A stretch of DNA of 64,000 nt, taken from contig NZ_QENZ01000004.1 in assembly GCF_003096835.1 (NCBI RefSeq), positions 1 through 64,000 of the forward strand. The letters are read 5' to 3'. The stretch's first letter is position 1. Each line of letters opens with the position of its first letter. The position numbers and the translations under genes were made by a program. Of this stretch, positions 1 through 64,000 are shown piece after piece. The DNA comes from Balneicella halophila. GTDB lineage: Bacteria; Bacteroidota; Bacteroidia; Bacteroidales; Balneicellaceae. The notes under the pieces are model-generated. The model was not told the origin of the DNA, did no database searches, and was given only the letters and a program-made list of their open reading frames with translations.

Positions 1-48
1 AGCGCCGATGGTACTGCAGCAATGTGGGAGAGTAGGACGACGCCCTAT
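1..48 (+). rRNA. rrf: 5S ribosomal RNA, 3' end (partial)
   Basis: The first bases (AGCGCCGATGGTACTGC, then GTGGGAGAGTAGGACGACGCC) are the conserved 3' portion of a bacterial 5S rRNA. The gene is cut by the window edge, so the rest of the rRNA operon lies to the left. The exact 3' end (about 45-49) is set only by where the conserved helix stops and the terminator begins. Confidence 0.9.
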
Positions 49-52
49 TTTC

Positions 53-96
53 AGCGAGGCTAATTCCAATTAGGAGTTAGCCTCGCTTTGTTTTTG
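53..96 (+). terminator. rRNA operon terminator
   Basis: A perfect 11-bp inverted repeat (AGCGAGGCTAA at 53-63, TTAGCCTCGCT at 77-87) is followed by a T-rich tract. It sits directly after the 5S end, as expected for intrinsic termination of the rRNA operon. Confidence 0.9.
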
Positions 97-129
97 GAGG
101 ATAAAATAAAAACTAATTCTTTTTTCTAG

Positions 130-351
130 TTACTTCTTATTGTCTTGTAGTAAAGGCTTTTTTAAGGGACTACTGGGCTTCGGAAAGTAAACTATTGAAA
201 CGGGTGTCTTGTCTCGCACCATCTTTTTCCTATATTTTATAGATTCTTTTTCTAACCTCTCTATCAATATATCTACTTTCGATTTTTCGGGTAGCTGAGA
301 AGAATTTGATTGATTGTCAGCTTCGTGATTGGTGTTCTTTTCTTTTTTCAT
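130..351 (-). CDS. Small hypothetical protein, charged, 73 aa
   Basis: I do not recognise this protein. It is short, strongly charged (rich in Lys, Glu, Asn and Ser) and has no signal peptide or membrane segment. The middle (about residues 25-45) looks helical with many Lys/Arg; the end is Pro/Lys-rich. It starts at an ATG, converges on the rRNA terminator, and a structured GC-rich element lies 75-145 bp upstream of its start. It could be a genuine small gene or a chance frame. Confidence 0.4.
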   Translation of the reverse strand: MKKEKNTNHEADNQSNSSQLPEKSKVDILIERLEKESIKYRKKMVRDKTPVSIVYFPKPSSPLKKPLLQDNKK

Positions 352-424
352 ACAATAAAAATATTTAAATTAATAAATCATTATTGTATTTCTAAAAACA
401 AATAAGGGGAATGTTTGCGTTTAT

Positions 425-494
425 TTTGGATTGGATTCCCGTATTGTTTTACCACCGTGGAGTGCCCCTCTCGGTTGGTATCACATCAAAGTGA
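425..494 (-). other. GC-rich structured intergenic element
   Basis: The gap 352-605 is very AT-rich except for this block. Two inverted repeats are visible: ACCACCG (451-457) with CGGTTGGT (472-479), one bulged base, and TCAC/GTGA (481-494) with a six-base loop. On the minus strand it would form a leader about 75-145 nt ahead of the 73-aa ORF. It could be a structured RNA, a relic of a mobile RNA element, or protein-binding DNA. I do not recognise a known riboswitch. The rest of the gap shows nothing clear. Confidence 0.35.
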
Positions 495-605
495 TTCAAA
501 ATACAGTGTAAATATTGTAAATTTTTATTTAATGTTCTAATTGGACTTAAGGTGTAATGTAAAAAAATGATAATATTAATTCATCTTATTCCTAAATAAA
601 TAATG

Positions 606-2760
606 TTACAACTCCCATATAACACCAAAATAAATGGTGCGTTTTCCATAAGAATCATAGAATTTCTTCGAGAAATCCTTGTTATAATAAATTCCACTTT
701 GATTGTTTATGTTAAAAATGTTGGTTATGGACAAAAAAGGAATAATAGCACCGTCGTTATTGAGAGGTGTGTATCGACTGTATCCTAAATCAATTTTATT
801 GTAATTTTCTAATTGTTGGCTATTAATTATTTCACTTAATAGTGGAATTTGATACTTAAAACCCGGTTTAGTGATGATTTCTTTAATGGGTGTATAGTAA
901 CTTCCAGGGTGCGTTATGTAGCTAAGAGAGATAGAACCCCACTTTAGTGTAATATATTGCAATGCTACTTTTGTTAAGTAATTAAAATCGTATTTCCCAT
1001 TAAATTCTTTGTTGCCTTCTTGTTGTTTTTGATTGATAAACGAATTGGATATCGTAAATTTTAACTGATCAGTAAGAAGGTATTTTAAGTAAGTTTCTAC
1101 CCCGAATGTTTTTACCTTATCTACTGAAGTAAAATAATCAAAAGCTTGTTTCCCTTTTTCTTGTTTATAATATACAGAACTTTTAAATCCTATCTTTTTT
1201 CTAATAATTGAATAATCAATTGCCAACTGCTTACTTGTTAACAATGTGAATTGTTTATTGTAATAATTTGGCGTTGCATAACTAACTTTCATAATTTCCA
1301 AGACTCATCATGACAGACTGTTTTTCATCAAAATTGTATTTCATTCCGAACTGTGCATTCCAACGTTGAGTTTGATTGTTTATAGGAATATTAGCTCGTA
1401 ATGCTGCAGAAAAGGAGAGTTTGTCAGACATTGCATAATCACTATACGCATAAATATCTGCCATATGTTTCGAAATCTCATCCTTAGAAAGTTCTTTTGG
1501 GTCTTCGGGTGCCATTGCAAAAGGGTAGATAGGAATACTATCATTAAAACGGTTTTTATGACAATCATAAGAAATACCTGTTTGTAAATTTATTTTATCT
1601 GACAGTTGACTTTTGAAGTTTACCGAAGTATAGATTTGTTGTACTTTCTTCTTAGATTCGATACTTCCGTAATTCAAATCCTGATTAGAGTGGCATATAC
1701 CTGTATTAACACTTAGTACTCCTTTTGGAGTATAATAATTCAAGTTATTTACAGAAAAGAAACGTTTCTTTTTTGCATTCGCTTCTCCACTATAATTCAA
1801 ACTGTGTACATTGACTTTAAAATCCTCCGATACTAAATAATTATAGGAATTAATTTCTACTCTTTTCCCTAACTTATAATGAACGTTACATCCTATATCC
1901 TTAGTATGGAAAGACTTTAGGTTCGGTAAGTTCTTTTGCTGCATCTTAACAAATGCTTTTGAGTTATTGTAATTTCCATAGAACTGCAAAAAATTGTTTT
2001 CGTTATTTTTTATCTTCTGTGAGAGAAAAAAGCCTATAGCACCTATAGAAAGTGAGAGTTGCTACTGATTTTCAGGAAGTCGCTTTAGTGTTTGTATCTC
2101 TACAAGTCCCGCACTGCTATTGCCATAGGTAAGAGGCGGGTTGCTGGCATAGACATATTCTTTGTCAATAACTTCCGTACTGAACAAACTAAAAAATCCT
2201 TGGTTATTTAGTTGGCTACTTCGTACCGGAGTATAAACAGGAACGCCATTAAGTATTACGCGTGTGCGGTCGGGAGAAGTGCCTCGTAAAGAAGGATTAG
2301 CTGTTTCATCAATAGTAGTAGATGCCGGCATTAAAGTAATAGCCTTCAAACCATCAGCTTGTGCAACGGGATTAAAGTATATATCTAATTTTTTAATTTT
2401 GGTCACTGAAAACTTTTGTGAAATAGGGTCTTTCGCTTTAATGATGACCTCTCTCAGCGTTTGGCTATCTTCTTTCAAGACAATAGTCATTGATTTGTTA
2501 GTTAAATCTGATGACAATTTTACTTCTTTAGTTTGGTAGCCAATAAATGAGAAGACTAAGATTCCAGTACTTTCCTTTAGTTGCAGGTTAAAATTTCCAT
2601 CAAAATTAGTCGAAGTACCTAATTCGGATTGTGTTTTTTTATAGATATTCACTGCAAAGATCGGTTGTCCTTTTTTATCTACTACTTTTCCTTTCAGTTG
2701 AACTTGTGCAAAGCTCTGACTTAGAATCAAGCAAAAGAATATGATTAATTTCCATTTCAT
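606..2760 (-). pseudogene. TonB-dependent receptor, broken by one nonsense and one frameshift
   Basis: As one reading it would be about 718 aa, a normal length for an outer-membrane TonB-dependent receptor. The N-terminus has a signal peptide ending SFAQ, then a carboxypeptidase-regulatory-like domain (about 20-105) and a plug domain with the NPSLRG and ILNGVPVY elements (about 105-230). An in-frame TAG at 2062-2064 interrupts the chain just after the plug; the same frame then stays open into barrel sequence (LSLSIGAIGFF, then LQFYGNY). Near 1285-1300 the frame shifts; GNY is followed in the next frame by KVSYATPNYYN and runs to a typical barrel end (IYFGVIWEL). It lies 2 bp after a TPR-like gene and belongs to a decayed four-gene module. 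The substrate is unknown. Confidence 0.85.
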
Positions 2761-2762
2761 AA

Positions 2763-3514
2763 TTATTTGTCTTTTAGCTCAGTGATTAATTGATTCAGAA
2801 GATAATTTTCAGGATATTTCTTCACCGCTTCCTTGTGATATCTTTTGGCCTTTTCCCAATCCTTTTTACGGATATACCAGCTAACCAATAATTCATAGGA
2901 CTCTTGTTTTCCCCAAGAAGGAAGCATACTGTTTTTTACCTTTTGATCTGGTAATGAGATTGCTTTTAAAAGATATTCTTCAGAATGTTTGCCACCGCCA
3001 TATTGTTCTGGCGTATAGAAGTCATTACTGGCGAGGGCATAGTAAGCTCTTAAGTTTGTACTATCTTTTTCGATGGCTAACTTGCCATTTTTTTCAATTT
3101 GACGAGAAAGAAATATTATTTTTATCATATTTTTGAACTGAATGTCAAATCCTTGAGTAAGAGAAAGTAAAGCATAATCTTCTGATGTTTTATTTTCTAT
3201 ACTTTCTAATATATTAACTGCCTTGTCAGCATGTTTTTCTGAGTTTTTTTATCATTTTGTGAGATATAATAGATAGCCGTATAGTACTCACTGTAAGCCT
3301 GCCAGTATTTGAAAATCTTTTGTTGATGATCGTTGTATTGTTGTTCCAATTTATCATTTAATTCAAGTAAATTTTTTGAGTCTTTATTTTCTTGAGCCTT
3401 AATGAATGTTTGTAATACTTGTTCTTGAATGTTCTTGTCACGAGTTTGTGCATAGCTATTTCCTGTACAAATTAGTAGGATAGTAACGATGATATATTTG
3501 ATAATTGTTTTCAT
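2763..3514 (-). pseudogene. Secreted TPR-like helical protein, frameshifted in a 7-base homopolymer
   Basis: The N-terminal part starts MKTIIKYIIVTIL with a signal peptide ending NSYAQ and runs to about 3240. The frame is then lost in a run of seven T (3244-3250; A7 in the mRNA). In the next frame the protein continues without a stop (SEKHADKAVNILESIE, later LRAYYALASNDFY and DWEKAKRYHKEAVKKYPEN), giving about 250 aa in total with TPR-like helices. Genes like this often precede TonB receptors in Bacteroidota. The shift may be a real mutation, a slippage-switchable site or a sequencing error. The ATG at 3514 is preferred over the upstream TTG because the signal peptide starts there. Confidence 0.75.
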
Positions 3515-3546
3515 GATATTATTTTTTTTAAGTGTTGATATAAATA

Positions 3547-3563
3547 AGTTTATTTTATAAACT
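3547..3563. promoter_or_regulatory. Palindromic operator upstream of TPR/TonB genes
   Basis: Perfect inverted repeat AGTTTAT-TTT-ATAAACT, 33 bp upstream of the TPR-like start. The same 17 bp, extended to 22 bp by AAATT, recur at 4505-4526 upstream of the membrane-protein/regulator pair. Their placement around a winged-helix regulator gene suggests they are its binding sites. Confidence 0.7.
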
Positions 3564-3604
3564 AAATTGTTTAAAAAATGAAGCATTCAATGAATACCTC
3601 AAAA

Positions 3605-3886
3605 TTATTTGATATATTCTTTTAAAGCATTTACATATTCTTCAAAAGCGTTTAGTCCTTTTGGAGTAAGGTGAGCAGTAGTATTTGGGTAATTGTTTTT
3701 AAAAGTTTTCTTTACTGTTAAATACCCGGCTTCCTCCAATTTCTGAATTTGTACGCTTATATTTCCAGCAGTAGCTTTAGTTACTTCTTTTATATACGTA
3801 AATTCAGCTTTTTCATCAGAAACCAATAATGACATGATAGCCAGTCTCAGTTGCGAATGTAAAAGCGGATTGAGTTTTTTAAACAT
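3605..3886 (-). CDS. Winged-helix transcriptional regulator (MarR/HTH_34-like)
   Basis: A 93-aa one-domain DNA-binding protein. The sequence PLLHSQLRLAIMSLL, the recognition-helix region (TKATAGNISVQIQKLEEAGYL) and the wing ending HLTPKGLNAFEEYV match the small winged-helix regulators of Bacteroidota. There is no ligand domain. It overlaps the end of the preceding membrane-protein gene by 8 bp, so the two are probably translationally coupled. It is the only intact gene of the module and is the likely binder of the two identical palindromes on either side of it. Confidence 0.85.
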   Translation of the reverse strand: MFKKLNPLLHSQLRLAIMSLLVSDEKAEFTYIKEVTKATAGNISVQIQKLEEAGYLTVKKTFKNNYPNTTAHLTPKGLNAFEEYVNALKEYIK

Positions 3887-4461
3887 GACGACGTTTTTTA
3901 TGAGCGCTATAAAGTTGAATGCCTGGTATAAGAAAAATAAGTAACCCTACACCTGCTGCAACTAAAGAATGATATATTCCAGGAATAAATATTGAAAAAT
4001 AAGTTAATATTGTTCCAAAAATGGTGAGTGTAATCCACAAGCTGTTTTTTAAACTTAGAGCAGACGCCATAGATGCAAAACAGAATGGCAGAAAAAGAAC
4101 TGCTGTAAAACCAATGCCAAATTTATTTCCAAATACAAAACCTTTAAGAATGCTAAGCAACCAGCATTCCCCATATCCAACCAGTCAAGTCAATACTTTC
4201 ATTGTTTTTGGCTTTCTTGTGATTGTCTCTAAAACCAGCAATGAATGTAATAATAGATCCTGGTATCATAGTAAACATCCATACGTATTTTATTAGATTA
4301 TACTGTTCCATTTGTAACATTACGAAGTGAGATGTACCCGCAATTATAAAGAGTACTCCCCAAAAAAGTTAAAAGAAGCCATTTTCCTCATACTTTTGTT
4401 TTCGCTGATCAATAATGCTTTGGATAATCTTAAAACTATCCTGTGTGCTTAAATTTTCCAT
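3879..4461 (-). pseudogene. Membrane protein, broken by a nonsense codon and a frameshift
   Basis: Reading from the ATG at 4461 gives MENLSTQDSFKIIQSIIDQ, then after about 30 codons an in-frame TAA within the first hydrophobic segment (NGFF-stop-LFWGVLFIIAG). The same frame then continues through a second segment (KYVWMFTMIPGSIITFIAG) to WIWGMLVA. Near 4160 a frameshift joins it to LSILKGFVFGNKFGIGFTAV and further membrane helices ending in AHKKRRHV. The intact form would have about five or six transmembrane helices. This kind of gene commonly pairs with a small winged-helix regulator; its function is unknown to me. Confidence 0.75.
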
Positions 4462-4492
4462 GATGAATATTTTTAGTGTTATAAATATAATG

Positions 4493-4500
4493 CAAATATA
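4493..4500 (-). promoter_or_regulatory. Promoter -7 element of the membrane/regulator unit
   Basis: On the minus strand this reads TATATTTG, matching the Bacteroidota TAnnTTTG element, 31 bp before the ATG at 4461. The palindrome at 4505-4521 ends 4 bp upstream of it, inside the -7/-33 spacer, where a bound repressor would block RNA polymerase. Confidence 0.55.
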
Positions 4501-4504
4501 GAGT

Positions 4505-4521
4505 AGTTTATTTTATAAACT
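4505..4521. promoter_or_regulatory. Palindromic operator upstream of membrane/regulator genes
   Basis: Second copy of AGTTTAT-TTT-ATAAACT, identical to that at 3547-3563 including the AAATT flank. It lies in the promoter spacer, implying autorepression by the winged-helix protein encoded in the same unit. Confidence 0.7.
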
Positions 4522-4608
4522 AAATTTTTTCATTATTTTATTCAAATAATTTCTTGCCATCTCATTAAAAAATCTTTGAATATCCTTGTCAATATTAGAT
4601 TTGATTGT

Positions 4609-4644
4609 AAAAACAAAGCTGAAAGTTTTTTTACTCCCAGCTTT
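4609..4644 (-). terminator. Terminator of aspA
   Basis: On the minus strand AAAGCTG (4644-4638) pairs with CAGCTTT (4621-4615) and is followed by GTTTTT. It lies just past the aspA stop codon. Confidence 0.65.
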
Positions 4645-4671
4645 ACTTTCTTTGGATATATCTTCTATTTC

Positions 4672-6096
4672 CTAGTGTATTTTTCTCGGTTGTGTCATAT
4701 TTTCCGGTTTTAAAATATCATCTAATTCTTCCTTAGACAATAAGTTTTGTTCAAGAACGAGGTCGTAAACGCTTGCTCCCGTCTTCAAAGCTTCTTTGGC
4801 TAATTTAGAACTGGCTTCATAACCTAATACAGGATTCAAAGCAGTTACAATACCGATACTGTTATTGACCATTTCTTTACATCTTTCAGCATTGGCTGTA
4901 ATGCCATCTATACAGCGCTCTTTAAGAACTGCCATTCCATTTTTAAGCATTTCAACACTCTGAAAAATGGAATATACCATTAGCGGTTCCATTACGTTGA
5001 GCTCTAATTGTCCGGCTTCTGATGCCATAGTAACTGTTAGTGTATTTCCGATTACCTTAAATGCGATTTGGTTTACGACTTCCGGAATTACTGGATTTAC
5101 TTTACCCGGCATGATAGATGAACCTGGTTGCATAGGAGGAAGATTGATTTCATTCAATCCCGTGCGTGGTCCTGAGGATAATAAACGCAAGTCGTTGCAT
5201 ATTTTTGATAGTTTTACTGCTAAGCGCTTAACAGCAGATGAATACATTACGAAATCAGTTGTGTCTTGTGTTGCTTCTACAAGGTTTCCTGAAATTTTAA
5301 TATCCATACCTGTGATGTCTGCTAAATGCTTCACACATTTATCACTGTATTCTGGTTCAGAATTAATTCCTGTACCAATTGCTGTAGCTCCCATATTAAC
5401 CTCTAAAAACATGCTTGCTTGTCTCTCCAATACAGCAATCTCTTGTCTTAATGTATAGGCATAGGCTTTAAATTCTTGTCCAAGCGTCATTGGAACTGCA
5501 TCTTGTAGTTGCGTACGTCCCATTTTGATAACATGAGCAAACTCTTCTCCTTTCTTTTCAAACGCATCAATTAATTCTTTCAATGTATCTACTAAAGAAG
5601 GATTGTTTCTTAATAAAGCGATCTTTACACCTGTTGGGTAAGCGTCATTAGTAGATTGTGATAAGTTGACATGGTTGTTTGGGTGACAATATTTGTATTC
5701 CCCCTTTTTCCCACCGAGTATTTCATTGGCACGGTTGGCAATAACTTCATTAGCAGCCATGTTGGTCGATGTCCCAGCACCTCCTTGAATCATATCTACA
5801 CCAAAATTATCATGATATTTCCCAGCAATGATTTCATCACAAGCTTGATCAATAGCCTTTGCTATTTTTTCATCAAGTAAACCTAATTCTAAATTCGCCT
5901 TGGCAGCCGCTTTTTTAGTGATAGCTAAGGACTCAATAAATACGGGATATTTACAAAGTGTAGTCCCACTAATTTTAAAATTTTCTATGGCTCTCAATGT
6001 TTGTACTCCGTAATAAGCATCCACAGGAACTTCACGTTCACCAAGTAAATCGTGCTCCAGGCGAGTCTTTTCTGAATTCATTTTATTTGTGCTCAT
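4672..6096 (-). CDS. aspA: Aspartate ammonia-lyase
   Basis: Converts L-aspartate to fumarate and ammonia; cytoplasmic homotetramer of the fumarase/aspartase superfamily. The chain (about 474 aa) has the family blocks: GGAGTSTNMAANEVIANRA, LSQSTNDAYPTG, and the signature loop GSSIMPGKVNP. Family-wide alignment also separates aspartase from fumarase; the opening LLGEREVPVDAYYGVQT favours aspartase. The ATG at 6096 (MSTNKM) is chosen over a TTG three codons earlier; an ATG at 6081 is also possible. It is monocistronic, with its own terminator. It would supply fumarate as an electron acceptor from aspartate. Confidence 0.93.
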   Translation of the reverse strand: MSTNKMNSEKTRLEHDLLGEREVPVDAYYGVQTLRAIENFKISGTTLCKYPVFIESLAITKKAAAKANLELGLLDEKIAKAIDQACDEIIAGKYHDNFGVDMIQGGAGTSTNMAANEVIANRANEILGGKKGEYKYCHPNNHVNLSQSTNDAYPTGVKIALLRNNPSLVDTLKELIDAFEKKGEEFAHVIKMGRTQLQDAVPMTLGQEFKAYAYTLRQEIAVLERQASMFLEVNMGATAIGTGINSEPEYSDKCVKHLADITGMDIKISGNLVEATQDTTDFVMYSSAVKRLAVKLSKICNDLRLLSSGPRTGLNEINLPPMQPGSSIMPGKVNPVIPEVVNQIAFKVIGNTLTVTMASEAGQLELNVMEPLMVYSIFQSVEMLKNGMAVLKERCIDGITANAERCKEMVNNSIGIVTALNPVLGYEASSKLAKEALKTGASVYDLVLEQNLLSKEELDDILKPENMTQPRKIH

Positions 6097-6334
6097 AATA
6101 AACAATTTTAATCGTTAACTATAGAGCAAATATTGATATTAAAAGTTGAGCCCACAAACATTTCCGATGCTTATAAAGCATATTTGGATTAATTTTGGCA
6201 CTTTTTAGTTTTTAACTTTTAGATTAAAAGTTTTTAGATTTTAGAAGGTTAAACTTTCAATGAAATAATAAATCTATAAGAAGAATGCAAAGAAAATGTC
6301 AAAGGGCTATTTACGAACTCTATGAAAAAAAACT

Positions 6335-6342
6335 TACCTTTA
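6335..6342 (+). promoter_or_regulatory. Possible promoter of the cobalamin operon
   Basis: TACCTTTA, a one-mismatch match to TAnnTTTG, 37 bp before the TTG start of cobQ. The rest of the 273-bp gap (6106-6378) is A/T-rich. I see no cobalamin riboswitch elements in it. Confidence 0.3.
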
Positions 6343-6378
6343 GATTTATTTTTAAAATAGAGTATAAAGATTAAAGAA

Positions 6379-7866
6379 TTGAATCAACATAAACTACATC
6401 CAATATTTTTTGCAGGCACTGGGAGCAACGTTGGGAAAAGTCTCATCGCTGCAGCATTTTGTCGGATTTTTTATCAAGATGGATATAAACCTGCACCCTT
6501 TAAGGCGCAAAATATGTCACTAAACTCTTATGCCACACCCGAAGGATTAGAGATTGGCCGGGCACAAGCAGTACAAGCAGAGGCTGCTAAGGTGCCTTGC
6601 CATACGGACATGAATCCAATTTTGTTAAAACCCACGGGCGAGAAAATGTCACAAGTGGTGCTTAATGGTAAGCCTGCAGGAAATCAAAATGCGTATCAGT
6701 ATTTTAAGAAAGAAGGCAGAGAGCAGTTACGAGTGGCGGTACACAAAGCATTTGATAGATTAAATGCAAGGTATAATCCTATAGTTATGGAAGGAGCTGG
6801 GAGTATTTCAGAGTTAAATCTGCGTGACACTGACCTTGTAAATATGCCCATGGCAATGTACGCCAAAGCTGATGTAATATTGGTAGCTGATATTGATAGG
6901 GGGGGCGTTTTTGCTTCTGTATATGGGTCTATAGCTCTGTTGAGTGACGAAGAAAGAAAGCATGTTAAGGGAATCATCATCAATAAATTTCGAGGAGATA
7001 TTCGTCTATTTGAGCAGGGTAAGGAGTTGCTTGAAAGTTTGTGTAAAGTTCCTGTCTTAGGTATCATTCCTTATTTTACAAATATTTACATAGAAGATGA
7101 AGACTCAGTTGCTTTGGAGAATAAATTTAAAATATTGCAAAGTGATAAAGTAAACGTGGTGGTCGTTTTGCTAAAGCATCTTTCAAATTTTACTGACTTT
7201 CAACGACTAGAAAGAGATGACAGAGTCAATTTGTTTTATTCTAATAAAGCTCAGGAAATAAAAGATGCAGATATAATTATTATTCCCGGGAGTAAAAACA
7301 CAATAGCTGACCTCTATGAACTTCGCAAAAATGGTCTAGCAAAAGCCATTAGTCAATCTTATAGAGATGGAAAAACAATCTTAGGTATTTGTGGAGGTTA
7401 CCAGATGATGGGGCAGAGTGTAAAAGACCCGGTAGGAGTTGAAGGAACTATAAAGAGTTTGCCGGGCTTAGGTATGTTGCCTATGGAGACTACTTTGACT
7501 GAAGAGAAATTAACCAGACAGGTAGAGTTTAAGTTTTTAAACAAAGAGGAAGATTGCCAAGGCTACGAGATACATATGGGCACAACCCAATTTACTAATG
7601 ATAGAGACATTACGTCTTTAAATAAACTGAATGATGGTACGGAAGACGGATGCTTTATCTCTCCACAATGTTTTGGTTCATATATACATGGGATTTTGGA
7701 TAATGCGGTTGTTATCGATTATTTACTAGAACGTTTTGATGGATTAAAGTCAAGAGAAGCTATGGATTATCAAGCATTTAAAGAAGAACAATATGAAAAA
7801 TTGGCTCATCATGTGAGAAAACATACTGATGTTGAAAAAATCTATCAGATTCTAAAAGCAGACTAA
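6379..7866 (+). CDS. cobQ: Cobyric acid synthase
   Basis: ATP- and glutamine-dependent amidation of adenosylcobyrinic acid a,c-diamide to adenosylcobyric acid. The 495-aa protein has an N-terminal P-loop-like domain (GTGSNVGKSLIAA, residues about 11-23; QNMSLNSYAT follows) and a C-terminal class I glutamine amidotransferase domain with the nucleophile Cys338 (GICGGYQMMG) and His437 (SYIHGILDN). The start is TTG: an in-frame stop lies seven codons upstream and no ATG fits between. It is the first gene of a seven-gene operon and its stop overlaps the next start (TAATG). Confidence 0.93.
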   Translation: MNQHKLHPIFFAGTGSNVGKSLIAAAFCRIFYQDGYKPAPFKAQNMSLNSYATPEGLEIGRAQAVQAEAAKVPCHTDMNPILLKPTGEKMSQVVLNGKPAGNQNAYQYFKKEGREQLRVAVHKAFDRLNARYNPIVMEGAGSISELNLRDTDLVNMPMAMYAKADVILVADIDRGGVFASVYGSIALLSDEERKHVKGIIINKFRGDIRLFEQGKELLESLCKVPVLGIIPYFTNIYIEDEDSVALENKFKILQSDKVNVVVVLLKHLSNFTDFQRLERDDRVNLFYSNKAQEIKDADIIIIPGSKNTIADLYELRKNGLAKAISQSYRDGKTILGICGGYQMMGQSVKDPVGVEGTIKSLPGLGMLPMETTLTEEKLTRQVEFKFLNKEEDCQGYEIHMGTTQFTNDRDITSLNKLNDGTEDGCFISPQCFGSYIHGILDNAVVIDYLLERFDGLKSREAMDYQAFKEEQYEKLAHHVRKHTDVEKIYQILKAD

Positions 7867-8888
7867 TGATTTACGGACACGGAGACGATATTTACAGTCA
7901 AAATCAACAGATAGTTTACAATTTTAGTTCTAATGTTTATGAGCATGAAGATGATAATTGGCTATATAATCTATTAGAAAAAAATCTTTCAGTTTTACAT
8001 TCTTATCCAGAACCAGATGCTACTTCTTTAGTGCAACTATTAGCTCATAGAAATAATATTTCTGAGGAAGAAATTTGTGCTACCCACGGGGCTACTGATG
8101 CTATTTATCTAATAGCACAAACTTTTTCCCATAGTAACACCGCTATTTTTGCACCGACCTTTTCAGAGTATGAGGATGCTTGCAGAATTAATAGGCATCG
8201 TATTACTATTATTAAGGAATTAGAAGATGTTAATCGGAAGAATTTTGAAATGGTATGGCTATGCAATCCGAACAATCCCACAGGCTTAACTTTTGACTAT
8301 AATATTCTTGTAGAATTAATTGACAATAATCCAGAAACCTTGTTTATTATTGACCAGACTTATCATTATTTTACCAATAAACCCACGTTATCTTATGTTG
8401 ATGCTGTAAAACGTGAAAATGTTGTTTTGATAGACTCTTTTACTAAACGATTTGCCTTACCCGATTTGCGCTTGGGTTATTTTGTGACCAATAAGAAGTT
8501 GAAAAATAAAATTCAGTACTACAAGCAACCATGGGCAGTTAGCCAATTAGCGATTGAGGTTGGTAAGTATATTCTTCAATCAATGACCTGCAATTTAGAT
8601 TTAGCATCTTTATTAGGAGAAACAAAAGATTTTCAGGAGCGATTGTCCAATATAAAGGGTATCGAAGTGCAAGGAACAGACACACATTTCTTTCTTTGTA
8701 AAACCCAGAAAGGCACTGCGGAGGAATTAAAGAAATACTTGGTAGAACATCATGGGATTTTAATTAGGAATGCCTCTAATTTTGAAGGATTGACAGCGAA
8801 TTATTTTAGAATCTGTACGCAGAAAAAAGAAGCTAATATGAAACTGATTGATGGTATTACTGATTATATGAATAGTTTTAAAGCATAA
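7866..8888 (+). CDS. cobD: CobD-like PLP aminotransferase / threonine-phosphate decarboxylase
   Basis: Fold-type I PLP enzyme of the histidinol-phosphate aminotransferase/CobD family, 340 aa. The PLP lysine is Lys194 in SFTKRFALPDLRLGY; also seen are CNPNNPTG and the C-terminal arginine region YFRICTQ. From its place between cobQ and cbiB it should make (R)-1-amino-2-propanol O-phosphate from threonine phosphate, the linker attached by CbiB. The sequence alone cannot exclude a related aminotransferase. Start and stop overlaps (TAATG) on both sides mark translational coupling. Confidence 0.85.
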   Translation: MIYGHGDDIYSQNQQIVYNFSSNVYEHEDDNWLYNLLEKNLSVLHSYPEPDATSLVQLLAHRNNISEEEICATHGATDAIYLIAQTFSHSNTAIFAPTFSEYEDACRINRHRITIIKELEDVNRKNFEMVWLCNPNNPTGLTFDYNILVELIDNNPETLFIIDQTYHYFTNKPTLSYVDAVKRENVVLIDSFTKRFALPDLRLGYFVTNKKLKNKIQYYKQPWAVSQLAIEVGKYILQSMTCNLDLASLLGETKDFQERLSNIKGIEVQGTDTHFFLCKTQKGTAEELKKYLVEHHGILIRNASNFEGLTANYFRICTQKKEANMKLIDGITDYMNSFKA

Positions 8889-9838
8889 TGGAGAATTTAT
8901 TTCTATATCTATTTGTGCCATTGGTATTGGGATGGTTGCTTGATAGGATTTTTGGCGACCCCGAAAACTTACCTCATCCTATTATATTCTTTGGGAAAGC
9001 TATATCATGGGTAGAAAAGAAGTGGAATCAAGGAGATTCAAAAATTGTAAAAGGTGGCGTGGTGGCAATTTTTTTCCCGCTAGTTGTATTTATTCTTAGT
9101 TCAGCGGTTAATATAATCATGTTTCTTTATTGTTTCTGGCTTGGAATCATCGTAAACACCATTTTCGTTTTCTTTGGTCTTGCAGGGAAAACTTTAGCAA
9201 AAGAGGTGGAAATGGTTTTTGAAGCTGTTGAGGTTTCTTTGCAAAAAGGCAGGGAACAGATTGCAAGAATCGTGGGACGTGATACTTCACAATTAGATGA
9301 ACAGCAAATAAAAATAGCAGCCTTGGAGACGCTGGCAGAAAATTTATCTGACGGAGTCATTGCTCCACTGTTTTGGTATGCCTTAGGAGGAGTTCCGGGA
9401 ATGTTTGCCTACAAAATGACCAATACTTTAGATTCAATGATTGGTTATAAGTCGGAAAAGTACAGAGACTTTGGTCGTTGGTCAGCGAAGATTGATGATG
9501 TCGCAAATTATATTCCAGCTCGGTTAACAACTCTTCTGATGTTGATTGTTTCCGGCAAAATTTCGCTATTCCCCTTTGTCTTGAAATATGGTAAAATGCA
9601 CACCAGTCCCAATGCCGGTTACCCGGAGTCAGCCTTAGCAGGTATTCTTGATTGTCGGTTTGGTGGAGGCAATTACTACTTTGGTAAATTTGTAGAAAAG
9701 CCATACATTGGTGAAAATGAACGAGAATTGAGTATGCAAGATATGCAAAAGTCTATAAAAGTAAATTTGAAATCTGAAATACTGATGGTAATTGCACTAA
9801 TTATTTTCTATGGTATTATGCTTTCAATTATGAAATAA
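8888..9838 (+). CDS. cbiB: Adenosylcobinamide-phosphate synthase
   Basis: Integral membrane enzyme that joins cobyric acid to aminopropanol (phosphate) to form adenosylcobinamide (phosphate). The 316-aa sequence opens with the family signature DRIFGDPENLPHPIIFFG. Hydrophobic segments lie near residues 55-80, 80-100, 155-175, 205-230 and at the C-terminus. ENLSDGVIAPLFWYALGG and the AGYPESALAG stretch are family blocks. It overlaps the previous stop by one base. The same family is called CobD in some organisms. Confidence 0.93.
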   Translation: MENLFLYLFVPLVLGWLLDRIFGDPENLPHPIIFFGKAISWVEKKWNQGDSKIVKGGVVAIFFPLVVFILSSAVNIIMFLYCFWLGIIVNTIFVFFGLAGKTLAKEVEMVFEAVEVSLQKGREQIARIVGRDTSQLDEQQIKIAALETLAENLSDGVIAPLFWYALGGVPGMFAYKMTNTLDSMIGYKSEKYRDFGRWSAKIDDVANYIPARLTTLLMLIVSGKISLFPFVLKYGKMHTSPNAGYPESALAGILDCRFGGGNYYFGKFVEKPYIGENERELSMQDMQKSIKVNLKSEILMVIALIIFYGIMLSIMK

Positions 9839-9850
9839 ATTATTCTACAA

Positions 9851-10420
9851 ATGGCAATATATACGAAAACCGGAGATAAAGGAAAAACAGGAATTCATGG
9901 TGGTATGCGTGTTGATAAAGACGATATCAGAATAGAAGCAAATGGCACTGCTGATGAGTTAAATAGCATTATTGGAATTGTAAGAGCACATTTGAATACA
10001 GAGCATGATTGGCAACCATTTCTCTACAGAATCCAAAAAGAAATGATGGTAGCGATGTCTATCATTGCAACTCCGAGTGAAAATATAAAGAAGAATCCGA
10101 ACACTTTTGACGAGAGCTTAATTAGTGATTCTGAAAAGATGATAGATGAGTTGAATGAGAAAATGGGTGGTAGTCGTGACTTTTTACTGCCTGGAGGTAA
10201 TCTAGTCTCTTCGAATTTGCATTTTGCACGTACGGTCGCTCGCCGATGTGAACGGCGTTTGTGGACTTTGCATAAGAAAGATGAATTGCCAAACTACATA
10301 CTTATCTTTTTCAATCGTCTCTCTGATTTATTTTTCGTAATGGCTCGTTATGAGTTATTTGTCAATGAAGAAAATGAAGAGGTATGGAAAGCATTCAAAT
10401 ACAAAACTCGTAAGAAATGA
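9851..10420 (+). CDS. Cob(I)alamin adenosyltransferase, PduO type
   Basis: Transfers the 5'-deoxyadenosyl group of ATP to Co(I) corrinoids. The N-terminal ATP-binding motif TKTGDKGKTGIHGG, the TADELNS block and ARTVARRCERRLW are diagnostic of the PduO-type trimeric family, as opposed to the CobA or EutT types. Length 189 aa is typical. It lies 12 bp after cbiB and 1 bp before cobU, so it provides the adenosylation needed by the neighbouring steps. Confidence 0.92.
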   Translation: MAIYTKTGDKGKTGIHGGMRVDKDDIRIEANGTADELNSIIGIVRAHLNTEHDWQPFLYRIQKEMMVAMSIIATPSENIKKNPNTFDESLISDSEKMIDELNEKMGGSRDFLLPGGNLVSSNLHFARTVARRCERRLWTLHKKDELPNYILIFFNRLSDLFFVMARYELFVNEENEEVWKAFKYKTRKK

Positions 10421-10421
10421 T

Positions 10422-10931
10422 ATGAGTAAAATAATTTTAATAACAGGAGGGCAACGGTCAGGAAAATCAACTTATGGAGAGCAATTAGCTTTAGAGCTTG
10501 CAGACCGTCCTTTTTATATTGCAACTTCACGTATTTGGGATAAAGAACACGAGTTACGCATCCGCAGACATCAAGAAAGACGAGGAGAGGAATGGACTAC
10601 TATAGAGGAAGAGAAATTTTTAAGCAAACACAAGTTTGTCGATAAGGTGGTACTAATAGATTGTGTTACGCTATGGACTACAAATTTTTTCTTTGATTTA
10701 GAGAATAATGTTCAAGAAAGTTTGAGATTATTGAAAGAAGAATTTAATACTTTTACTGACCAAGAAGCAACTTTCATTTTTGTGACTAATGAAGTTGGAC
10801 TTGGAGGAATGTCCACAAACGATATCCAACGTAAATTTGCAGACCTGCAAGGATGGTTTAATCAATATATTGCCTCGAAAGCTGATGAGGTTTTCATGAT
10901 GGTTTGCGGTATTCCTCAAAAGATAAAATGA
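10422..10931 (+). CDS. cobU: Adenosylcobinamide kinase / guanylyltransferase
   Basis: Bifunctional enzyme: phosphorylates adenosylcobinamide and transfers GMP to form AdoCbi-GDP. The P-loop GGQRSGKST lies near residues 8-16. RIRRHQERR contains the histidine that carries GMP in the family, and TNEVGLG is a conserved block. I chose ATG 10422, one base after the adenosyltransferase stop, because an upstream ATG at 10350 would lie deep inside that gene and add residues the family lacks. It ends in ATGA, overlapping the cobT start. Confidence 0.92.
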
Positions 10932-11983
10932 TAAATAGATTGACTGAAATGAAATTTGAGATAAAAGCTCCTGACGAAGATATAATCCCATATTTACAGG
11001 ACAAAATAGATAATTTGACTAAACCTAAAGGAGCTTTAGGTCAACTAGAAGAAATAGCCATGCAAATCGGGATGATTCAGCAAAGGTTAAGTCCTGAGCT
11101 AAACAATCCATATCATATCTTATTCGCAGGAGATCATGGGATTGCTGACGAAGGGGTAAGTACAGCGCCTAAATCTGTAACGTATGAGATGGTGCTGAAT
11201 TTTCTAAAAGGAGGAGCAGGAATCAATTTTCTTTGTCGCCAGCATGGTTTTAAGTTGAAAGTTGTGGATGCCGGAGTTGATTATGATTTCGAAGAAAATT
11301 CCGAATTAATTAGCAGAAAGATTAGAAAAGGTACGCGAAACTTATTAAATGAACCCGCCATGCTCCTTGATGAGATGGAATTAGCCTTAGTCAGCGGAGC
11401 AGAACAAGTTATTAAGGCTCACAGAGAAGGCTGTAATGTGATTAGCTTTGGAGAAATGGGTATTGGTAATACATCAACATCAGCTTTATGGATGCATTAT
11501 TTTACAGGAATTCCATTAGAGAAGTGTGTGGGGGCAGGATGTGACTACACTGGAGGTATCGTGAAGCATAAGTTAGCAGTCCTTTCTCAAGCGAGAGATA
11601 ATTTTAATGGCGAATCAACTCCAGAGACTGTTATTTCACATTTTGGTGGTTTCGAGACTGTTATGACTGTTGGGGCTATGCTTAAAGCCGCATCTTTGAA
11701 AATGACTTTTATTGTTGATGGATTTATAATGACAGCCTGCCTATTGGCAGCGAAACAGTTATATCCTGAGGTGCAATCTTATGCTGTCTTTGGGCATCAA
11801 GGGGATGAACTCGGGCACAAGTTGATTTTGGATTATTTAGGAGCAAAACCCATTTTGAATTTGGGGTTACGCCTTGGAGAGGGTACAGGTGCAGTTTGTG
11901 CGTATCCTATTATAGAGTCCTCAATTAGAATGATTAACGAAATGGATACATTTAAAGAAGTGAAGGTTTCAAAATATTTTTAA
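10928..11983 (+). CDS. cobT: Nicotinate-nucleotide--dimethylbenzimidazole phosphoribosyltransferase
   Basis: Makes alpha-ribazole 5'-phosphate from nicotinate mononucleotide and the lower-ligand base. Conserved features are [25 protein letters not shown] and the catalytic glutamate in RLGEGTGA near the C-terminus. The start is the ATG of the ATGA overlap with cobU (351 aa). With cobU and cobS it completes the nucleotide loop. Confidence 0.94.
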
Positions 11984-11988
11984 GTGGT

Positions 11989-12747
11989 ATGAAGAATATT
12001 CTTGCAGCCATCATGTTTTTTACTCGGATTCCTTTGTGGAAAATTAAAGCTTTTCAGTTACCAGCTAAATATTATGAGAATGTCATAAACTATTGGGCAG
12101 TCATAGGCTGGCTAACCTCCGGAGTGATGATTTTATCAATATGGGCATTCCTTCAAATTGCGCCTTTACCGATTGCTATTGTATTTGGTTTTGTGAGTCG
12201 GTTGTTGCTCACAGGAGCCCTACATGAAGATGGATTAGCTGATTTCTTTGATGGATTTGGCGGTGGCTCTACCAAGCAAAGAATCCTCGAGATTATGAAG
12301 GATTCTCATATAGGGACTTATGGTGTTTTAGCTCTTATTCTTTATTTTATGATAGGTTTCCAAATTCTACAGCAGTTTGAGATTCCCTTATTGCTTGTTT
12401 TTATAATTGTAGCAGACACATTTTCTAAATATTTAGCTTCCACGATGACCTTGTTTTTGACATATGCCCGCACTAAAGAGACAAGCAAGAGTAAAGTAAT
12501 ATATGCAAGGATGCATTGGAAAGCATTTCTATTGTCATCTGTTTTTGTCATATTATCTTTGCTCCTTTTACCTAGATGGGAATACTTTTTAGCCTTACTT
12601 TTTCCTATTACTTTGTATTTCTTTTTGATAAGGTATTTAAAGAAGAAAATACAAGGCTATACCGGAGACACTTGTGGTGCCTTGTTTCTACTCTGCGAGC
12701 TATCAACTTGGTTTGGGTTTTTAGTCGTGCAAAATTTGTTTTTATAG
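11989..12747 (+). CDS. cobS: Adenosylcobinamide-GDP ribazoletransferase (cobalamin synthase)
   Basis: Polytopic membrane enzyme condensing AdoCbi-GDP with alpha-ribazole (phosphate), the last assembly step. The family motif [15 protein letters not shown] is at about residues 77-91, and several membrane helices follow. It is the last gene of the operon, 5 bp after cobT. It converges on the phosphatase pseudogene with only 8 bp between stops and no clear terminator. No cobC (alpha-ribazole phosphatase) is seen. Confidence 0.93.
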
Positions 12748-12755
12748 TTTAGCTT

Positions 12756-15700
12756 CTAGTATATCAAATAAAAATAACCGGATTTCTCTATCAATTTTCC
12801 GTTTTTATCGTGGAATTCTATAATATAAAAGTAAACACCTGCAGGTAGTTTTTTGTTCAAAAACGATGATTTCCCATATCCTTTAAAGTATTTTTTATTG
12901 TATCCATAATTTTCCTCACTAAATACAACTTTACCTGACTTGCTGAAAATAGAAACTTTATTCGAAGGATAGTTTTTTAAGAACTCTAGTTTAAGTATGT
13001 CGTTAATATTGTCACCATTAGGATTAACTATTTGTGTAAACTCTATTTTACACTTAGAACTAATATCTGGTACGCAAGGATCATTATCATCTACGTCTAT
13101 CTGATCAACTAAACCATCATCATCTTTATCTAAAATATTACTCTCAAGAGCATCAATAACACCATCACTGTCTGTATCTATTGGGTTTAAAATATTACTA
13201 ACTTCTTCAAGATCTACTATATTATCATGATCTGTGTCCTTATTATTAGGATCTGTTCCAAGCAAGCTCTCATTTTCATTAGTAATTCCATCATTATCAG
13301 AATCACAAGGGGAGCATTATTATCCTTTATGACTGTTATAGTTGAGCTAGCAACTTGACTACAGGGCATATTGCTTCCAATAGTATAAATGTAGATATTT
13401 CCTTCATTTGTCCACATACCACCTTCATCTGGGTTTCCTTGTAATGCATTAAATAAGTTCTCTTCCGTAGGTGTTTCCTTTTTGCAAATGGTTATCGTAG
13501 TACTAATTCCTGGATTAAAAGTGACTTTGTCATTAACTGTTACCTCATGGTAACCGTCTTTGCACACGTTTCATCAGGAGTAAAGATGTATTCTGTCGTT
13601 TTGGTGTTGTCAAATTGAGGGCTCCAAGTTCCTGTAATACCATTTTTAGAAGTAGTCGGCAAACTAAAATCAGTTCCTTTGCAGACGGCAGGAATTTGCT
13701 CAAAAGCAGGAGTGACTTTTTCATTGGCCATTACTGTCATAGTAACGGTCTTTGCACACGTTTCATCAGGAGTAAAGGTGTATTCTGTTGTTTTGGTATT
13801 ATCAGGCAGAGGACTCCAAGTTCCTGTAATGCCATTTGTTGAAGTAGTCGGCAAACTAAAATCAGTTCCTTTGCAGGCAGCAGGTATTTGCTCAAAAACA
13901 GGAGTAATTTTCGGAAGAATTGTGATAGTTGTTTTCTCCGGTAATGCATTTTCACATTCTAATAAAGGGATCCTAATATTTATTAGGGTAATAACTTGTG
14001 AAGTAGTGGCGTTATTAATGGTTATTGTGGCTTTCCCTTCAGAATTTAAAGTTGTAGAAGATGTATCTCCATTTATTTCATATGTTACCACAGAAGAGGC
14101 TGTTCCTATTATTTCAAATGTAGCATCTTCTCCAGCACATATTTCAGTTGCTGTATCACTTACATTGGCTTTTGGAGAACAATCTACAACTGTGAAATGC
14201 ACTCTGTTTGAGACTTCTTTATAAGTATCATTCGTAAAGATTGACATATAATAATTACCTGGTTCTTTAGGTAGATTTTTTGAAGGTATTGCAATACTTC
14301 CCTTGGACAAACCGTTAAAGTATGTATAGCAATAACCTGAATTTGGATTTGTGCTTTGGTCTGGAGTGTAACCCTCTTTATATATACCTATCCAATCTTT
14401 TATTATTCCGGGAGCATTCTCCCAATTAGGAGTGATCGTCTCATTGAGTTTATAGATACTTGGATTATCTTTTGTCCCTTGTCCTTTATCTAAAAATAGT
14501 TCGGTAATGATACCTTGCCCTACTTTGAAATTAACAATATTCCCTATTTGCATTTTTGATGTTATACCTTTCTCTATACTCCAAGCAGATGGGGTCACAA
14601 CTTCAATGTAAGTTTCTGCATAATAGTATCCTTTTTCTAAGCCGTTTATTGTGATGGTATTATTTTGTTGTTGACCAATATTTTCTATTTTTATCGGGGT
14701 AACCTTTCCTTTTTTGTAAACAGAAATATATCCTTTTACATCAGATTCTAATACAGGAGCATTGTTATATTGTAAAATCATTTCTTCTCCGGTATTGTAT
14801 TCTAATTTATTGGTAATTAATTTAATAATAGGTCCTACATAAAATGAGGGAGAATGAGCAATGTAACTATACGAACCATTTTTTGATAGATAGGCATAAT
14901 AAATACCCGGTGTAAAAGCATATTTTATATTCCCAGAGGCAGTACCTAGATTCTTAAAACTGATAGAACCATTTTCAATACCATTGGTATAATCCCATGC
15001 CCAAGAATAATTACTGCTACCAGCACTACCAGGTTTTTGCGAAGGAGTATAAATACCAACCCATGCATAAGGATTTATAGATGAATTAGAAAAGTTTGTA
15101 ATGATTTGGTCATCATGTAATTGATAATAAATTTTATCAGTAGAAAGTTCGGGAGTCGCTGGTGTGCTATTTGTTATAGTAAACGTTTTTATTTCGCTCC
15201 AATCTGACCATTCAAGATTTTTATCTCTTGTACGTGCTTTGATATAATAAGTTCCGTTGGAGAGGGTATATTCATCCGTCTTCTCTTCTGAACGTAATTT
15301 TAACTCTTTAATATCTACATTTTCGTTTTGGTTAACTGTTATGTCTTTTCTGTCTACTCTTCCAAACCAATTTTCAAAATCTCGATATATTTGTTTTTCT
15401 ATTCGAGCAAAATCCTCGGTTTTTGAGATGACAAATTCAGTACTGTTTAGTGTTTCATTTGTATTACTGCCAGGAATGAAATTTACAGAGGCATCAATGG
15501 GAAGATCTTTAGTATTATCGAGTGTTAGTGTTGGTTGCTCAGGTTTATTTTTATTTTTATATCTATGGAATGTGTCAATTAGTTTATCTTGTTCATAATA
15601 TCCATTAACAGTTCCTATAGAATAGGATTCAACATTAAAAGTGCCTTTATTTACGTCTATATCAACTATCTGATAAGCCCATTCTGTTAATGTCTTTTGT

Positions 15701-16824
15701 ATGTCTGGCATGTCTTCCTCTTTGCTATCTCCCCAATACTGATTCCAAGCTGTTCCCCCAGAAATAATGTGATAAACAGGTCTATCTTTCAATTGCCCCC
15801 GGCTGTATAGGTGATGGTGAGCGCCTATATGCATCACATATTTATCAAATTGTGCTAAATAGGGAACGGCTCTATCTCTAATAAAAAGATTGATATCTGT
15901 AGGATATTGTTCAGCACCATACGGTCTATGCCCTCCGGAGAGAATCCAGTCAACTGTAGGGGCATTATTTGCAGCTTCCATAATCCGTTGCATCCATTCA
16001 TATTGAGTATCTACTGTATTATTAAATTCAGTATCAAAACCTAAGTAGAGGATATTCCCGATTTGTTTAGCATAAAAGTTTTCAGTTCTGAATTTTGCTT
16101 CTGGATATAATTCAGGTTTATACAAAATCTCCTCCTCATCTAGAATAAAAAAATCCCTGTAGTAACCTATTTCTTTTTCACCTCCAAGACCTGCAACACC
16201 AAACATGGCACTCACCTCATGATTTCCAAGGAGTGTATGTATTGGAACATAAGGGGAGATTTCTTTGTTGTGGGCAAAATGTATATTCGCATATTGCGAG
16301 CAAGTTCCGGCATCTACTTAATCACCAACCATAAATATGCTTGTAACAGCATCGTCTGGAGACCCTGGTCCATATTTCTCTGTAATTTTCTTTTTAGCAG
16401 CTCTAACAAATTTTTCATATCGTTCATTGTTTAACTGATTGTCTCCAAGTATTAAAAGTCTGATATGACCATCCTGAGTAACAGCTTCTCCCGGGTTTGG
16501 CAAAGTTTTAAAGCTGAAAATATCAGAAGATAGATTTCCAGACATTACTTTATAATAATATTTAGTATTAGGTGCTAAGTTCTCTAGTTTTATAGAGTGA
16601 TAATTGTAGTTGCAAAAATCATCATATGAACCGATAACCTCATTCTCTAAATTATCTGGAGATGTTCCGTAAATAACTTTTGATGTCTCTTCAGAATAAA
16701 TCCAGTTAATATGTATAGAATTTGGTGATACAGCTTGCAGATATGGATCTATTTGAGAGAAACTATTAGTAATAAACAAGAATGTTATTAAACTAATCAG
16801 CAATGAAATTTTTTTACGAAACAT
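12756..16824 (-). pseudogene. Secreted metallophosphatase with Ig-like repeats and type IX secretion C-terminal domain, broken
   Basis: The whole reading is about 1350 aa. It has a signal peptide (ending NSFSQ), a purple-acid-phosphatase-like N-terminal beta domain (about 25-110), a calcineurin-like phosphoesterase domain (ILGDNQ; GNHE; SGGHRPYG; GAHHHLYSR), several Ig-like modules, a 64-residue repeat, Ca-binding thrombospondin-3-like repeats (DTDSDGVIDA) and a gliding-motility-type C-terminal sorting domain (NPNGDNINDIL). Three lesions are visible: an in-frame TAA at 16318-16320 inside the metal-binding motif (MVGD-stop-VDAG, where Gln is usual), a 1-base loss near 13549, and a frame change near 13309. 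All coding after the first lesion is otherwise recognisable. Confidence 0.88.
13553..13880 (-). repeat. 192-bp imperfect tandem repeat within the phosphatase pseudogene
   Basis: The segment TGCACACGTTTCATCAGGAG recurs at 13561 and 13753, a period of 192 bp (64 codons). The encoded unit runs from EQIPAACKGTDFSLPTTS to DETCAKTVTM, with a further partial unit at each end. These are adhesin-like Ig repeats. Confidence 0.8.
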
Positions 16825-16861
16825 AATTTAAGGATTTATCGAAATTGTAATTTGTCGTACC

Positions 16862-16869
16862 CAAAAGTA
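16862..16869 (-). promoter_or_regulatory. Promoter -7 element of the phosphatase gene
   Basis: TACTTTTG on the minus strand, matching TAnnTTTG, 37 bp before the ATG at 16824. The remaining bases up to the terminator at 17011 hold nothing else clear. Confidence 0.45.
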
Positions 16870-17010
16870 TGTCAAGATGTAAAATCGAATGTAAATTTAT
16901 TGTTACCAGATTGATATGAATAGGTGAAGTTTTGTTAAGGGGTACTGACAGATTAATTCAATTGTTCTTTTGAAGCAATAATTTATAATCAACAAGAAAT
17001 GATTTAAACA

Positions 17011-17049
17011 AAAAAAAACACGCTAAGAATAAACTTCTAGCGTGTTTTG
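17011..17049 (-). terminator. Terminator of tRNA-Gln
   Basis: ACACGCTA (17018-17025) and TAGCGTGT (17038-17045) form a perfect 8-bp stem. It is flanked by A8 on the left and T-rich sequence on the right, so it can work in both directions. It begins right after the tRNA 3' end. Confidence 0.8.
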
Positions 17050-17050
17050 T

Positions 17051-17120
17051 TGTCCCACAAGGACTCGAACCTTGAATAACGGCACCAAAAACCGGTGTGT
17101 TACCATTACACCATGGGACA
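17051..17120 (-). tRNA. tRNA-Gln (anticodon TTG)
   Basis: The minus-strand sequence folds as a cloverleaf: acceptor TGTCCCA/TGGGACA, D stem GTGT/ACAC, anticodon loop TTTTGGT with TTG at positions 34-36, and T stem CAAGG/CCTTG around TTCGAGT. The anticodon stem CCGGT/GCCGT has one C-T mismatch at its base. The CCA end is not encoded. Length 70 nt. Confidence 0.93.
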
Positions 17121-17142
17121 ATATGTTCTTTTTAGAACGGCA

Positions 17143-17173
17143 CAAAAGTAGGTAAAAAATCTAAAATTGCAAA
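17143..17173 (-). promoter_or_regulatory. Promoter of tRNA-Gln
   Basis: On the minus strand TTTG (17173-17170) and TACTTTTG (17150-17143) are separated by 19 bp, the Bacteroidota -33/-7 arrangement, about 22 bp before the tRNA. Confidence 0.6.
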
Positions 17174-17193
17174 ATATTTAGATAGAAAAGTAT

Positions 17194-17721
17194 TTAGATG
17201 TCTAATAATCCTTTTGCAATTCGCAAGATGATTTTCTTATTATCTAAATCCCAATCAACAATATGCTCCTCTGTAAAAGGTAGCAGCAGTTCGCCATTCT
17301 TCGAATGAATATTTACCAGTGTATTTCCTGAGTAGTCAACAATATCCAGAACAGTACCTACTAGTTTATTGTCTTCTGAGAAAATCTCGAATCCTCTAAA
17401 AATATTTAAATTTGGCTTTTCGCAACTCTCATCTACAAAAGGTGTGTGTTCTAAATATACATCACTACCAATATATTTTTCTGCATCATCTTTGGTAGAA
17501 GCATGGTCGAAACGGATGAGGTACGATTGGTGATCTCTGTCTTTCAGACCTTCTTTTTTATGCAAATAAAAAGGAACCAATCCTCCGTCAATATCGACTA
17601 GAAATGGTTCCTTTGTATTTGCTGTATCAAGAGGTATGCTTGATGCTAAAACTAAATGTCCGTGTATGCCATGAGAACGTATAATTTTACCTAAGTAAAA
17701 ACATTTCTCTTTGACAAACAC
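17194..17721 (-). CDS. rimM: Ribosome maturation factor RimM
   Basis: Binds S19 and assists 30S head assembly. The 175-aa protein has the N-terminal RimM barrel (LGKIIRSHGIHGHLVL) and the C-terminal PRC-barrel (GTVLDIVDYSGNTLVNIH, then LLLPFTEEHIVDWD). The start is GTG, 20 bp after the rpsP stop. The rpsP-rimM pairing is conserved in bacteria. Confidence 0.93.
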   Translation of the reverse strand: MFVKEKCFYLGKIIRSHGIHGHLVLASSIPLDTANTKEPFLVDIDGGLVPFYLHKKEGLKDRDHQSYLIRFDHASTKDDAEKYIGSDVYLEHTPFVDESCEKPNLNIFRGFEIFSEDNKLVGTVLDIVDYSGNTLVNIHSKNGELLLPFTEEHIVDWDLDNKKIILRIAKGLLDI

Positions 17722-17741
17722 TTTAGATAGACTTTTTTGTT

Positions 17742-18326
17742 TTATTCTGCTTTGGGAGCTTCTTCCTCTGTTGCTTCAGCACTGTCTTCAGTTGCTGATT
17801 CTTCAGCCTCTTTAGCTTCTGCCTCAGCAGCTGCTTCTGCTTTTGCAGCTTTTTCAGCCTCTAACTCTTCCGCTTTCTTTTTTGCAATTGCTTCCGCTTT
17901 TGCTTTGTTAGCTTCAGCTTCAGCTTCTAAGCGTTTTTTAGTTTCAGCTTCTGTCTCTTTTGACAATTTGTCTTTTTGTGCCTGCAATTTACTGCGTTTG
18001 TCAGCAAACCATGCATCGAACTTCTTGTCTGCAGTTTCCTCATCAAAAGCACCTTTTTTGACTCCATCTAATAAGTGTTTTTTCATTAAAACACCTTCAG
18101 TAGAAAGCAATGTTCTTGCTGTGTCAGTTGGTTGTGCTCCTTCCTGCAACCAATATAGAGCTCTTTCGAACTTTAGGTCAATAGTAGCAGGGTTTGTGTT
18201 AGGATTATAAGTCCCAATTTTTTCAATGTAGCGTCCATCTCGTGGAGCTCTGCTGTCTGCAATGACTATAGAATAAAAAGGATATCCTTTTCTTCCGTGT
18301 CTTGCTAATCTGATTTTTGTTGGCAT
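17742..18326 (-). CDS. rpsP: 30S ribosomal protein S16 with a long acidic/Ala-rich tail
   Basis: The first 85 residues are canonical S16 ([37 protein letters not shown]). They are followed by about 105 residues of Lys/Ala/Glu-rich, probably coiled-coil or disordered sequence ending EEEAPKAE, so the protein (194 aa) is about twice the usual length. Such tails occur in S16 of this phylum. It is the first gene of rpsP-rimM and has a strong TATCTTTG promoter element with a hairpin leader. Confidence 0.95.
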
Positions 18327-18373
18327 ACGAAAATGCGTTTAAATTATTATATAAATAAATTCTTAGGTCTTAA

Positions 18374-18386
18374 CTCGTAAGACGAG
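18374..18386 (-). other. Hairpin at the 5' end of the rpsP leader
   Basis: CTCGT-CTT-ACGAG, a perfect 5-bp stem starting a few bases downstream of the -7 element in a leader of about 50-60 nt. It may stabilise the mRNA or act in autoregulation; that is inference. Confidence 0.35.
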
Positions 18387-18388
18387 CG

Positions 18389-18396
18389 CAAAGATA
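18389..18396 (-). promoter_or_regulatory. Promoter -7 element of rpsP-rimM
   Basis: TATCTTTG on the minus strand, an exact TAnnTTTG match, 62 bp before the rpsP ATG. Confidence 0.6.
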
Positions 18397-18432
18397 CACC
18401 TTTTTCATAAAATAATAACAATATTTATTGAA

Positions 18433-19518
18433 TTAGATAAAATCAATAGCAGAATCATCGAGCATTAGATCATTCACAAATTGGCGAATTTTCTGTTCTT
18501 CATCTCTCTTGCAAACCAATAATCTATTTTCTTTCTGTACGACAATATAGTCTTTCAAACCTTGTACTACGGCAATATGGTCATCGGGAATGTGAACAAT
18601 ACAGCCAGAGGATTCATAAAGTTTCACATTTTTCCCAACGATGCTATTATTTTTGTTATCCTGACAGCTATTTGCATACAATGAACCCCAAGTGCCAAGG
18701 TCTGACCATCCGAAGTCTGCGGTATGAACATAAACATTATGCGCTTTTTCCATAATACCATAATCTATGGAAATGTTTTGGCAATCGGCATAAATACTAT
18801 TGATAAAATCTTGCTCTTTAGTAGACATGAAAATGTCCTTCCCTTTTGCAAATAAATTGTTGAGATGTGGTAAATGCAATTCAAAAGATCTGTTAATCGT
18901 TTTTAAAGACCACAGAAACATTCCAGAATTCCACAGAAACTCATGCGAATCACAGAATACCTTAGCTAATTCCTTGTTTGGTTTCTCGGTAAATGTTTTT
19001 ACTTCATTTATCTCATCAGTCACTTGAACGCCTTTTTGTATGTATCCGTATCCTGTTTCTGGTCGTGTAGGTTCCAAACCTATAGTTAGCAGTGCATCAT
19101 ACTCTTCAACAAACTCAAATCCATGTTTGATAACACGCTCAAATTCATCTTCTTTCATAATAAGATGATCGGCAGGTGTCACTACTATGGTTGCATTCTC
19201 ATTTTTTGCTGCTATATGATGGTTTGCATAAGCAATACAAGGGGCAGTGTTTTTACGATGTGGTTCCAAAAGTACTTGATGGTCTTGCAGTTCGGGAAGT
19301 TGTTCAAGCACTAAATCTTTATATGGAGCTCCAGTTACTACAATAAAGTTTTCAGGAAGACAAATTCTTCTAAATCTGTCGTAGGTCATTTGTATAAATG
19401 TACGTCCCACACCAAGAACATCAATAAATTGTTTGGGAACTTTATGAGTACTCAAAGGCCAAAATCGTGTTCCTACACCTCCTGCCATTATTACACAAAA
19501 GTGATTGTTGTTTATCAT
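18433..19518 (-). CDS. Mannose-1-phosphate guanylyltransferase
   Basis: Forms GDP-mannose from mannose 1-phosphate and GTP. The 361-aa chain opens with the nucleotidyltransferase signature IMAGGVGTRFWPLS and contains FIQMTYDRF, EPHRKNTAPCIAYA, VVTPADHLI and SDLGTWGSLY. The fused phosphomannose isomerase domain found in longer relatives is absent. It follows the cyclophilin gene by 13 bp and is probably cotranscribed. GDP-mannose would feed cell-surface glycans or protein glycosylation. Confidence 0.9.
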   Translation of the reverse strand: MINNNHFCVIMAGGVGTRFWPLSTHKVPKQFIDVLGVGRTFIQMTYDRFRRICLPENFIVVTGAPYKDLVLEQLPELQDHQVLLEPHRKNTAPCIAYANHHIAAKNENATIVVTPADHLIMKEDEFERVIKHGFEFVEEYDALLTIGLEPTRPETGYGYIQKGVQVTDEINEVKTFTEKPNKELAKVFCDSHEFLWNSGMFLWSLKTINRSFELHLPHLNNLFAKGKDIFMSTKEQDFINSIYADCQNISIDYGIMEKAHNVYVHTADFGWSDLGTWGSLYANSCQDNKNNSIVGKNVKLYESSGCIVHIPDDHIAVVQGLKDYIVVQKENRLLVCKRDEEQKIRQFVNDLMLDDSAIDFI

Positions 19519-19531
19519 TACTGTCTGAAAT

Positions 19532-20371
19532 TTAGTTTACTACTGTTGCACTTAGGATTATCACATTTTCTAAAGGACGATCTCGCTTATCAGTTTTTAC
19601 GTCAGAGATTTTTTCAACCACTTCAATGCCCTCCACGATCTCTCCGAATACAGTATAGGCATTGTCTAGGTGAGGAACGCCCCCTACTGTGGTATAAGCA
19701 TTTTTTTGCTCATCAGTAAAATGAAATCCATCCTCTTCAATTCTCTTATCAATCTTGGCATTTAATTCATCTACAAAATTGTTGAGAGATAGCGTATCGC
19801 CGGTCTCTTTTTGTAATGCAATCAAAGAATCTAACTTTGCTTCATGTTCCTTTTTCATCGTTTCAATGAGCTTTTTGCGCATAGGAGTATTTTTCGATTT
19901 TTCCATATTCTCTAATTGCTTTGTTGTAAATACATTACCTTCGACTAAATAGAACTGTGAACCGGAGGACTTCCTTTCAGGGTTTATATTATCACCTAGA
20001 CGCGCTGCTGCTATTACTCCTTTTTTATGAAATAATCCTTCTTTTATTTCTGCAGGAATATCATATCCAGGTCCTCCATTACCCAACGCTTCACCAGGTT
20101 TGGCATTCTTAGAGTCGGGGTCACCACCCTGTACCATAAAATTGTTGATGACACGATGAAATAATGTTCCATCAAAAAAATGTTTTTCCGTAAGTTTGAT
20201 AAAATTATCTCTATGTTGCGGGGTTTCATTGTAAAGTTCAATGAGAATATCACCTTTACTTGTTTCTAAACGGACTTGTTTTCTGTTTTCGTTATCTTTG
20301 GAATTATTAGCACATGCAAATAAGCTAATAGTAAGTAGAATAAATAAAGTAGGATAAGCTTTCATGTTCAT
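19532..20371 (-). CDS. Cyclophilin-type peptidyl-prolyl isomerase, lipoprotein
   Basis: The signal peptide ends in a lipobox (ISLFAC, Cys19), so this should be a periplasm-facing lipoprotein folding factor. The cyclophilin core is clear: FHRVINNFMVQGGDP, GSQFYLVEG and NAYTVFGEIVEGIEVVEKI. About 85 residues, rich in charged helices, are inserted between the last two blocks, where ordinary cyclophilins have a short loop. Length 279 aa. A TATCTTTG promoter lies 21 bp upstream. Confidence 0.9.
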   Translation of the reverse strand: MNMKAYPTLFILLTISLFACANNSKDNENRKQVRLETSKGDILIELYNETPQHRDNFIKLTEKHFFDGTLFHRVINNFMVQGGDPDSKNAKPGEALGNGGPGYDIPAEIKEGLFHKKGVIAAARLGDNINPERKSSGSQFYLVEGNVFTTKQLENMEKSKNTPMRKKLIETMKKEHEAKLDSLIALQKETGDTLSLNNFVDELNAKIDKRIEEDGFHFTDEQKNAYTTVGGVPHLDNAYTVFGEIVEGIEVVEKISDVKTDKRDRPLENVIILSATVVN

Positions 20372-20392
20372 TGTTTAATAATATCTTTTGGT

Positions 20393-20400
20393 CAAAGATA
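20393..20400 (-). promoter_or_regulatory. Promoter -7 element of the cyclophilin/mannose operon
   Basis: TATCTTTG on the minus strand, 21 bp before the ATG at 20371. Confidence 0.55.
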
Positions 20401-20526
20401 CTATTTTTGAATGTAAGTAAGAAGAATATAAGTTGTTAAAAAAAGCTAATGCTATCCTTGTAAAAAACTATTTATTATAGAAATGTGTAACTAAAATAGT
20501 GTTACATGCGTCTTAAGGGGTAGAAG

Positions 20527-21093
20527 ATGGAAGAAACAACACTGATAACTCAAATCTTAAAAGGAAAAACTTCGGCTTATGCTATGCTTATCGATAAGTA
20601 TAAAGACAGAGTTTTTGCTTTAGCATTGAGGTTGTCTGGTAACAGGGAAGATGCTGAAGAGATTGTGCAAGACGTATTTTTAAAAGTGTTTGAGAGTTTA
20701 GCAATGTTTCAAGGTACGTCTAAATTTTCTACCTGGATATATCGTATTGCATACAACACGTCGGTGTCAAAATTACGATCAGTCGGCAAACACAAGCAAG
20801 AAGTTGCTTTAGAGAGCTATGATGTAGTGGAGACGAAAGATTTGGTGGGTGTGCTTGAACCGCTAAAGCGAGAAGAACAAAAGTATTTTTTGGCAAAGGC
20901 TTTGCAACAGTTAAAACCAGAAGATAGCTTAATAGTAGAGCTTTTTTATCTGGATGAAATGAAGATAGATGAGATTGTAGCAATTGTGGATGAAAGTATT
21001 TCTAATGTAAAAGTAAAGTTGTATCGTGCTCGGAAAAAACTCTATGATTTGTTAGTTTTGGAGTTGCAGGAGGATGTTGATACTTTATATTAA
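20527..21093 (+). CDS. ECF-type RNA polymerase sigma factor
   Basis: A 188-aa sigma factor with region 2 (LIDKYKDRVFALALRLSGNREDAEEIVQDVFLKVFE, with the FSTWIYRIAYN block) and region 4 (AKALQQLKPEDSLIVELFYLDEM, then ISNVKVKLYRARKKL). It lacks regions 1 and 3, as in ECF factors. It is divergent from the cyclophilin gene. The membrane-protein gene 12 bp downstream is the obvious candidate to modulate it. Confidence 0.93.
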   Translation: MEETTLITQILKGKTSAYAMLIDKYKDRVFALALRLSGNREDAEEIVQDVFLKVFESLAMFQGTSKFSTWIYRIAYNTSVSKLRSVGKHKQEVALESYDVVETKDLVGVLEPLKREEQKYFLAKALQQLKPEDSLIVELFYLDEMKIDEIVAIVDESISNVKVKLYRARKKLYDLLVLELQEDVDTLY

Positions 21094-21105
21094 AAATTTA
21101 AAGGC

Positions 21106-21504
21106 ATGAATAAAAATGATATATATTTAAAAGGATTGTTTAAGGAGTTGCCTCAAGAAAAAGCCCCTGACGGAATGACACAATTAATTATGGGGAGAAT
21201 TGAGGAAAAATATCCTGAAGCGACTAATACTACATTTCGATATTTCTGGGAAACACAGGCATTTTATATAATGATAGCGATTGTTGTAGCTGAGAGTTGG
21301 CTGTTTTATAATATTCGCGAATGGTTGACCATGTCAAATATGATAGGAGTGCTCAGAAATGTTTATGCCAACATCATAGAATACATCGCCACCTATAATT
21401 TTACTGCAGTATTTACAATTATAGCGATAGTAGGCGTTCTCATTTATCTCTTTGTACGAGATCGTATAGAAGAAACAAAATGTTGTCCTGGAAAGTTTTT
21501 CTAA
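21106..21504 (+). CDS. Membrane protein, possible anti-sigma partner
   Basis: I do not recognise a named family. The 132-aa protein has a soluble N-terminus (LKGLFKELPQEKAPDGMTQLIMGRIEE), then hydrophobic segments near residues 50-65 and 100-120 and a short cytoplasmic tail containing KCCPG. Its position right after an ECF sigma gene and its cytosol-plus-membrane design suggest a regulatory partner, but no zinc-binding anti-sigma motif is visible. Confidence 0.75.
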   Translation: MNKNDIYLKGLFKELPQEKAPDGMTQLIMGRIEEKYPEATNTTFRYFWETQAFYIMIAIVVAESWLFYNIREWLTMSNMIGVLRNVYANIIEYIATYNFTAVFTIIAIVGVLIYLFVRDRIEETKCCPGKFF

Positions 21505-21543
21505 AATACTGTTAAAAACATCGGAAGATTATTATTAAATCGC

Positions 21544-21551
21544 TATCTTAG
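21544..21551 (+). promoter_or_regulatory. Possible promoter of the OmpA-type lipoprotein
   Basis: TATCTTAG, one mismatch from TAnnTTTG, 51 bp before the start codon of the gene at 21603. Confidence 0.35.
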
Positions 21552-21602
21552 CCTACTGATAAGAAATTTTATTATATTAAATTTATTAAAAGTTATAGCA
21601 AA

Positions 21603-22442
21603 ATGAAAAGATTTTTTTTAATTCTATTACTAGGAGGATTAGTTGCCTCATGCGGGGTAAGCAAGAAGGATTTTGAAGCTTACAAAATGCAAAAAGAGCA
21701 AGAACTAGAGGAATGTAACAGTGAAATGTTCCGAAGCGCTAATGAAGTTGCTGGGTTAAGAGCTGATAAAACACAATTGGAAACACAGATAGCGACATTA
21801 GAACGTAGCAATAAATCCTTACAAGATGCTTTGAATAACTGTATCAATAAAGGAGGTACTAATATTGAAAAATTAGTTGAGGAAATCGGTACTTCAAACA
21901 AATATATCAGAGAACTTATTGCAACAAACAACAGAAAGGATTCACTGAACAGAGCTTTGAGCAACAATTTGAAACGCTCACTAAGCGATGTGTCTGATGA
22001 AGATATTGAAATCTCAGTGAAAAAAGGTGTGGTGTTTATTTCACTTTCAGACAAAATGCTCTTCAAATCAGGAAGATATGAGCTGAATAGCAATGCGAAA
22101 GTGGTATTAGCTAAGATTGGAAAGATTGTTAATGATTATCAATCTTATGATGTGCTCATTGAAGGACATACTGATTCAAAGCCTATCTCTACAGCTTGCT
22201 TAAAAGATAATTGGGACTTAAGTGCGATGCGTGCTACAACTATTGCTCGCTATATGCATGATGATTTAGAGATTGATCCATCAAGAATTACAGCTGGTGC
22301 TCGCTCAGAATATGTGCCAAAAGCATCTAATGCTACACCAGAGGGACGTAGTCTAAACCGTCGTACTGAAATTATTATTCTGCCAAAGCTTGATGAATTT
22401 ATTAAATTAATGGAGCAAAGCACAGGAGAAAAGATGAACTAA
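21603..22442 (+). CDS. OmpA/Pal-family lipoprotein
   Basis: Lipoprotein signal with lipobox VASCG (Cys17), a long coiled coil (about 22-125; KMQKEQELEECNSEM and TQLETQIATLERSNKS) and a C-terminal OmpA peptidoglycan-binding domain (VLIEGHTDSKPI, then NWDLSAMRATTIARYM and GRSLNRRTEIIILPK). It should anchor the outer membrane to peptidoglycan. The 279-aa layout is common in this phylum. A second envelope gene follows 24 bp downstream. Confidence 0.9.
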   Translation: MKRFFLILLLGGLVASCGVSKKDFEAYKMQKEQELEECNSEMFRSANEVAGLRADKTQLETQIATLERSNKSLQDALNNCINKGGTNIEKLVEEIGTSNKYIRELIATNNRKDSLNRALSNNLKRSLSDVSDEDIEISVKKGVVFISLSDKMLFKSGRYELNSNAKVVLAKIGKIVNDYQSYDVLIEGHTDSKPISTACLKDNWDLSAMRATTIARYMHDDLEIDPSRITAGARSEYVPKASNATPEGRSLNRRTEIIILPKLDEFIKLMEQSTGEKMN

Positions 22443-22466
22443 TCAATTGATTTCATTCTTTTTCTG

Positions 22467-23039
22467 TTGAAAGAGCTATTTATCAAAACCGCTATGCTAT
22501 TCTTTGGTTGTGTTATCGCTTTAACGGCAGTAGCACAAGAAGAGCATAGCGGTTTGCTTTTAACCAAAGGAAACAAAACAAAACTTATTCGTTTAGGTAA
22601 AAAAGTGAAATTACGTGCCGGTAGCGATAATACAATCTACAGAGCTAAACTAATAGCCGTAGATAAAGATTTTGCTTATCTGAGTACAGGGCAACGTGTG
22701 CCAATTAAGAGTATAAAAAGCGCTAAGAGAAAACGCATTATGTTCAGAGATGTTGGAAATGCCAGTGCTGTTACCGGAGTATGGCTTGCTGATGCTGATT
22801 TAGATGCTGATGATGAATCTGACTTTTATGATGCCAATAACTATACCAATACAGTAGAAGAAGATTTGGCTGATACTGGCAGAAACATTGTTATAACTTT
22901 AGTTTTAGCTGTGAGCGTAGGAGTGGTTGTAGGTGTTGTAGGTGTTCTTGTTGGTATTTTTGAACCTAACTACTTTACTGACCAATGGATGATAAGCCCA
23001 CATAATCCAATGCCTAGTGTTTTTATTATAAAAGAATAG
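22467..23039 (+). CDS. Hypothetical exported/membrane protein
   Basis: Unknown function. It has an N-terminal signal peptide (MLFFGCVIALTAVAQ), a basic domain that may be a small beta barrel (LIRLGKKVKLRAG; KSIKSAKRKRIMF), an acidic linker (DADLDADDESDFYD) and one Val/Gly-rich transmembrane helix near residues 140-165. The predicted start is TTG at 22467; the ATG at 22494 would still leave a signal sequence. It follows the OmpA lipoprotein closely and is followed by a strong terminator, so the two form an operon. Confidence 0.7.
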   Translation: MKELFIKTAMLFFGCVIALTAVAQEEHSGLLLTKGNKTKLIRLGKKVKLRAGSDNTIYRAKLIAVDKDFAYLSTGQRVPIKSIKSAKRKRIMFRDVGNASAVTGVWLADADLDADDESDFYDANNYTNTVEEDLADTGRNIVITLVLAVSVGVVVGVVGVLVGIFEPNYFTDQWMISPHNPMPSVFIIKE

Positions 23040-23058
23040 AAGTTAAATATTGTGCATT

Positions 23059-23093
23059 AAAAAAGCCTTCTCAAATGATGAGAAGGCTTTTTT
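23059..23093. terminator. Bidirectional terminator
   Basis: A 14-bp perfect stem (AAAAAAGCCTTCTC / GAGAAGGCTTTTTT) around a 7-base loop, flanked by A and T tracts. It lies between two converging genes and can serve both. Confidence 0.92.
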
Positions 23094-23111
23094 GATATAT
23101 AGAATGATATA

Positions 23112-23639
23112 CTATTTTCTCATTTTAAATAACGCACTTAAATTAAGCTGAAGAACTACGTCTTCATTAATCTTTTTATCCGAAGTGCCTTTTATTTGAA
23201 GAGTAATCTCTTTTTGTTTTGCAAGTCTTTCTACAACTTTATCTAAAAAAGGTAGATCAGTTTTAACGCCATTATAGGTCATGTCTTTATCTACATTGGT
23301 AAGAACTAGCTGGATGTTCGTTCCTTTTACTCTTAAAGTTAGAGTTTCGAAGTTGTGTTCACCTTCAGTTACTCCTGTTATTTTGATAAAAGACTCTGCT
23401 TTAGCTTCTGCAGTTCTTATTTTATCTTGAAAATCCTTTACATTAGAAAAATCTTCTAATTTAATTTCCAGTGGAATGTCAAATCCTGCACCTTCAGCAA
23501 CCAAAAGCTTCTTTGTATAAGAGTGGGTATCGGAAATTTCCTCTGGCCAAGTCACTTTCTTGTCATCATCGTCATCACTGCATGCTGTAAATCCTAAACA
23601 TAGGACTGCTAACATAAGAATTGAAAAAACACGTTTCAT
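23112..23639 (-). CDS. Hypothetical lipoprotein
   Basis: A 175-aa lipoprotein: signal peptide with lipobox FTACS (Cys20), an Asp-rich spacer (SDDDDDKK) typical of surface-directed Bacteroidota lipoproteins, then a beta-rich domain (IPLEIKLEDFSNV; NIQLVLTNVDKD; ITLQIKGTSDKK) ending KMRK. I do not recognise the domain. It stands alone, converging on the terminator at 23059. Confidence 0.8.
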   Translation of the reverse strand: MKRVFSILMLAVLCLGFTACSDDDDDKKVTWPEEISDTHSYTKKLLVAEGAGFDIPLEIKLEDFSNVKDFQDKIRTAEAKAESFIKITGVTEGEHNFETLTLRVKGTNIQLVLTNVDKDMTYNGVKTDLPFLDKVVERLAKQKEITLQIKGTSDKKINEDVVLQLNLSALFKMRK

Positions 23640-23749
23640 AATTTCGCTATTTTAATATTATTCAAAAATTACTTTGTGAGAAATGTACCTAGTAAGAATT
23701 AAAATAATATCCTTTTTTCATTTCACATCAATAAGACTGAATAAATAGC

Positions 23750-23757
23750 TATTTTTG
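23750..23757 (+). promoter_or_regulatory. Promoter -7 element of pnuC
   Basis: TATTTTTG, an exact TAnnTTTG match. Its last base is the first base of the GTG start candidate at 23757, which argues that translation begins downstream, for example at the TTG at 23775. Confidence 0.5.
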
Positions 23758-24488
23758 TGCCAAACTATGTCATTTTGGAGAAAATTATTGATTTTTTGAT
23801 AGAGCCATATGAAGGTTATAGTAATCTTCAAATTGTTTTAGAGCTTATAGCTGCCTTGTTGGGTATTGCGAGTGTTATATTTTCTGCACGAAAGAATATC
23901 TTAGTTTATCCAACGGGAATCATCAGTACAGCTATTTACGTTTATTTGCTGTTTGGTTGGGGACTCTATGGCGACACACTCATCAATGCTTACTATTTCA
24001 CAATGAGCATTTATGGTTGGTACATGTGGAGTAAGGTTGACGAAAATAGCATGACGATACCTGTGACTACAATGACACACAAAGAGAAGTTTTATGCTAG
24101 TTTCATCTTTTTAGGAGCTATTGTCTTGGTTTTGTTCATTTACCACTTTAAACCCTATATCCAAAGTGGATTCAATACAGAAGTATTAAGCCAATTGCCA
24201 GAACCTTTTTATTGGCTGAGGGAAGATAATATCTCTTTTGACATTAAGATTCAGTATGTAGATACATTTACCACAGCACTTTTTTTTGTCGGTATGTGGT
24301 TGATGGCACGTAAAAAGTTAGAGAATTGGATTTTTTGGATTGTAGGAGACCTTGTAGCCATACCGATGTATTTGTTCCGGGGCTATGGGATCACTGCTTT
24401 CCAATATTTTATATTTTTAATTCCAGCAGTTATTGGTTATTTTGCATGGAGAAAAGATGTAGTAAGAAGAAAACAAAATGGTAGATAA
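23757..24488 (+). CDS. pnuC: Nicotinamide riboside transporter PnuC
   Basis: Inner-membrane transporter feeding NAD salvage. Seven to eight hydrophobic segments and the PnuC blocks are visible: LVYPTGIISTAIYVYLLF, INAYYFTMSIYGWYMW and the C-terminal FQYFIFLIPAVIGYFAWR. Length up to 243 aa. The frame opens with GTG at 23757, but the promoter element overlaps that codon, so TTG 23775 (LEKIIDFLIEP) is the more likely start. Its end overlaps rlmN by 11 bp. Confidence 0.9.
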   Translation: MPNYVILEKIIDFLIEPYEGYSNLQIVLELIAALLGIASVIFSARKNILVYPTGIISTAIYVYLLFGWGLYGDTLINAYYFTMSIYGWYMWSKVDENSMTIPVTTMTHKEKFYASFIFLGAIVLVLFIYHFKPYIQSGFNTEVLSQLPEPFYWLREDNISFDIKIQYVDTFTTALFFVGMWLMARKKLENWIFWIVGDLVAIPMYLFRGYGITAFQYFIFLIPAVIGYFAWRKDVVRRKQNGR

Positions 24489-25512
24489 AGTAGAGCTTTA
24501 CGGGAAAACTTTAGGTGAATTAACTGAAATCGTTAAGAAGTGGGGCATGCCTCAGTATATGGGTAAGCAAATAGCAGAATGGCTCTATCAGCATAAGGTG
24601 TACGATTTTGCAGAAATGACCAATATCTCAAAAAAGCATAGAGTTTTTTTAGAAGAAAATGCAAGCATTACTTGCCCAAGTTATATCCAAGTGAGTGAAT
24701 CTGTTGACGGTACAAAAAAATATCTTTACCCGGTTATTGGGAAGGAAAAATTCATTGAGGCCGTTTACATCCCTGATGAAAAGAGAAACACACTTTGTAT
24801 TTCATCACAAGTGGGTTGTCGCTATGCATGTGCTTTCTGTATGACGGGTAGGCAAGGCTGGCAAGGACATCTTACGCCAGGTGAGATTGTAAACCAAGTC
24901 GCTAATTTACCAGAAATAGATGAATTGACAAACATCGTTTTTATGGGAATGGGTGAGCCCTTTGATAACCCAGATTCGGTAATGAATACATTGGAAATTC
25001 TTACATCAGAATATGGTTTAAATATGAGTAAAAAGCGCATTACGGTTTCTACTATTGGTATTATTCCAGCAATGCGACGTTTTCTGGAGGAAACAGGTTG
25101 TCATTTAGCCATCAGTATTCACTCTCCATTTGATGAAGAGCGTAAAAAGTTGATGCCCGTACAGAAGATTTATCCAATAAGAGATGTTTTAGATACTTTG
25201 AGAGAGTTTGATTTTGATAATCATAGGCGTGTGTCGTTTGAATACATATTGTTTGAAGGAATTAATGATTCTGATAAACATGTAAAAGAATTAGTGAAAA
25301 TCTTACAAGGCATTCGATGCAGAATTAATCTGATGCGCTTTCATCCCATTCCTAATAGTCCTCTTAAAAGCCCTAATGATCAGGTGGTTTATCATTTTAA
25401 AGAAGCTTTAATCAATAAAGGACTTATGGCAACAGTGCGTACGTCAAGAGGGATGGATATTGAGGCGGCTTGTGGTATGCTGTCCACCAAAAAGCTACAA
25501 TCAGAAAAATAA
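24478..25512 (+). CDS. rlmN: 23S rRNA (adenine2503-C2)-methyltransferase
   Basis: Radical SAM methyltransferase acting on A2503 of 23S rRNA and A37 of some tRNAs. The cluster-binding motif CRYACAFCMTG is at about residues 115-125. Other family blocks are IVFMGMGEPFDNPD, ISIHSPFDEERKKLMP and the catalytic cysteine near the end (DIEAACGML). Length 344 aa is normal. It overlaps pnuC at its start and converges on the nucleoside kinase with a 12-bp overlap of 3' ends. Confidence 0.95.
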   Translation: MVDKVELYGKTLGELTEIVKKWGMPQYMGKQIAEWLYQHKVYDFAEMTNISKKHRVFLEENASITCPSYIQVSESVDGTKKYLYPVIGKEKFIEAVYIPDEKRNTLCISSQVGCRYACAFCMTGRQGWQGHLTPGEIVNQVANLPEIDELTNIVFMGMGEPFDNPDSVMNTLEILTSEYGLNMSKKRITVSTIGIIPAMRRFLEETGCHLAISIHSPFDEERKKLMPVQKIYPIRDVLDTLREFDFDNHRRVSFEYILFEGINDSDKHVKELVKILQGIRCRINLMRFHPIPNSPLKSPNDQVVYHFKEALINKGLMATVRTSRGMDIEAACGMLSTKKLQSEK

Positions 25513-26142
25513 TCGAGTGATAGGCTCGCTGTATTTTGAAAACAAAATAGCATCCTCCAAATGAGCAAAGTCAGCTTCATTTGTTACAAAATCTAGAGAA
25601 GTAATATCTAGAATAAGAATGGGGAAAGAATCTCTATGTTCTTTAAAAAATTCAAAGTAGCTGTGTTGGATATCTAGAAGATATTTTTCAGTTATGTGTT
25701 GCTCATATTTACGTCCTCTACTTTTGATATTTTGCATTAATCGTGCTACATCTGCATGCAAATAGACATATAAATCTGGCTTAGGCATAGCGTTGTAAAT
25801 AATGTTAAAGAACTGCCTGTAGAGCTGAAATTCTGTGTCATTAAGTGTTTGTTTGGCAAAAATCAAGGATTTCATATAGTAATAATCTGAAATAATAAAG
25901 TCGCTAAACAAATCCTGCTCTTGTATTTTTCTTTTAAGTTGGGTATATCGGTCTGCAAGGAAAGCCATCTCTACTGTGAATGCATATTTATCAGGTTCCT
26001 TGTAAAATTGAGGTAAGAAAGGATTATCAGCAAAGCTTTCTAGGAGTAAAATAGCATTGTGTTTTTTTGCTAACCGTTTACACAGCGTAGTTTTACCAAC
26101 TCCGATATTCCCTTCAATAATGATATTTTTATAGCAGAACAT
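25501..26142 (-). CDS. Deoxynucleoside kinase
   Basis: Phosphorylates deoxynucleosides in salvage; deoxyadenosine/deoxyguanosine kinase-like family. Visible are the P-loop EGNIGVGKTTL (residues about 10-20), the catalytic LLESFADNPFL block, EMAFLADRYTQLK, the DYYYMKSLIFA region and the arginine-rich lid ending KSRGRKYEQ. The ATG at 26142 is chosen because the TACTTTTG promoter at 26156-26149 lies only 6 bp upstream and covers the earlier start candidate. The mRNA is therefore probably leaderless. Substrate preference cannot be read from the sequence. Confidence 0.9.
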   Translation of the reverse strand: MFCYKNIIIEGNIGVGKTTLCKRLAKKHNAILLLESFADNPFLPQFYKEPDKYAFTVEMAFLADRYTQLKRKIQEQDLFSDFIISDYYYMKSLIFAKQTLNDTEFQLYRQFFNIIYNAMPKPDLYVYLHADVARLMQNIKSRGRKYEQHITEKYLLDIQHSYFEFFKEHRDSFPILILDITSLDFVTNEADFAHLEDAILFSKYSEPITRLFF

Positions 26143-26148
26143 AATTAA

Positions 26149-26156
26149 CAAAAGTA
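26149..26156 (-). promoter_or_regulatory. Promoter -7 element giving a probably leaderless mRNA
   Basis: TACTTTTG on the minus strand, followed after 6 bp by the ATG of the deoxynucleoside kinase. Transcription would start at or next to the start codon. Confidence 0.55.
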
Positions 26157-26261
26157 CTAATTATACCCGGAATATGTTGACATCAAAGTGCTCAAAAATT
26201 TAGGCACAATTTATGTTATTTTTATATTCATTTGAATTAAAAAACTGAAAAACAACGAAAT

Positions 26262-27731
26262 ATGAAAAACACTTCTTTACTACTAAAGGCAATAGCACTA
26301 ATTTTTATTGCTTTTTTACTTCATTCGTGTGCTGTAAATCCTGTAACTGGGAAAAATGAATTGATGTTTATATCGGAAGAACAGGAGCTCGCTATGGGAA
26401 AACAATATAACCCCCAGGTAGTCGCAACGATGGGCTTATATGAAGACAAACAATTGCAAGAATTTATTGATAGAAAGGGTAATGAAATGGCGAAAATTTC
26501 GCATCGTCCTAACTTGCCTTATAAATTTCAAATTGTTGATTCTCCAGTAGTAAATGCTTTTGCAGTTCCTGGAGGTTATGTCTATTTTACCAGAGGTATT
26601 ATGGCGCATTTCAATAGTGAGGCTGAATTTATGGGTGTTTTAGGTCACGAACTTGGACATATTACGGCAAGACACTCTGCAGCACAACAGTCAAAACAAA
26701 CTTTGTATAGTGGTTTGCTAGTTGGAGGAATGGTAGCTTTTCCTGAACTCCAACAATTTGGGAATCTTGCAACACAAGGTCTACAATTACTTTTTTTAAA
26801 ACACAGTAGAGATGACGAAACACAATCAGATAGATTGGGTGTAGAATATTCTACAAAGGTAGGGTACAATGCGAAAGAAATGGCTGATTTTTTTCAAGTT
26901 TTAGAACGACTTCAATTGCGAGATAATCCTCAGGGGATACCAACCTATCTTTCAACTCACCCTAATCCTGCAAACAGAAACATCGCCGTTAAGCAACAAG
27001 CGGAAAAATGGCAAAATTCATTGAATACATCTGATAATCTAAAAGTTGGAAGAGATAGATATCTTCGCATGATTGATGGTATTATTTTCGGAGAAGATCC
27101 CCGACAAGGATACGTCGAAAATGGTGTATTTTATCATCCTGAACTTAAGTTTGAATTCCCAGTTCCACGAGGTTGGCAATTGCAAAACACCCCACAACAG
27201 GTTCAGATGGCACCGAAAGATGGCAAAGCGATGATGATGTTTACATTGGCAGGAAAAGGAGACTTGAAGAATTCAGCACAAACCTCATTGCAGCAACTAA
27301 AACTGCAAGTTAGAGAAAATAAAGAAACGACTATTAATGATTTCCCAGCATTGATTACAGTATCTTCTCAGATGGGTAAAGATCAGCAAGGTAGAAATGT
27401 TGAGCAGGTCAGAGTACTTTCTTCATTTATAAAATACGGAGAGACGGTTTATGCGTTTCATGGGGTTGCTATTCCAAAGTCATTTAACTCTTACTACAAT
27501 ACTTTTGAGAATACGATGAATCAATTTGCTCGTCTGACAGATTATTCAAAAATGAATCGTAAACCAGATAGAATTCGTGTGAAAACAGTTTCTCGTTCTA
27601 CTACTGTTGAACAGGCATTACGCTCTTTTGGAGTACCGAATAAAGATTTAGCAAATCTGGCTATTCTCAATAATATGAATTTAACTGATAGAGTTGAAGC
27701 TGGAACCCTACTGAAAACAATAGGTAAATAA
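26262..27731 (+). CDS. M48-family metalloprotease, lipoprotein
   Basis: Zinc protease of the periplasm, related to BepA/LoiP, expected to act in outer-membrane protein quality control. It has a signal peptide with lipobox LLHSCAV (Cys23), the catalytic HELGHITARH motif, a second zinc ligand region (DETQSDRLGVEY) and PTYLSTHPNPANR. The second half, beyond about residue 270, is a separate domain ending in a LysM-like segment (LAILNNMNLTDRVEAGTLLKTI). Length 489 aa. It is monocistronic with its own terminator. Confidence 0.93.
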   Translation: MKNTSLLLKAIALIFIAFLLHSCAVNPVTGKNELMFISEEQELAMGKQYNPQVVATMGLYEDKQLQEFIDRKGNEMAKISHRPNLPYKFQIVDSPVVNAFAVPGGYVYFTRGIMAHFNSEAEFMGVLGHELGHITARHSAAQQSKQTLYSGLLVGGMVAFPELQQFGNLATQGLQLLFLKHSRDDETQSDRLGVEYSTKVGYNAKEMADFFQVLERLQLRDNPQGIPTYLSTHPNPANRNIAVKQQAEKWQNSLNTSDNLKVGRDRYLRMIDGIIFGEDPRQGYVENGVFYHPELKFEFPVPRGWQLQNTPQQVQMAPKDGKAMMMFTLAGKGDLKNSAQTSLQQLKLQVRENKETTINDFPALITVSSQMGKDQQGRNVEQVRVLSSFIKYGETVYAFHGVAIPKSFNSYYNTFENTMNQFARLTDYSKMNRKPDRIRVKTVSRSTTVEQALRSFGVPNKDLANLAILNNMNLTDRVEAGTLLKTIGK

Positions 27732-27753
27732 TGTAGCATTTAGCTAAGATCCC

Positions 27754-27786
27754 AAAAAGAGGATGCAACCGTTGCATTCTCTTTTT
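27754..27786 (+). terminator. Terminator of the M48 protease gene
   Basis: AAAAAGAGGATGCAA pairs with TTGCATTCTCTTTTT (one G-T pair) around CCG. It is T-rich on both sides, so it may also serve the gene converging from 28378. Confidence 0.85.
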
Positions 27787-27814
27787 AATTTATTGCATCG
27801 AAGAATATATATGG

Positions 27815-28378
27815 TTACTGTTCTATAGGTTTTAGTAAATAACCGGTCTTTCTAGAGAATAACTCATACTGATAGTTCTTTGTTATTCCATTTACTTGGT
27901 AATGACGAAAAAGTTTATTGTTTTTCAATTCAATACTATCAGTGTTCATGTCTCGATTTTCTTTCAAGACATCAATTGCAATCATTGATATGTTTTCTGA
28001 GTCATTTATAGCAAAACCCAGTAATTGAAGGTTGCCACTATCATCGGTTGGTGATATAACTAAATAAAATTCTTCTAAGCTGTCATTGTTTAAATCAGCC
28101 ATAAAGCTATCTTTTACCTGTCCTTCAATAGGAAATGATTCCTTGTATTCCTCTTTCAATCCCACTGTTCTGATTTTTATGGTGGTATTTTCACCATTGA
28201 TTGCGGAAACTATAAAATCGTAATCTGAAGCTTTCATCACATTTCTATAGCCCCATGGGGTGCTATCATCTGATGTTACTTCTTCACTCTCACTCGTGTT
28301 ATTATTATGTTGTTTGTTATTACAGCCCATGACAAAAAACAACATAATAAAAACAATTAATTGTAATTTTTTTCTCAT
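27815..28378 (-). CDS. Lipoprotein, possibly of the PliI lysozyme-inhibitor type
   Basis: Signal peptide with lipobox VMGCN (Cys19), a Ser/Thr/Asp spacer, then a compact domain with FMADLNNDSLEEFYLVISP and a C-terminal LFRHYQVNGITKNYQYEL. That order (an acidic N-D-S-E-F strand, later a YxVN...Y segment) recalls periplasmic I-type lysozyme inhibitors, but this is only pattern resemblance. Length 187 aa; single gene. Confidence 0.65.
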   Translation of the reverse strand: MRKKLQLIVFIMLFFVMGCNNKQHNNNTSESEEVTSDDSTPWGYRNVMKASDYDFIVSAINGENTTIKIRTVGLKEEYKESFPIEGQVKDSFMADLNNDSLEEFYLVISPTDDSGNLQLLGFAINDSENISMIAIDVLKENRDMNTDSIELKNNKLFRHYQVNGITKNYQYELFSRKTGYLLKPIEQ

Positions 28379-28540
28379 GACTTTACTTGATATTTTAAAA
28401 TTTAAAAGTTTTGATCCGTAATAAGCGCAACAAATTGAATGCCTAATTCTAGATTATTATTTTAAAGTTAGAGTAAATTTTAAAATCACCACGTACAATA
28501 GGAAAATATTAACTATTTTTAGTTTTAAAAGGAAATATTA

Positions 28541-28861
28541 ATGAGAAAAAAAAGTAGATTATTAAGGTTTACCAATAATTTTGAAGTAAAGGAAAAGATT
28601 ATTTTACGTGATCACCTGGCACTTGAACGCACAAAATTGGCTAATGAGCGAACATTGTTAACTTATATTAGATCATCAATATATTTAATTATTGCAGGGA
28701 TAGCATTCTTAAATGTGAAGGAGTTTGAACATATTCCATATTTAGCTTACCTATGTTTCTTTTTCAGTGGATTACTATTTTTCATAGGTATCATACGCTT
28801 CTATCAGTTAAAAAGACATATAAAGGTAATGTATGAAGAAGGGCTTTTCCCTGAAGAATAA
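28541..28861 (+). CDS. DUF202-family membrane protein
   Basis: A 106-aa protein with the DUF202 hallmark LALERTKLANERTLLTYIRSS at about residues 26-46, followed by two membrane helices (IYLIIAGIAFLNV and LAYLCFFFSGLLFFIGII). Function is unknown in the family. A basic N-terminus faces the cytoplasm. It lies 79 bp upstream of another small membrane protein. Confidence 0.85.
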   Translation: MRKKSRLLRFTNNFEVKEKIILRDHLALERTKLANERTLLTYIRSSIYLIIAGIAFLNVKEFEHIPYLAYLCFFFSGLLFFIGIIRFYQLKRHIKVMYEEGLFPEE

Positions 28862-28940
28862 ATTTTTTGATACATCTTTTTATTAATATGACAACTTTCC
28901 CATTATTAAGTTTTGGTACGAAAACTGTATAGATATCAGT

Positions 28941-29258
28941 ATGAAGAATAAGTGGATTAAACTGATTGTTTGTGTTCTCCTTGATGCTTTTGGTTATTTA
29001 AGCTATGCTGTATTAGGCATCGGAGAAACTATAGATATCGTTTGGGCACCTGTAGCAGGGTGGCTAAACTACCAGATGTTTAAAGAAGAAGCTGGTGCTG
29101 CTGCAGGGCTTTTCACTTTTGTAGAAGAAGCGTTACCCGGGACAGATTTTATTCCCTCTTTTACGATAACATGGTTATATGCTCATGTTTTTAGCAAAAA
29201 TAAAAAAATAAAGAAAACCACTAGTTTCCTTGAAAATTTTACAAAAAGGAGTGAATAA
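28941..29258 (+). CDS. Small conserved-looking membrane protein
   Basis: 105 aa, two to three hydrophobic segments (LIVCVLLDAFGYLSYAVLG; DIVWAPVAGWLNYQMF; the FIPSFTITWLYAHVF region). The DxxGYLSYAVLGxGE and VWAPVAGWL blocks look conserved, but I cannot name the family. A Lys-rich tail would lie in the cytoplasm. Confidence 0.7.
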   Translation: MKNKWIKLIVCVLLDAFGYLSYAVLGIGETIDIVWAPVAGWLNYQMFKEEAGAAAGLFTFVEEALPGTDFIPSFTITWLYAHVFSKNKKIKKTTSFLENFTKRSE

Positions 29259-29310
29259 AAACTCCTCTCTTTTATAACAACATCTAAATATACTGTTTCA
29301 TAGAAATTCT

Positions 29311-29318
29311 TATCTTTG
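29311..29318 (+). promoter_or_regulatory. Promoter -7 element of rnhB, probably leaderless
   Basis: TATCTTTG, exact consensus, only 5 bp before the rnhB ATG at 29324. Transcription would begin at the start codon. Confidence 0.55.
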
Positions 29319-29323
29319 CTTAT

Positions 29324-29917
29324 ATGGAAAGATTTTTCAAAGCAAACTGTGTGGAAGCTGGTAGCGATGAAGCAGGTAGAGGATGCTTGGCAGGACCTGT
29401 TTATGCGGCAGCCGTCATTCTGCCTCCTGATTTTCCAAAAACAGCATTAAACGATTCCAAAAAACTCAGTGAAAAGAATCGTAATACACTTAGAGACGTT
29501 ATTGAAAAATATTCTATATGGTCGGTTGCCTCAGCAAGTGCTGAAGAAATTGACGAACTAAATATTTTAAGAGCTTCTATTACTGCAATGCATCGAGCCA
29601 TTGCTCAATTAACTACAGAGCCAGAGTATTTAGCAATAGATGGGAATCGTTTTTATCCCTATGCAAATACACCCCATTCCTGCATTGTGAAAGGTGATGG
29701 CAAGTACGAATCCATAGCTGCCGCGTCCATTTTAGCTAAGACACATAGAGATGATTACATGTGTGAGTTGCATGAAAAATACCCAAATTATCATTGGAAT
29801 TGTAACAAAGGTTATCCAACTGCGACTCATAAAGAGGCAATTCTCAAGTTTGGGATAACACCCTTTCACAGAAAATCATTTTCTTTGTTAGACAAACAAT
29901 ATGAATTAAATTTTTAA
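29324..29917 (+). CDS. rnhB: Ribonuclease HII
   Basis: Cleaves RNA in RNA-DNA hybrids and single misincorporated ribonucleotides. The active-site opening [19 protein letters not shown] (residues about 12-30), the LAIDGNRF aspartate block and [21 protein letters not shown] are diagnostic. Length 197 aa. The gene is followed 20 bp later by the DPP7 gene. Confidence 0.95.
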
Positions 29918-29937
29918 TAATTATAAAAACCAATATC

Positions 29938-32082
29938 ATGAAACTATTTAAACAATTATTGATGCTACTATGTCTTGGCATAGTTACGTTGATACCAGTT
30001 CAAGCAAAGGATGGAATGTATTTATTGTCTGATATTCCAGAGATGATGCCACAACTGATCGAAGCTGGTTGTGCATGTTCAGGACAGCAAATTTATTCTG
30101 CTGATGGTACAAGTTTAGCCAATCAAGTACCTCACTTCGGACGTGGATGTTCAAGTGAAATCATCTCAGCTAACGGTCTTTTATTAACTAATTATCACTG
30201 TGCACACGGAAGTATTCAAAGTGTATCATCTGTTGAGCATGATTATTTGAAAAATGGATTCTGGGCAACTCGTTTTGAGGAGGAGTTACCAGTCGAAGGA
30301 CTCTCAGTACGTGTACCTGTAAAAGTAGTTGATGTTACTACAGAAGTTTTAGCTAAGCTTGGCAGTTTATCAGGAGAAGAAAAAGAGAATAAGCTGAATC
30401 AGATCGTTAGCCAAATGATCCAATTCGAGAAATCTAAAGCTGATGATGTTGCTGCATCTGTAAGAGAAATGTTAGGCGGAACGAAGTATGTTCTTTTCGT
30501 AAGCAGAATTTTTAGAGATGTTCGTTTAGTTGGTGCTCCGCCTATGTCTTTGGGTAAATTTGGAGGAGACAGAGACAATTGGATGTGGCCACGTCATACT
30601 GCAGATTTTACGTACCTGCGTATCTACGGGGATAAAGACGGTAAGCCTGCAGACTATAGCGAAACCAACGAACCTTTGAATACACCTTATCATATTGAAG
30701 TTTCAACCGAAGGAGTTTCGGCAGATGATTTTGTGTTTATTTTGGGTTACCCAGGCGGTACCGATATGTACTCTACATCTTTTGAAGTAGAAGAGCGTCA
30801 AAATATTACCAATAAAATCCGTTATGCTGTTCGTACTGAAAAACTGCGTGTAATGGAAGAGCAAATGAAGAAGAATGATACTATTCGTATAAAATATAGC
30901 TCTAAACAAGCTGGAGTTTCAAACTATTGGAAACATGCTAATTCTCAGAATATCGCTTTTGATAAGATTGATATAATGGGACAAAAACGTAAAGCAGAAG
31001 CAACATTTATCGAGTGGGTGAATGAATCTCCTGAAAGACAAGCAGAATATAAAGATGTATTTAAGAATATTCAAGAAGCATTAGATGCAAGAAAAGATAA
31101 CGTTCGTGAGCTTATCTTACAAAGAGAAGCACTTTACGGAATGGAATTAGTCGGTTTTTTGAGTAGACTTGACAACAAGTACTTTTTCAATGCAAAGAAT
31201 GATGATGAAATTGTAGAAAGAGCGAAACGTTTTTACAAAAATATGGATATTGAAACGGAGACCAAGATTATGGCAGCTCTCCTAAAAGAGTATTTTGAAA
31301 CTACGAATGAAGATTATTTTAATGATGTAAAAGAAACAATTCAAGATAAATTTAATGGCAACTACGAACTGTATGCACAATCACTTGTTCAAAGTTCTGT
31401 GTTTAAAACCTATGAAGGGTACAAGAAGGTAGTGGTTGATATGAAAGACAAAGCAACTCTAGAAAATGATGACTTATACCAATTTGCCAATTCTGTAGCT
31501 AACTCTTATAGTGAGTTGAGAAAGGAAATTAAAGAACCTACTAGCAAGTTTAGTGAAAATCAAGAATTGTATAAAAAAGGGATTGCAGAGAGTGCTACAG
31601 AAATATTAGCACCTGATGCTAATAGTACAATTCGTTTGACTTATGGTCATGTAAAAGACTTGGTAATTGATGAAGAAACTACTTATCCTTATTTCACTAC
31701 ATTAGAGGGAGTAATGAAAAAATATAATTCAGATAAAGAATTTTATGAATTGCCTGATGATTTTGTAAAACTATACGAAAATAAAGATTTTGGACGTTAT
31801 GCCTCTAATGGTACTGTGCCCGTTTGTTTTATTGCAACAACGCATACTACTGGAGGAAACTCTGGATCTCCCGTTTTTGATGCAAAAGGTCGTTTGGTTG
31901 GCTTACTCTTCGATGGAAATTCAGAAGGACTTTCTGGAGATTATCAGTTTGATGAAGGATTGGTGAGAAGTATTATTGTTGATGTACGTTATGTTCTATA
32001 TATCACTGAGAAATTAGGAAAATCATCACATATTATCGATGAATTAGGTTTAGGCGATGAGCCTGTACAAACAGAGGAATAG
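29938..32082 (+). CDS. S46-family dipeptidyl-peptidase, DPP7 type
   Basis: Periplasmic serine exopeptidase releasing dipeptides from oligopeptide N-termini. The signal peptide ends VQA. Catalytic His87 lies in TNYHCAHG and nucleophile Ser642 in GGNSGSP. The substrate-selecting residue 18 positions after the serine is Gly660 (LLFDGN). The acidic-specific DPP11 subgroup has Arg there, so hydrophobic P1 preference (DPP7) is inferred. Length 714 aa is normal. It feeds dipeptides to amino-acid fermentation and stands 4 bp before rnhA. Confidence 0.92.
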   Translation: MKLFKQLLMLLCLGIVTLIPVQAKDGMYLLSDIPEMMPQLIEAGCACSGQQIYSADGTSLANQVPHFGRGCSSEIISANGLLLTNYHCAHGSIQSVSSVEHDYLKNGFWATRFEEELPVEGLSVRVPVKVVDVTTEVLAKLGSLSGEEKENKLNQIVSQMIQFEKSKADDVAASVREMLGGTKYVLFVSRIFRDVRLVGAPPMSLGKFGGDRDNWMWPRHTADFTYLRIYGDKDGKPADYSETNEPLNTPYHIEVSTEGVSADDFVFILGYPGGTDMYSTSFEVEERQNITNKIRYAVRTEKLRVMEEQMKKNDTIRIKYSSKQAGVSNYWKHANSQNIAFDKIDIMGQKRKAEATFIEWVNESPERQAEYKDVFKNIQEALDARKDNVRELILQREALYGMELVGFLSRLDNKYFFNAKNDDEIVERAKRFYKNMDIETETKIMAALLKEYFETTNEDYFNDVKETIQDKFNGNYELYAQSLVQSSVFKTYEGYKKVVVDMKDKATLENDDLYQFANSVANSYSELRKEIKEPTSKFSENQELYKKGIAESATEILAPDANSTIRLTYGHVKDLVIDEETTYPYFTTLEGVMKKYNSDKEFYELPDDFVKLYENKDFGRYASNGTVPVCFIATTHTTGGNSGSPVFDAKGRLVGLLFDGNSEGLSGDYQFDEGLVRSIIVDVRYVLYITEKLGKSSHIIDELGLGDEPVQTEE

Positions 32083-32085
32083 TTT

Positions 32086-32556
32086 GTGAGTGAGATAATT
32101 ATTTATACTGACGGTGCGGCCCGAGGCAATCCCGGACCAGGTGGTTATGGTGTGGTGTTGCTTTCGGGTAAGTATCGCAGAGAGTTGGCTGAGGGCTATC
32201 GTTGTACTACTAACAACCGAATGGAACTTTTAGCCGTTATTGTGGCGCTAGAAGCACTGCGAATAGAAGGCAGTAAAGTCACTATATATTCGGACTCGAA
32301 ATATGTCGTTGATGCCGTGGAGAAAGGCTGGGTATTTAACTGGCAACGAAAGCAGTTCAAAGGCAAGAAAAACCCTGATCTGTGGCAACGCTTTTTAAAA
32401 ATATACCCGAAACATAGTGTGAAATTTGTTTGGGTAAAAGGGCATAATGAACTCCCTGAAAATGAACGCTGTGACGAGTTGGCTGTAGCTGCCTCCCACA
32501 ATTCAAATCTAAAAGTTGACAGCGTTTACGAGGCTTCACAAAAGCAACTTCTATGA
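32086..32556 (+). CDS. rnhA: Ribonuclease HI
   Basis: Degrades the RNA strand of RNA-DNA hybrids. IYTDGAARGNPGPGGYG opens the chain with the first catalytic Asp; NNRMELLAVIVALEAL carries the Glu, TIYSDSKYVVDAV the second Asp, and VKGHNELPENERCDELA the C-terminal block. The start is GTG, 3 bp after the DPP7 stop. Length 156 aa. Confidence 0.95.
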   Translation: MSEIIIYTDGAARGNPGPGGYGVVLLSGKYRRELAEGYRCTTNNRMELLAVIVALEALRIEGSKVTIYSDSKYVVDAVEKGWVFNWQRKQFKGKKNPDLWQRFLKIYPKHSVKFVWVKGHNELPENERCDELAVAASHNSNLKVDSVYEASQKQLL

Positions 32557-32574
32557 AAATCTGCTAAAAAATAG

Positions 32575-32582
32575 TATTTTTG
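32575..32582 (+). promoter_or_regulatory. Promoter -7 element of dxs, probably leaderless
   Basis: TATTTTTG, exact consensus, 6 bp before the dxs ATG at 32589. It overlaps the TTG at 32580 that would otherwise be an alternative start. Confidence 0.5.
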
Positions 32583-32588
32583 ACGTTT

Positions 32589-34493
32589 ATGAAGACAGAG
32601 ACCTATTATCCATTGCTTAGCCAGATAAATTCTCCTGATGACCTGAAAAAGCTGAAGAAAACGCAACTAGAACAAGTCTGTGTAGAATTACGGGAATTTA
32701 TCATAGATATCGTTTCATGCAATCCTGGACATTTTGGAGCTAGTCTAGGCGTGGTAGAACTTACTGTTGCATTACATTATATATTTAACACTCCCGAAGA
32801 TAACTTAGTTTGGGATGTGGGGCATCAAGCCTATGCTCATAAATTATTGACAGGACGTCGAGACAAATTCCACACCAACAGAAAATACAAAGGACTCAGC
32901 GGTTTTCCCAAAAGAGCGGAAAGTCCTTATGATTGCTTCGGAGTGGGTCATGCATCTACCTCTATTTCAGCTGCACTGGGTATGGCTGTGGCGGCAAAGT
33001 TATCCAATAGTGAAAAGCAAACGGTTGCCGTGATTGGTGATGGCTCACTAACTGGTGGTCTGGCTTTCGAAGGTCTGAACAATGCAGCAATGAATAAAGC
33101 AAATATCCTTATCATTTTAAATGATAACAATATGGCTATTGATCCCGTAACAGGAGGACTCAATAAATATTTGGTAGATATTACATCTTCTAAGACTTAT
33201 AATAGGATGAAGCAAGATATTTGGAAAGCTCTGGGTGTTTTAGATGGAGTAAAACCGAGTCCACGCAGTGTTATCCAAAACATGGAGAATAGTATAAAAT
33301 CATTTATACTGAAAGAAGGGAATATATTCGAATCACTAGACATACGTTATTTTGGGCCGGTAGATGGTCATGATGTAAAGCGACTGATTAATGTTATTGA
33401 TGATATAAAAGACTTACCCGGACCTCGGTTGTTGCATGTGGTGACACAGAAAGGAAAAGGATATGAGTATGCCGAAAAGGAACAAACAATTTGGCATGCC
33501 CCAGGGGTATTTGACAAAGAAACAGGCGTTATTGCTAAAAATCCGGAAGACAAGCATAAACCTCCAAAATTTCAAGATGTTTTTGGTCATACTTTAGTGG
33601 AATTAGCTGAAAAGAATGAGAAAATTGTAGGAATAACTCCGGCAATGCCTTCAGGTTCTTCCATGAATATAATGATGAAAGCATTCCCTGACCGTAGTTT
33701 TGATGTGGGAATTGCCGAAGGACATGCAGTTACTTTCTCAGCAGGTTTAGCAACGAAAGGCTATATGCCTTTTTGTAATATCTATTCAACTTTTATGCAG
33801 AGAGCTTATGATAATGTGATTCATGATGTAGCTTTGCAAAATCTAGATGTTGTTTTCTGTTTAGACAGGGGAGGTTTGGTTGGTGCTGATGGAGCAACAC
33901 ATCATGGAGCATTTGATTTAGCGTACTTCCGTTGCATCCCTAATATGATTGTGGCTGCGCCACTAAATGAGGTTGAGCTTAGAAATATGATGTACACCGC
34001 CCAATTAGGAGGTTACGGTCCATTTTCAATTAGATATCCAAGGGGTCGAGGTATTTTAGTCGATTGGAAACAACCTTTTACTAAAATGGAAATAGGAAAA
34101 GGTCGAGAATTAGTTGTAGGAGCAGATATTGCTATCTTGAGCATAGGAGCCATTGGGGTTGAAGTAGCTAAAGCTGTGACAGATCTTGAAAATGAGGTTT
34201 CAATAGGGCATTATGATATGAGATTCGTGAAGCCTTTAGATAAAGAGTTATTAGATACTATTTTCTCTAAATACGAACGAATTATTACCGTAGAAGACGG
34301 CACCGTTATTGGTGGGTTTGGATCTGCAGTTATTGATTATGCAATGGAGAAAGGTTACAAAGGAGAAATTAGGCTGCTTGGTATTCCAGATAAATTCATA
34401 GAACAAGGAACTCAAGCAGAATTGTATCATGAGTGCGGTTATGACAAAGATGGTATTATAACCACGGTTCGTGAAATGCAAAGGTCGAAATAA
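32589..34493 (+). CDS. dxs: 1-deoxy-D-xylulose-5-phosphate synthase
   Basis: First enzyme of the methylerythritol phosphate isoprenoid pathway: pyruvate plus glyceraldehyde 3-phosphate. It is a thiamine-diphosphate transketolase-like enzyme, with GHFGASLGVVELTVALHY, VWDVGHQAYAHKLLTGRR, the ThDP/Mg motif GDGSLTGGLAFEGLNNA, and the pyrimidine domain DVGIAEGHAVTFSAGLA. Length 634 aa from ATG 32589; TTG 32580 is rejected because it lies within the promoter. Confidence 0.95.
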   Translation: MKTETYYPLLSQINSPDDLKKLKKTQLEQVCVELREFIIDIVSCNPGHFGASLGVVELTVALHYIFNTPEDNLVWDVGHQAYAHKLLTGRRDKFHTNRKYKGLSGFPKRAESPYDCFGVGHASTSISAALGMAVAAKLSNSEKQTVAVIGDGSLTGGLAFEGLNNAAMNKANILIILNDNNMAIDPVTGGLNKYLVDITSSKTYNRMKQDIWKALGVLDGVKPSPRSVIQNMENSIKSFILKEGNIFESLDIRYFGPVDGHDVKRLINVIDDIKDLPGPRLLHVVTQKGKGYEYAEKEQTIWHAPGVFDKETGVIAKNPEDKHKPPKFQDVFGHTLVELAEKNEKIVGITPAMPSGSSMNIMMKAFPDRSFDVGIAEGHAVTFSAGLATKGYMPFCNIYSTFMQRAYDNVIHDVALQNLDVVFCLDRGGLVGADGATHHGAFDLAYFRCIPNMIVAAPLNEVELRNMMYTAQLGGYGPFSIRYPRGRGILVDWKQPFTKMEIGKGRELVVGADIAILSIGAIGVEVAKAVTDLENEVSIGHYDMRFVKPLDKELLDTIFSKYERIITVEDGTVIGGFGSAVIDYAMEKGYKGEIRLLGIPDKFIEQGTQAELYHECGYDKDGIITTVREMQRSK

Positions 34494-34556
34494 TATCATA
34501 GATACAGTCTCTCAATTAAAAATTTCTAATAACATTATTACTTAGCAAACATTTGC

Positions 34557-34564
34557 TACCTTTG
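34557..34564 (+). promoter_or_regulatory. Promoter -7 element of ppa-acpH
   Basis: TACCTTTG, exact TAnnTTTG match, 32 bp before the ppa start. Confidence 0.55.
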
Positions 34565-34596
34565 TTTTTATAATCAACCAAAATTATAAAAAATAA

Positions 34597-35268
34597 ATGC
34601 GTAATAAAATAAATGATCCTATAGCTCGTTTGATGGGATTGCGTTATAAATCTCATCCTTGGCATGGGATTGATATTGGAGAAGATGCTCCAAATGTATG
34701 CACAGCTTTTGTTGAAATGGTTCCAACTGATACTGTGAAGTATGAAATTGATAAAACTTCCGGTTATCTAAAAATAGACAGACCACAAAAATATTCAAAT
34801 GTAGTTCCTGCGCTGTATGGTTTTTTACCTCAAACCTTTTGCGGTCAAGGGGTAGGTGATTATTCAGCGGAAAAATCAGGAAAGGAAAACATCAAGGGAG
34901 ATGGCGACCCATTAGACATTTGTATTCTTACGGAAAAAGGAATTTCTCATGGGGACTTGTTGGCTACCGTACGCCCGATTGGTGGCTTCCGTATGTTAGA
35001 TGGTAATGAAGCGGATGACAAAATAATTGCAGTACTTATAGGTGATGCTACTTATGGTGATTATAAAGACGTTTCTGATTGTCCAGATATTATTATCCAA
35101 AGATTAAAACATTATTTTTTGACCTATAAGGATATGCCCGGTCTAGATGCCGATGCTGAGATTACTCATGTATATGGGAGTGAAGAAGCTTTTGAGGTGA
35201 TAAGATTATCGATAAATGATTATAAAGGCCGTTTTGAAAATTTAAATCAAGTATTAAGTAGCGTTTGA
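34597..35268 (+). CDS. ppa: Inorganic pyrophosphatase
   Basis: Hydrolyses pyrophosphate; soluble family I enzyme. The metal-binding signature GDGDPLDICI (residues about 104-113), the KYEIDK block and VPALYGFLPQTFCG support this. At 223 aa it is somewhat longer than the E. coli type and has an extended N-terminus (RLMGLRYKSHPWHGIDIGEDAP) as seen in this phylum. acpH follows 9 bp later. Confidence 0.93.
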   Translation: MRNKINDPIARLMGLRYKSHPWHGIDIGEDAPNVCTAFVEMVPTDTVKYEIDKTSGYLKIDRPQKYSNVVPALYGFLPQTFCGQGVGDYSAEKSGKENIKGDGDPLDICILTEKGISHGDLLATVRPIGGFRMLDGNEADDKIIAVLIGDATYGDYKDVSDCPDIIIQRLKHYFLTYKDMPGLDADAEITHVYGSEEAFEVIRLSINDYKGRFENLNQVLSSV

Positions 35269-35277
35269 TAAAATTCT

Positions 35278-35880
35278 ATGAACTACCTTGCCCATTTATA
35301 CCTTTCGGGTAATAACTCTGATATTATTTTAGGGAATTTCTTAGGAGATTCTCTGAAAGGGCGAGAATATTTGAAATACAATAAGACAGTTCAGAAAGGT
35401 GTTTTTCTACACCGATTTATTGATTCTTTTACTGACGCACATCCCTTTATAAGAAAAGGATCAGAACGATTGCGCCCCGGATATCGTAAGTATTCTGGAG
35501 TTATTGTTGATATTTTTTATGATCACTTTCTTGCTATCAATTGGGAAGAATATCATCATATTTCCTTGAATAAGTTTGCAGAGAAGATGCACAAAGTTTT
35601 ATCTCGATATTACTTTGATATGCCACACAAGGCACAGCAACTACTGCCGTTCTTAATTCAGAGTAAACGATTGGTTGCTAATGAATCCTTTGAAGGAATA
35701 GAACGTACATTAAAAATTATGAGCATTCATACCTCATTGCCTGATAAAACAGATTTTGCAATGGAAGTATTGTATGATTACTACAATGATTTTAATGGAG
35801 AGTTTAATGATTTTTTTAAGGAAATCATTGCAGAAATAAAAAAAGACTTTAGGATTAAATTACCCTATCTTCCCTCCTAG
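35278..35880 (+). CDS. acpH: Acyl carrier protein phosphodiesterase
   Basis: Removes 4'-phosphopantetheine from ACP. The start MNYLAHLYLSGNNSDIILGNFLGD with its HD-like motif, FLHRFIDSFTDAHP and GVIVDIFYDHFLA are the family hallmarks. Length 200 aa is normal. It is second in an operon with ppa, and its last 26 bp overlap the 3' end of rodA on the other strand. Confidence 0.9.
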   Translation: MNYLAHLYLSGNNSDIILGNFLGDSLKGREYLKYNKTVQKGVFLHRFIDSFTDAHPFIRKGSERLRPGYRKYSGVIVDIFYDHFLAINWEEYHHISLNKFAEKMHKVLSRYYFDMPHKAQQLLPFLIQSKRLVANESFEGIERTLKIMSIHTSLPDKTDFAMEVLYDYYNDFNGEFNDFFKEIIAEIKKDFRIKLPYLPS

Positions 35881-37255
35881 TATCTAATTTTATTAAGATA
35901 AACAGTAAAATCGTAAAAGCAAGCAGGGAAGAGCCTCCATAGCTGAAAAAAGGTAACGGAATACCAATAACAGGTAAGAGCCCGATTACCATTCCTATGT
36001 TTATCAGGAAGTGGAAAAAGAAAATAGCCACCACACCATAGGCATAAACTCTACTAAAAACTGCATTTTGGCGTTCTGCTAGTGTAATAATTCTCATCAT
36101 AAAGAGAACAAACAAAATGATAATAAAAGAACTACCAAGAAATCCATAAGTTTCACCTATGGTTGTGAATATAAAATCTGTTTCTTGCTCAGGCACGTAA
36201 GCCAACTTTGTATGGGTACCTTCAAGGAATCCCTGACCGCTGAATCCTCCAAGAGAGATAGCAATCTTTGAGTGCATGATATTGTAGCTCTCATTCGCTT
36301 CACCGATAACCTGCAATATTCGTTCTTTTTGATGAGGTTGCAGTAAAGTTTCAAATAGATAAGTTAAAGAAAAAGATAAACCGATAGCACTAATAATTGC
36401 GCCAAAAGTCATCATTTTTTGTATAGATTTTTTTGTAATCATCCGTTTATTAGGGTTGAAAACAATTATAAATAACAATAATGTATAAATTATAAATGAA
36501 TACAGTAGTGCATTAGGAACACTTGGAAATTGATAATAGTGCAGATAAATATATAAAACCAACGGAATAAGCAATAACCAAAGCAGTCGTTTTTTTCGTT
36601 TATTTAGCAATTGTACTAATTGGTAGAGACCAATCAATGCAATAGCAAGAAACATAATAGGAGTTCCCCATTTTAAAGTGAAGATTGTAATAAGTACTGC
36701 CGATATTGCAATAAAAAATAGTGTAGGAGAAAATCCCTGTCTATATAGCGGAATGAAAAAGGAACAATAAACTAGAGCAGATCCCATATCATTCTGCAAA
36801 ATAACGAATAATAAAGGTATCGCTATGATGCTGAGAGCAACAATGATATCTTTATGATTATGAAGCGGTTTATCAATAGCTTCTAGGTATTTTGCTAAAG
36901 CCAAACAAGTCGCTATTTTAGCAAATTCCGCAGGTTGTATCTTAAAACTCCCAAATTGGAACCATGCCTTTGCACCATTTATCTCTTGACCAAACAGCAA
37001 TACAGCGACTAATACCAGCATTAATATTACATAATAATGATAGGCGAAGTCAATAAAAAATCGTTTATTTAGCAACAGAATGATAATAGCAACAATGCTG
37101 GAAATCACTATCCAAAGCTGTTGGTTGCTATGACGAAATCCGACAGCATCTACATGGAAATCAGCTATATATATAGCAATCCATCCTGATGCTACGAGCA
37201 AAATATAGTAGATAATCATTGGTAGGTCAACCTTTGATTTATTGGATACTGTCAT
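35855..37255 (-). CDS. rodA: Rod-shape-determining peptidoglycan polymerase RodA
   Basis: SEDS-family glycosyltransferase working with PBP2 in cell elongation. The 466-aa protein has about ten membrane helices and the SEDS blocks INGAKAWFQFGSFKIQPAEFAK, LLFVILQNDMGSALV and GLLPVIGIPLPFFSYGGSS. An internal stretch of extra hydrophobic sequence makes it longer than proteobacterial RodA. It overlaps mrdA by 17 bp and is the last gene of the shape operon. Confidence 0.94.
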   Translation of the reverse strand: MTVSNKSKVDLPMIIYYILLVASGWIAIYIADFHVDAVGFRHSNQQLWIVISSIVAIIILLLNKRFFIDFAYHYYVILMLVLVAVLLFGQEINGAKAWFQFGSFKIQPAEFAKIATCLALAKYLEAIDKPLHNHKDIIVALSIIAIPLLFVILQNDMGSALVYCSFFIPLYRQGFSPTLFFIAISAVLITIFTLKWGTPIMFLAIALIGLYQLVQLLNKRKKRLLWLLLIPLVLYIYLHYYQFPSVPNALLYSFIIYTLLLFIIVFNPNKRMITKKSIQKMMTFGAIISAIGLSFSLTYLFETLLQPHQKERILQVIGEANESYNIMHSKIAISLGGFSGQGFLEGTHTKLAYVPEQETDFIFTTIGETYGFLGSSFIIILFVLFMMRIITLAERQNAVFSRVYAYGVVAIFFFHFLINIGMVIGLLPVIGIPLPFFSYGGSSLLAFTILLFILIKLDTRREDRVI

Positions 37256-39104
37256 TTTTTACTTCCTTTTCTTTTGGTGTTATAAGACTTGTTTCCATCA
37301 TGCGTTTCTCAATCCATTTTTTTGATGGAGATATCGAATCTGTTAAATATTTTTCTATTAATAAACCTGCAATTGGCGCTGCGTATCTACCTCCCCAAAC
37401 TCCATTCTCTACATATACCAACAGTGCAATTTGCGGGTTTTCAACTGGTGCAAAAGCTACAAATACAGAATGAGCTTCACCCTTGCCGGTATGTTGCACC
37501 GTACCCGTTTTACCAGCAACTCTTATATTAGGTACTCTGGCTAACGTACCTGTTCCCGAATTGACGACATTCTCCATTCCCTGATGGATGATGTCAAAAT
37601 AGTCAGCGTCAATAGCTGTTGTATGTTTCTCCGTATATTCATCTCGTTTACCTTTATCTCCAATTGATTTTACTACGTGTGGCGTATAAAAATAACCTTT
37701 ATTGGCTATTGTAGTTACCATATTAGCCATTTGTAGAGGTGTTATCATTAATTCTCCTTGTCCTATCGAAACAGAAACAATGTTTAAAGCAACCCAGTTT
37801 TTTCTCTTTAGTTTCTTGTTATAATATTCTATCGTTGGAATATTTCCAGTCCGTTGAGTGGGAAAGTCACTGCCTAGTTTTTGACCTAGACCAAATGATA
37901 TGACATAATCTCTCCAATGCTTATAACCATCCTGTACACTTCTAAATTTAGAATTATGTAATAGGTCTACAAAAAAATGACAATAAAAGGGGTTGCAAGA
38001 GTTTTGTATGGATGATAATACACCGACAGGAGAAGAATGTTCATGGCAATTCATAAAAAAGTTTCCGATGCTAGCACCGCCATGACAAGATTTTCTGTAG
38101 GAGGAAGTAATAATTCCTTCTTGCATCCCAATTCCAGCATTTATGAGTTTAAAGATTGAGCCTGGAGGATATTGCGCTAAGATAGTACGATCAAACAACG
38201 GTTTATTTTCATTATCCATGTTCAGGCTTTGATAATATTTACCCCCGTTGATACCATAAAGACTGTCTAGGTTAAACGTAGGAGAAGATAGTTTCACGAG
38301 CACCTCACCTGAGGATGGTTTGATGGCTATGACAGCTCCCCGCTTATTGTTCATAAGCTTCATTGCATATTCTTGCAGATCAATGTCGATGCATAAAGTT
38401 AGATTATTCCCAGGTATGGTTTCGATATCTCTAGCACCTTCTTCTAAGGGACCAACAATTCTTTGCTTATTGTCTTGGAGAAAAAAAGCTGCTCCTTTTT
38501 CTCCACGCAACTCTTTCTCATAGGTTTTTTCAATCCCTGCCTTGCCGATATAATCACCCAATCTATAATATTCGTCTTTTGCCAACTCTTTATCATTCAC
38601 TTCTTTTACATAGCCCATAGTGTGAGCAAGGGAAAGATAGTTGTAGGAGCGTCCTTCGGACTTTTCAAGGGTAAAGCCCGGAAACTTGTACAAGTATTCT
38701 TTCATTCTAGCGTGAAGTACTGGCGTCAGGTTATTGAATACTTTTGCATATTTAAAATAGTACCTGCTTTCTTTTGACGCTTTATCAAGTCTTTCGATTA
38801 AGTCTTCTCTTGGAATCTCTAATAGCGTTGCAAGCAATGTCGTGTCAAGTCCTTTCTCTTTAGCAATACGTGGAATAACACTTAAGGCAAAGCTATTTGT
38901 ATTATTTACTAAAAGTGTGCCTTTTCGGTCATATACTAAACCTCTTGGGGCTGTTTTTATTTCTTCAATATGCGAAATGCTTAACCCCTTGTTGCTATAT
39001 TCATCTTCAAACAATTGCAAATAAGCAAGTTGACTTATGAAAATGACTCCAACAACAATGATGACTGCTCTGATGATAAATTGGCGATTGTAATAGCTAC
39101 TCAT
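37239..39104 (-). CDS. mrdA: Penicillin-binding protein 2 (transpeptidase)
   Basis: Class B PBP cross-linking elongation-phase peptidoglycan with RodA. One N-terminal membrane helix (FIIRAVIIVVGVIFISQLA), the dimerisation domain (IEEIKTAPRGLVYDRKGTLL), the catalytic SxxK in PPGSIFKL, SIQNSCN (SxN) and KTGT in VAGKTGTVQHTG are visible. Length 621 aa. It overlaps mreD (8 bp) and rodA (17 bp). Confidence 0.95.
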   Translation of the reverse strand: MSSYYNRQFIIRAVIIVVGVIFISQLAYLQLFEDEYSNKGLSISHIEEIKTAPRGLVYDRKGTLLVNNTNSFALSVIPRIAKEKGLDTTLLATLLEIPREDLIERLDKASKESRYYFKYAKVFNNLTPVLHARMKEYLYKFPGFTLEKSEGRSYNYLSLAHTMGYVKEVNDKELAKDEYYRLGDYIGKAGIEKTYEKELRGEKGAAFFLQDNKQRIVGPLEEGARDIETIPGNNLTLCIDIDLQEYAMKLMNNKRGAVIAIKPSSGEVLVKLSSPTFNLDSLYGINGGKYYQSLNMDNENKPLFDRTILAQYPPGSIFKLINAGIGMQEGIITSSYRKSCHGGASIGNFFMNCHEHSSPVGVLSSIQNSCNPFYCHFFVDLLHNSKFRSVQDGYKHWRDYVISFGLGQKLGSDFPTQRTGNIPTIEYYNKKLKRKNWVALNIVSVSIGQGELMITPLQMANMVTTIANKGYFYTPHVVKSIGDKGKRDEYTEKHTTAIDADYFDIIHQGMENVVNSGTGTLARVPNIRVAGKTGTVQHTGKGEAHSVFVAFAPVENPQIALLVYVENGVWGGRYAAPIAGLLIEKYLTDSISPSKKWIEKRMMETSLITPKEKEVKNDSIQ

Positions 39105-39615
39105 TGCTAAGCTCTTTTCTAGATTTGAAAATACTAAAAAGTAGTAAGATAATGAAAGTAGCTATAGCAGATGAAACGAAAGCTTTGTAAAGGAAGAAGA
39201 AAAAATAGTTGAAATTAAAATTCCATAATATGAATGCCAATGCATGGTAGATAAAAAGAAGAATAAACATTGCTAGAGTGTAGCGAAGCTTCCCCATTGT
39301 TTGAAATGAAAAGCTTGATTCTTCTCCTAAAGCTTGTTGTGAAAAAACATTCACTATTGCTGGTTGAATAAAAACAATAAACACAGCAGAAAATGCATGA
39401 ACTCCCCAGGAATTTACCATAGCATCTATAAACAATCCAGTGAGAAAAGCAATAAGCAACACTATTGTACGGGGAATGGTATAGAGTATGCGAAATAGAA
39501 GTATTAGAAAAATATAGGGTGTATAGACCATGGTAGGTCTAAAGTAAAGAAGTAATGCCATTTGCAATAACAATACTCCTGTCCACCAAATTATATTTTT
39601 TATAAAATTACTCAT
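39097..39615 (-). CDS. mreD: Rod-shape-determining protein MreD
   Basis: A 172-aa integral membrane protein with about five hydrophobic segments (VLLLQMALLLYF; YIFLILLFRIL; IVLLIAFLTGLFIDAMVNSWG). Sequence similarity in this family is low, so the call rests on size, the LxGLFIDxxxxxxGxH element and the fixed place between mreC and mrdA. Confidence 0.9.
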   Translation of the reverse strand: MSNFIKNIIWWTGVLLLQMALLLYFRPTMVYTPYIFLILLFRILYTIPRTIVLLIAFLTGLFIDAMVNSWGVHAFSAVFIVFIQPAIVNVFSQQALGEESSFSFQTMGKLRYTLAMFILLFIYHALAFILWNFNFNYFFFFLYKAFVSSAIATFIILLLFSIFKSRKELSNE

Positions 39616-40414
39616 TATTTACCAGACTGTCTAATTGTGGTTTGTCAATATTTTCAACAATGTAAACATTTTGAAGCTTTGAAAAATTGGTAGAAACCTT
39701 TACTCGTAATGACAACGACTTCCCTAAATCTGCTTTCTCCACAGATTCTACTAAACCTATTAATTCTCCACTTGGATAAATTGTAGAATTGTTATTTGTG
39801 AAAACGGAATCATTCTGCTGGATGGTAAGGTGAAGAGGCACTCCTTTTACATCAATATACCTAAAGTCAGTCCCGTCCCATGAAGTATTGGCACTTAGAG
39901 TGTTGCCGTCAACAGATACTAAACAGCTAAAAGAGGTGTTAATCATGGGCATGACGGAGGCATAATCTTCTGTAACAGCATAGACTACACCCACTAATCC
40001 TGTGGAAGATACTACCGCCATATCAGAACGTATACCATCTTTGTATCCTTTATTTACAACAATAATGTTGTCAGGAGCTCCTATAGAATTGTAAGCTACT
40101 TTTGCAGGTATATAATGATATTGTCCAGCAATTTCTCTTGGAGGAGAGCTCACCAAAACACTTTTGTTTTTTAGTTCTTCTGCTAACCGAGCATTTTCGC
40201 TAATAAGGCTCCTATTTTCAGAAGCTAAATTAAGATAGTTATCCCATACAGTAAATGTATTAAGAAAGTTGGTGCGAATAGCTGTAGTCGTTTGAAATAA
40301 AAAAGAATTTTGATAAACATTTAATGAAAGTAATAGCCAAAGGGCAATAGCCTCTAGAAAAATAAAAACAATTAAAGTTTTAAATCGCTTCCAAATAATG
40401 GAGAGAATTCCCAT
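39608..40414 (-). CDS. mreC: Rod-shape-determining protein MreC
   Basis: Bitopic membrane protein linking MreB to the periplasmic synthesis machinery. One N-terminal helix (TLIVFIFLEAIALWLLLS), a coiled coil (LASENRSLISENARLAEELKNKS) and a periplasmic beta domain (VAYNSIGAPDNIIVVNKGYKDGI; STGLVGVVYAV; GELIGLVESV). Length 268 aa. It overlaps mreD by 8 bp. Confidence 0.95.
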   Translation of the reverse strand: MGILSIIWKRFKTLIVFIFLEAIALWLLLSLNVYQNSFLFQTTTAIRTNFLNTFTVWDNYLNLASENRSLISENARLAEELKNKSVLVSSPPREIAGQYHYIPAKVAYNSIGAPDNIIVVNKGYKDGIRSDMAVVSSTGLVGVVYAVTEDYASVMPMINTSFSCLVSVDGNTLSANTSWDGTDFRYIDVKGVPLHLTIQQNDSVFTNNNSTIYPSGELIGLVESVEKADLGKSLSLRVKVSTNFSKLQNVYIVENIDKPQLDSLVNNE

Positions 40415-40441
40415 AGTTATTGGTTCTCACTATTTTCTATT

Positions 40442-41461
40442 TTATCTAAAAAGAACAGCTTGGTATTTTTTGCTATGTTTCAAAGCAATGCCAGTACCAC
40501 GAGCAACAGCCTTCAAAGGATCTTCTGCAATATGGAAAGGAATACCTATTTTCTTTTCAAGCCTTTTGTCAAGTCCACGTAATAATGCACCGCCACCCGC
40601 AAGATAAATGCCATTTCTTACGATATCTGCGTAAAGTTCTGGTGGTGTTTGTTCTAAAGCGTCCAAAATGGCAAACTCTATTTTATTAATCGATTTCTCA
40701 ATAGCATGAGCTACCTCTTGATAAACAACAGGTACGTTTACAGGTAAAGATGTAATTTGATTTGGACCAGAAACGCTGTATTCTCCTGGTGGGTCCTCAA
40801 GCTCTGAGGTTGCTGCACCGACATGTATTTTTATTTGCTCGGCAGTTCGTTCACCAATTTTAATATTATGCTGATGACGCATATATTCCGTAATATCTTG
40901 AGTAAATTCATCACCCGCAACTCGTATGGATTTATTAGTTACAATACCACCTAGGGCAATCACTGCAATTTCTGTAGTACCTCCACCTATATCCACAATC
41001 ATATTGCCTTCTGGCGCTGAAACATCAATGCCCATACCAATAGCCGCTGCAACAGGTTCATAAATCATATAAACATCGCGACCTTGTGCATTCTGCGCAG
41101 AGTCACGCACCGCACGCATTTCTACTTCAGTACCTCCAGAAGGAACGCAAACAACCATCTTTAGTGAACGTGGAAATATGCTTGAACGCTTCGTAATCTT
41201 CTTTAAGAAGCCCGTAAGCATTTTCTCTGCAGCATTGTAGTCAGCAATAACCCCATCACGTAGTGGACGGATAGTTACCAAATCATCGTGAGTACGTCCA
41301 AGCATCATTTGTGCCTCTGTGCCAAGTGCTACAAGTTTCTTTGTAGAACGGTCAACAGTAACAATAGAAGGTTCATTAATGACAATTTTATCATTAAGGA
41401 TGATTATTATATTTGCGGTGCCTAAGTCAATAGCAACCTCTTCTGTTAAAAATGAAAACAT
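40442..41461 (-). CDS. mreB: Cell-shape actin homologue MreB
   Basis: Actin-like ATPase organising lateral wall synthesis. Family blocks: VAIDLGTANIIIILND, PSGGTEVEMRAVRDSAQ, IYEPVAAAIGMGIDV, MIVDIGGGTTEIAVIALGG and IYLAGGGALLRGLDKRL. The usual VC-PSG-T motif is present. Length 339 aa. It lies 68 bp after purH and 27 bp before mreC. Confidence 0.96.
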   Translation of the reverse strand: MFSFLTEEVAIDLGTANIIIILNDKIVINEPSIVTVDRSTKKLVALGTEAQMMLGRTHDDLVTIRPLRDGVIADYNAAEKMLTGFLKKITKRSSIFPRSLKMVVCVPSGGTEVEMRAVRDSAQNAQGRDVYMIYEPVAAAIGMGIDVSAPEGNMIVDIGGGTTEIAVIALGGIVTNKSIRVAGDEFTQDITEYMRHQHNIKIGERTAEQIKIHVGAATSELEDPPGEYSVSGPNQITSLPVNVPVVYQEVAHAIEKSINKIEFAILDALEQTPPELYADIVRNGIYLAGGGALLRGLDKRLEKKIGIPFHIAEDPLKAVARGTGIALKHSKKYQAVLFR

Positions 41462-41529
41462 ATCTTATCTTATTTCGAATTGCCTAAAATACAAAAATTG
41501 AACATATAACTAGGCTTTTTTTACATTTT

Positions 41530-43059
41530 TTAATGTTTAAAATGGCGTTGGTGAGTAAACATCATCGCTATCCCTAATTTATTTGCAGCATCTATAGAGT
41601 CCTGATCCTTTACAGAACCGCCTGGTTGAATGATAGCTGTAATGCCAGCTTTAGCAGCCAATTCAACACAATCTGGGAAAGGGAAGAAGGCATCAGAAGC
41701 AAGAACAGCTCCTTTTGATTTGTCTCCCGCTTGTCTTACTGCTATTTCTAATGCACCGATTCGGCTTACTTGACCCGAACCGATTCCTACAGATCGTTTG
41801 TTCTTAGCGAGAGCTATTCCATTTGATTTAGTATGTTTTACCATCTTCCACGCAAAAAGCAAATCTTTCTTTTCTTCATCTGTAGGGTGTTTCTCTGTAA
41901 CTACCTCTAAAGAACCTTCATTGTAAAGTTCAAGGTCAGCATCTTGCAAAAGTAAACCTCCTAATACTGTTTTGGCTACTGTAGAGTTTGGTATTGTTTT
42001 CTCTATATTTTCTAGTTGAAGAATTCGGACATTTTTCTTCTTTGTAAGAATGTTTAGTGCATCATCAGTGTAATTGGGAGCAATAATAACTTCTAGGAAA
42101 ATTTTACTCATTTGTTCAGCTGTTGTGACATCGATTTCTCTATTAGCAAGAACAATACCTCCAAAAATAGAAATTGGGTCTGCTTCATAAGCTTTACAGA
42201 ATGCCTCTGCGATGGTGTCCGCAGAACCAATACCACATGCCGTTCCATGCTTAACCGCTACTATGGTAGGTTCAGAAAATTCTTTCAATGTTTCTAAGCC
42301 TCCGTTAGTATCACTAATGTTATTGTAGGAAAGTTCTTTCCCGTGCAATTTTTTAGCATTGGTTAATAATCCCTTTTCTAATTTTATTTGCTTGTAATAT
42401 GCTGCAGATTGGTGTGGATTTTCTCCATAGCGTAAGTCTTGAACTTTATCAAAAGTAAGTGTGAGCTGTTCTGGAGCCTTTATATTGTGTTTCTGATTAA
42501 AATAAGAGGCAATCATTGCATCGTAATGTGCAGTATGATTAAACACTTTAGCTGCTAGCCTTTCCTTTGTTTCTAGCGATACGGAATTATAGGTTTGTAA
42601 TTCTTCAAGAATCGTATTATAATCCTCTGGATGTATGACAACTGCAACATCTTCATAATTTTTTGCAGCAGCTCGTAGCATAGTTGGTCCCCCAATATCG
42701 ATATTTTCGATAATATCTTCGTGAGAAGCTCCCGCGTTGAGTGTCTCTCTAAATGGATACAAATTGCAGACTACAATATCAATTCCTTCAATTTCAAGAT
42801 CTTTTGCACTTTCTTGGTGCGCTTTATCATTTCTTTTAAATAAGATACCACCTTCAATACGAGGATGTAATGTTTTTATTCGTCCTTCAAAGCATTCGGG
42901 GAAATTTGTATAGTCCGAAACTTCTATTGCTGGAATTTCATTTTCTCTCAGGAGTTTACATGTTCCTCCTGAGGAAATAATTTCATATCCTAGTTTTATT
43001 AAAGATTTTGCAAAATCTACAATTCCTGTTTTATCGCTTACACTAATGAGAGCTTTCAT
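41530..43059 (-). CDS. purH: Bifunctional AICAR transformylase / IMP cyclohydrolase
   Basis: Performs the last two steps of IMP synthesis. The N-terminal MGS-like cyclohydrolase domain (LISVSDKTGIVDFAKSL, then HPRIEGGILFKRN) precedes the transformylase domain with DLRYGENPHQSAAYY, VAVKHGTACGIG and the C-terminal TDGFFPF-like DAFFPFPDCVELAAKAGI, then IIQPGGSVKD. Length 509 aa. In this phylum purH commonly heads the mre cluster. Confidence 0.96.
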   Translation of the reverse strand: MKALISVSDKTGIVDFAKSLIKLGYEIISSGGTCKLLRENEIPAIEVSDYTNFPECFEGRIKTLHPRIEGGILFKRNDKAHQESAKDLEIEGIDIVVCNLYPFRETLNAGASHEDIIENIDIGGPTMLRAAAKNYEDVAVVIHPEDYNTILEELQTYNSVSLETKERLAAKVFNHTAHYDAMIASYFNQKHNIKAPEQLTLTFDKVQDLRYGENPHQSAAYYKQIKLEKGLLTNAKKLHGKELSYNNISDTNGGLETLKEFSEPTIVAVKHGTACGIGSADTIAEAFCKAYEADPISIFGGIVLANREIDVTTAEQMSKIFLEVIIAPNYTDDALNILTKKKNVRILQLENIEKTIPNSTVAKTVLGGLLLQDADLELYNEGSLEVVTEKHPTDEEKKDLLFAWKMVKHTKSNGIALAKNKRSVGIGSGQVSRIGALEIAVRQAGDKSKGAVLASDAFFPFPDCVELAAKAGITAIIQPGGSVKDQDSIDAANKLGIAMMFTHQRHFKH

Positions 43060-43137
43060 TTATTAACTTTTTACTTTATAGAGTTTTAAAATACACACTC
43101 TGTTTCTGGAAGAAAATAGAGAGAAATAATTGTTTTG

Positions 43138-43145
43138 CAAAGGTA
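43138..43145 (-). promoter_or_regulatory. Promoter -7 element of purH-mre operon
   Basis: TACCTTTG on the minus strand, exact consensus, 78 bp before the purH start. No other strong match was seen before mreB, so purH and the shape genes may share it. Confidence 0.5.
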
Positions 43146-43172
43146 ATAAATGCACTTGGCAATATAAAATGA

Positions 43173-44537
43173 TTATAATGCGAAATAATCAAAAAAGAAT
43201 TTACCAATGGAAAGGTAACAAAATAATCCAACGATATCATTTATAGTAGTAATAAATGGACCTGTTGCCAAGGCTGGGTCTATCTTTACTTTATTGAGTG
43301 CTAAGGGTACTATCGTCCCAAAAATAGAGGCAAATACCATGACTACTAATAAGGCGACTGAGGCGGCATAAGTTAGAGCTTGGGAGCTCCCAAAGAAATA
43401 ATTGAAAACAAATAATGCTAAAGCACATATAGCTCCCATGATTAGGGAACTCAATAATTCTCTAAATAATCTTGAGAATGTACTTTTTACTCCTAAAGTA
43501 TTGTTAGCAAGCCCTTGAACAATAATTGCAGAAGACTGTACTCCCACATTACCTCCCATAGCGGCAATCAGTGTTAAGAAAAATGCCATAGAGGGATGGA
43601 TAGCCAACTGTCCTTCGTAGGTGCTAATAATTACGGAACTTAAAATTCCACCAATTAAACCAATTACTAGCCAGGGTAATCTTGCTCTTACTTGGCGTCC
43701 AAGCTTATCTGAGGGTTCTACATCTTCTGCAAAACCAGACATCATTTGGTAGTCGCGATCAGCCTCCTCACGAGCAATGTCAATAACATCATCAACGGTG
43801 ATACGACCGACCAGTCTGCCTAAAGTATCAACAACTGGGAGTACTACCATATCATACTTACTCATCATGCTGGCAACATCATTTTCATGAGTACTTGTAT
43901 TTACATAAATAACATTTGGGTCGTAAATATCTTTAACACTTTTGGAGGTGCGATTTAGAATTAAATCTTTCAAGGTAAGCACACCTTTCAACATGCCAAA
44001 ATTATTAACTACGTAGATGTAATAGATTTCATCAATATTTTCTGCTTGTCTGGTCAGTTCTTTTAGACATTCTATTACAGTATCATCCTCTCGTACGATG
44101 ACCATCTCCTTTGCCATCAATCCACCCGCAGTGTCTTCTTCGTAATTAAGAAGATCAACAATATCTGCCAAGAGTTCTCTGTCATCAATCTGTGCCAGTA
44201 CCGCTTCTCTCTGCTCATTAGACATTTGACCGAGAACGTCAGCCGCATCATCGGAGTCCATTCTTTTAATGAATTTACTCGCAATAGCTTTCGGAGGCAA
44301 AACTTCAATAAAACGTAATAAATTATCTTCCTCTATCTCTGTAAGAGTGTCAGCAGCTAAATCGTCACCTAATAACAGGAAAATATACTTTGCCTCTTCA
44401 ATCGTTAAATCATCAAAGATCTCGGCAATATCAGCAGGGTGTAAATCATTGATAAGTCCTAAGATGACGGTTTTATCATCATTAGAAATAGCAGCTTGAA
44501 GTTGATCTATATATTCTTTGGTTTTTACAAACTGCAT
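43173..44537 (-). CDS. mgtE: Magnesium transporter MgtE
   Basis: Homodimeric Mg2+ channel. It has an N-terminal helical domain (LHPADIAEIFDDLTIEEAKY), two CBS domains (about 135-250: ELTRQAENIDEIYYIYVV; VLPVVDTLGRLVGRITVDDV) and five C-terminal membrane helices with the pore motif AMGGNVGVQSSAIIVQGLA. Length 454 aa. It is the third gene after PBP1A and rsmA on the same strand. Confidence 0.95.
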   Translation of the reverse strand: MQFVKTKEYIDQLQAAISNDDKTVILGLINDLHPADIAEIFDDLTIEEAKYIFLLLGDDLAADTLTEIEEDNLLRFIEVLPPKAIASKFIKRMDSDDAADVLGQMSNEQREAVLAQIDDRELLADIVDLLNYEEDTAGGLMAKEMVIVREDDTVIECLKELTRQAENIDEIYYIYVVNNFGMLKGVLTLKDLILNRTSKSVKDIYDPNVIYVNTSTHENDVASMMSKYDMVVLPVVDTLGRLVGRITVDDVIDIAREEADRDYQMMSGFAEDVEPSDKLGRQVRARLPWLVIGLIGGILSSVIISTYEGQLAIHPSMAFFLTLIAAMGGNVGVQSSAIIVQGLANNTLGVKSTFSRLFRELLSSLIMGAICALALFVFNYFFGSSQALTYAASVALLVVMVFASIFGTIVPLALNKVKIDPALATGPFITTINDIVGLFCYLSIGKFFFDYFAL

Positions 44538-44555
44538 AGGTTCAGAGTTTTTATG

Positions 44556-45323
44556 TTAAACACTTTCGATTAGGCGTGTCAAAGATACAAAATCTTCTAC
44601 ACCTAATTGCTCTGGACGCTTGTTCATAATGTGATTATCAATTTTTTTATCTCCCAAAATAGGTTTTAATGAATTACTCAACATCTTTCTGCGTTGATTA
44701 AATCCAGTTTTTACCACATTTTTAAATAATTGTTTATCACAATTAATGCTTGTTTCATAATCACTACGCCGGGTGAGACGTATGACCCCAGAATCTACTT
44801 TAGGAGGTGGATTGAAAACTTGAGGCGGTACCTTAAACAAAAACTCAATGTCGTAATATGCTTGTAACAGTACGCTCAAAATTCCATATTGTTTGTTATT
44901 GGGAGGGGAGCTAATACGCTGTGCCACTTCATATTGTATCATGCATACTATTTGAGGTATGCGCTCAACAGCATCAAGTATTTTGAAGAATATTTGCGAT
45001 GAAATATTGTAAGGTAAATTTCCAATAATAGAAAAACTCTTCATGGGAAGAGTATCAAAATCAAGCTTCAAAAAATCCTGCTCTAATAGATTTTGGGTGA
45101 GTGTGGGATAGGTTGCATTTAGGTATTCGATAGATTCAGTATCTACTTCGATAAGATAGAATGGAACTTCTTTATCTTTTAACCATTGTGTGAGAACTCC
45201 AGTGCCAGGACCAATTTCTAGCACCGCTTCAGCAGATGAAAAATCTAAAGCATTTACGATTTTTTGTGCAATATTCTCATCTGTTAAAAAATGTTGTCCG
45301 AGTTTCTTTTTTGGAGTGACCAT
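44556..45323 (-). CDS. rsmA: 16S rRNA dimethyladenosine transferase
   Basis: Dimethylates A1518 and A1519 of 16S rRNA. The start MVTPKKKLGQHFLTDENIAQKI, the SAM motif VLEIGPGTGVLTQWL, the catalytic IIGNLPYNISSQIFFKIL and VFNPPPKVDSGVIRL are all present. Length 255 aa. It sits 6 bp after the PBP1A gene, suggesting cotranscription. Confidence 0.96.
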   Translation of the reverse strand: MVTPKKKLGQHFLTDENIAQKIVNALDFSSAEAVLEIGPGTGVLTQWLKDKEVPFYLIEVDTESIEYLNATYPTLTQNLLEQDFLKLDFDTLPMKSFSIIGNLPYNISSQIFFKILDAVERIPQIVCMIQYEVAQRISSPPNNKQYGILSVLLQAYYDIEFLFKVPPQVFNPPPKVDSGVIRLTRRSDYETSINCDKQLFKNVVKTGFNQRRKMLSNSLKPILGDKKIDNHIMNKRPEQLGVEDFVSLTRLIESV

Positions 45324-45329
45324 CTATTC

Positions 45330-47687
45330 TTAAATTTCGAAATCAATAACTTCTTCCTCTTCAATGGTCTCTGGATTTTCTTCATCAGGATTATCATCGC
45401 AGTTCAAATCTACATTATATCTAACAGGAGGAGTAAAATAGTCTCTGGGCATATTTATGGTTTCGTCAGCATAGACTTTCTGAATAAATAATCCAAATAT
45501 TGGTAATGCCATGTTTGCTCCTTGTCCGTAGGCTATTTGTTGAAAATGAACAGAGCGATCTTCGCCCCCTACCCAAGTTCCTGTAACCAAATAAGGATTT
45601 AGACTCATAAACCATCCGTCAGAATGGTTATCTGTAGTTCCTGTTTTTCCGCCCCAAGGAGCATCAATCTTATAACGGTGTCTTAAGCGTTGTCCTGTTC
45701 CTTGTTGAACGACGTTACGTAAAAGTTCGGTCATCGTATAGGCTGTTTCTTCAGACATCACTTCCCGTGTATTGGTTGTAAATTCTGCAATAACGTCTCC
45801 GTTTTTATTTTCAATTCTAGATACAAAAATAGGCTCTGCATAGACACCCTTGTTGGCAAAAGTACCGTAGGCACCTACCATTTCTTTCACAGTAACATCA
45901 GGTATTCCTAAGGAAAGTGCAGGAACAGGATCTAAAGGACTTACAATTCCCATATTTCTAGCAACTTTTACAATTGCCTCAGGAGTAAATTGTTTTAGTA
46001 CCCAAGCTGTGATGTTATTTACAGAATTCGTTAAACCCCATTTGAGTGTTACCATTTCACCTTCTCTTGCTTTTCCTGAGTTTTTAGGAGTCCATGTATT
46101 TCCATCAGGCAAAATAAAAGTTTGTGGGACATTTAATGTTTTTACACAAGGGCTCATGCCTTCTTGTAATGCTACAGTATAAAGGAGAGGTTTGAACGTT
46201 GATCCAACTTGGCGCTTCCCTTTAGTAACCATATCGTACATAAAGTGGCTGTAATCTGCACCGCCTACATACGCTTTTACTTTCCCTGTTCCAGGCTCCA
46301 TTGCCATAAATCCGCCACGAAGCAAGCCTTTGTAGTATCGGATAGAGTCGTAAGGAGTAAGGACAGTGTCTTTCAGCTCCTCCCATGTAAAAATAGACAT
46401 GGATTGTTCCTTATTAAAACTGTCCAATATTTCTTTTTTCGTTTTGCCGTCTGCTTGGAGATTATAGTAGCGGTCACTATTCTTCACGCCTCGCTCCATT
46501 ATCTTATCTATTTCCTTTTGTGTAATACCGGTGAAGGGTTTCGTTTTGTTATTCCTAGATAGTTTATCGAACAATGGCTGTAGATTTTTCCCAATATGTT
46601 CTCTCATAGCTTCCTCTGCATAGCGTTGCATACGAGAGTCTACAGTGGTGTAGATTTTAAGACCATCTTCGTAGATATTGTAAGTAGAGCCATCAGGTTT
46701 CGTATTTTTAATACACCATCCGTAAAGAGGATTATTCTCCCATTGGATAGAATCTTCATAGAATTGTTGTTGTTGCCAACCTCTGTAATTTTCTTTTTCA
46801 GGCTTCTTTGCAGTTAAGACACCTCGCAGATATTCTCTAAGGTAAGTCCCAGTACCACTTTTATGATCTTCCTTTTGATAATTCAATACAATTGGTTGTG
46901 TTTTTGTCAAGTCATATACAGCACGATTAATGTACCCATTCCGTAGCATTTGATTCAATACTACATTTCTTCGATTCAGTGCATTATCCATGTATAGTCT
47001 TGGATTGTACAGAGCAGGATTTTTACACATTCCTACTAAAACAGCAACCTCATTAAGATTGAGGTCTTCTGGTGATTTGTTAAAGTAAACCTTTGCAGCC
47101 ATTCTAATTCCTACAGCTTGGTAAAGAAAGTCGTAGGTGTTAAGATACATTGTGATAATTTCTTCTTTGGTATAGTTACGTTCTAATTTTACCGCCATCA
47201 CCCATTCTCTAAGCTTTCGAAGAACCAATTCGGGTTTGCTAAATTTTTTTTCTCTGGGGAATAGGTTTTTAGCCAATTGTTGAGTGATGGTACTTCCGCC
47301 ACCATCTTTACCCATTTTTATTATTGCACGAAGTACCCCTTTTCCGTCAATACCGGAATGTTCGTAAAAACGCTCATCTTCTGTGGCTACGAGTGCATCC
47401 ACTAAGTGCTGTGGAATATCTTTATATTCAGAATAGACTCGATTTCTTTTATACGCATACCTACCAATTGCTTTTCCATCGGCAGTATATACTTCAGAGG
47501 CAAATTCGTTTTGATTTCCAGAAAGATCTTTAACTGAGGGCATATAGCCTAATAAGCCCATGTCGATAACGATAAGGAGTCCAACAACGAAAAGGATAAT
47601 TACTGTGAATGCAATCCAAAAACGACGTATCCACTTGCCATGCCCCTTTTTTTCTTTCTTATTTGTTTTAGTTGACTTTTTAACCAT
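45330..47687 (-). CDS. mrcA: Penicillin-binding protein 1A (bifunctional)
   Basis: Class A PBP with a membrane helix (FWIAFTVIILFVVGLLIVIDM), a GT51 glycosyltransferase domain (TEDERFYEHSGIDGKGVLRA; GGSTITQQLAKNLF) and a transpeptidase domain with catalytic SxxK in GSTFKPLLY, SVN in TNSVNNITA and KTGT in GGKTGTTDNHSDGW. Length 785 aa. The C-terminus is Asp/Glu-rich (ETIEEEEVIDFEI). Confidence 0.95.
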   Translation of the reverse strand: MVKKSTKTNKKEKKGHGKWIRRFWIAFTVIILFVVGLLIVIDMGLLGYMPSVKDLSGNQNEFASEVYTADGKAIGRYAYKRNRVYSEYKDIPQHLVDALVATEDERFYEHSGIDGKGVLRAIIKMGKDGGGSTITQQLAKNLFPREKKFSKPELVLRKLREWVMAVKLERNYTKEEIITMYLNTYDFLYQAVGIRMAAKVYFNKSPEDLNLNEVAVLVGMCKNPALYNPRLYMDNALNRRNVVLNQMLRNGYINRAVYDLTKTQPIVLNYQKEDHKSGTGTYLREYLRGVLTAKKPEKENYRGWQQQQFYEDSIQWENNPLYGWCIKNTKPDGSTYNIYEDGLKIYTTVDSRMQRYAEEAMREHIGKNLQPLFDKLSRNNKTKPFTGITQKEIDKIMERGVKNSDRYYNLQADGKTKKEILDSFNKEQSMSIFTWEELKDTVLTPYDSIRYYKGLLRGGFMAMEPGTGKVKAYVGGADYSHFMYDMVTKGKRQVGSTFKPLLYTVALQEGMSPCVKTLNVPQTFILPDGNTWTPKNSGKAREGEMVTLKWGLTNSVNNITAWVLKQFTPEAIVKVARNMGIVSPLDPVPALSLGIPDVTVKEMVGAYGTFANKGVYAEPIFVSRIENKNGDVIAEFTTNTREVMSEETAYTMTELLRNVVQQGTGQRLRHRYKIDAPWGGKTGTTDNHSDGWFMSLNPYLVTGTWVGGEDRSVHFQQIAYGQGANMALPIFGLFIQKVYADETINMPRDYFTPPVRYNVDLNCDDNPDEENPETIEEEEVIDFEI

Positions 47688-47742
47688 TTTTTTGATGAAT
47701 TGATAGAAGATTTTTTAACAAAAATCCTGCTAAATACTTATG

Positions 47743-47750
47743 CAAAATTA
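47743..47750 (-). promoter_or_regulatory. Promoter -7 element of the PBP1A operon
   Basis: TAATTTTG on the minus strand, 55 bp before the ATG at 47687. It is divergent from the megL promoter 86 bp away. Confidence 0.5.
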
Positions 47751-47835
47751 CACAAATACTTTTAGCTTTGGATAACTATTTTTTTTCATGCTCTAAAGCA
47801 TTGATATTATTTACGTATGAGATTAATTTCTTTTC

Positions 47836-47843
47836 TAATTTTG
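47836..47843 (+). promoter_or_regulatory. Promoter -7 element of megL
   Basis: TAATTTTG, exact TAnnTTTG match, 45 bp before the ATG at 47889. The in-frame ATG at 47817 lies upstream of it and is therefore not the start. Confidence 0.55.
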
Positions 47844-47888
47844 TGTGGAACAAATTTAAAAATTCAAAAACCAAAACCCAAGTTATAC

Positions 47889-49088
47889 ATGAACAGAGAA
47901 CAATTAGAGAAAATGAAGTTTGCCTCGCAGAGCATCCATGGCGGACATATACGCAACCAATATGGTGCCTTAGCTACTCCTATTTACCAGACCTCAACCT
48001 TTGTGTTTGATAATGCTGAACAAGGAGGAAAACGCTTTGCTTTGGAAGAAGAAGGTTATATTTATACGCGTTTAGGTAATCCAAGTGTTACCCAAGTAGA
48101 AGAGAAATTAGCACTGCTTGAAGGTGCTGAGGTAGCTGTAGCAACATCATCAGGTATTGGTGCCGTTACTTCTGCTATGTGGGTAAGTGTAAATGCTGGT
48201 GATCATATTGTTGCAGCCAAAACCCTTTATGGATGTACATTTGCTTACCTATCACATGGTATTACTAGGTTTGGTGTAGAGGTTACTTTTGTAGACACTC
48301 GTTACCCAGAGGAGGTGGAGAAAGCACTTCGTCCAAACACCAAAGTGCTATATCTTGAAACCCCAGCAAATCCTAATATGTATGTGTCTGATATTCAGTT
48401 GCTATCTGACATGGCACATAAAAACAATCCAGAATGTTTGGTTTTCGTTGACAATACTTTTAGTACACCCTATTTACAACGTCCGTTAGAGTTAGGTGCA
48501 GATGTGATTATTCATTCTGCAACAAAATACTTAAATGGTCACGGAGACGTGATTGCGGGATTTGTAGTGGGTAGTAAAGAATTTATTGATCAAGCTCGCT
48601 TAGTCGGTGTTAAAGATATGACGGGTGCAAGCATGAGTCCTTTTGATGCTTTCTTGATCAGTCGTGGAATGAAAACCCTAAAAATCCGTATGGATGAGCA
48701 TTGTAAAAATGCACAAAAAGTGGCGGAGTTTTTAGAAAGTCATTCTGCAGTAAGTGAGGTATTGTATCCAGGCTTAAAGTCTTTCCCTCAATATGAACTG
48801 GCAAATAAACAAATGAGCCAACCCGGAGCAATGATTTCATTCTTAGTAAAGGGAGGTCTTGAAGGAGGAAAGAAATTTTTAAATTCATTACGCCTTTGTA
48901 GCATAGCTGTAAGTCTTGGAGATACTGAAACCTTAGTGCAACACCCAGCTAGTATGACGCATTCGCCTTACACTCCTGAAGAACGTGTTGCATCTGGAAT
49001 TGCTGAAGACTTAGTAAGAATTTCTGTAGGATTGGAAGATGCTGATGATATTATTGCAGACCTAAAACAAGGTTTAGAGCAATTGTAA
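47889..49088 (+). CDS. megL: Methionine gamma-lyase
   Basis: PLP enzyme splitting methionine to methanethiol, 2-oxobutyrate and ammonia. It belongs to the Cys/Met metabolism family; the PLP lysine is Lys213 (SATKYLNGHGD). Cys116 in LYGCTF is the residue that marks methionine gamma-lyases against cystathionine lyases and synthases. Length 399 aa from ATG 47889, supported by the promoter at 47836. It is monocistronic with a strong terminator. It may also act on homocysteine. Confidence 0.9.
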   Translation: MNREQLEKMKFASQSIHGGHIRNQYGALATPIYQTSTFVFDNAEQGGKRFALEEEGYIYTRLGNPSVTQVEEKLALLEGAEVAVATSSGIGAVTSAMWVSVNAGDHIVAAKTLYGCTFAYLSHGITRFGVEVTFVDTRYPEEVEKALRPNTKVLYLETPANPNMYVSDIQLLSDMAHKNNPECLVFVDNTFSTPYLQRPLELGADVIIHSATKYLNGHGDVIAGFVVGSKEFIDQARLVGVKDMTGASMSPFDAFLISRGMKTLKIRMDEHCKNAQKVAEFLESHSAVSEVLYPGLKSFPQYELANKQMSQPGAMISFLVKGGLEGGKKFLNSLRLCSIAVSLGDTETLVQHPASMTHSPYTPEERVASGIAEDLVRISVGLEDADDIIADLKQGLEQL

Positions 49089-49113
49089 TAATTTTAAACG
49101 TTGTAAATTTTAG

Positions 49114-49145
49114 AGAGCTACCTCTTTTAGAGGTGGCTCTTTTTG
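49114..49145 (+). terminator. Terminator of megL
   Basis: AGAGCTACCTC (49114-49124) pairs with GAGGTGGCTCT (49130-49140), one G-T pair, followed by TTTTTG. It is 25 bp after the stop. Confidence 0.9.
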
Positions 49146-49269
49146 TCTAATATAGAATAGAAAGTCTTCTCTGTCGTTTGCCGAGAATAGGATGTCGTTC
49201 ATCGAATAGTTTTGTGTAATTTTAAGCTGTCGCTTTCTTTTGCTATGTAAACATTAAAAAAAGAAAATC

Positions 49270-50127
49270 ATGAAACGAAAGAATTTTTTATTGATAGTAG
49301 TTGTTGGCGTGCTTTTAACAGGTTGTGTGGTGAAGTCTTTAAAGCCATTTTACACTGAAGATACTTTAGCCTATGATGCTTCTTTAATTGGAAGGTGGAA
49401 AGATGATAAAAATCAAGAGTGGGAGATTGTGTCAATGGAAAAAGCTTTAGGTTTAAATTTGTTAACACAGGAGTTTGACGTGGCAGATGAAAAACTAAAA
49501 GTAGATGAGTTCCAAAATAAATTAAAGAAAATAGAGAACAATAAGAATGGCGAGATGATAGTAAAAAGTAAAAAAGTTGCCATTTTTGGTGATAATGAAA
49601 AATCTGAGAATGGTTTCAGTAACTCAATTGATTCTGTGCTTATTGTTGATGGTAAAGTTACAATTTCTAAAGGGAAAGATACTTCAAATGGTAAAGAAGA
49701 AAATGAAATTTATAAAAATGCCTATATCTTTATGACTAAAGGCAAAAATGATAAAGAGTTTTATTTAGCAGTTCCGTTTAAAATAAAAGGTCAATTATTT
49801 TTAGATTTTACCCCCTTTAATATTGAAGGCGTAAATGGTCTTAGTGATTTTGCAGGAATGCACTATGTTGGCATACACACTTTGGCAAAATTAGATAAAA
49901 AAGGAGATGATTTAGAAATAGCTTGGTTGTCTGAAAGTAAAATTCAGGAATTATTTGAACAAAAGAAAATTCGTATTGCTCACGAAAAGATAGGAATAGA
50001 AAATGATGAAATTTTATTGACAGCCTCTTCGGAGGATTTGCAGAAATTTATTGCCAAATATATGGACTCTCCTGATGCTGAAAAATGGACAACTTCAGTA
50101 AAACGAGCTTTAAAACGTATAAAATAA
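49270..50127 (+). CDS. Lipoprotein coupled to a LytS-type sensor kinase
   Basis: Signal peptide with lipobox LLTGCVV (Cys17), then a 265-residue lysine-rich domain opening SLKPFYTEDTLAYDASLIGRWKDD and containing YLAVPFKIKGQLFLDFTPF. I do not recognise the fold; it has a WKDDKNQEWEI element seen in small beta-barrel/lipocalin-like lipoproteins. Its TAA stop overlaps the kinase ATG (TAATG), so it is translated with the two-component pair and is a candidate input or output of that system. Confidence 0.8.
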   Translation: MKRKNFLLIVVVGVLLTGCVVKSLKPFYTEDTLAYDASLIGRWKDDKNQEWEIVSMEKALGLNLLTQEFDVADEKLKVDEFQNKLKKIENNKNGEMIVKSKKVAIFGDNEKSENGFSNSIDSVLIVDGKVTISKGKDTSNGKEENEIYKNAYIFMTKGKNDKEFYLAVPFKIKGQLFLDFTPFNIEGVNGLSDFAGMHYVGIHTLAKLDKKGDDLEIAWLSESKIQELFEQKKIRIAHEKIGIENDEILLTASSEDLQKFIAKYMDSPDAEKWTTSVKRALKRIK

Positions 50128-51143
50128 TGAAAACCGACAGACATCAACCTTGGTTATTTAACGGCATTGTATGGTGTCTGTCTTTCGTTGTATTGTTATT
50201 TGCTTTTACGAAGGATGCTGAAAGCATTGGAGACATTGATTATATTTATACGCTTTTCTTTGTGTTGACACTTGTTCCGCCTGTGTTGCTGAATCTATAT
50301 GTGCTAATGCCCTTGTTGTTGAAGCGGGGAAAATACGTGTGGTTTGTCTTGGCTTTTCTTTTGAATATTGTTGTTTTTGCCAAATGTAATGAATGGTTTT
50401 TCTCATCTCTTATTGATAAGATATTGCCTAATTATTTTTTCATCAGTTACCATTCAGAGATTGATCTTTTGGTTATATTTGCTGTTTTTCTTTCCATTGT
50501 TACTTTGTTGAAATTGGCTGAAGAGGGATTTTATTTGCAGAAAAGAGAAAACCAAATATTGGAAATGGAGAAAGAGAAGGCACAGATGGAATTAGCCTTG
50601 GTACGTTCACAATTAAATCCTCACTTTTTATTCAATGCACTCAATTTGGTGTATGGTCTATCATTAGAAAATAATCAGAAAGCGACCGAGGCTATCGTAC
50701 AGTTGTCGGATATTTTACGTTATGTGGTTTATGATGCTAATACAGCGAAAGTTTCATTGCAGAAAGAAATTCTGTTGTTAGAAAATTACCTTGCCTTTCA
50801 GCAAAAACGAACTTTTGTAGAGGATGTAGATTTTAACATTAAAGTAGATAATGAAGAGGAACAAATTTGTCCGATGCTTTTGTTGCCTTTACTAGAGAAT
50901 GCCTTTAAATACGGAGCAAAAAGCCAAAGCGATTTTATTCACATCAACTTAAGGGGTCGTGAGGGTATTTTGAATTTCATTATCCGAAATTCGTATGAAA
51001 AAAAAGAGAAATCGGGAGGTGGTTTAGGACTGAAAATGCTCGAAGAAACATTACATCTTGTCTATCCTGAAAAGCATCATTTGGTGGTGGAAGATACAGG
51101 CGTTATTTTTGAAGTGAAACTAAACATCAATCTCAATGGCTAA
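50127..51143 (+). CDS. LytS/YpdA-family sensor histidine kinase
   Basis: A 338-aa membrane kinase with four N-terminal membrane helices (about 10-28, 38-60, 72-95, 112-135), no visible extracytoplasmic sensor domain, then the His_kinase domain with the phospho-acceptor motif QLNPHFLFNALN and the ATPase N-box LLPLLENAFKYGA, then GGGLGLKMLEETL. The start ATG 50127 overlaps the lipoprotein stop; the upstream ATG at 50085 is within that gene. Its stop overlaps the regulator start by 8 bp. Confidence 0.92.
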   Translation: MKTDRHQPWLFNGIVWCLSFVVLLFAFTKDAESIGDIDYIYTLFFVLTLVPPVLLNLYVLMPLLLKRGKYVWFVLAFLLNIVVFAKCNEWFFSSLIDKILPNYFFISYHSEIDLLVIFAVFLSIVTLLKLAEEGFYLQKRENQILEMEKEKAQMELALVRSQLNPHFLFNALNLVYGLSLENNQKATEAIVQLSDILRYVVYDANTAKVSLQKEILLLENYLAFQQKRTFVEDVDFNIKVDNEEEQICPMLLLPLLENAFKYGAKSQSDFIHINLRGREGILNFIIRNSYEKKEKSGGGLGLKMLEETLHLVYPEKHHLVVEDTGVIFEVKLNINLNG

Positions 51144-51816
51144 AGTAAGTTGCCTTATCATAGATGATGAGCCTATGGCACAGAAAATTTTGCAACGCTT
51201 TGTGGCGGAGGTTCCAATTTTAGAATTAAAAGGAGTTTGCAAAAATGCTATGGAGGCGATGGATATACTTCAAACATTGCCTGTTGATTTACTGTTTTTG
51301 GATATTAACATGCCCCAACTTTCCGGCTTGGATTTTTACAAAACTTTGCCTAATCCACCTGATGTTATTTTCACGACGGCACATCCGGAGTTTGCCGTAG
51401 AGGGCTTTGAGGTCAATGCCGTAGATTATTTGCTAAAGCCAATTGCTTTTGAGCGATTTTTAACTGCCGTGAATAAAATAAAAGAACGCCAAACGGAGAC
51501 AAAACAAGAAGCTTTGTGGGTAAAGTCCGACAAATCATTACACAAAATTCCTTTTGCCTCTATTGTTTACATCGAGGCATTGGGCGATTATGTGAAAATC
51601 TATTACGATGAAACGGTTTTACTCACGAATGAAACTTTGAAATGCGTGCTCGAAAGACTTCCCGGAATATCTTTTCTACAAATTCATAAATCGTATGTCG
51701 TAAATCTGGAGAAGATAACTTTTATAAGTGGTAACCAAGCCTACTGTAATGCAACAGCTTTGCCTATCGGGCGAAAATATAAAGAAGAATTTTTGGAGAA
51801 ATGGAAAGGACAATAA
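51136..51816 (+). CDS. LytTR-family response regulator
   Basis: The receiver domain (1-120) has the acidic pair IDDEP, the phospho-acceptor in DLLFLDINMPQLSG and the KP dipeptide (YLLKPIAF). It is followed by a LytTR DNA-binding domain (about 130-226; IVYIEALGDYVKIYY; LQIHKSYVVNLEKI). Length 226 aa. It is paired with the kinase by overlap; target genes are unknown, and autoregulation is typical. Confidence 0.93.
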   Translation: MAKVSCLIIDDEPMAQKILQRFVAEVPILELKGVCKNAMEAMDILQTLPVDLLFLDINMPQLSGLDFYKTLPNPPDVIFTTAHPEFAVEGFEVNAVDYLLKPIAFERFLTAVNKIKERQTETKQEALWVKSDKSLHKIPFASIVYIEALGDYVKIYYDETVLLTNETLKCVLERLPGISFLQIHKSYVVNLEKITFISGNQAYCNATALPIGRKYKEEFLEKWKGQ

Positions 51817-51909
51817 AATCTTTCTATTTTTTACGCAACCTTTTGAATGTTTTGCCGTCTATCTATAAAGAGAGTTATATTTTACAGTTTTCATAAATTA
51901 ATATAAAAT

Positions 51910-52362
51910 TATAAAAAAATATTATTAATATTAACCTCTTTTTTGTTTGGGTGTGATGGTAAAGAGGACAGTATCCCACTCGTATTACAACACTTTAGAT
52001 GTTCCTTTGAGAGACTAAATACAAAAGATGCTGTTAAAGTTACTGTTGAATGTCAGGAAGATAAAAGTATAGAGCCTTTTTTAAGTATAGATATAGGGAA
52101 AGAAGTTTATGAATTAGAAGGTAATTCTATTATTTTATCACTAGATAAGATAGTAGCAGAAGAGAAAAATTTTAACTGTATCATTAAATTTTTCCCTTAT
52201 TGGATTAAGAGTGAAAATGGATTTAAGGATATGCAGGAAGAGTGGGGTAGCAGAAAAATGACTTACATATTGCATATTTATAATGATAATACACAGGTTT
52301 ATGAGAAGAAATTGAATTATCCGGAAGATAATTATAAAGAAACTATCGAAGTTAGGTTTTAA
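51910..52362 (+). pseudogene. Small lipoprotein with an apparently lost start codon
   Basis: The frame 51943-52362 (139 codons from a TTG) begins LFGCDGKED. Reading further upstream in the same frame gives KKILLILTSFLFGC, an ideal lipoprotein signal peptide with a lipobox cysteine. However, the codon where Met should stand (51910-51912) is TAT, and a stop lies two codons before that. So either the start was mutated, a non-standard start is used, or a signal-less protein is made. The mature part is acidic and beta-rich (IEPFLSIDIGKEVYELEG); family unknown. Confidence 0.6.
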
Positions 52363-52374
52363 AATCATCTTATA

Positions 52375-52404
52375 TTTGATACTAAAGTTGTCTTGCTATC
52401 TTTG
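52375..52404 (+). promoter_or_regulatory. Promoter of the nucleoid-associated protein gene
   Basis: A full Bacteroidota promoter: TTTG (52375-52378), an 18-bp spacer, and TATCTTTG (52397-52404), 17 bp before the ATG. Confidence 0.65.
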
Positions 52405-52421
52405 TGTGAAAATAGCAAACG

Positions 52422-53459
52422 ATGTACTTTTTAAATAATGCAACTTTTCATAGCGTGGTTTTGCATCACGTGGGTAATAAACAAAATGGAGATGCACTGC
52501 GTCATAGTAAGTTCCCATTGAAATTAGATGAGGAAACGGGCGAATTGCTTAAAACCTACTTTCTGTCAAAATTCAAATCGGAAGAGTTATTTCAGTTTAC
52601 GCATTCTTCTGATTTAGAGCTAAATGAAGTATATACCTATGTGACGGAGATTTTTGATAATCCGGAAAGTTTAGTAGAGCAGTCGCAACACTTAGCAACC
52701 TTTCTTTACGAACAATGTACCCATCCGAAGATAAAAGGAGGGGAGTTTTATGTAGTTTATTTCAAAGATTGCGTGATAGACAAAAAAGGCGTAGATGCTG
52801 TTGGTTTATTCAAATCTGAGAATAAAGAGACCTTTTTGAAAATATATCCACAAGGTGATAATTTTGAAGTAGAATCTCAACAGGGAATCAATATCAACAA
52901 GTTGGATAAAGGTTGCCTTATCTTCAATACAGAAAGTGAAAATGGATACAGAGTTGCCGTAGTAGATAATACGAATCGTAATATGGAGGCACAGTATTGG
53001 GTTGATGATTTCTTGCAACTCAAAGTGCGAGAAGATAACTACTATCAGACCGCTAACACTTTGGAAATGTACAAAGACTATGTAACCAAGCAATTGCCTG
53101 AGGAGTTTGAAATGAACCGAGTAGATCAAGCCGATTTGCTCAACCGCACGATGGATTTTTTCAAAAACAAGGAAGAATTTACGATGCAAGATTTTACGCA
53201 AGAAATTCTCCAGCAACCAGAAGTGATTGATAGCTTTGATGCTTACAGAACTGAATATCAAAACGAACACGATCTAATGTTATCGGATGATTTTAATATC
53301 TCTGAAGGTGCGGTGAAAAAGCAACAACGTGTCTATAAAAGTGTGATAAAATTAGATAAGAACTTTCATATCTACGTACACGGCGACCGTTCCAAAATAG
53401 AACACGGCGAAGACTACAAAGGCAAATTCTACAAAATTTACTTCGACGAGGAAAAGTAG
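52422..53459 (+). CDS. Nucleoid-associated protein (YejK/NdpA family)
   Basis: A 345-aa cytoplasmic protein with the family start (LNNATFHSVVLHHVGNK), a central block FYVVYFKDCVIDKKGVDAVGLFK and AQYWVDDFLQL, matching the 37-kDa nucleoid-associated family that coats DNA in large amounts in E. coli. It is monocistronic with a near-consensus promoter. The biological role outside nucleoid binding is poorly known. Confidence 0.85.
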   Translation: MYFLNNATFHSVVLHHVGNKQNGDALRHSKFPLKLDEETGELLKTYFLSKFKSEELFQFTHSSDLELNEVYTYVTEIFDNPESLVEQSQHLATFLYEQCTHPKIKGGEFYVVYFKDCVIDKKGVDAVGLFKSENKETFLKIYPQGDNFEVESQQGININKLDKGCLIFNTESENGYRVAVVDNTNRNMEAQYWVDDFLQLKVREDNYYQTANTLEMYKDYVTKQLPEEFEMNRVDQADLLNRTMDFFKNKEEFTMQDFTQEILQQPEVIDSFDAYRTEYQNEHDLMLSDDFNISEGAVKKQQRVYKSVIKLDKNFHIYVHGDRSKIEHGEDYKGKFYKIYFDEEK

Positions 53460-53473
53460 TCGAGGAGGTTTAC

Positions 53474-53983
53474 TTACTCATTGACCATTTCAGATTGTTT
53501 TTCCAAACGCTTTTGAACTTCAAGAGCTATTTGTGAAAACCATTTTTGGTAAGATGCATTGTTTTCGCTTACACTTTCTCTATATTTCTTCTGACTAGAA
53601 CCTTCATTAGACCAATCTTCATCAACGTAGCCAGATTTTACTGTCAATTTTACTTCAGTTTGTGTCTTGTTTACTGGTTCTACAATAAAATATACTTTAT
53701 GAATGTCCTCATTAGTTACAGATTCAGTATTTGCAAGTCCACTAAGTATTTGACTGCCTACAGATACCTTTTCACTTTTTGAAGCATTGATTATACCACT
53801 CAAGTTGTCTACCATGTCTATTGTATAATTCTGAGCATGAAGTACAGAAACTATAGCACCAGTAACTGTTGCCTTATCTGCATAAAATATATTTGACTTA
53901 TCCTGAGGAGTCAATCTTGAAGTTCCACAAGAAATTGATAGACTAATTAATAGAATAATTGATATAATATTTAAAGGTTTCAT
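53474..53983 (-). CDS. Hypothetical lipoprotein
   Basis: 169 aa, signal peptide with lipobox SISCGTS (Cys19). The domain continues KATVTGAIVSVLHAQNYTIDMVDNLSGIINASK and VYFIVEPVNKTQTEVKLTVKSGY, a pattern of alternating strands and one amphipathic helix as in small envelope lipoproteins with DUF4136/BamC-like folds; no firm family. It converges on the nucleoid-protein gene with 14 bp between stops. Confidence 0.75.
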   Translation of the reverse strand: MKPLNIISIILLISLSISCGTSRLTPQDKSNIFYADKATVTGAIVSVLHAQNYTIDMVDNLSGIINASKSEKVSVGSQILSGLANTESVTNEDIHKVYFIVEPVNKTQTEVKLTVKSGYVDEDWSNEGSSQKKYRESVSENNASYQKWFSQIALEVQKRLEKQSEMVNE

Positions 53984-54023
53984 AATAGTAATTTGTCTTT
54001 TTGTAAAGATGTTCTATAACTTT

Positions 54024-55145
54024 TTACCGATTGCCTTCTTCTTGTTTGCCCTCTATGATATCTTCTTTCATTTCTTGTTTTTCTGATTTTGAAAGCTTAT
54101 ACCTGTCATTGTTAGCAGTTCCATTCTCCACATAAAATTCACAATAAATAGGGAAATGGTCGGAGCCAATCTCTCGAAGTCGTTTTAGCGTTTTGATGAA
54201 AATCGTGTTAGAATGAAATAGTAAATCGATAGGTACACGGATCATTCTATATTTTGCATGAAACGAAGCAATCAATCCTCTACCTTCACGAGGGTCTATT
54301 AAACCTGTAGCCTTACGAAATAGTCGAGAACTACGTGCCCAAGCTACATTGTTAAAATCACCAACTACTAAAAAGGATTCTTTAGTTCTATTTTTTAGAG
54401 AGTTAGCAATAGCCATCAATTCCCCATCACGTTCTTTAGATGTTTCTTCTTCTGTGGGACTTGGAGGAGGTGGATGCACTCCATAAAAGGTAAAAGTTTG
54501 TCCATCAGGAGATTGCATTTTTGCCTCTATACTTGGCAGGTCATCAGAAACGTGATAATGAACTTTGTAAGAGCCTATTGGCAATCTAGAATACAGATGC
54601 ATACCATAAGTATTTTCCAAGGGTACTTTCACGTTAAATAAATAGGTTTTCTCTATTGGTCTAAGTGCATTTTGCCATTCAGAATTACTTTCAATAGTCA
54701 AAATAATATCAGGTTTTATTTCGTCAATTAGCTTTAATAACTTATCGTATTTTTTACTGTATTGGTAAACATTAAAAGATAATAATTTAATTTCCTTTGA
54801 GTTTTTAGGAATTTCTCGTTTGTCCTTTCTTATTAATTTAAAAAGAGGTGTATAACGCAAAAGCGTAATTCCATGGTAAACAGTAAGAATAACAAGCAAC
54901 CAAATGACTATCCAAAAAAGAGTATGCTGTTCTTTTACGATAAAAAATCCAATAACAGCAAAAGCCGGTAACCAGAAAAATAAGTGCACTTTTAAAAAAT
55001 CACAGATACGTACAGTCCAATGTTTGCTGTGTAAGAAAGGGAGTAAACTCACCAGTACTAAAATAAAAACGATGCTGTAATATAATGCTTGCATATTAAT
55101 TCGTAAGATAATGCGAATAAAGATAATAAAAAGCAGAAAAATCAC
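54024..55145 (-). CDS. Membrane-anchored endonuclease/exonuclease/phosphatase-family protein
   Basis: Three N-terminal hydrophobic segments (about 1-25, 40-62, 68-88) followed by an EEP domain: IKLLSFNVYQ, ILTIESNSEW, FYGVHPPPPSP, VVGDFNNVAW and the final catalytic GSDHFPIYCEF. The substrate could be nucleic acid, a phospholipid or a phosphoester; the membrane tether with an exposed domain is the visible feature. Length 373 aa with a Lys/Glu-rich tail. Confidence 0.88.
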   Translation of the reverse strand: MIFLLFIIFIRIILRINMQALYYSIVFILVLVSLLPFLHSKHWTVRICDFLKVHLFFWLPAFAVIGFFIVKEQHTLFWIVIWLLVILTVYHGITLLRYTPLFKLIRKDKREIPKNSKEIKLLSFNVYQYSKKYDKLLKLIDEIKPDIILTIESNSEWQNALRPIEKTYLFNVKVPLENTYGMHLYSRLPIGSYKVHYHVSDDLPSIEAKMQSPDGQTFTFYGVHPPPPSPTEEETSKERDGELMAIANSLKNRTKESFLVVGDFNNVAWARSSRLFRKATGLIDPREGRGLIASFHAKYRMIRVPIDLLFHSNTIFIKTLKRLREIGSDHFPIYCEFYVENGTANNDRYKLSKSEKQEMKEDIIEGKQEEGNR

Positions 55146-55256
55146 AATTAGTTAGATTGTGATTATTTTTTTAAGAATACTAGTAACTTACATTGCGTCA
55201 TTAAAAAATACAGCTAATGCTAAGACTACATAGATAAAGAACTTTTGAAAAATAAC

Positions 55257-55264
55257 TATCTTTG
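55257..55264 (+). promoter_or_regulatory. Promoter -7 element of metG
   Basis: TATCTTTG, exact consensus, 37 bp before the metG ATG. Confidence 0.55.
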
Positions 55265-55301
55265 TCTAACTTATTAAAATTATAAAAAAAAACAGAGAAT
55301 T

Positions 55302-57335
55302 ATGAAGCAATTCAACAGAACATTGGTAACAACCGCTTTACCCTATGCAAATGGACCTGTACATATTGGTCATTTAGCAGGTGTTTACATACCTGCTGAT
55401 ATTTATGTGCGCTACTTACGAATGCGTGGTGAGGATGTGTTGCATATCGGTGGGTCTGATGAACATGGAGTGCCAATTACGATTCGTGCACAAAAAGAGG
55501 GAGTGACACCACAAGATATAGTAGATAGATATCATAATCTGATTAAAGACTCTTTCGAGGAATTTGGAATCTCTTTTGATATTTATTCACGCACGAGTAG
55601 CGAGACTCATCATGAACTAGCTTCAGAATTTTTTCAAACTTTATATGATAAAGGAATATTCCAAGAGGAAACTCGACAACAACTTTATGATGCTGAGGCA
55701 GACCAATTTTTGGCTGATCGCTACGTAGTTGGTACTTGCCCTGTTTGTAATAGTGAAGGAGCTTATGGCGACCAATGTGAAAAATGCGGTTCTTCACTGA
55801 ATGCAACGGAATTGAAGAATCCAAAGTCTGCCCTTACAGGAAATACTCCAGTGATGAAAGAAACAAAACATTGGTATTTGCCTTTAGATAAATATGAAGA
55901 TTATTTGAGAAATTGGATTTTAGAAGAACACAAAGAATGGCGTGCCAACGTTTATGGACAATGTAAGTCTTGGTTAGATTCTGGTTTGCATCCACGTGCG
56001 GTGACTCGTGACCTTGACTGGGGAGTACCCGTTCCAGTAAAAGGAGGAGAGGGCAAAGTGCTTTACGTCTGGTTCGATGCACCGATAGGTTACATTTCTG
56101 CAACTAAAGAACTGACTCCTGATTGGGAGAAATATTGGAAGCAAGAAGATACCCGCTTGATACATTTTATTGGAAAAGATAATATTGTATTTCATTGTAT
56201 CGTCTTTCCTGCGATGCTGAAAGCTGAGGGCTCTTATATTTTGCCTGATAATGTTCCGTCCAATGAATTTTTAAATTTAGAAGGCGATAAAATTTCCACT
56301 TCACGAAATTGGGCAGTTTGGTTGCACGAATATTTGAAGGAATTTCCAAACCAACAGGATACTTTACGCTATGTACTAACGGCGAATGCTCCTGAAACAA
56401 AAGATAATGATTTTACGTGGAAGGATTTTCAGGCGAGAAATAATAATGAACTGGTTGCTGTTCTCGGTAACTTTGTAAATAGAGCATTGGTGTTGACGCA
56501 GAAGTATTTTGATGGAAAAGTACCTGAGCTTGGTGAACTTACAGAGCGTGACAAGGAAGTGTTAGCGGAATTACCTGTTCTAATTGATGAGACGACGAAT
56601 AAGTTAGAAAACTTTCATTTTAGAGATGGTTTGAAAGCGATGATGAGCATCGGTCGGTTAGGAAACAAATACTTAGCAGAAACAGAGCCATGGAAATTGT
56701 GGAAAACTGAGCCTGAGCGTGTTGCGACTATCCTGAATCTTTCTTTACAGATAGTAGGGGCTTTAAGTATGATTACAGAACCTTTTATTCCTTTTTCTGC
56801 AAAGAAACTAAGAAAAATGCTACAGGTTGATATCATCAAATGGCAAGATATTAAGGAGTTCAAACTAGAAGCAGGACATCAGATAGGTAAACCCTCTTTA
56901 TTATTTGAGAAAATAGAAAATGAGGCAGTTCAACAGCAAGTTGACAAGCTTTTAAAGACAAAACAGGATAATGAAGAAGAACAAACTCAATCTTTTGCTC
57001 CTATAAAAGAAGAGATTGACTTTGAGACCTTTACGAAGCTTGATATGCGTGTAGGGACTATTAAAACAGCGGAGCGAGTACCGAAAACAGATAAGTTATT
57101 GAAGATGACTATTGACATAGGCAGTGAAGAGCGTACGGTGGTTTCGGGCATCGCTAAAGATTATGAGCCTGAGAAAGTAATTGGTACGCAAGTAACCTTA
57201 TTGACGAACTTAGCACCAAGAAAAATTCGAGGTATCCTTTCACAAGGTATGATTTTAATGGCAGAAAATACCGACGGTAAGTTGGCATTTATTTCGCCGG
57301 ATAAAACAGTAGATAGCGGTAGCGGAATTTCATAA
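55302..57335 (+). CDS. metG: Methionyl-tRNA synthetase
   Basis: Charges tRNA-Met. Class I signature [15 protein letters not shown] (HIGH), a zinc knuckle ([18 protein letters not shown]), the KMSKS-equivalent loop ([10 protein letters not shown]), an anticodon-binding helical domain and a C-terminal tRNA-binding OB domain (about 575-677; [33 protein letters not shown]). Length 677 aa is normal for the long form. The region 57336-57490 after it holds no recognisable feature. Confidence 0.96.
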
Positions 57336-57490
57336 TGCTAAAACTCTGTCAGGTTGAGTGAATTTTACGACTCTAAGGCGTACAATTTGTATCGAAAACA
57401 AAGAGTTTTTATATTCTAACTCTCTGATAAAAAAGCTACTAGTAAATTAGAGCTGGAACTTTAAAGAGTGATTTCGGTGAGGTTGTCTTG

Positions 57491-57916
57491 TTATTTTAAC
57501 CGCAATAAAAAGATGATGAATATGGTAAATATATTACCAACAGCAGTCATGATATTATCAAAATAATCTATAGGGTAATCCCATAGAAAAAATTGAATAT
57601 ATTCCCATAAGGTCAAACCTAAAAATGAAAATAAGAAAGCAAATAAATGCCTTCTTATTAGTGAGTTTTCACTTCTAAAAAGACCTTTGAAATATATAAA
57701 TCCTAGCACATAAAAAATTGCACCTGCAAAAAAGTTTGGCAATGTTTCTTGCAAAAAATCTAAAGTTTCAGAAAGGTGAGGGGGTTGAGGTCTAATATAA
57801 GACTTAATCAATATAATCCCTAAAAAAGACAAAATTGCCCAATATATTAGTATTTTAAGTTTAGGTTTTTCTTTTCGTTCTTTAGCTACTTCGTATTTAA
57901 TGTTTTGAAAATTCAT
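57491..57916 (-). CDS. Hypothetical membrane protein, four helices
   Basis: 141 aa with a charged N-terminus (NIKYEVAKERKEKPKLK) and four hydrophobic segments (ILIYWAILSFLGIILIKSY; FFAGAIFYVLGFIYF; HLFAFLFSFLGLTLWEYIQFF; the final ILLRLK end). I do not recognise the family; the WEYIQFFLWDYPIDYFDNIMT stretch resembles a quinone or lipid-binding loop, but that is only a guess. It stands alone between metG and the fic remnant. Confidence 0.65.
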   Translation of the reverse strand: MNFQNIKYEVAKERKEKPKLKILIYWAILSFLGIILIKSYIRPQPPHLSETLDFLQETLPNFFAGAIFYVLGFIYFKGLFRSENSLIRRHLFAFLFSFLGLTLWEYIQFFLWDYPIDYFDNIMTAVGNIFTIFIIFLLRLK

Positions 57917-58041
57917 GTTTTAGAAATATATGTTATCTTTTATGTACTATTGTTAGCAATAATTATAATCAGCTCATATAAAGCAATAGAAGAAAAAAAT
58001 ACAGGTAGCTATGATTATTTTTAATAATGAATTTGGTGTTT

Positions 58042-59082
58042 TCATTTTATCGAATAATTAGTTCCTGGTCCTGTTCCAAATTTCTCGATTAAGTTTTGTT
58101 TTATCAATTCAGGCAGAATTCTTTTCACTGTCGGGTTCGGAATTCCAAGTCTTTTGGCTATATCTCCGGATTTGCAACCTGCATTATTCTCAATGAACGT
58201 TAAAATTGATTTTTCACGTGGTGATAATTTTGTTTTAATACCCACATTTTCAAGTTTTGACATTAATTGTGTTTGAATGCTTACAAGTGCGTTTTAAAAG
58301 AATTGAACCCATTCTGTCACATTTTCATTGGGTCTCTGTGCCTGGCAACTTCTTAAAACTCGATAATATTCCCTCTTTTTGTGCTCTATTTCGTGTTCTA
58401 AACTGACATATTGAATCCATTTATATTCATTTTTTAGAAGAAGTAGAGTGTAAAGCAATCTGCTCAACCTTCCGTTACCATCTTGGAATGGATGAATACT
58501 AACAAATTTTTAGGCAAACAATGCACATTTCACTAAAGGGTGGGTTTCTTTGTCATTTACATACCAATTCATTAATTGGCTCATGGCATCTTGTGTTGGA
58601 AATCCCGCTTCTGTTGTTTGAAATATTCTCTGTCTTGTGCCATCGGGTAATTTTTCTTCCACAGCGTTACAGTGTTGCTTATAATCTCCTTTGTGCCAGT
58701 CATCTTTTTGACTGTATTTTAATAAAATATTGTGTAAATTCTTTAAGCTATTTTCAGTAATTGGTATGTCCTCAAATGAATCAGAAATTAAATCTAATAC
58801 TTCAAAATATCCAACTACTTCTTGTGAGTCTCGGTCATCTATTTTTTTAATATCAATCTCTTCAAGCAATACTTCAACTTCCTTATTAGACATTTTTGAG
58901 CCTTCAATCCTTGTTGAAGCACCCACACTACGAACAGTTGCAATTGTTTTCAGTTGCTTTAGACTCTGCTTTTCCTTTTTTTCGATTGAAGTCCAAGAGG
59001 CATCAAATCTATCAATTTGACTTATCAATCGAATTATGTCCCAATCAATATGTAGGCTAAATGTATGTACCTTATTTACCAT
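58042..59082 (-). pseudogene. Fic-family AMP transferase with C-terminal winged helix, two in-frame stops
   Basis: From ATG 59082 a single frame spans about 346 codons. The N-terminal inhibitory motif STRIEG is intact. At 58510 a TAA interrupts ALFA-stop-KFVSIHPFQDGNGR, where an aromatic residue is usual just before the catalytic HPFxDGNGR. A second TAA follows EWVQFF, after which the frame continues NALVSIQTQLMSKLE into a winged-helix domain (58263-58042; GDIAKRLGIPNPTVKRILPELI). The intact protein would be an auto-inhibited AMPylating enzyme fused to a DNA-binding domain. The 73-aa helix-turn-helix could still be made alone from ATG 58263. CGATATGA repeats lie upstream. Confidence 0.88.
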
Positions 59083-59105
59083 AAAAAAAAATACAAATAA
59101 AAAAT

Positions 59106-59190
59106 CGATATGATACGATATGATGCGTTTTTATTCGATAAATATTTGATAGAAAGTGATACGATATGAGCTCTTATTATACGATAATGA
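59106..59190. repeat. CGATATGA direct-repeat cluster upstream of fic
   Basis: CGATATGA occurs at 59106-59113, 59116-59123 (10 bp apart, one helical turn) and 59162-59169, with a degenerate CGATAATGA at 59182-59190. The longer unit TGATACGATATGA is present exactly twice (59111 and 59157). It lies 24-110 bp upstream of the fic start, as for an operator. The rest of the gap (59083-59311) holds nothing else clear. Confidence 0.7.
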
Positions 59191-59311
59191 GCTGATCGCT
59201 AAATTTCAACTGTTTTATTCAATTCTATTATTTCTTGTCTATCTGAATTCATTGAAGGAACTCAAGAGGATTACTAAAACTCTTACCTGGCAAGAAGAGT
59301 TTAGGGCTTTA

Positions 59312-60031
59312 CTAAAGTTTCATTAGTAAAGCAATAGACGAAAAAATACAGATTCCAAGAATGAGTTTTTCAAATAAATGTTGAGGTATTCTTTGGTTCA
59401 GTCTTTTGCCTACATAAGAGCCTACAAATAATAACGGAATAGAAATGGCAGATAGTTTGAGGGTTTGCCACGTTAGTAGTTCTGCAAAGTAATAACCGGT
59501 AAGGGCTACTGTAGCGGTAGTAATACTAAACCATGCAAAAATTTCTCGAAACTGCTTGTTGCTCACGTTTACTTGATTTAAAAATAATGCCAAAGGGGGG
59601 CCACTTACAGAGATACATCCTGTCAAAAAGCCACAAATAGCACCTGCTGTTTTATAAATACCGATATTATAGAAACGAATGCGTTTATTTTTTATCAATG
59701 AGAAAATAGACATTATAATGAAAAAGATGGCTATAACGGCTGTTAGAGCTTTGTCAGGGATGTAATTAAGTGTGGCTACTCCGAGTATAGTGAAAATAGC
59801 TCCGTAGATAATAAGACTTTGTCCTTTTTTGTCAATGAGTTTGTATTCTTTCTTTTGCAACACGATAAGTATGGAGGCAAAGAGATTGCAAAACATCAAT
59901 ACAGGAATAAGTTCTTTGGCAGGAAACCAAAACATAAGCAATGGAAGAGACACCAAAGCAAACCCGAATCCTGTAACACCTTTTACAAATGCCGCAATCA
60001 GGACGATAATCACGATAGCGAGATATTCCAT
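59312..60031 (-). CDS. TauE/SafE-family membrane transporter
   Basis: A 239-aa integral membrane protein with seven to eight helices and the family start VLIAAFVKGVTGFGFALVSLPLL, plus the half-repeat GFLTGCISVSGPPLALFLNQ. Family members export sulfite, sulfonates or other organic anions; the substrate here is unknown. It is the last gene of yqgF-def-yqgE-tauE, 2 bp after yqgE. Confidence 0.9.
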   Translation of the reverse strand: MEYLAIVIIVLIAAFVKGVTGFGFALVSLPLLMFWFPAKELIPVLMFCNLFASILIVLQKKEYKLIDKKGQSLIIYGAIFTILGVATLNYIPDKALTAVIAIFFIIMSIFSLIKNKRIRFYNIGIYKTAGAICGFLTGCISVSGPPLALFLNQVNVSNKQFREIFAWFSITTATVALTGYYFAELLTWQTLKLSAISIPLLFVGSYVGKRLNQRIPQHLFEKLILGICIFSSIALLMKL

Positions 60032-60033
60032 AG

Positions 60034-60636
60034 CTAATTAAGAATAAGTGATTCCGGGAAATGAATCCAATGACTATATCGCCTGCCTAATTCTGAGACA
60101 GCGGTCTCCCAGAGTTTTTCACTCTCGGTATTCATAATAGTATCAGTAGAAAGCATGGAAACAACCCATGAATTTTCTGCAAGTTCATCTTCTAATTGCC
60201 CCAAACTCCAGCCTGAAGCTCCTGTAAAAAATCGCACCTGATGAGAGTTAATTTCACCATTTTCGAGTAATTCTTGCAAAGTGTTCAGATCACCGCCCCA
60301 AAAAAGATCATTGCTTAAAGGATAACTCTGTGGAATTTTATTTCCTAAAGTGTGAATATAAAATAAATGATCTTTATGAACAGGACCGCCTAGGTAAATG
60401 GGACTGTGGCAAGTCGGAAGCAAATCCACAGCTTCACTTACGTTGAGAATCAGAGGCTTGTTGAGCACTAAGCCCATACTGCCATTGTGGTTGTGTTCAG
60501 TCAAAAGAATGACAGAGCGAGTGAAGAATTTGCCCTGCAATAGCGGTTCAGCAATCAGAACTCTGCCGATTGCAGGTGCTATTTTATTACGCTTTGGAGT
60601 GAATAAAAACTCGAATTTTTGATTTTGATTCTCCAT
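60034..60636 (-). CDS. YqgE/AlgH-family protein
   Basis: A 200-aa protein with the DUF179 blocks GRVLIAEPLLQGKFFTRSVILLTEHN, GSMGLVLNKPL, YLGGPVHKDHLFYIHT and FFTGASGWSLGQLEDELAENSW. The biochemical role is unknown. Linkage to yqgF and def fits its usual neighbourhood. Confidence 0.93.
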   Translation of the reverse strand: MENQNQKFEFLFTPKRNKIAPAIGRVLIAEPLLQGKFFTRSVILLTEHNHNGSMGLVLNKPLILNVSEAVDLLPTCHSPIYLGGPVHKDHLFYIHTLGNKIPQSYPLSNDLFWGGDLNTLQELLENGEINSHQVRFFTGASGWSLGQLEDELAENSWVVSMLSTDTIMNTESEKLWETAVSELGRRYSHWIHFPESLILN

Positions 60637-60650
60637 AAAAGAAACCTCTT

Positions 60651-61205
60651 TTATTTTCCCAGAACGTATTTGTAATTCTTTTCAAACACCCCTTTAGAAA
60701 TCTTTTTCAGTTTATTGTTGAGCATGCGACGGCGCAGTGGAGCACAACGCTCAGGAAATAAAACTCCTTCTATATGGTCATATTCATGTTGAATAATTCT
60801 GGCAGCATAACCTTTGAAGGTGTCAGTGTGTTCCTCCCAATTCTCATCACGGTAAGTAATGGTAATCTCATCTTCTCTAACTACAGGTGCAGTTAATCCA
60901 GGAATACTAAGGCACCCCTCATCCATAGACCACTCCTCTCCAGTTCGGTCAGTGATTTGAGCATTTATAAATACTTTCTTAAATCCTCCCAACTCTGGTT
61001 CTTCTTCAGCGAAAGGAGAAGCATCAACTACAAATAAACGAATAGGTTTGCCGACTTGAGGAGCTGCTAATCCAACGCCGTTGGCATGATACATAGTTTC
61101 AAACATATTCTTGATAAGGGAATCCAACTCAGGATAATCTTGAGTTATAGGGTCACACATTTTTCGTAAAACCGGATGTCCATATATATATATTGGTAAT
61201 ATCAT
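60651..61205 (-). CDS. def: Peptide deformylase
   Basis: Removes the N-formyl group from nascent proteins; Fe/Zn metalloenzyme. The three motifs are all present: GVGLAAPQVG, EGCLSIPG and QHEYDHIEG. Length 184 aa. Its ATG overlaps the yqgF end by 4 bp. Confidence 0.96.
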   Translation of the reverse strand: MILPIYIYGHPVLRKMCDPITQDYPELDSLIKNMFETMYHANGVGLAAPQVGKPIRLFVVDASPFAEEEPELGGFKKVFINAQITDRTGEEWSMDEGCLSIPGLTAPVVREDEITITYRDENWEEHTDTFKGYAARIIQHEYDHIEGVLFPERCAPLRRRMLNNKLKKISKGVFEKNYKYVLGK

Positions 61206-61627
61206 AATATTTTATTTCTTAGATTTTCCATATAGCTTTGTAAAATAATTGTAGCACTTATTTTGTCCACAAGCGCTTTGTTTTGTCGCTTCATTTTTCC
61301 AATCCCGGAATCTATCATGGTTTGGAAAGCCATCTTTGAAGTAAAGCGTTCATCATATTGGACAATATGCAAATCAGGAAATTTCTTTGTTAATTGTTTG
61401 ATAAACGGGTTGATGTATCGCAGAGATTCTGAAGCTGTATTCTGTAACGTCTTCGGATAACCAATAACTACGGTGTCAACTTTTTCTTTTTTTAAATAAT
61501 CTTCTAAAAAAGCGATTAGTTCAGCACTTTTTACCGTGCATAGCCCATTGGCAATAAGTTTTAAATTGTCCGTTACAGCTATTCCTGAACGCTTGCGTCC
61601 ATAATCTATTGCGAGTATTCTTCCCAT
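61202..61627 (-). CDS. yqgF: YqgF/RuvX Holliday-junction-resolvase-like nuclease
   Basis: RNase H-fold protein linked to 16S rRNA 5' processing or junction resolution. The start RILAIDYGRKRSGIAVTD, the VVIGYPKTLQNTAS block, YDERFTSKMA and the final ALVDKISATIILQSYM are diagnostic. Length 141 aa. It is the first gene of the unit. Confidence 0.95.
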   Translation of the reverse strand: MGRILAIDYGRKRSGIAVTDNLKLIANGLCTVKSAELIAFLEDYLKKEKVDTVVIGYPKTLQNTASESLRYINPFIKQLTKKFPDLHIVQYDERFTSKMAFQTMIDSGIGKMKRQNKALVDKISATIILQSYMENLRNKIL

Positions 61628-61641
61628 AATTCTATATGTGG

Positions 61642-61649
61642 CAAAGGTA
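61642..61649 (-). promoter_or_regulatory. Promoter -7 element of the yqgF operon
   Basis: TACCTTTG on the minus strand, 14 bp before the ATG at 61627, giving a leader of a few nucleotides at most. Confidence 0.5.
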
Positions 61650-61726
61650 GCGATAATAGCGTAAAAAGAAAATCCTCTATCAATTGTTGATAAAGGATTT
61701 TTTTGAAGTTTATTTAACGGAAATGG

Positions 61727-63019
61727 TTATCCTTGAAAATGAAAATGACTTCCAAAGCGCTCAAATGCTGCTTTGTCTAATTCTTCTTGGTGGTCAGGAT
61801 GTGCAACGCTAATAATTAATTTAGCACGATCTTGTAAAGTTCTTCCATATAAGTTTACAGCACCAAATTCAGTGACAAACCAGTGCATATTAGCTCTAGT
61901 AGTTACCACGCCTGATCCTGTCAATAGCACGGGAGATATTTTAGAGACGCCTTTATTAGTCACAGAAGGCATAGCAATAATTGGTTTTCCTCCTTTAGAT
62001 TGACCTGCACCTCTAATAAAATCTATTTGACCACCGACACCTGAGTAAAACTTCGTTCCAATAGAGTCGGCGGCTACTTGTCCGGTAAGGTCGATAGCCA
62101 AAGCAGAATTGATAGCCGTAAGTTTATCATTTAAGCAAACAACATCTACGCTGTTCGTATGTTTTACGTCCATCATAGCTACCATTGGGTTATCATCGAT
62201 AAAATCATACAATTTTTGTGAACCCATTAAAAATGATGCCACCATTTTACCTTTGTCTATCTGTTTGCGTTTACCATTCACCACACCTTTTTCAACCAAA
62301 GGTAAGATACCGTCTGCAAACATTTCAGTATGTACTCCAAGATCTTTATGGTTTCCTAATTGTGCCAATACCGCATTAGGAATACCTCCGATTCCCATTT
62401 GTAAGCAAGCTCCATCTTCGATCAGTTCTGCTACATTTTTACCAATCGTAATATCCGTATCAGTTAGCGGTGCCATGTCATGTGTGAATAGCGGACTGTC
62501 ATCTTCAACAAAAATATCAATATCTCTAGCAGGAATCATAGCATCTCCCCAGGCGCGTGGAACGTTTGGGTTCACTGCCGCGATAACAGTATCAGCACTC
62601 TCGATAGCTGCTAAAGTAGCATCTACAGAGGTTCCTAAAGAAACAAAGCCATGCTTATCAGGAGGTGAAACCATAATCATTGCAACATCAACTTTTAAAT
62701 ATCCTTCTCGGATCAGTTTTTGAGTTTCACTAAGAAAAACGGGAATGTAGTCTGCATAGCCGGCTTGAGTTTGTTTACGCAAGTTAGCACCCACGAAAAA
62801 TTGTTCCGATACAAAAATGCCTTCAAACTCAGGGTTTGCGAACTCTACTGTTTTTTCAATGTGAATGTGCTGTACTTTTACATTTTTGAATTCTTTACGT
62901 CTTCCGCGTTCCTCCATCGCTTTTATAAGGATGTGAGGTGTAACAGCAACACTACTTAGGTGTACTCTATCTCCTGTTTTGATAACCTTTACGGCATCAC
63001 TAGCGCTTGTGAATTTCAT
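61727..63019 (-). CDS. Acetyl-CoA hydrolase/transferase family (4-hydroxybutyrate-type CoA-transferase)
   Basis: Transfers CoA between acetate and acyl-CoA, e.g. butyrate or 4-hydroxybutyrate. The 430-aa chain has the two-domain layout, with the catalytic glutamate in GVHTEMFADGI and the oxyanion and substrate blocks MGIGGIPNAVLAQL and YSGVGGQIDFIRGAGQSKGG. Close members act in butanoate/GABA-succinate fermentation; the exact acyl substrate cannot be read off. It is monocistronic with a TATTTTTG promoter. Confidence 0.88.
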   Translation of the reverse strand: MKFTSASDAVKVIKTGDRVHLSSVAVTPHILIKAMEERGRRKEFKNVKVQHIHIEKTVEFANPEFEGIFVSEQFFVGANLRKQTQAGYADYIPVFLSETQKLIREGYLKVDVAMIMVSPPDKHGFVSLGTSVDATLAAIESADTVIAAVNPNVPRAWGDAMIPARDIDIFVEDDSPLFTHDMAPLTDTDITIGKNVAELIEDGACLQMGIGGIPNAVLAQLGNHKDLGVHTEMFADGILPLVEKGVVNGKRKQIDKGKMVASFLMGSQKLYDFIDDNPMVAMMDVKHTNSVDVVCLNDKLTAINSALAIDLTGQVAADSIGTKFYSGVGGQIDFIRGAGQSKGGKPIIAMPSVTNKGVSKISPVLLTGSGVVTTRANMHWFVTEFGAVNLYGRTLQDRAKLIISVAHPDHQEELDKAAFERFGSHFHFQG

Positions 63020-63065
63020 ATTTATATAGATTTATTAAGCTAATGTTATACTTTTATATTCCCTA

Positions 63066-63073
63066 CAAAAATA
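63066..63073 (-). promoter_or_regulatory. Promoter -7 element of the CoA-transferase gene
   Basis: TATTTTTG on the minus strand, 46 bp before the ATG at 63019. Confidence 0.5.
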
Positions 63074-63194
63074 GTTGCAATAGTTTATGTAGATGTATAA
63101 AACAGATTGTTTTACAACACCTAAAAATAGGAGTCCTATATGTTAAGAAACAAGATAAAATTTTTTGCATTCTTTTTATTTTCAAAAATAATCG

Positions 63195-63202
63195 TATATT
63201 TG
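63195..63202 (+). promoter_or_regulatory. Promoter -7 element of the tRNA-Glu/rpsT unit
   Basis: TATATTTG, exact TAnnTTTG match, 18 bp before the first tRNA-Glu. No further element is seen before rpsT, so the tRNAs and rpsT may share a transcript. Confidence 0.55.
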
Positions 63203-63220
63203 CACTCGCAAAATAAGATT

Positions 63221-63292
63221 GCTCCGTTCGTCTAGGGGTTAGGACGCCAGATTTTCATTCTGGTAACACGGGTTCGATTCCCGTACGGAGTA
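63221..63292 (+). tRNA. tRNA-Glu (anticodon TTC), copy 1
   Basis: Cloverleaf with acceptor GCTCCGT/ACGGAGT, D loop AGGGGTTAGG, anticodon stem CCAGA/TCTGG around TTTTCAT (TTC), and T arm ACGGGTTCGATTCCCGT. CCA is not encoded. 72 nt. Confidence 0.95.
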
Positions 63293-63319
63293 CTAGATAG
63301 TTTTTGAGTGTTTAAAATT

Positions 63320-63391
63320 GCTCCGTTCGTCTAGGGGTTAGGACGCCAGATTTTCATTCTGGTAACACGGGTTCGATTCCCGTACGGAGTA
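63320..63391 (+). tRNA. tRNA-Glu (anticodon TTC), copy 2
   Basis: Identical in sequence to the copy at 63221-63292, with a repeat period of 99 bp. It shows a recent tandem duplication or gene conversion. Confidence 0.95.
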
Positions 63392-63395
63392 CTAA

Positions 63396-63421
63396 ATTAG
63401 AGAATTGAATTAGAGAATTGA
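63396..63421 (+). repeat. Perfect 13-bp tandem repeat before rpsT
   Basis: ATTAGAGAATTGA occurs twice head to tail (63396-63408, 63409-63421), ending about 10 bp before the rpsT ATG. It may be a slippage product in the leader. Confidence 0.8.
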
Positions 63422-63430
63422 TAAGAAATT

Positions 63431-63688
63431 ATGGCAAATCATTTATCATCAAAGAAGCGCATTAGACAATCTGAAAAGAGAAGAGTGCACAATAGATATT
63501 ATTCAAGAACAACACGTAATGCTGTAAAAGCACTTCGTGAGTTGTCTGATAAGAAGGAGGCTGAAACTATGCTACCTACTGTGGCAGCTATGCTTGACAA
63601 GTTAGCAAAAAAGAATATTATTCATAAGAGTAAAGCAGCTAACTTAAAATCTAAATTGGCAAAGCACGTTAACCATTTGGAGGCTTAA
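63431..63688 (+). CDS. rpsT: 30S ribosomal protein S20
   Basis: A basic 85-aa helical ribosomal protein: [26 protein letters not shown], ending [15 protein letters not shown]. It is slightly shorter at the C-terminus than E. coli S20 but complete. It lies 39 bp after the second tRNA-Glu. Confidence 0.96.
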
Positions 63689-63725
63689 TTTTAGGCTGAC
63701 AAGTAGTTTTCAACTATATCTTACA

Positions 63726-63757
63726 GAAGAGTGTTCCTTTATCGGAACGCTCTTTTC
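63726..63757 (+). terminator. Terminator of rpsT
   Basis: GAAGAGTGTTCC and GGAACGCTCTTTTC form a 12-bp stem with one G-T pair around TTTATC, followed by a T-rich tract. It may also act for the converging acyltransferase gene. Confidence 0.88.
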
Positions 63758-63805
63758 TTGTTTCAATAAATCAAGCGAAATAGTTGTAATATAAAGTGAG
63801 TGATT

Positions 63806-64000
63806 TTAAGCATCAGCCCCTAGGCTGAACTTCTCAGGATGTTTTGCTGTAATGTCTCGGTATGTTGATTTTATATATCGTACGTCTTTTTCAATATTTC
63901 CTGTTGGGTAGAAAAGCTCACCCAATGATAATTCTTTTTTCTTATAATCTATACGTCCTAAATAAATGGGAACTTTAGCTTTTGCAGCGATGTAGTAGAA
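63806..64000 (-). CDS. 1-acyl-sn-glycerol-3-phosphate acyltransferase-like, C-terminal part (partial)
   Basis: The minus-strand frame entering at the window end reads FYYIAAKAKVPIYLGRIDYKKK, then ELFYPTGNIEKDVRYIKS, and stops after FSLGADA (stop 63806-63808). The AxxAxVPIYLGxIDYKKK and FYPTGNxEKD blocks match the C-terminal part of glycerol/phosphate acyltransferases of this phylum. The catalytic HX4D part lies outside the window. Confidence 0.7.
   Translation of the reverse strand, partial: FYYIAAKAKVPIYLGRIDYKKKELSLGELFYPTGNIEKDVRYIKSTYRDITAKHPEKFSLGADA

Follow-up and report, generated by a model that had tools for sequence, protein, structure and literature searches.

The DNA analysed here (the window, the first 64 kb of contig C4 in a genome of 2.09 Mb on 11 contigs) contains an uptake module of four minus-strand genes that is probably a recently pseudogenised operon of the HusA/HusB type, accompanied by its own repressor and operators. 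The genes encode a membrane protein, an HTH_34 regulator, a TPR-like protein and a TonB-dependent receptor. In order of transcription, the module comprises the following features.

4505 to 4521, palindrome without strand: operator 1, AGTTTAT-NNN-ATAAACT, upstream of the membrane protein gene
4493 to 4500, minus strand: TATATTTG, a presumed Bacteroidota-type -7 promoter element, four bases downstream of operator 1
3879 to 4461, minus strand: membrane protein gene, broken; ATG at 4461, six helices predicted
3605 to 3886, minus strand: HTH_34 winged-helix regulator, intact, 93 aa; PF13601 match at 9.2e-32
3579 to 3601, minus strand: terminator-like hairpin between the regulator and the TPR-like gene, from a pattern scan (consensus match only)
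3547 to 3563, palindrome without strand: operator 2, identical to operator 1, upstream of the TPR-like gene
2763 to 3514, minus strand: gene of a HusA-like, TPR-like exported protein, broken; ATG at 3514, relatives' profile matches HusA
606 to 2760, minus strand: TonB-dependent receptor gene, broken; ATG at 2760, carboxypeptidase-like and Plug domains

Lesions, orthologues and genome erosion

The membrane protein gene is interrupted by an in-frame TAA (4369-4371) and a frameshift at about 4153-4184 before its final stop at 3879. In the TPR-like gene the frame is lost at a T7 run (3244-3250, an A-run on the coding strand) and resumes later, with the end at 2763. The receptor gene contains an in-frame TAG (2062-2064), shifts frame at about 1282-1304 and ends at 606. 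An initial annotation made from the sequence had named this gene order and these five lesions, all of which were confirmed by three-frame translation of the minus strand and an ORF listing. Its statement that the regulator alone is intact also holds, as the 93-aa frame is open and the other three genes are broken, and the operators announced in its title proved to be two identical perfect palindromes. Moreover, the alignment with orthologues that it had proposed yielded orthologues without these lesions, which are thus breaks in real genes and not mis-called ORFs. Recoding of stop codons was considered and rejected, given that the internal stops are both TAA and TAG and co-occur with frameshifts, so that recoding would be unable to rescue the genes. 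A search for another, undamaged copy of the module elsewhere in the genome gave none; a TPR-like match on contig C8 is a 29% relative in a different gene neighbourhood, further receptor matches are weak, and neither a second membrane partner nor a second regulator was found in the genome.

The same four-gene order occurs in six other Bacteroidota loci, i.e. in a Saprospiraceae MAG (L016), in Flavobacteriaceae MAGs (L029 and L034, the contig of the latter ending inside the receptor gene), in members of the same taxonomic order (L074 and L075) and in one of the same class (L083). Receptor identity to the window, over nearly the full length, is 47% for L029, 46% for L074 and 35% for L083. The receptor of the window has a Plug domain (PF07715, 28.1 bits versus a cut-off of 23.9) and stays below the SusC/RagA cut-off (TIGR04056, 368.25), with 90.9 for its broken N-terminal piece and 86.7 for the full-length L029 relative. 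The TPR-like gene of L029 (L029:7298-8131) has an early in-frame stop of its own, which may reflect either an error in the MAG or an independent second loss. The membrane protein and regulator of the window are closest to those of L016 (41% and 69%), and its TPR-like protein and receptor are closest to those of L029, L074 and L075 (about 50% and 47%), with only 32% and 29% for L016. This split in nearest relatives suggests that the regulator pair and the uptake pair were joined more than once, a hint from five or six sequences.

In maximum-likelihood trees computed per protein, the branches of the broken TPR-like protein and receptor are no longer than those of their relatives, so that the decay of the module appears to be recent on that scale. 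It is also not confined to the module, as the window contains ten lesions in three loci (the uptake module, a metallophosphoesterase protein and a Fic-domain protein), all within 14% of the sequence (post hoc and indicative only). Half of them are clustered in the module, i.e. in 5.9% of the window (binomial P 1.4e-4, post hoc). The metallophosphoesterase protein (12756-16827, minus strand), which ends in a type IX secretion (CHU_C) signal, is affected by an in-frame TAA (16318-16320) and frame changes near 13540 and 13290, and the Fic-domain protein with a winged-helix end (58042-59130, minus strand) by two in-frame TAA codons. Seven stretches of the genome were sampled. Visual inspection of ORF fragments in four arbitrarily picked 20-kb stretches gave approximately three more genes that are probably broken. 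Sampled stretches contain glycosyltransferase genes with likely breaks as well as a repeat-rich surface protein whose frame is interrupted by a TAG (L066:2868-5023, L065:16550-18640). With broken genes beyond the module, both in the window and in the genome samples, the simplest reading is ordinary genome erosion, moderate and ongoing. The loss of selection on the uptake module assumed in the initial annotation fits, with several module genes broken, orthologues without lesions and other broken genes in the genome.

Alternatively, the breaks might be sequencing or assembly errors in a functional module. In favour of this, a homopolymer run is the site of one lesion, and a contig end at an rRNA operon is within 5 kb of the module. 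However, nonsense codons, as opposed to homopolymer indels, account for two of the five, the ten lesions of the window hit three loci only, none of them housekeeping, and a uniform error was rejected (post hoc). Moreover, the neighbouring genes, which we take to be aspA and cobalamin-type genes by their sequences, are open. We therefore regard an artefact as unlikely and genuine decay as the better reading of the module. At its start, the window appears to include the 3' terminus of a 5S rRNA gene, as judged from its nucleotides; Rfam did not report this gene. A SAM-I/IV riboswitch (412-509, minus strand; 50.2 bits, gathering threshold 41.1) is followed by a 73-aa ORF (130-351, minus strand) without a Pfam match and then by this rRNA end; the riboswitch is either an orphan or the controller of this small protein.

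Operators and the intact regulator

The operators both read AGTTTAT-TTT-ATAAACT, one preceding each transcription unit, and the hairpin between the regulator and operator 2 agrees with a division into two units. Within the entire 2.09-Mb genome, exact matches to AGTTTATNNNATAAACT occur only twice, both in the module, and sites with up to two mismatches number 38 versus 51 for a reversed control pattern. We read TATATTTG as a -7 element, assuming the Bacteroidota consensus TAnnTTTG, and the spacing between operator and -7 element recurs in most related loci. As operator 1 overlaps the promoter, with this element only a few bases further downstream, binding of the regulator there would obstruct the promoter, which makes the HTH_34 regulator a likely autorepressor.

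Equivalents of operator 1 in related loci are located approximately 620-650 bp before the regulator start, and equivalents of operator 2 lie 294-307 bp after it in L016, L019, L025, L029, L034, L035, L074 and L075. Loci were also retrieved by the regulator alone. Of their 38 regions upstream of the membrane protein gene, one of them from the window, 21 contained RGTTTATNNNATAAACY with up to one mismatch (shuffle mean 0.06, maximum 2), as did 8 of the 41 regions downstream of the regulator (0.005 in shuffles). These counts are not fully independent, as some loci are close kin and the pattern was widened after relatives had been seen; despite this partial dependence, the operator excess is far outside the range of shuffles. 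A variant, GGTTAAT-NNN-ATTAACT, occupies the equivalent place in many Bacteroidales loci.

The regulator matches HTH_34 over the whole domain (109.5 bits versus a cut-off of 27) and shares 56-70% identity with its closer relatives. Its intactness is no evidence of retained function, as its gene makes up only 282 of 3768 coding bases and five random lesions would miss so small a target with a probability of 0.68; its survival needs no selection, and branch lengths gave no signal of selection on the regulator either way. The initial annotation had suggested that the regulator may act on other targets, and this lost its footing with the exact operators being restricted to the module. Control of other genes, perhaps via weaker sites, might still keep the regulator under selection, and its open frame, a sequence normal for the HTH_34 family and a near-operator (AGTTTAC-AAC-ATAAACT at C5:252419, between two genes in a stretch whose sole ORF is a doubtful one of 142 aa) would agree with this. 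On the other hand, near-matches are no commoner than those of the control pattern, the other one-mismatch site (C5:148870) is inside a long ORF, and chance alone suffices to spare the gene. We consider selective retention very unlikely and prefer chance survival, with the caution that a small intact regulator within a broken operon is just what chance gives.

Membrane protein homologues adjoin the regulator in most related loci. In many loci of Bacteroidota and of Ignavibacteria type, the two occur together while the uptake pair is absent. The neighbours of this cassette vary, e.g. transglutaminase-like proteins, FGE-sulfatase-domain proteins, an M28 peptidase and a DUF2306 membrane protein. 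In L013, L014, L017, L019 and L031, a cassette with the same operator type precedes transglutaminase-like genes, which are fused to an FGE-sulfatase domain in L017 and L031. The membrane partner has no match to a Pfam family. An AlphaFold2 model of the L029 relative has six long helices (pLDDT 81) and no significant Foldseek match in the PDB (best E 0.2), so that no function can be read from the fold, a result that is not proof of a new fold either. The cassette resembles other pairs of a regulator and a membrane inhibitor, in arrangement only. Our literature search found no paper describing a membrane protein/HTH_34 cassette. We tentatively propose, at somewhat less than even odds, that this cassette is a one-component switch which is widespread in Bacteroidota and has so far escaped description. 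Its operator, located in the promoter spacer, would be fixed (RGTTTAT-NNN-ATAAACY) and its cargo would vary, with HusA-like/TonB-receptor pairs for porphyrins or YcaO-made peptides as one case.

The ligand of the intact module

The imported substrate had been left open in the initial annotation and can be narrowed, as the TPR-like protein is HusA-like. A profile of the TPR-like protein compared with the PDB had a single significant match, HusA PG_2227 of Porphyromonas gingivalis (6bqs, E 6.4e-9); this profile was built from the sequences of three relatives, excluding the broken window protein, and the match spans only 76 of its positions, within the C-terminal half. The window and the module relatives share motifs around YTPxxYGGGK and PSWG, which recur with small changes in relatives from YcaO clusters. 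The predicted fold of the L034 protein aligns with HusA (Z 14.9, rmsd 3.4, 189 aligned), and unrelated TPR proteins reach 17.4; as they fit as well or better, the fold comparison adds little. The TPR-like gene adjoins the receptor gene in the window and in all module relatives, and with the TPR-like protein as a distant relative of HusA, the pair resembles HusA/HusB. HusA, a haemophore of the TPR-like type, binds porphyrins and presumably delivers them to the TonB-dependent receptor HusB (PMC6173696). By analogy, porphyrin or haem would be the most likely ligand of the module. Genes for ferrochelatase and uroporphyrinogen decarboxylase (URO-D) are open in the genome; haem synthesis is thus retained and haem import would be dispensable.

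A different ligand, namely a thiazole/oxazole-type (YcaO-class) modified peptide that another organism would produce, is suggested by relatives of the TPR-like/receptor pair that lack the regulator and adjoin YcaO and SagB-type dehydrogenase genes in four genomes (L076, L077, L078 and L085), with long M50-type protease genes near three of these four pairs. The genome of the window has no match to PF02624 (YcaO), in line with a peptide of foreign origin. However, tblastn detected no YcaO, SagB or M50 homologues in the 3-14 kb around any of the six four-gene modules, and the sole characterised relative binds porphyrins (PMC6173696). We thus give a peptide ligand roughly one chance in four and continue to favour porphyrin or haem for the module, while the occurrence of homologous pairs in YcaO clusters speaks against a family restricted to haem; the TPR-like/receptor family may serve several hydrophobic ligands. 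A literature search on YcaO together with TonB receptors returned nothing relevant except a graspetide paper, in which TonB-linked outer-membrane proteins occur in RiPP clusters of Bacteroidota and export, not import, is predicted (PMC8939145). In a further genome, the receptor of a regulator-free TPR-like/receptor pair (L084:1-1737) is cut short beside a transposase-like stretch at a contig end.

A working model and comparison with known systems

In the working form found in relatives, the winged-helix repressor and its membrane partner would form one transcription unit and the HusA-like binding protein and TonB-dependent receptor a second one, both starting at a promoter region that bears the same palindromic operator. 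The regulator would repress itself and the uptake genes until released by a signal, probably relayed through the membrane partner. By comparison with HusA/HusB, the binding protein might capture a hydrophobic extracellular ligand and pass it to the receptor. In the module studied here, small lesions have broken the membrane protein, the binding protein and the receptor, leaving the regulator unhit with only two exact operators. While the decaying module itself is a case of ordinary genome erosion, useful by-products are a clear operator prediction for a common, apparently uncharacterised regulator family of Bacteroidota and a link among HusA-like haemophores, TonB receptors and YcaO peptide clusters.

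The module shares with HusA/HusB of Porphyromonas gingivalis (PMC6173696) the combination of an exported TPR-like binding protein and a TonB-dependent receptor, as well as the significant profile match. It differs from that system in its control, which involves an HTH_34 protein, a membrane partner of this regulator and conserved operators, in the low identity and in having three of four genes broken. The regulator itself agrees with HTH_34 (PF13601) winged-helix regulators in its full-length domain match, and differs in that it is paired with a membrane protein in a conserved two-gene cassette. Likewise, the receptor genes of L076, L077, L078 and L085 are linked to modified-peptide biosynthesis as are the TonB-linked proteins of RiPP clusters (PMC8939145), in contrast to the window module, which is without biosynthetic genes.

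Follow-up and report, generated by a model that had tools for sequence, protein, structure and literature searches.

Twin palindromes bordering an HTH_34 winged-helix gene of Balneicella halophila are predicted local operators of its product

Two identical palindromes bordering a small winged-helix gene of Balneicella halophila are, with strong support, predicted to be binding sites of the 93-aa HTH_34 protein encoded between them. They are located in the window analyzed here, i.e., the first 64,000 nucleotides of contig NZ_QENZ01000004.1 (assembly GCF_003096835.1). Very probably, they serve as HTH_34 operators for autorepression at site 1 and control of a third gene at site 2, with presumed relief of repression by a co-encoded membrane protein. 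Each site comprises a 17-bp palindrome with the arms AGTTTAT and ATAAACT on either side of a central TTT (AGTTTATTTTATAAACT; 3547-3563 and 4505-4521), followed by AAATT, which results in identical 22-bp blocks 958 bp apart; the flanks beyond these blocks are dissimilar between the two sites compared. All genes of the module are encoded on the minus strand in the order (starting from operator 1) membrane protein, HTH_34 regulator, operator 2, TPR-like protein and TonB receptor (Table 1). Both palindromes lie on the promoter side of minus-strand genes, and to this extent the original prediction of sites upstream of two transcription units holds, the units themselves consisting largely of broken genes.

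Table 1 Features of the HTH_34 module (window positions)
Feature	Position	Strand	Remarks
Winged-helix regulator (Pfam PF13601, HTH_34; 93 aa)	3605..3886	minus	intact ORF
Multi-helix membrane protein gene	3879..4461	minus	in-frame stop and frame break; 8-nt overlap with regulator start
Secreted TPR-like protein gene	2763..3514	minus	frame broken at ~3248-3266
TonB-dependent receptor gene (CarbopepD_reg_2 + Plug)	606..2760	minus	in-frame stop near 2060, frame break near 1284
Operator 1	4505..4526	.	palindrome 4505-4521 plus AAATT flank; matched at the same place in 40/44 orthologue loci
Operator 2	3547..3568	.	palindrome and flank identical to operator 1; regulator stop codon on one side, TPR gene on the other
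-7 promoter box TATATTTG	4493-4500	minus	4 nt past operator 1; same spacing in 35/45 upstream sites
TATATCAA	3535-3542	minus	-7-box register after operator 2, yet non-canonical

The window contains two exact matches to AGTTTATNNNATAAACT as compared to none in 100 dinucleotide shuffles, and the whole 2.09-Mb genome likewise contains two, both in the module (at 3547 and 4505). The coordinates, the shuffles and the genome-wide count thus confirm the predicted twin palindromes with their common AAATT flank. With up to 3 mismatches allowed, 19 matches were obtained in the window versus 13.2 expected; this near-expected number, lacking a clear excess, argues against a family of weaker palindrome copies in the window.

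The originally proposed regulon was not borne out, since the exact palindrome is confined to the module and a search of the genome for copies upstream of other genes retrieved none. Across 99 genomes, the composite of operator and -7 box was matched exactly in 16, once in each, and 15 of these composites are situated ~0.1-1.6 kb upstream of an HTH_34 gene on the same contig; a multi-gene regulon would require several unlinked loci per genome to share this arrangement, which was not observed. The palindrome pair is accordingly best described as a putative local autoregulatory operator. A one-mismatch palindrome of this genome inside an RND-efflux coding sequence was treated as chance. The one-mismatch palindrome G000:C5:252419 (L004 1501), scoring 8.6 with the PWM versus 28.7 and 30.4 for the two sites, is also probably due to chance; the adjoining sequence resembles a cobalamin riboswitch, with a gene for an ABC substrate-binding protein downstream.

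The regulator matches HTH_34 over the complete profile (1-80/80; E 9.2e-32, 109.5 bits vs a Pfam cut-off of 27) and hence belongs to this family. Its AlphaFold (AF2) model (pLDDT 95) displays a winged helix of the order H-E-H-H-E-E-H, with a recognition helix at approximately residues 40-52 and Thr39 immediately before it. The closest solved structure by both sequence and fold is PH1061 (1UB9; TM 0.85), other near folds being DNA binders of the MarR, PadR and ArsR types. Assignment as an ArsR metalloregulator was rejected (HTH_5 19.3 bits vs a cut-off of 22; NF033788 23.4 vs 55), with HTH_5 and MarR_2 both scoring under their Pfam cut-offs, and PADLOC yielded weak matches of the winged helix and nothing else.

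Comparison of the operators of orthologues, suggested in the original prediction as a check, drew on 99 genomes of the order together with GTDB contigs. With a regulator identity of 53% or more required, the close set amounts to 46 loci including the window; in 44 of these, the available upstream sequence suffices for the comparison. A matching palindrome is present upstream of the membrane-protein gene in 40 of the 44 testable loci and just past the regulator stop in 15 close loci, and none was found elsewhere in the same loci (197,569 bases). These sites still stand upon leave-one-out scoring, and their consensus is approximately TTTGGTTTAT-AWT-ATAAACTA. With the window palindrome alone as query (≤1 mismatch), 23 matches were obtained in 12 kb of expected positions versus 3 in 260 kb elsewhere. 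Four loci are devoid of a site near the gene: in L012 the site is located further upstream (seen in L101), L007 has a weaker site further upstream in its genome, and in L008 and L043 no site was found.

Several loci depart from the simple arrangement. In some Bacteroidota, represented by L101 (2483-2978) and L103 (585-1092), a gene for a small secreted protein (DUF2141 in L103) separates the operator from the membrane gene, and L103 carries two tandem operators. Two operators ~80-90 bp apart are present upstream of the membrane gene in L019, L023 and L060, with a -7 box after the distal one only.

The motif TAnnTTTG, the -7 box of Bacteroidota (as cited in PMC7366714), starts exactly 4 nt past the 17-mer in 35 of 45 upstream sites as compared to 1.1% in 20-nt control windows, and in many loci TTTG directly precedes the palindrome, i.e., at the place expected for the -33 box. 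Given this fixed gap and the position of TTTG, operator 1 is predicted to fill the -33/-7 spacer in the promoter that drives the membrane-protein/regulator operon, in support of the repressor position originally assigned to the 4505 site. A conserved palindrome thus overlaps the promoter of the regulator's own operon, as is expected for an autorepressor operator. That the palindromes represent chance, transposon ends or an RNA hairpin or terminator might be considered in view of the AT-rich DNA and of two sites bracketing a gene pair like repeat ends. This explanation deserves almost no credence, however, since the exact match is absent from the shuffles, the sites recur at a constant distance from the promoter box in many distant loci, many orthologue loci possess one copy only, unlike paired ends, and the A+T-rich arms do not resemble a terminator stem.

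Co-location alone cannot name the binding protein, and in principle the palindromes flanking the HTH_34 gene could serve another regulator whose gene lies at a different locus. Evidence on this point comes from the half-sites, which vary in matched pairs (GTTTAT with ATAAAC, GTTAAT with ATTAAC, and in two loci GTTTGT with ACAAAC or GCAAAC). Residue 39 of the regulator is Ala wherever a GTTAA half-site is present (13/13 loci) and Thr wherever it is absent (29/29). On a tree calculated from regulator and membrane protein, with the column of residue 39 left out, half-site class and residue 39 each need three changes and differ together in three of three independent pairs; a single Ala39 clade is rejected (p 5e-5), while a formal phylogenetic sign test lacks power with three switches (p 0.25). 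Residue 90 follows the half-site class nearly as well (12/13), such that residue 39 is the best, though not the sole, candidate specificity residue. It is this co-variation that ties the palindrome to the HTH_34 protein rather than to another regulator. With the half-site class switching three times together with residue 39 and the exact composite residing beside an HTH_34 gene in 15 of 16 genomes, a different regulator is very improbable. Assignment of the palindromes to the 93-aa protein, as originally proposed, is thus supported by footprinting, the spacing to the -7 box, the paired half-site changes and the co-variation with residue 39.

The counterpart of operator 2 is found at +297 to +323 from the regulator start in the 15 close loci possessing it (window included). 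None of these 15 second sites is followed by TAnnTTTG, so that a separate promoter at site 2, as implied by the two transcription units of the original prediction, finds no support in this class. Instead, site 2 may sit within one operon, where it could block read-through or cooperate with site 1. The passenger genes vary between loci and include the TPR/TonB receptor pair, transglutaminase-like genes (some with an FGE-sulfatase domain), DUF2306, and DUF2141 in the interval from operator to membrane gene.

An ORF of more than 120 aa ends at the regulator start in 50 loci. The membrane protein could not be assigned to any Pfam or NCBIfam family; its model is all-helical, and a fold search against solved structures gave no match better than E 0.8. 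Intact membrane-protein orthologues are encoded in loci L038, L051, L056 and L015, and L051 also harbours an intact 716-aa TonB receptor homologue. L051 and L056 (Flavobacteriaceae), L038 (Saprospiraceae) and L015 share the gene order of the module, and within the extent of these loci the frames are open.

In B. halophila, by comparison, five frame lesions are distributed over three of the four module genes, with the regulator and both operators being intact and operator 1 retaining its promoter; the original prediction had overlooked that the regulated genes are broken. The lesions may reflect a decaying TonB-receptor module or else a local assembly error. Since all three target genes are broken, the circuit in this genome should be a relic or reduced to the regulator. 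Chances are about even that the locus is dead here, i.e., that every gene under control is a pseudogene and the two sites are relics that no longer function, which is compatible with their being operators. The restriction of the lesions to the module speaks in favour of a dead locus, as aspA (aspartate ammonia-lyase) and the cobalamin genes next to it have open frames free of such lesions. Conversely, the regulator ORF, both operators and the promoter of operator 1 persist, and assembly indels are a possible source of the lesions; intactness of the regulator proves little, however, because a 282-bp gene would by our estimate escape five lesions with a chance of ~0.7. Elsewhere in the window (12756-16215), a large surface-protein gene seems to be interrupted by frame breaks, its overlapping minus-strand pieces (12756-13265, 13217-13567 and 13540-16215) lying in different frames.

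The sites, their conservation, the promoter overlap with fixed -7-box spacing and the co-variation with residue 39 constitute the computed part of the model proposed at the outset. The HTH_34 protein would bind as a homodimer, each GTTTAT half-site accommodating one recognition helix. At site 1, the bound protein would cover the -33/-7 region and thereby repress the operon of membrane protein and regulator, whereas at site 2 it would add control of the third gene, here the TPR protein and then the TonB receptor. The co-encoded membrane protein is most likely a sensor of some envelope condition that would lift the repression, by analogy with SdpI.

In distant HTH_34 relatives (34-40% identity), the regulator gene is again preceded by a membrane gene. 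An inverted-repeat search upstream of these distant loci retrieved no common repeat; an element CAAAGTACTTTT, spotted by eye in the upstream sequences and then tested by pattern match, is arranged as -7 box, N5, CAAAGTACTTTT and has a palindromic core (AAAGTACTTT). In the 99 genomes, most matches to this element adjoin distant HTH_34 genes, and several distant loci carry it twice, with one copy ahead of the membrane gene and another behind the regulator. In L097, L098 and L105, the latter copy precedes a CreD-like gene (PF06123; E 1.3e-153 in L105, the one scanned). Pairs of HTH_34 and membrane-protein genes bearing CAAAGTACTTTT occur in L097-L100 and L104-L106 and also in L027-L034. As each subfamily has its flanking palindromes, the twin-operator design appears to be common to both, the operator sequences being different.

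The position of operator 1 in the promoter spacer, and not over the start site, would also suit an activator that bends or untwists the DNA like the MerR type. Activation by the HTH_34 protein is nevertheless unlikely, since the protein is a MarR/ArsR-like winged helix of the HTH_34 family rather than a MerR protein, and in the sister class the palindrome lies downstream of the -7 box, a place suited to repression.

One may speculate, with more doubt than confidence, that HTH_34 and membrane protein form a widespread, undescribed one-operon membrane-signalling cassette of Bacteroidota and Ignavibacteriota. Such a cassette would comprise (i) flanking operators of at least two codes (GTTWAT-N3-ATWAAC and AAAGTACTTT), (ii) exchangeable envelope genes (TonB receptor, transglutaminase-like, DUF2141, CreD), and (iii) the membrane protein as a signal-gated antirepressor. 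In a limited search, the literature on HTH_34/PF13601 yielded no description of an operator, and nothing relevant turned up for creD in combination with winged-helix regulators. The present operator assignment gives the common and apparently unstudied HTH_34 family a named putative operator and a candidate specificity residue (39), and several unexplained envelope genes of Bacteroidota, creD among them, would be brought under one type of self-contained, possibly membrane-linked switch.

Among known systems, sdpRI of Bacillus subtilis encodes an autorepressor (SdpR) and a polytopic membrane receptor (SdpI) in one operon, with the membrane protein sequestering the repressor when ligand is present (PMC1626106). 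The window module likewise combines a small presumed autorepressor with a co-encoded polytopic membrane protein under operon-local control; it differs in that the membrane gene comes first, and homology to SdpI is not claimed in view of the missing Pfam family and solved-fold match. Within PF13601, the regulator is a full-length family match with 1UB9 ranking top in sequence and fold, the latter being titled only as a regulator homologue. Autorepressors of the MarR, ArsR and PadR types share the fold and the presumed autorepression via a palindrome overlapping their own promoter, whereas the sequence of the window protein belongs to HTH_34. Closest in layout are the distant HTH_34 loci with membrane protein and creD (L097, L098, L105 and L106), which display the succession palindrome, membrane gene, HTH_34 gene, second palindrome (in several) and envelope gene. 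They differ in a regulator 35-40% identical to that of the window, in the CAAAGTACTTTT operator being placed after the -7 box, in CreD (PF06123) as target, and in a second site with its own -7-like box.
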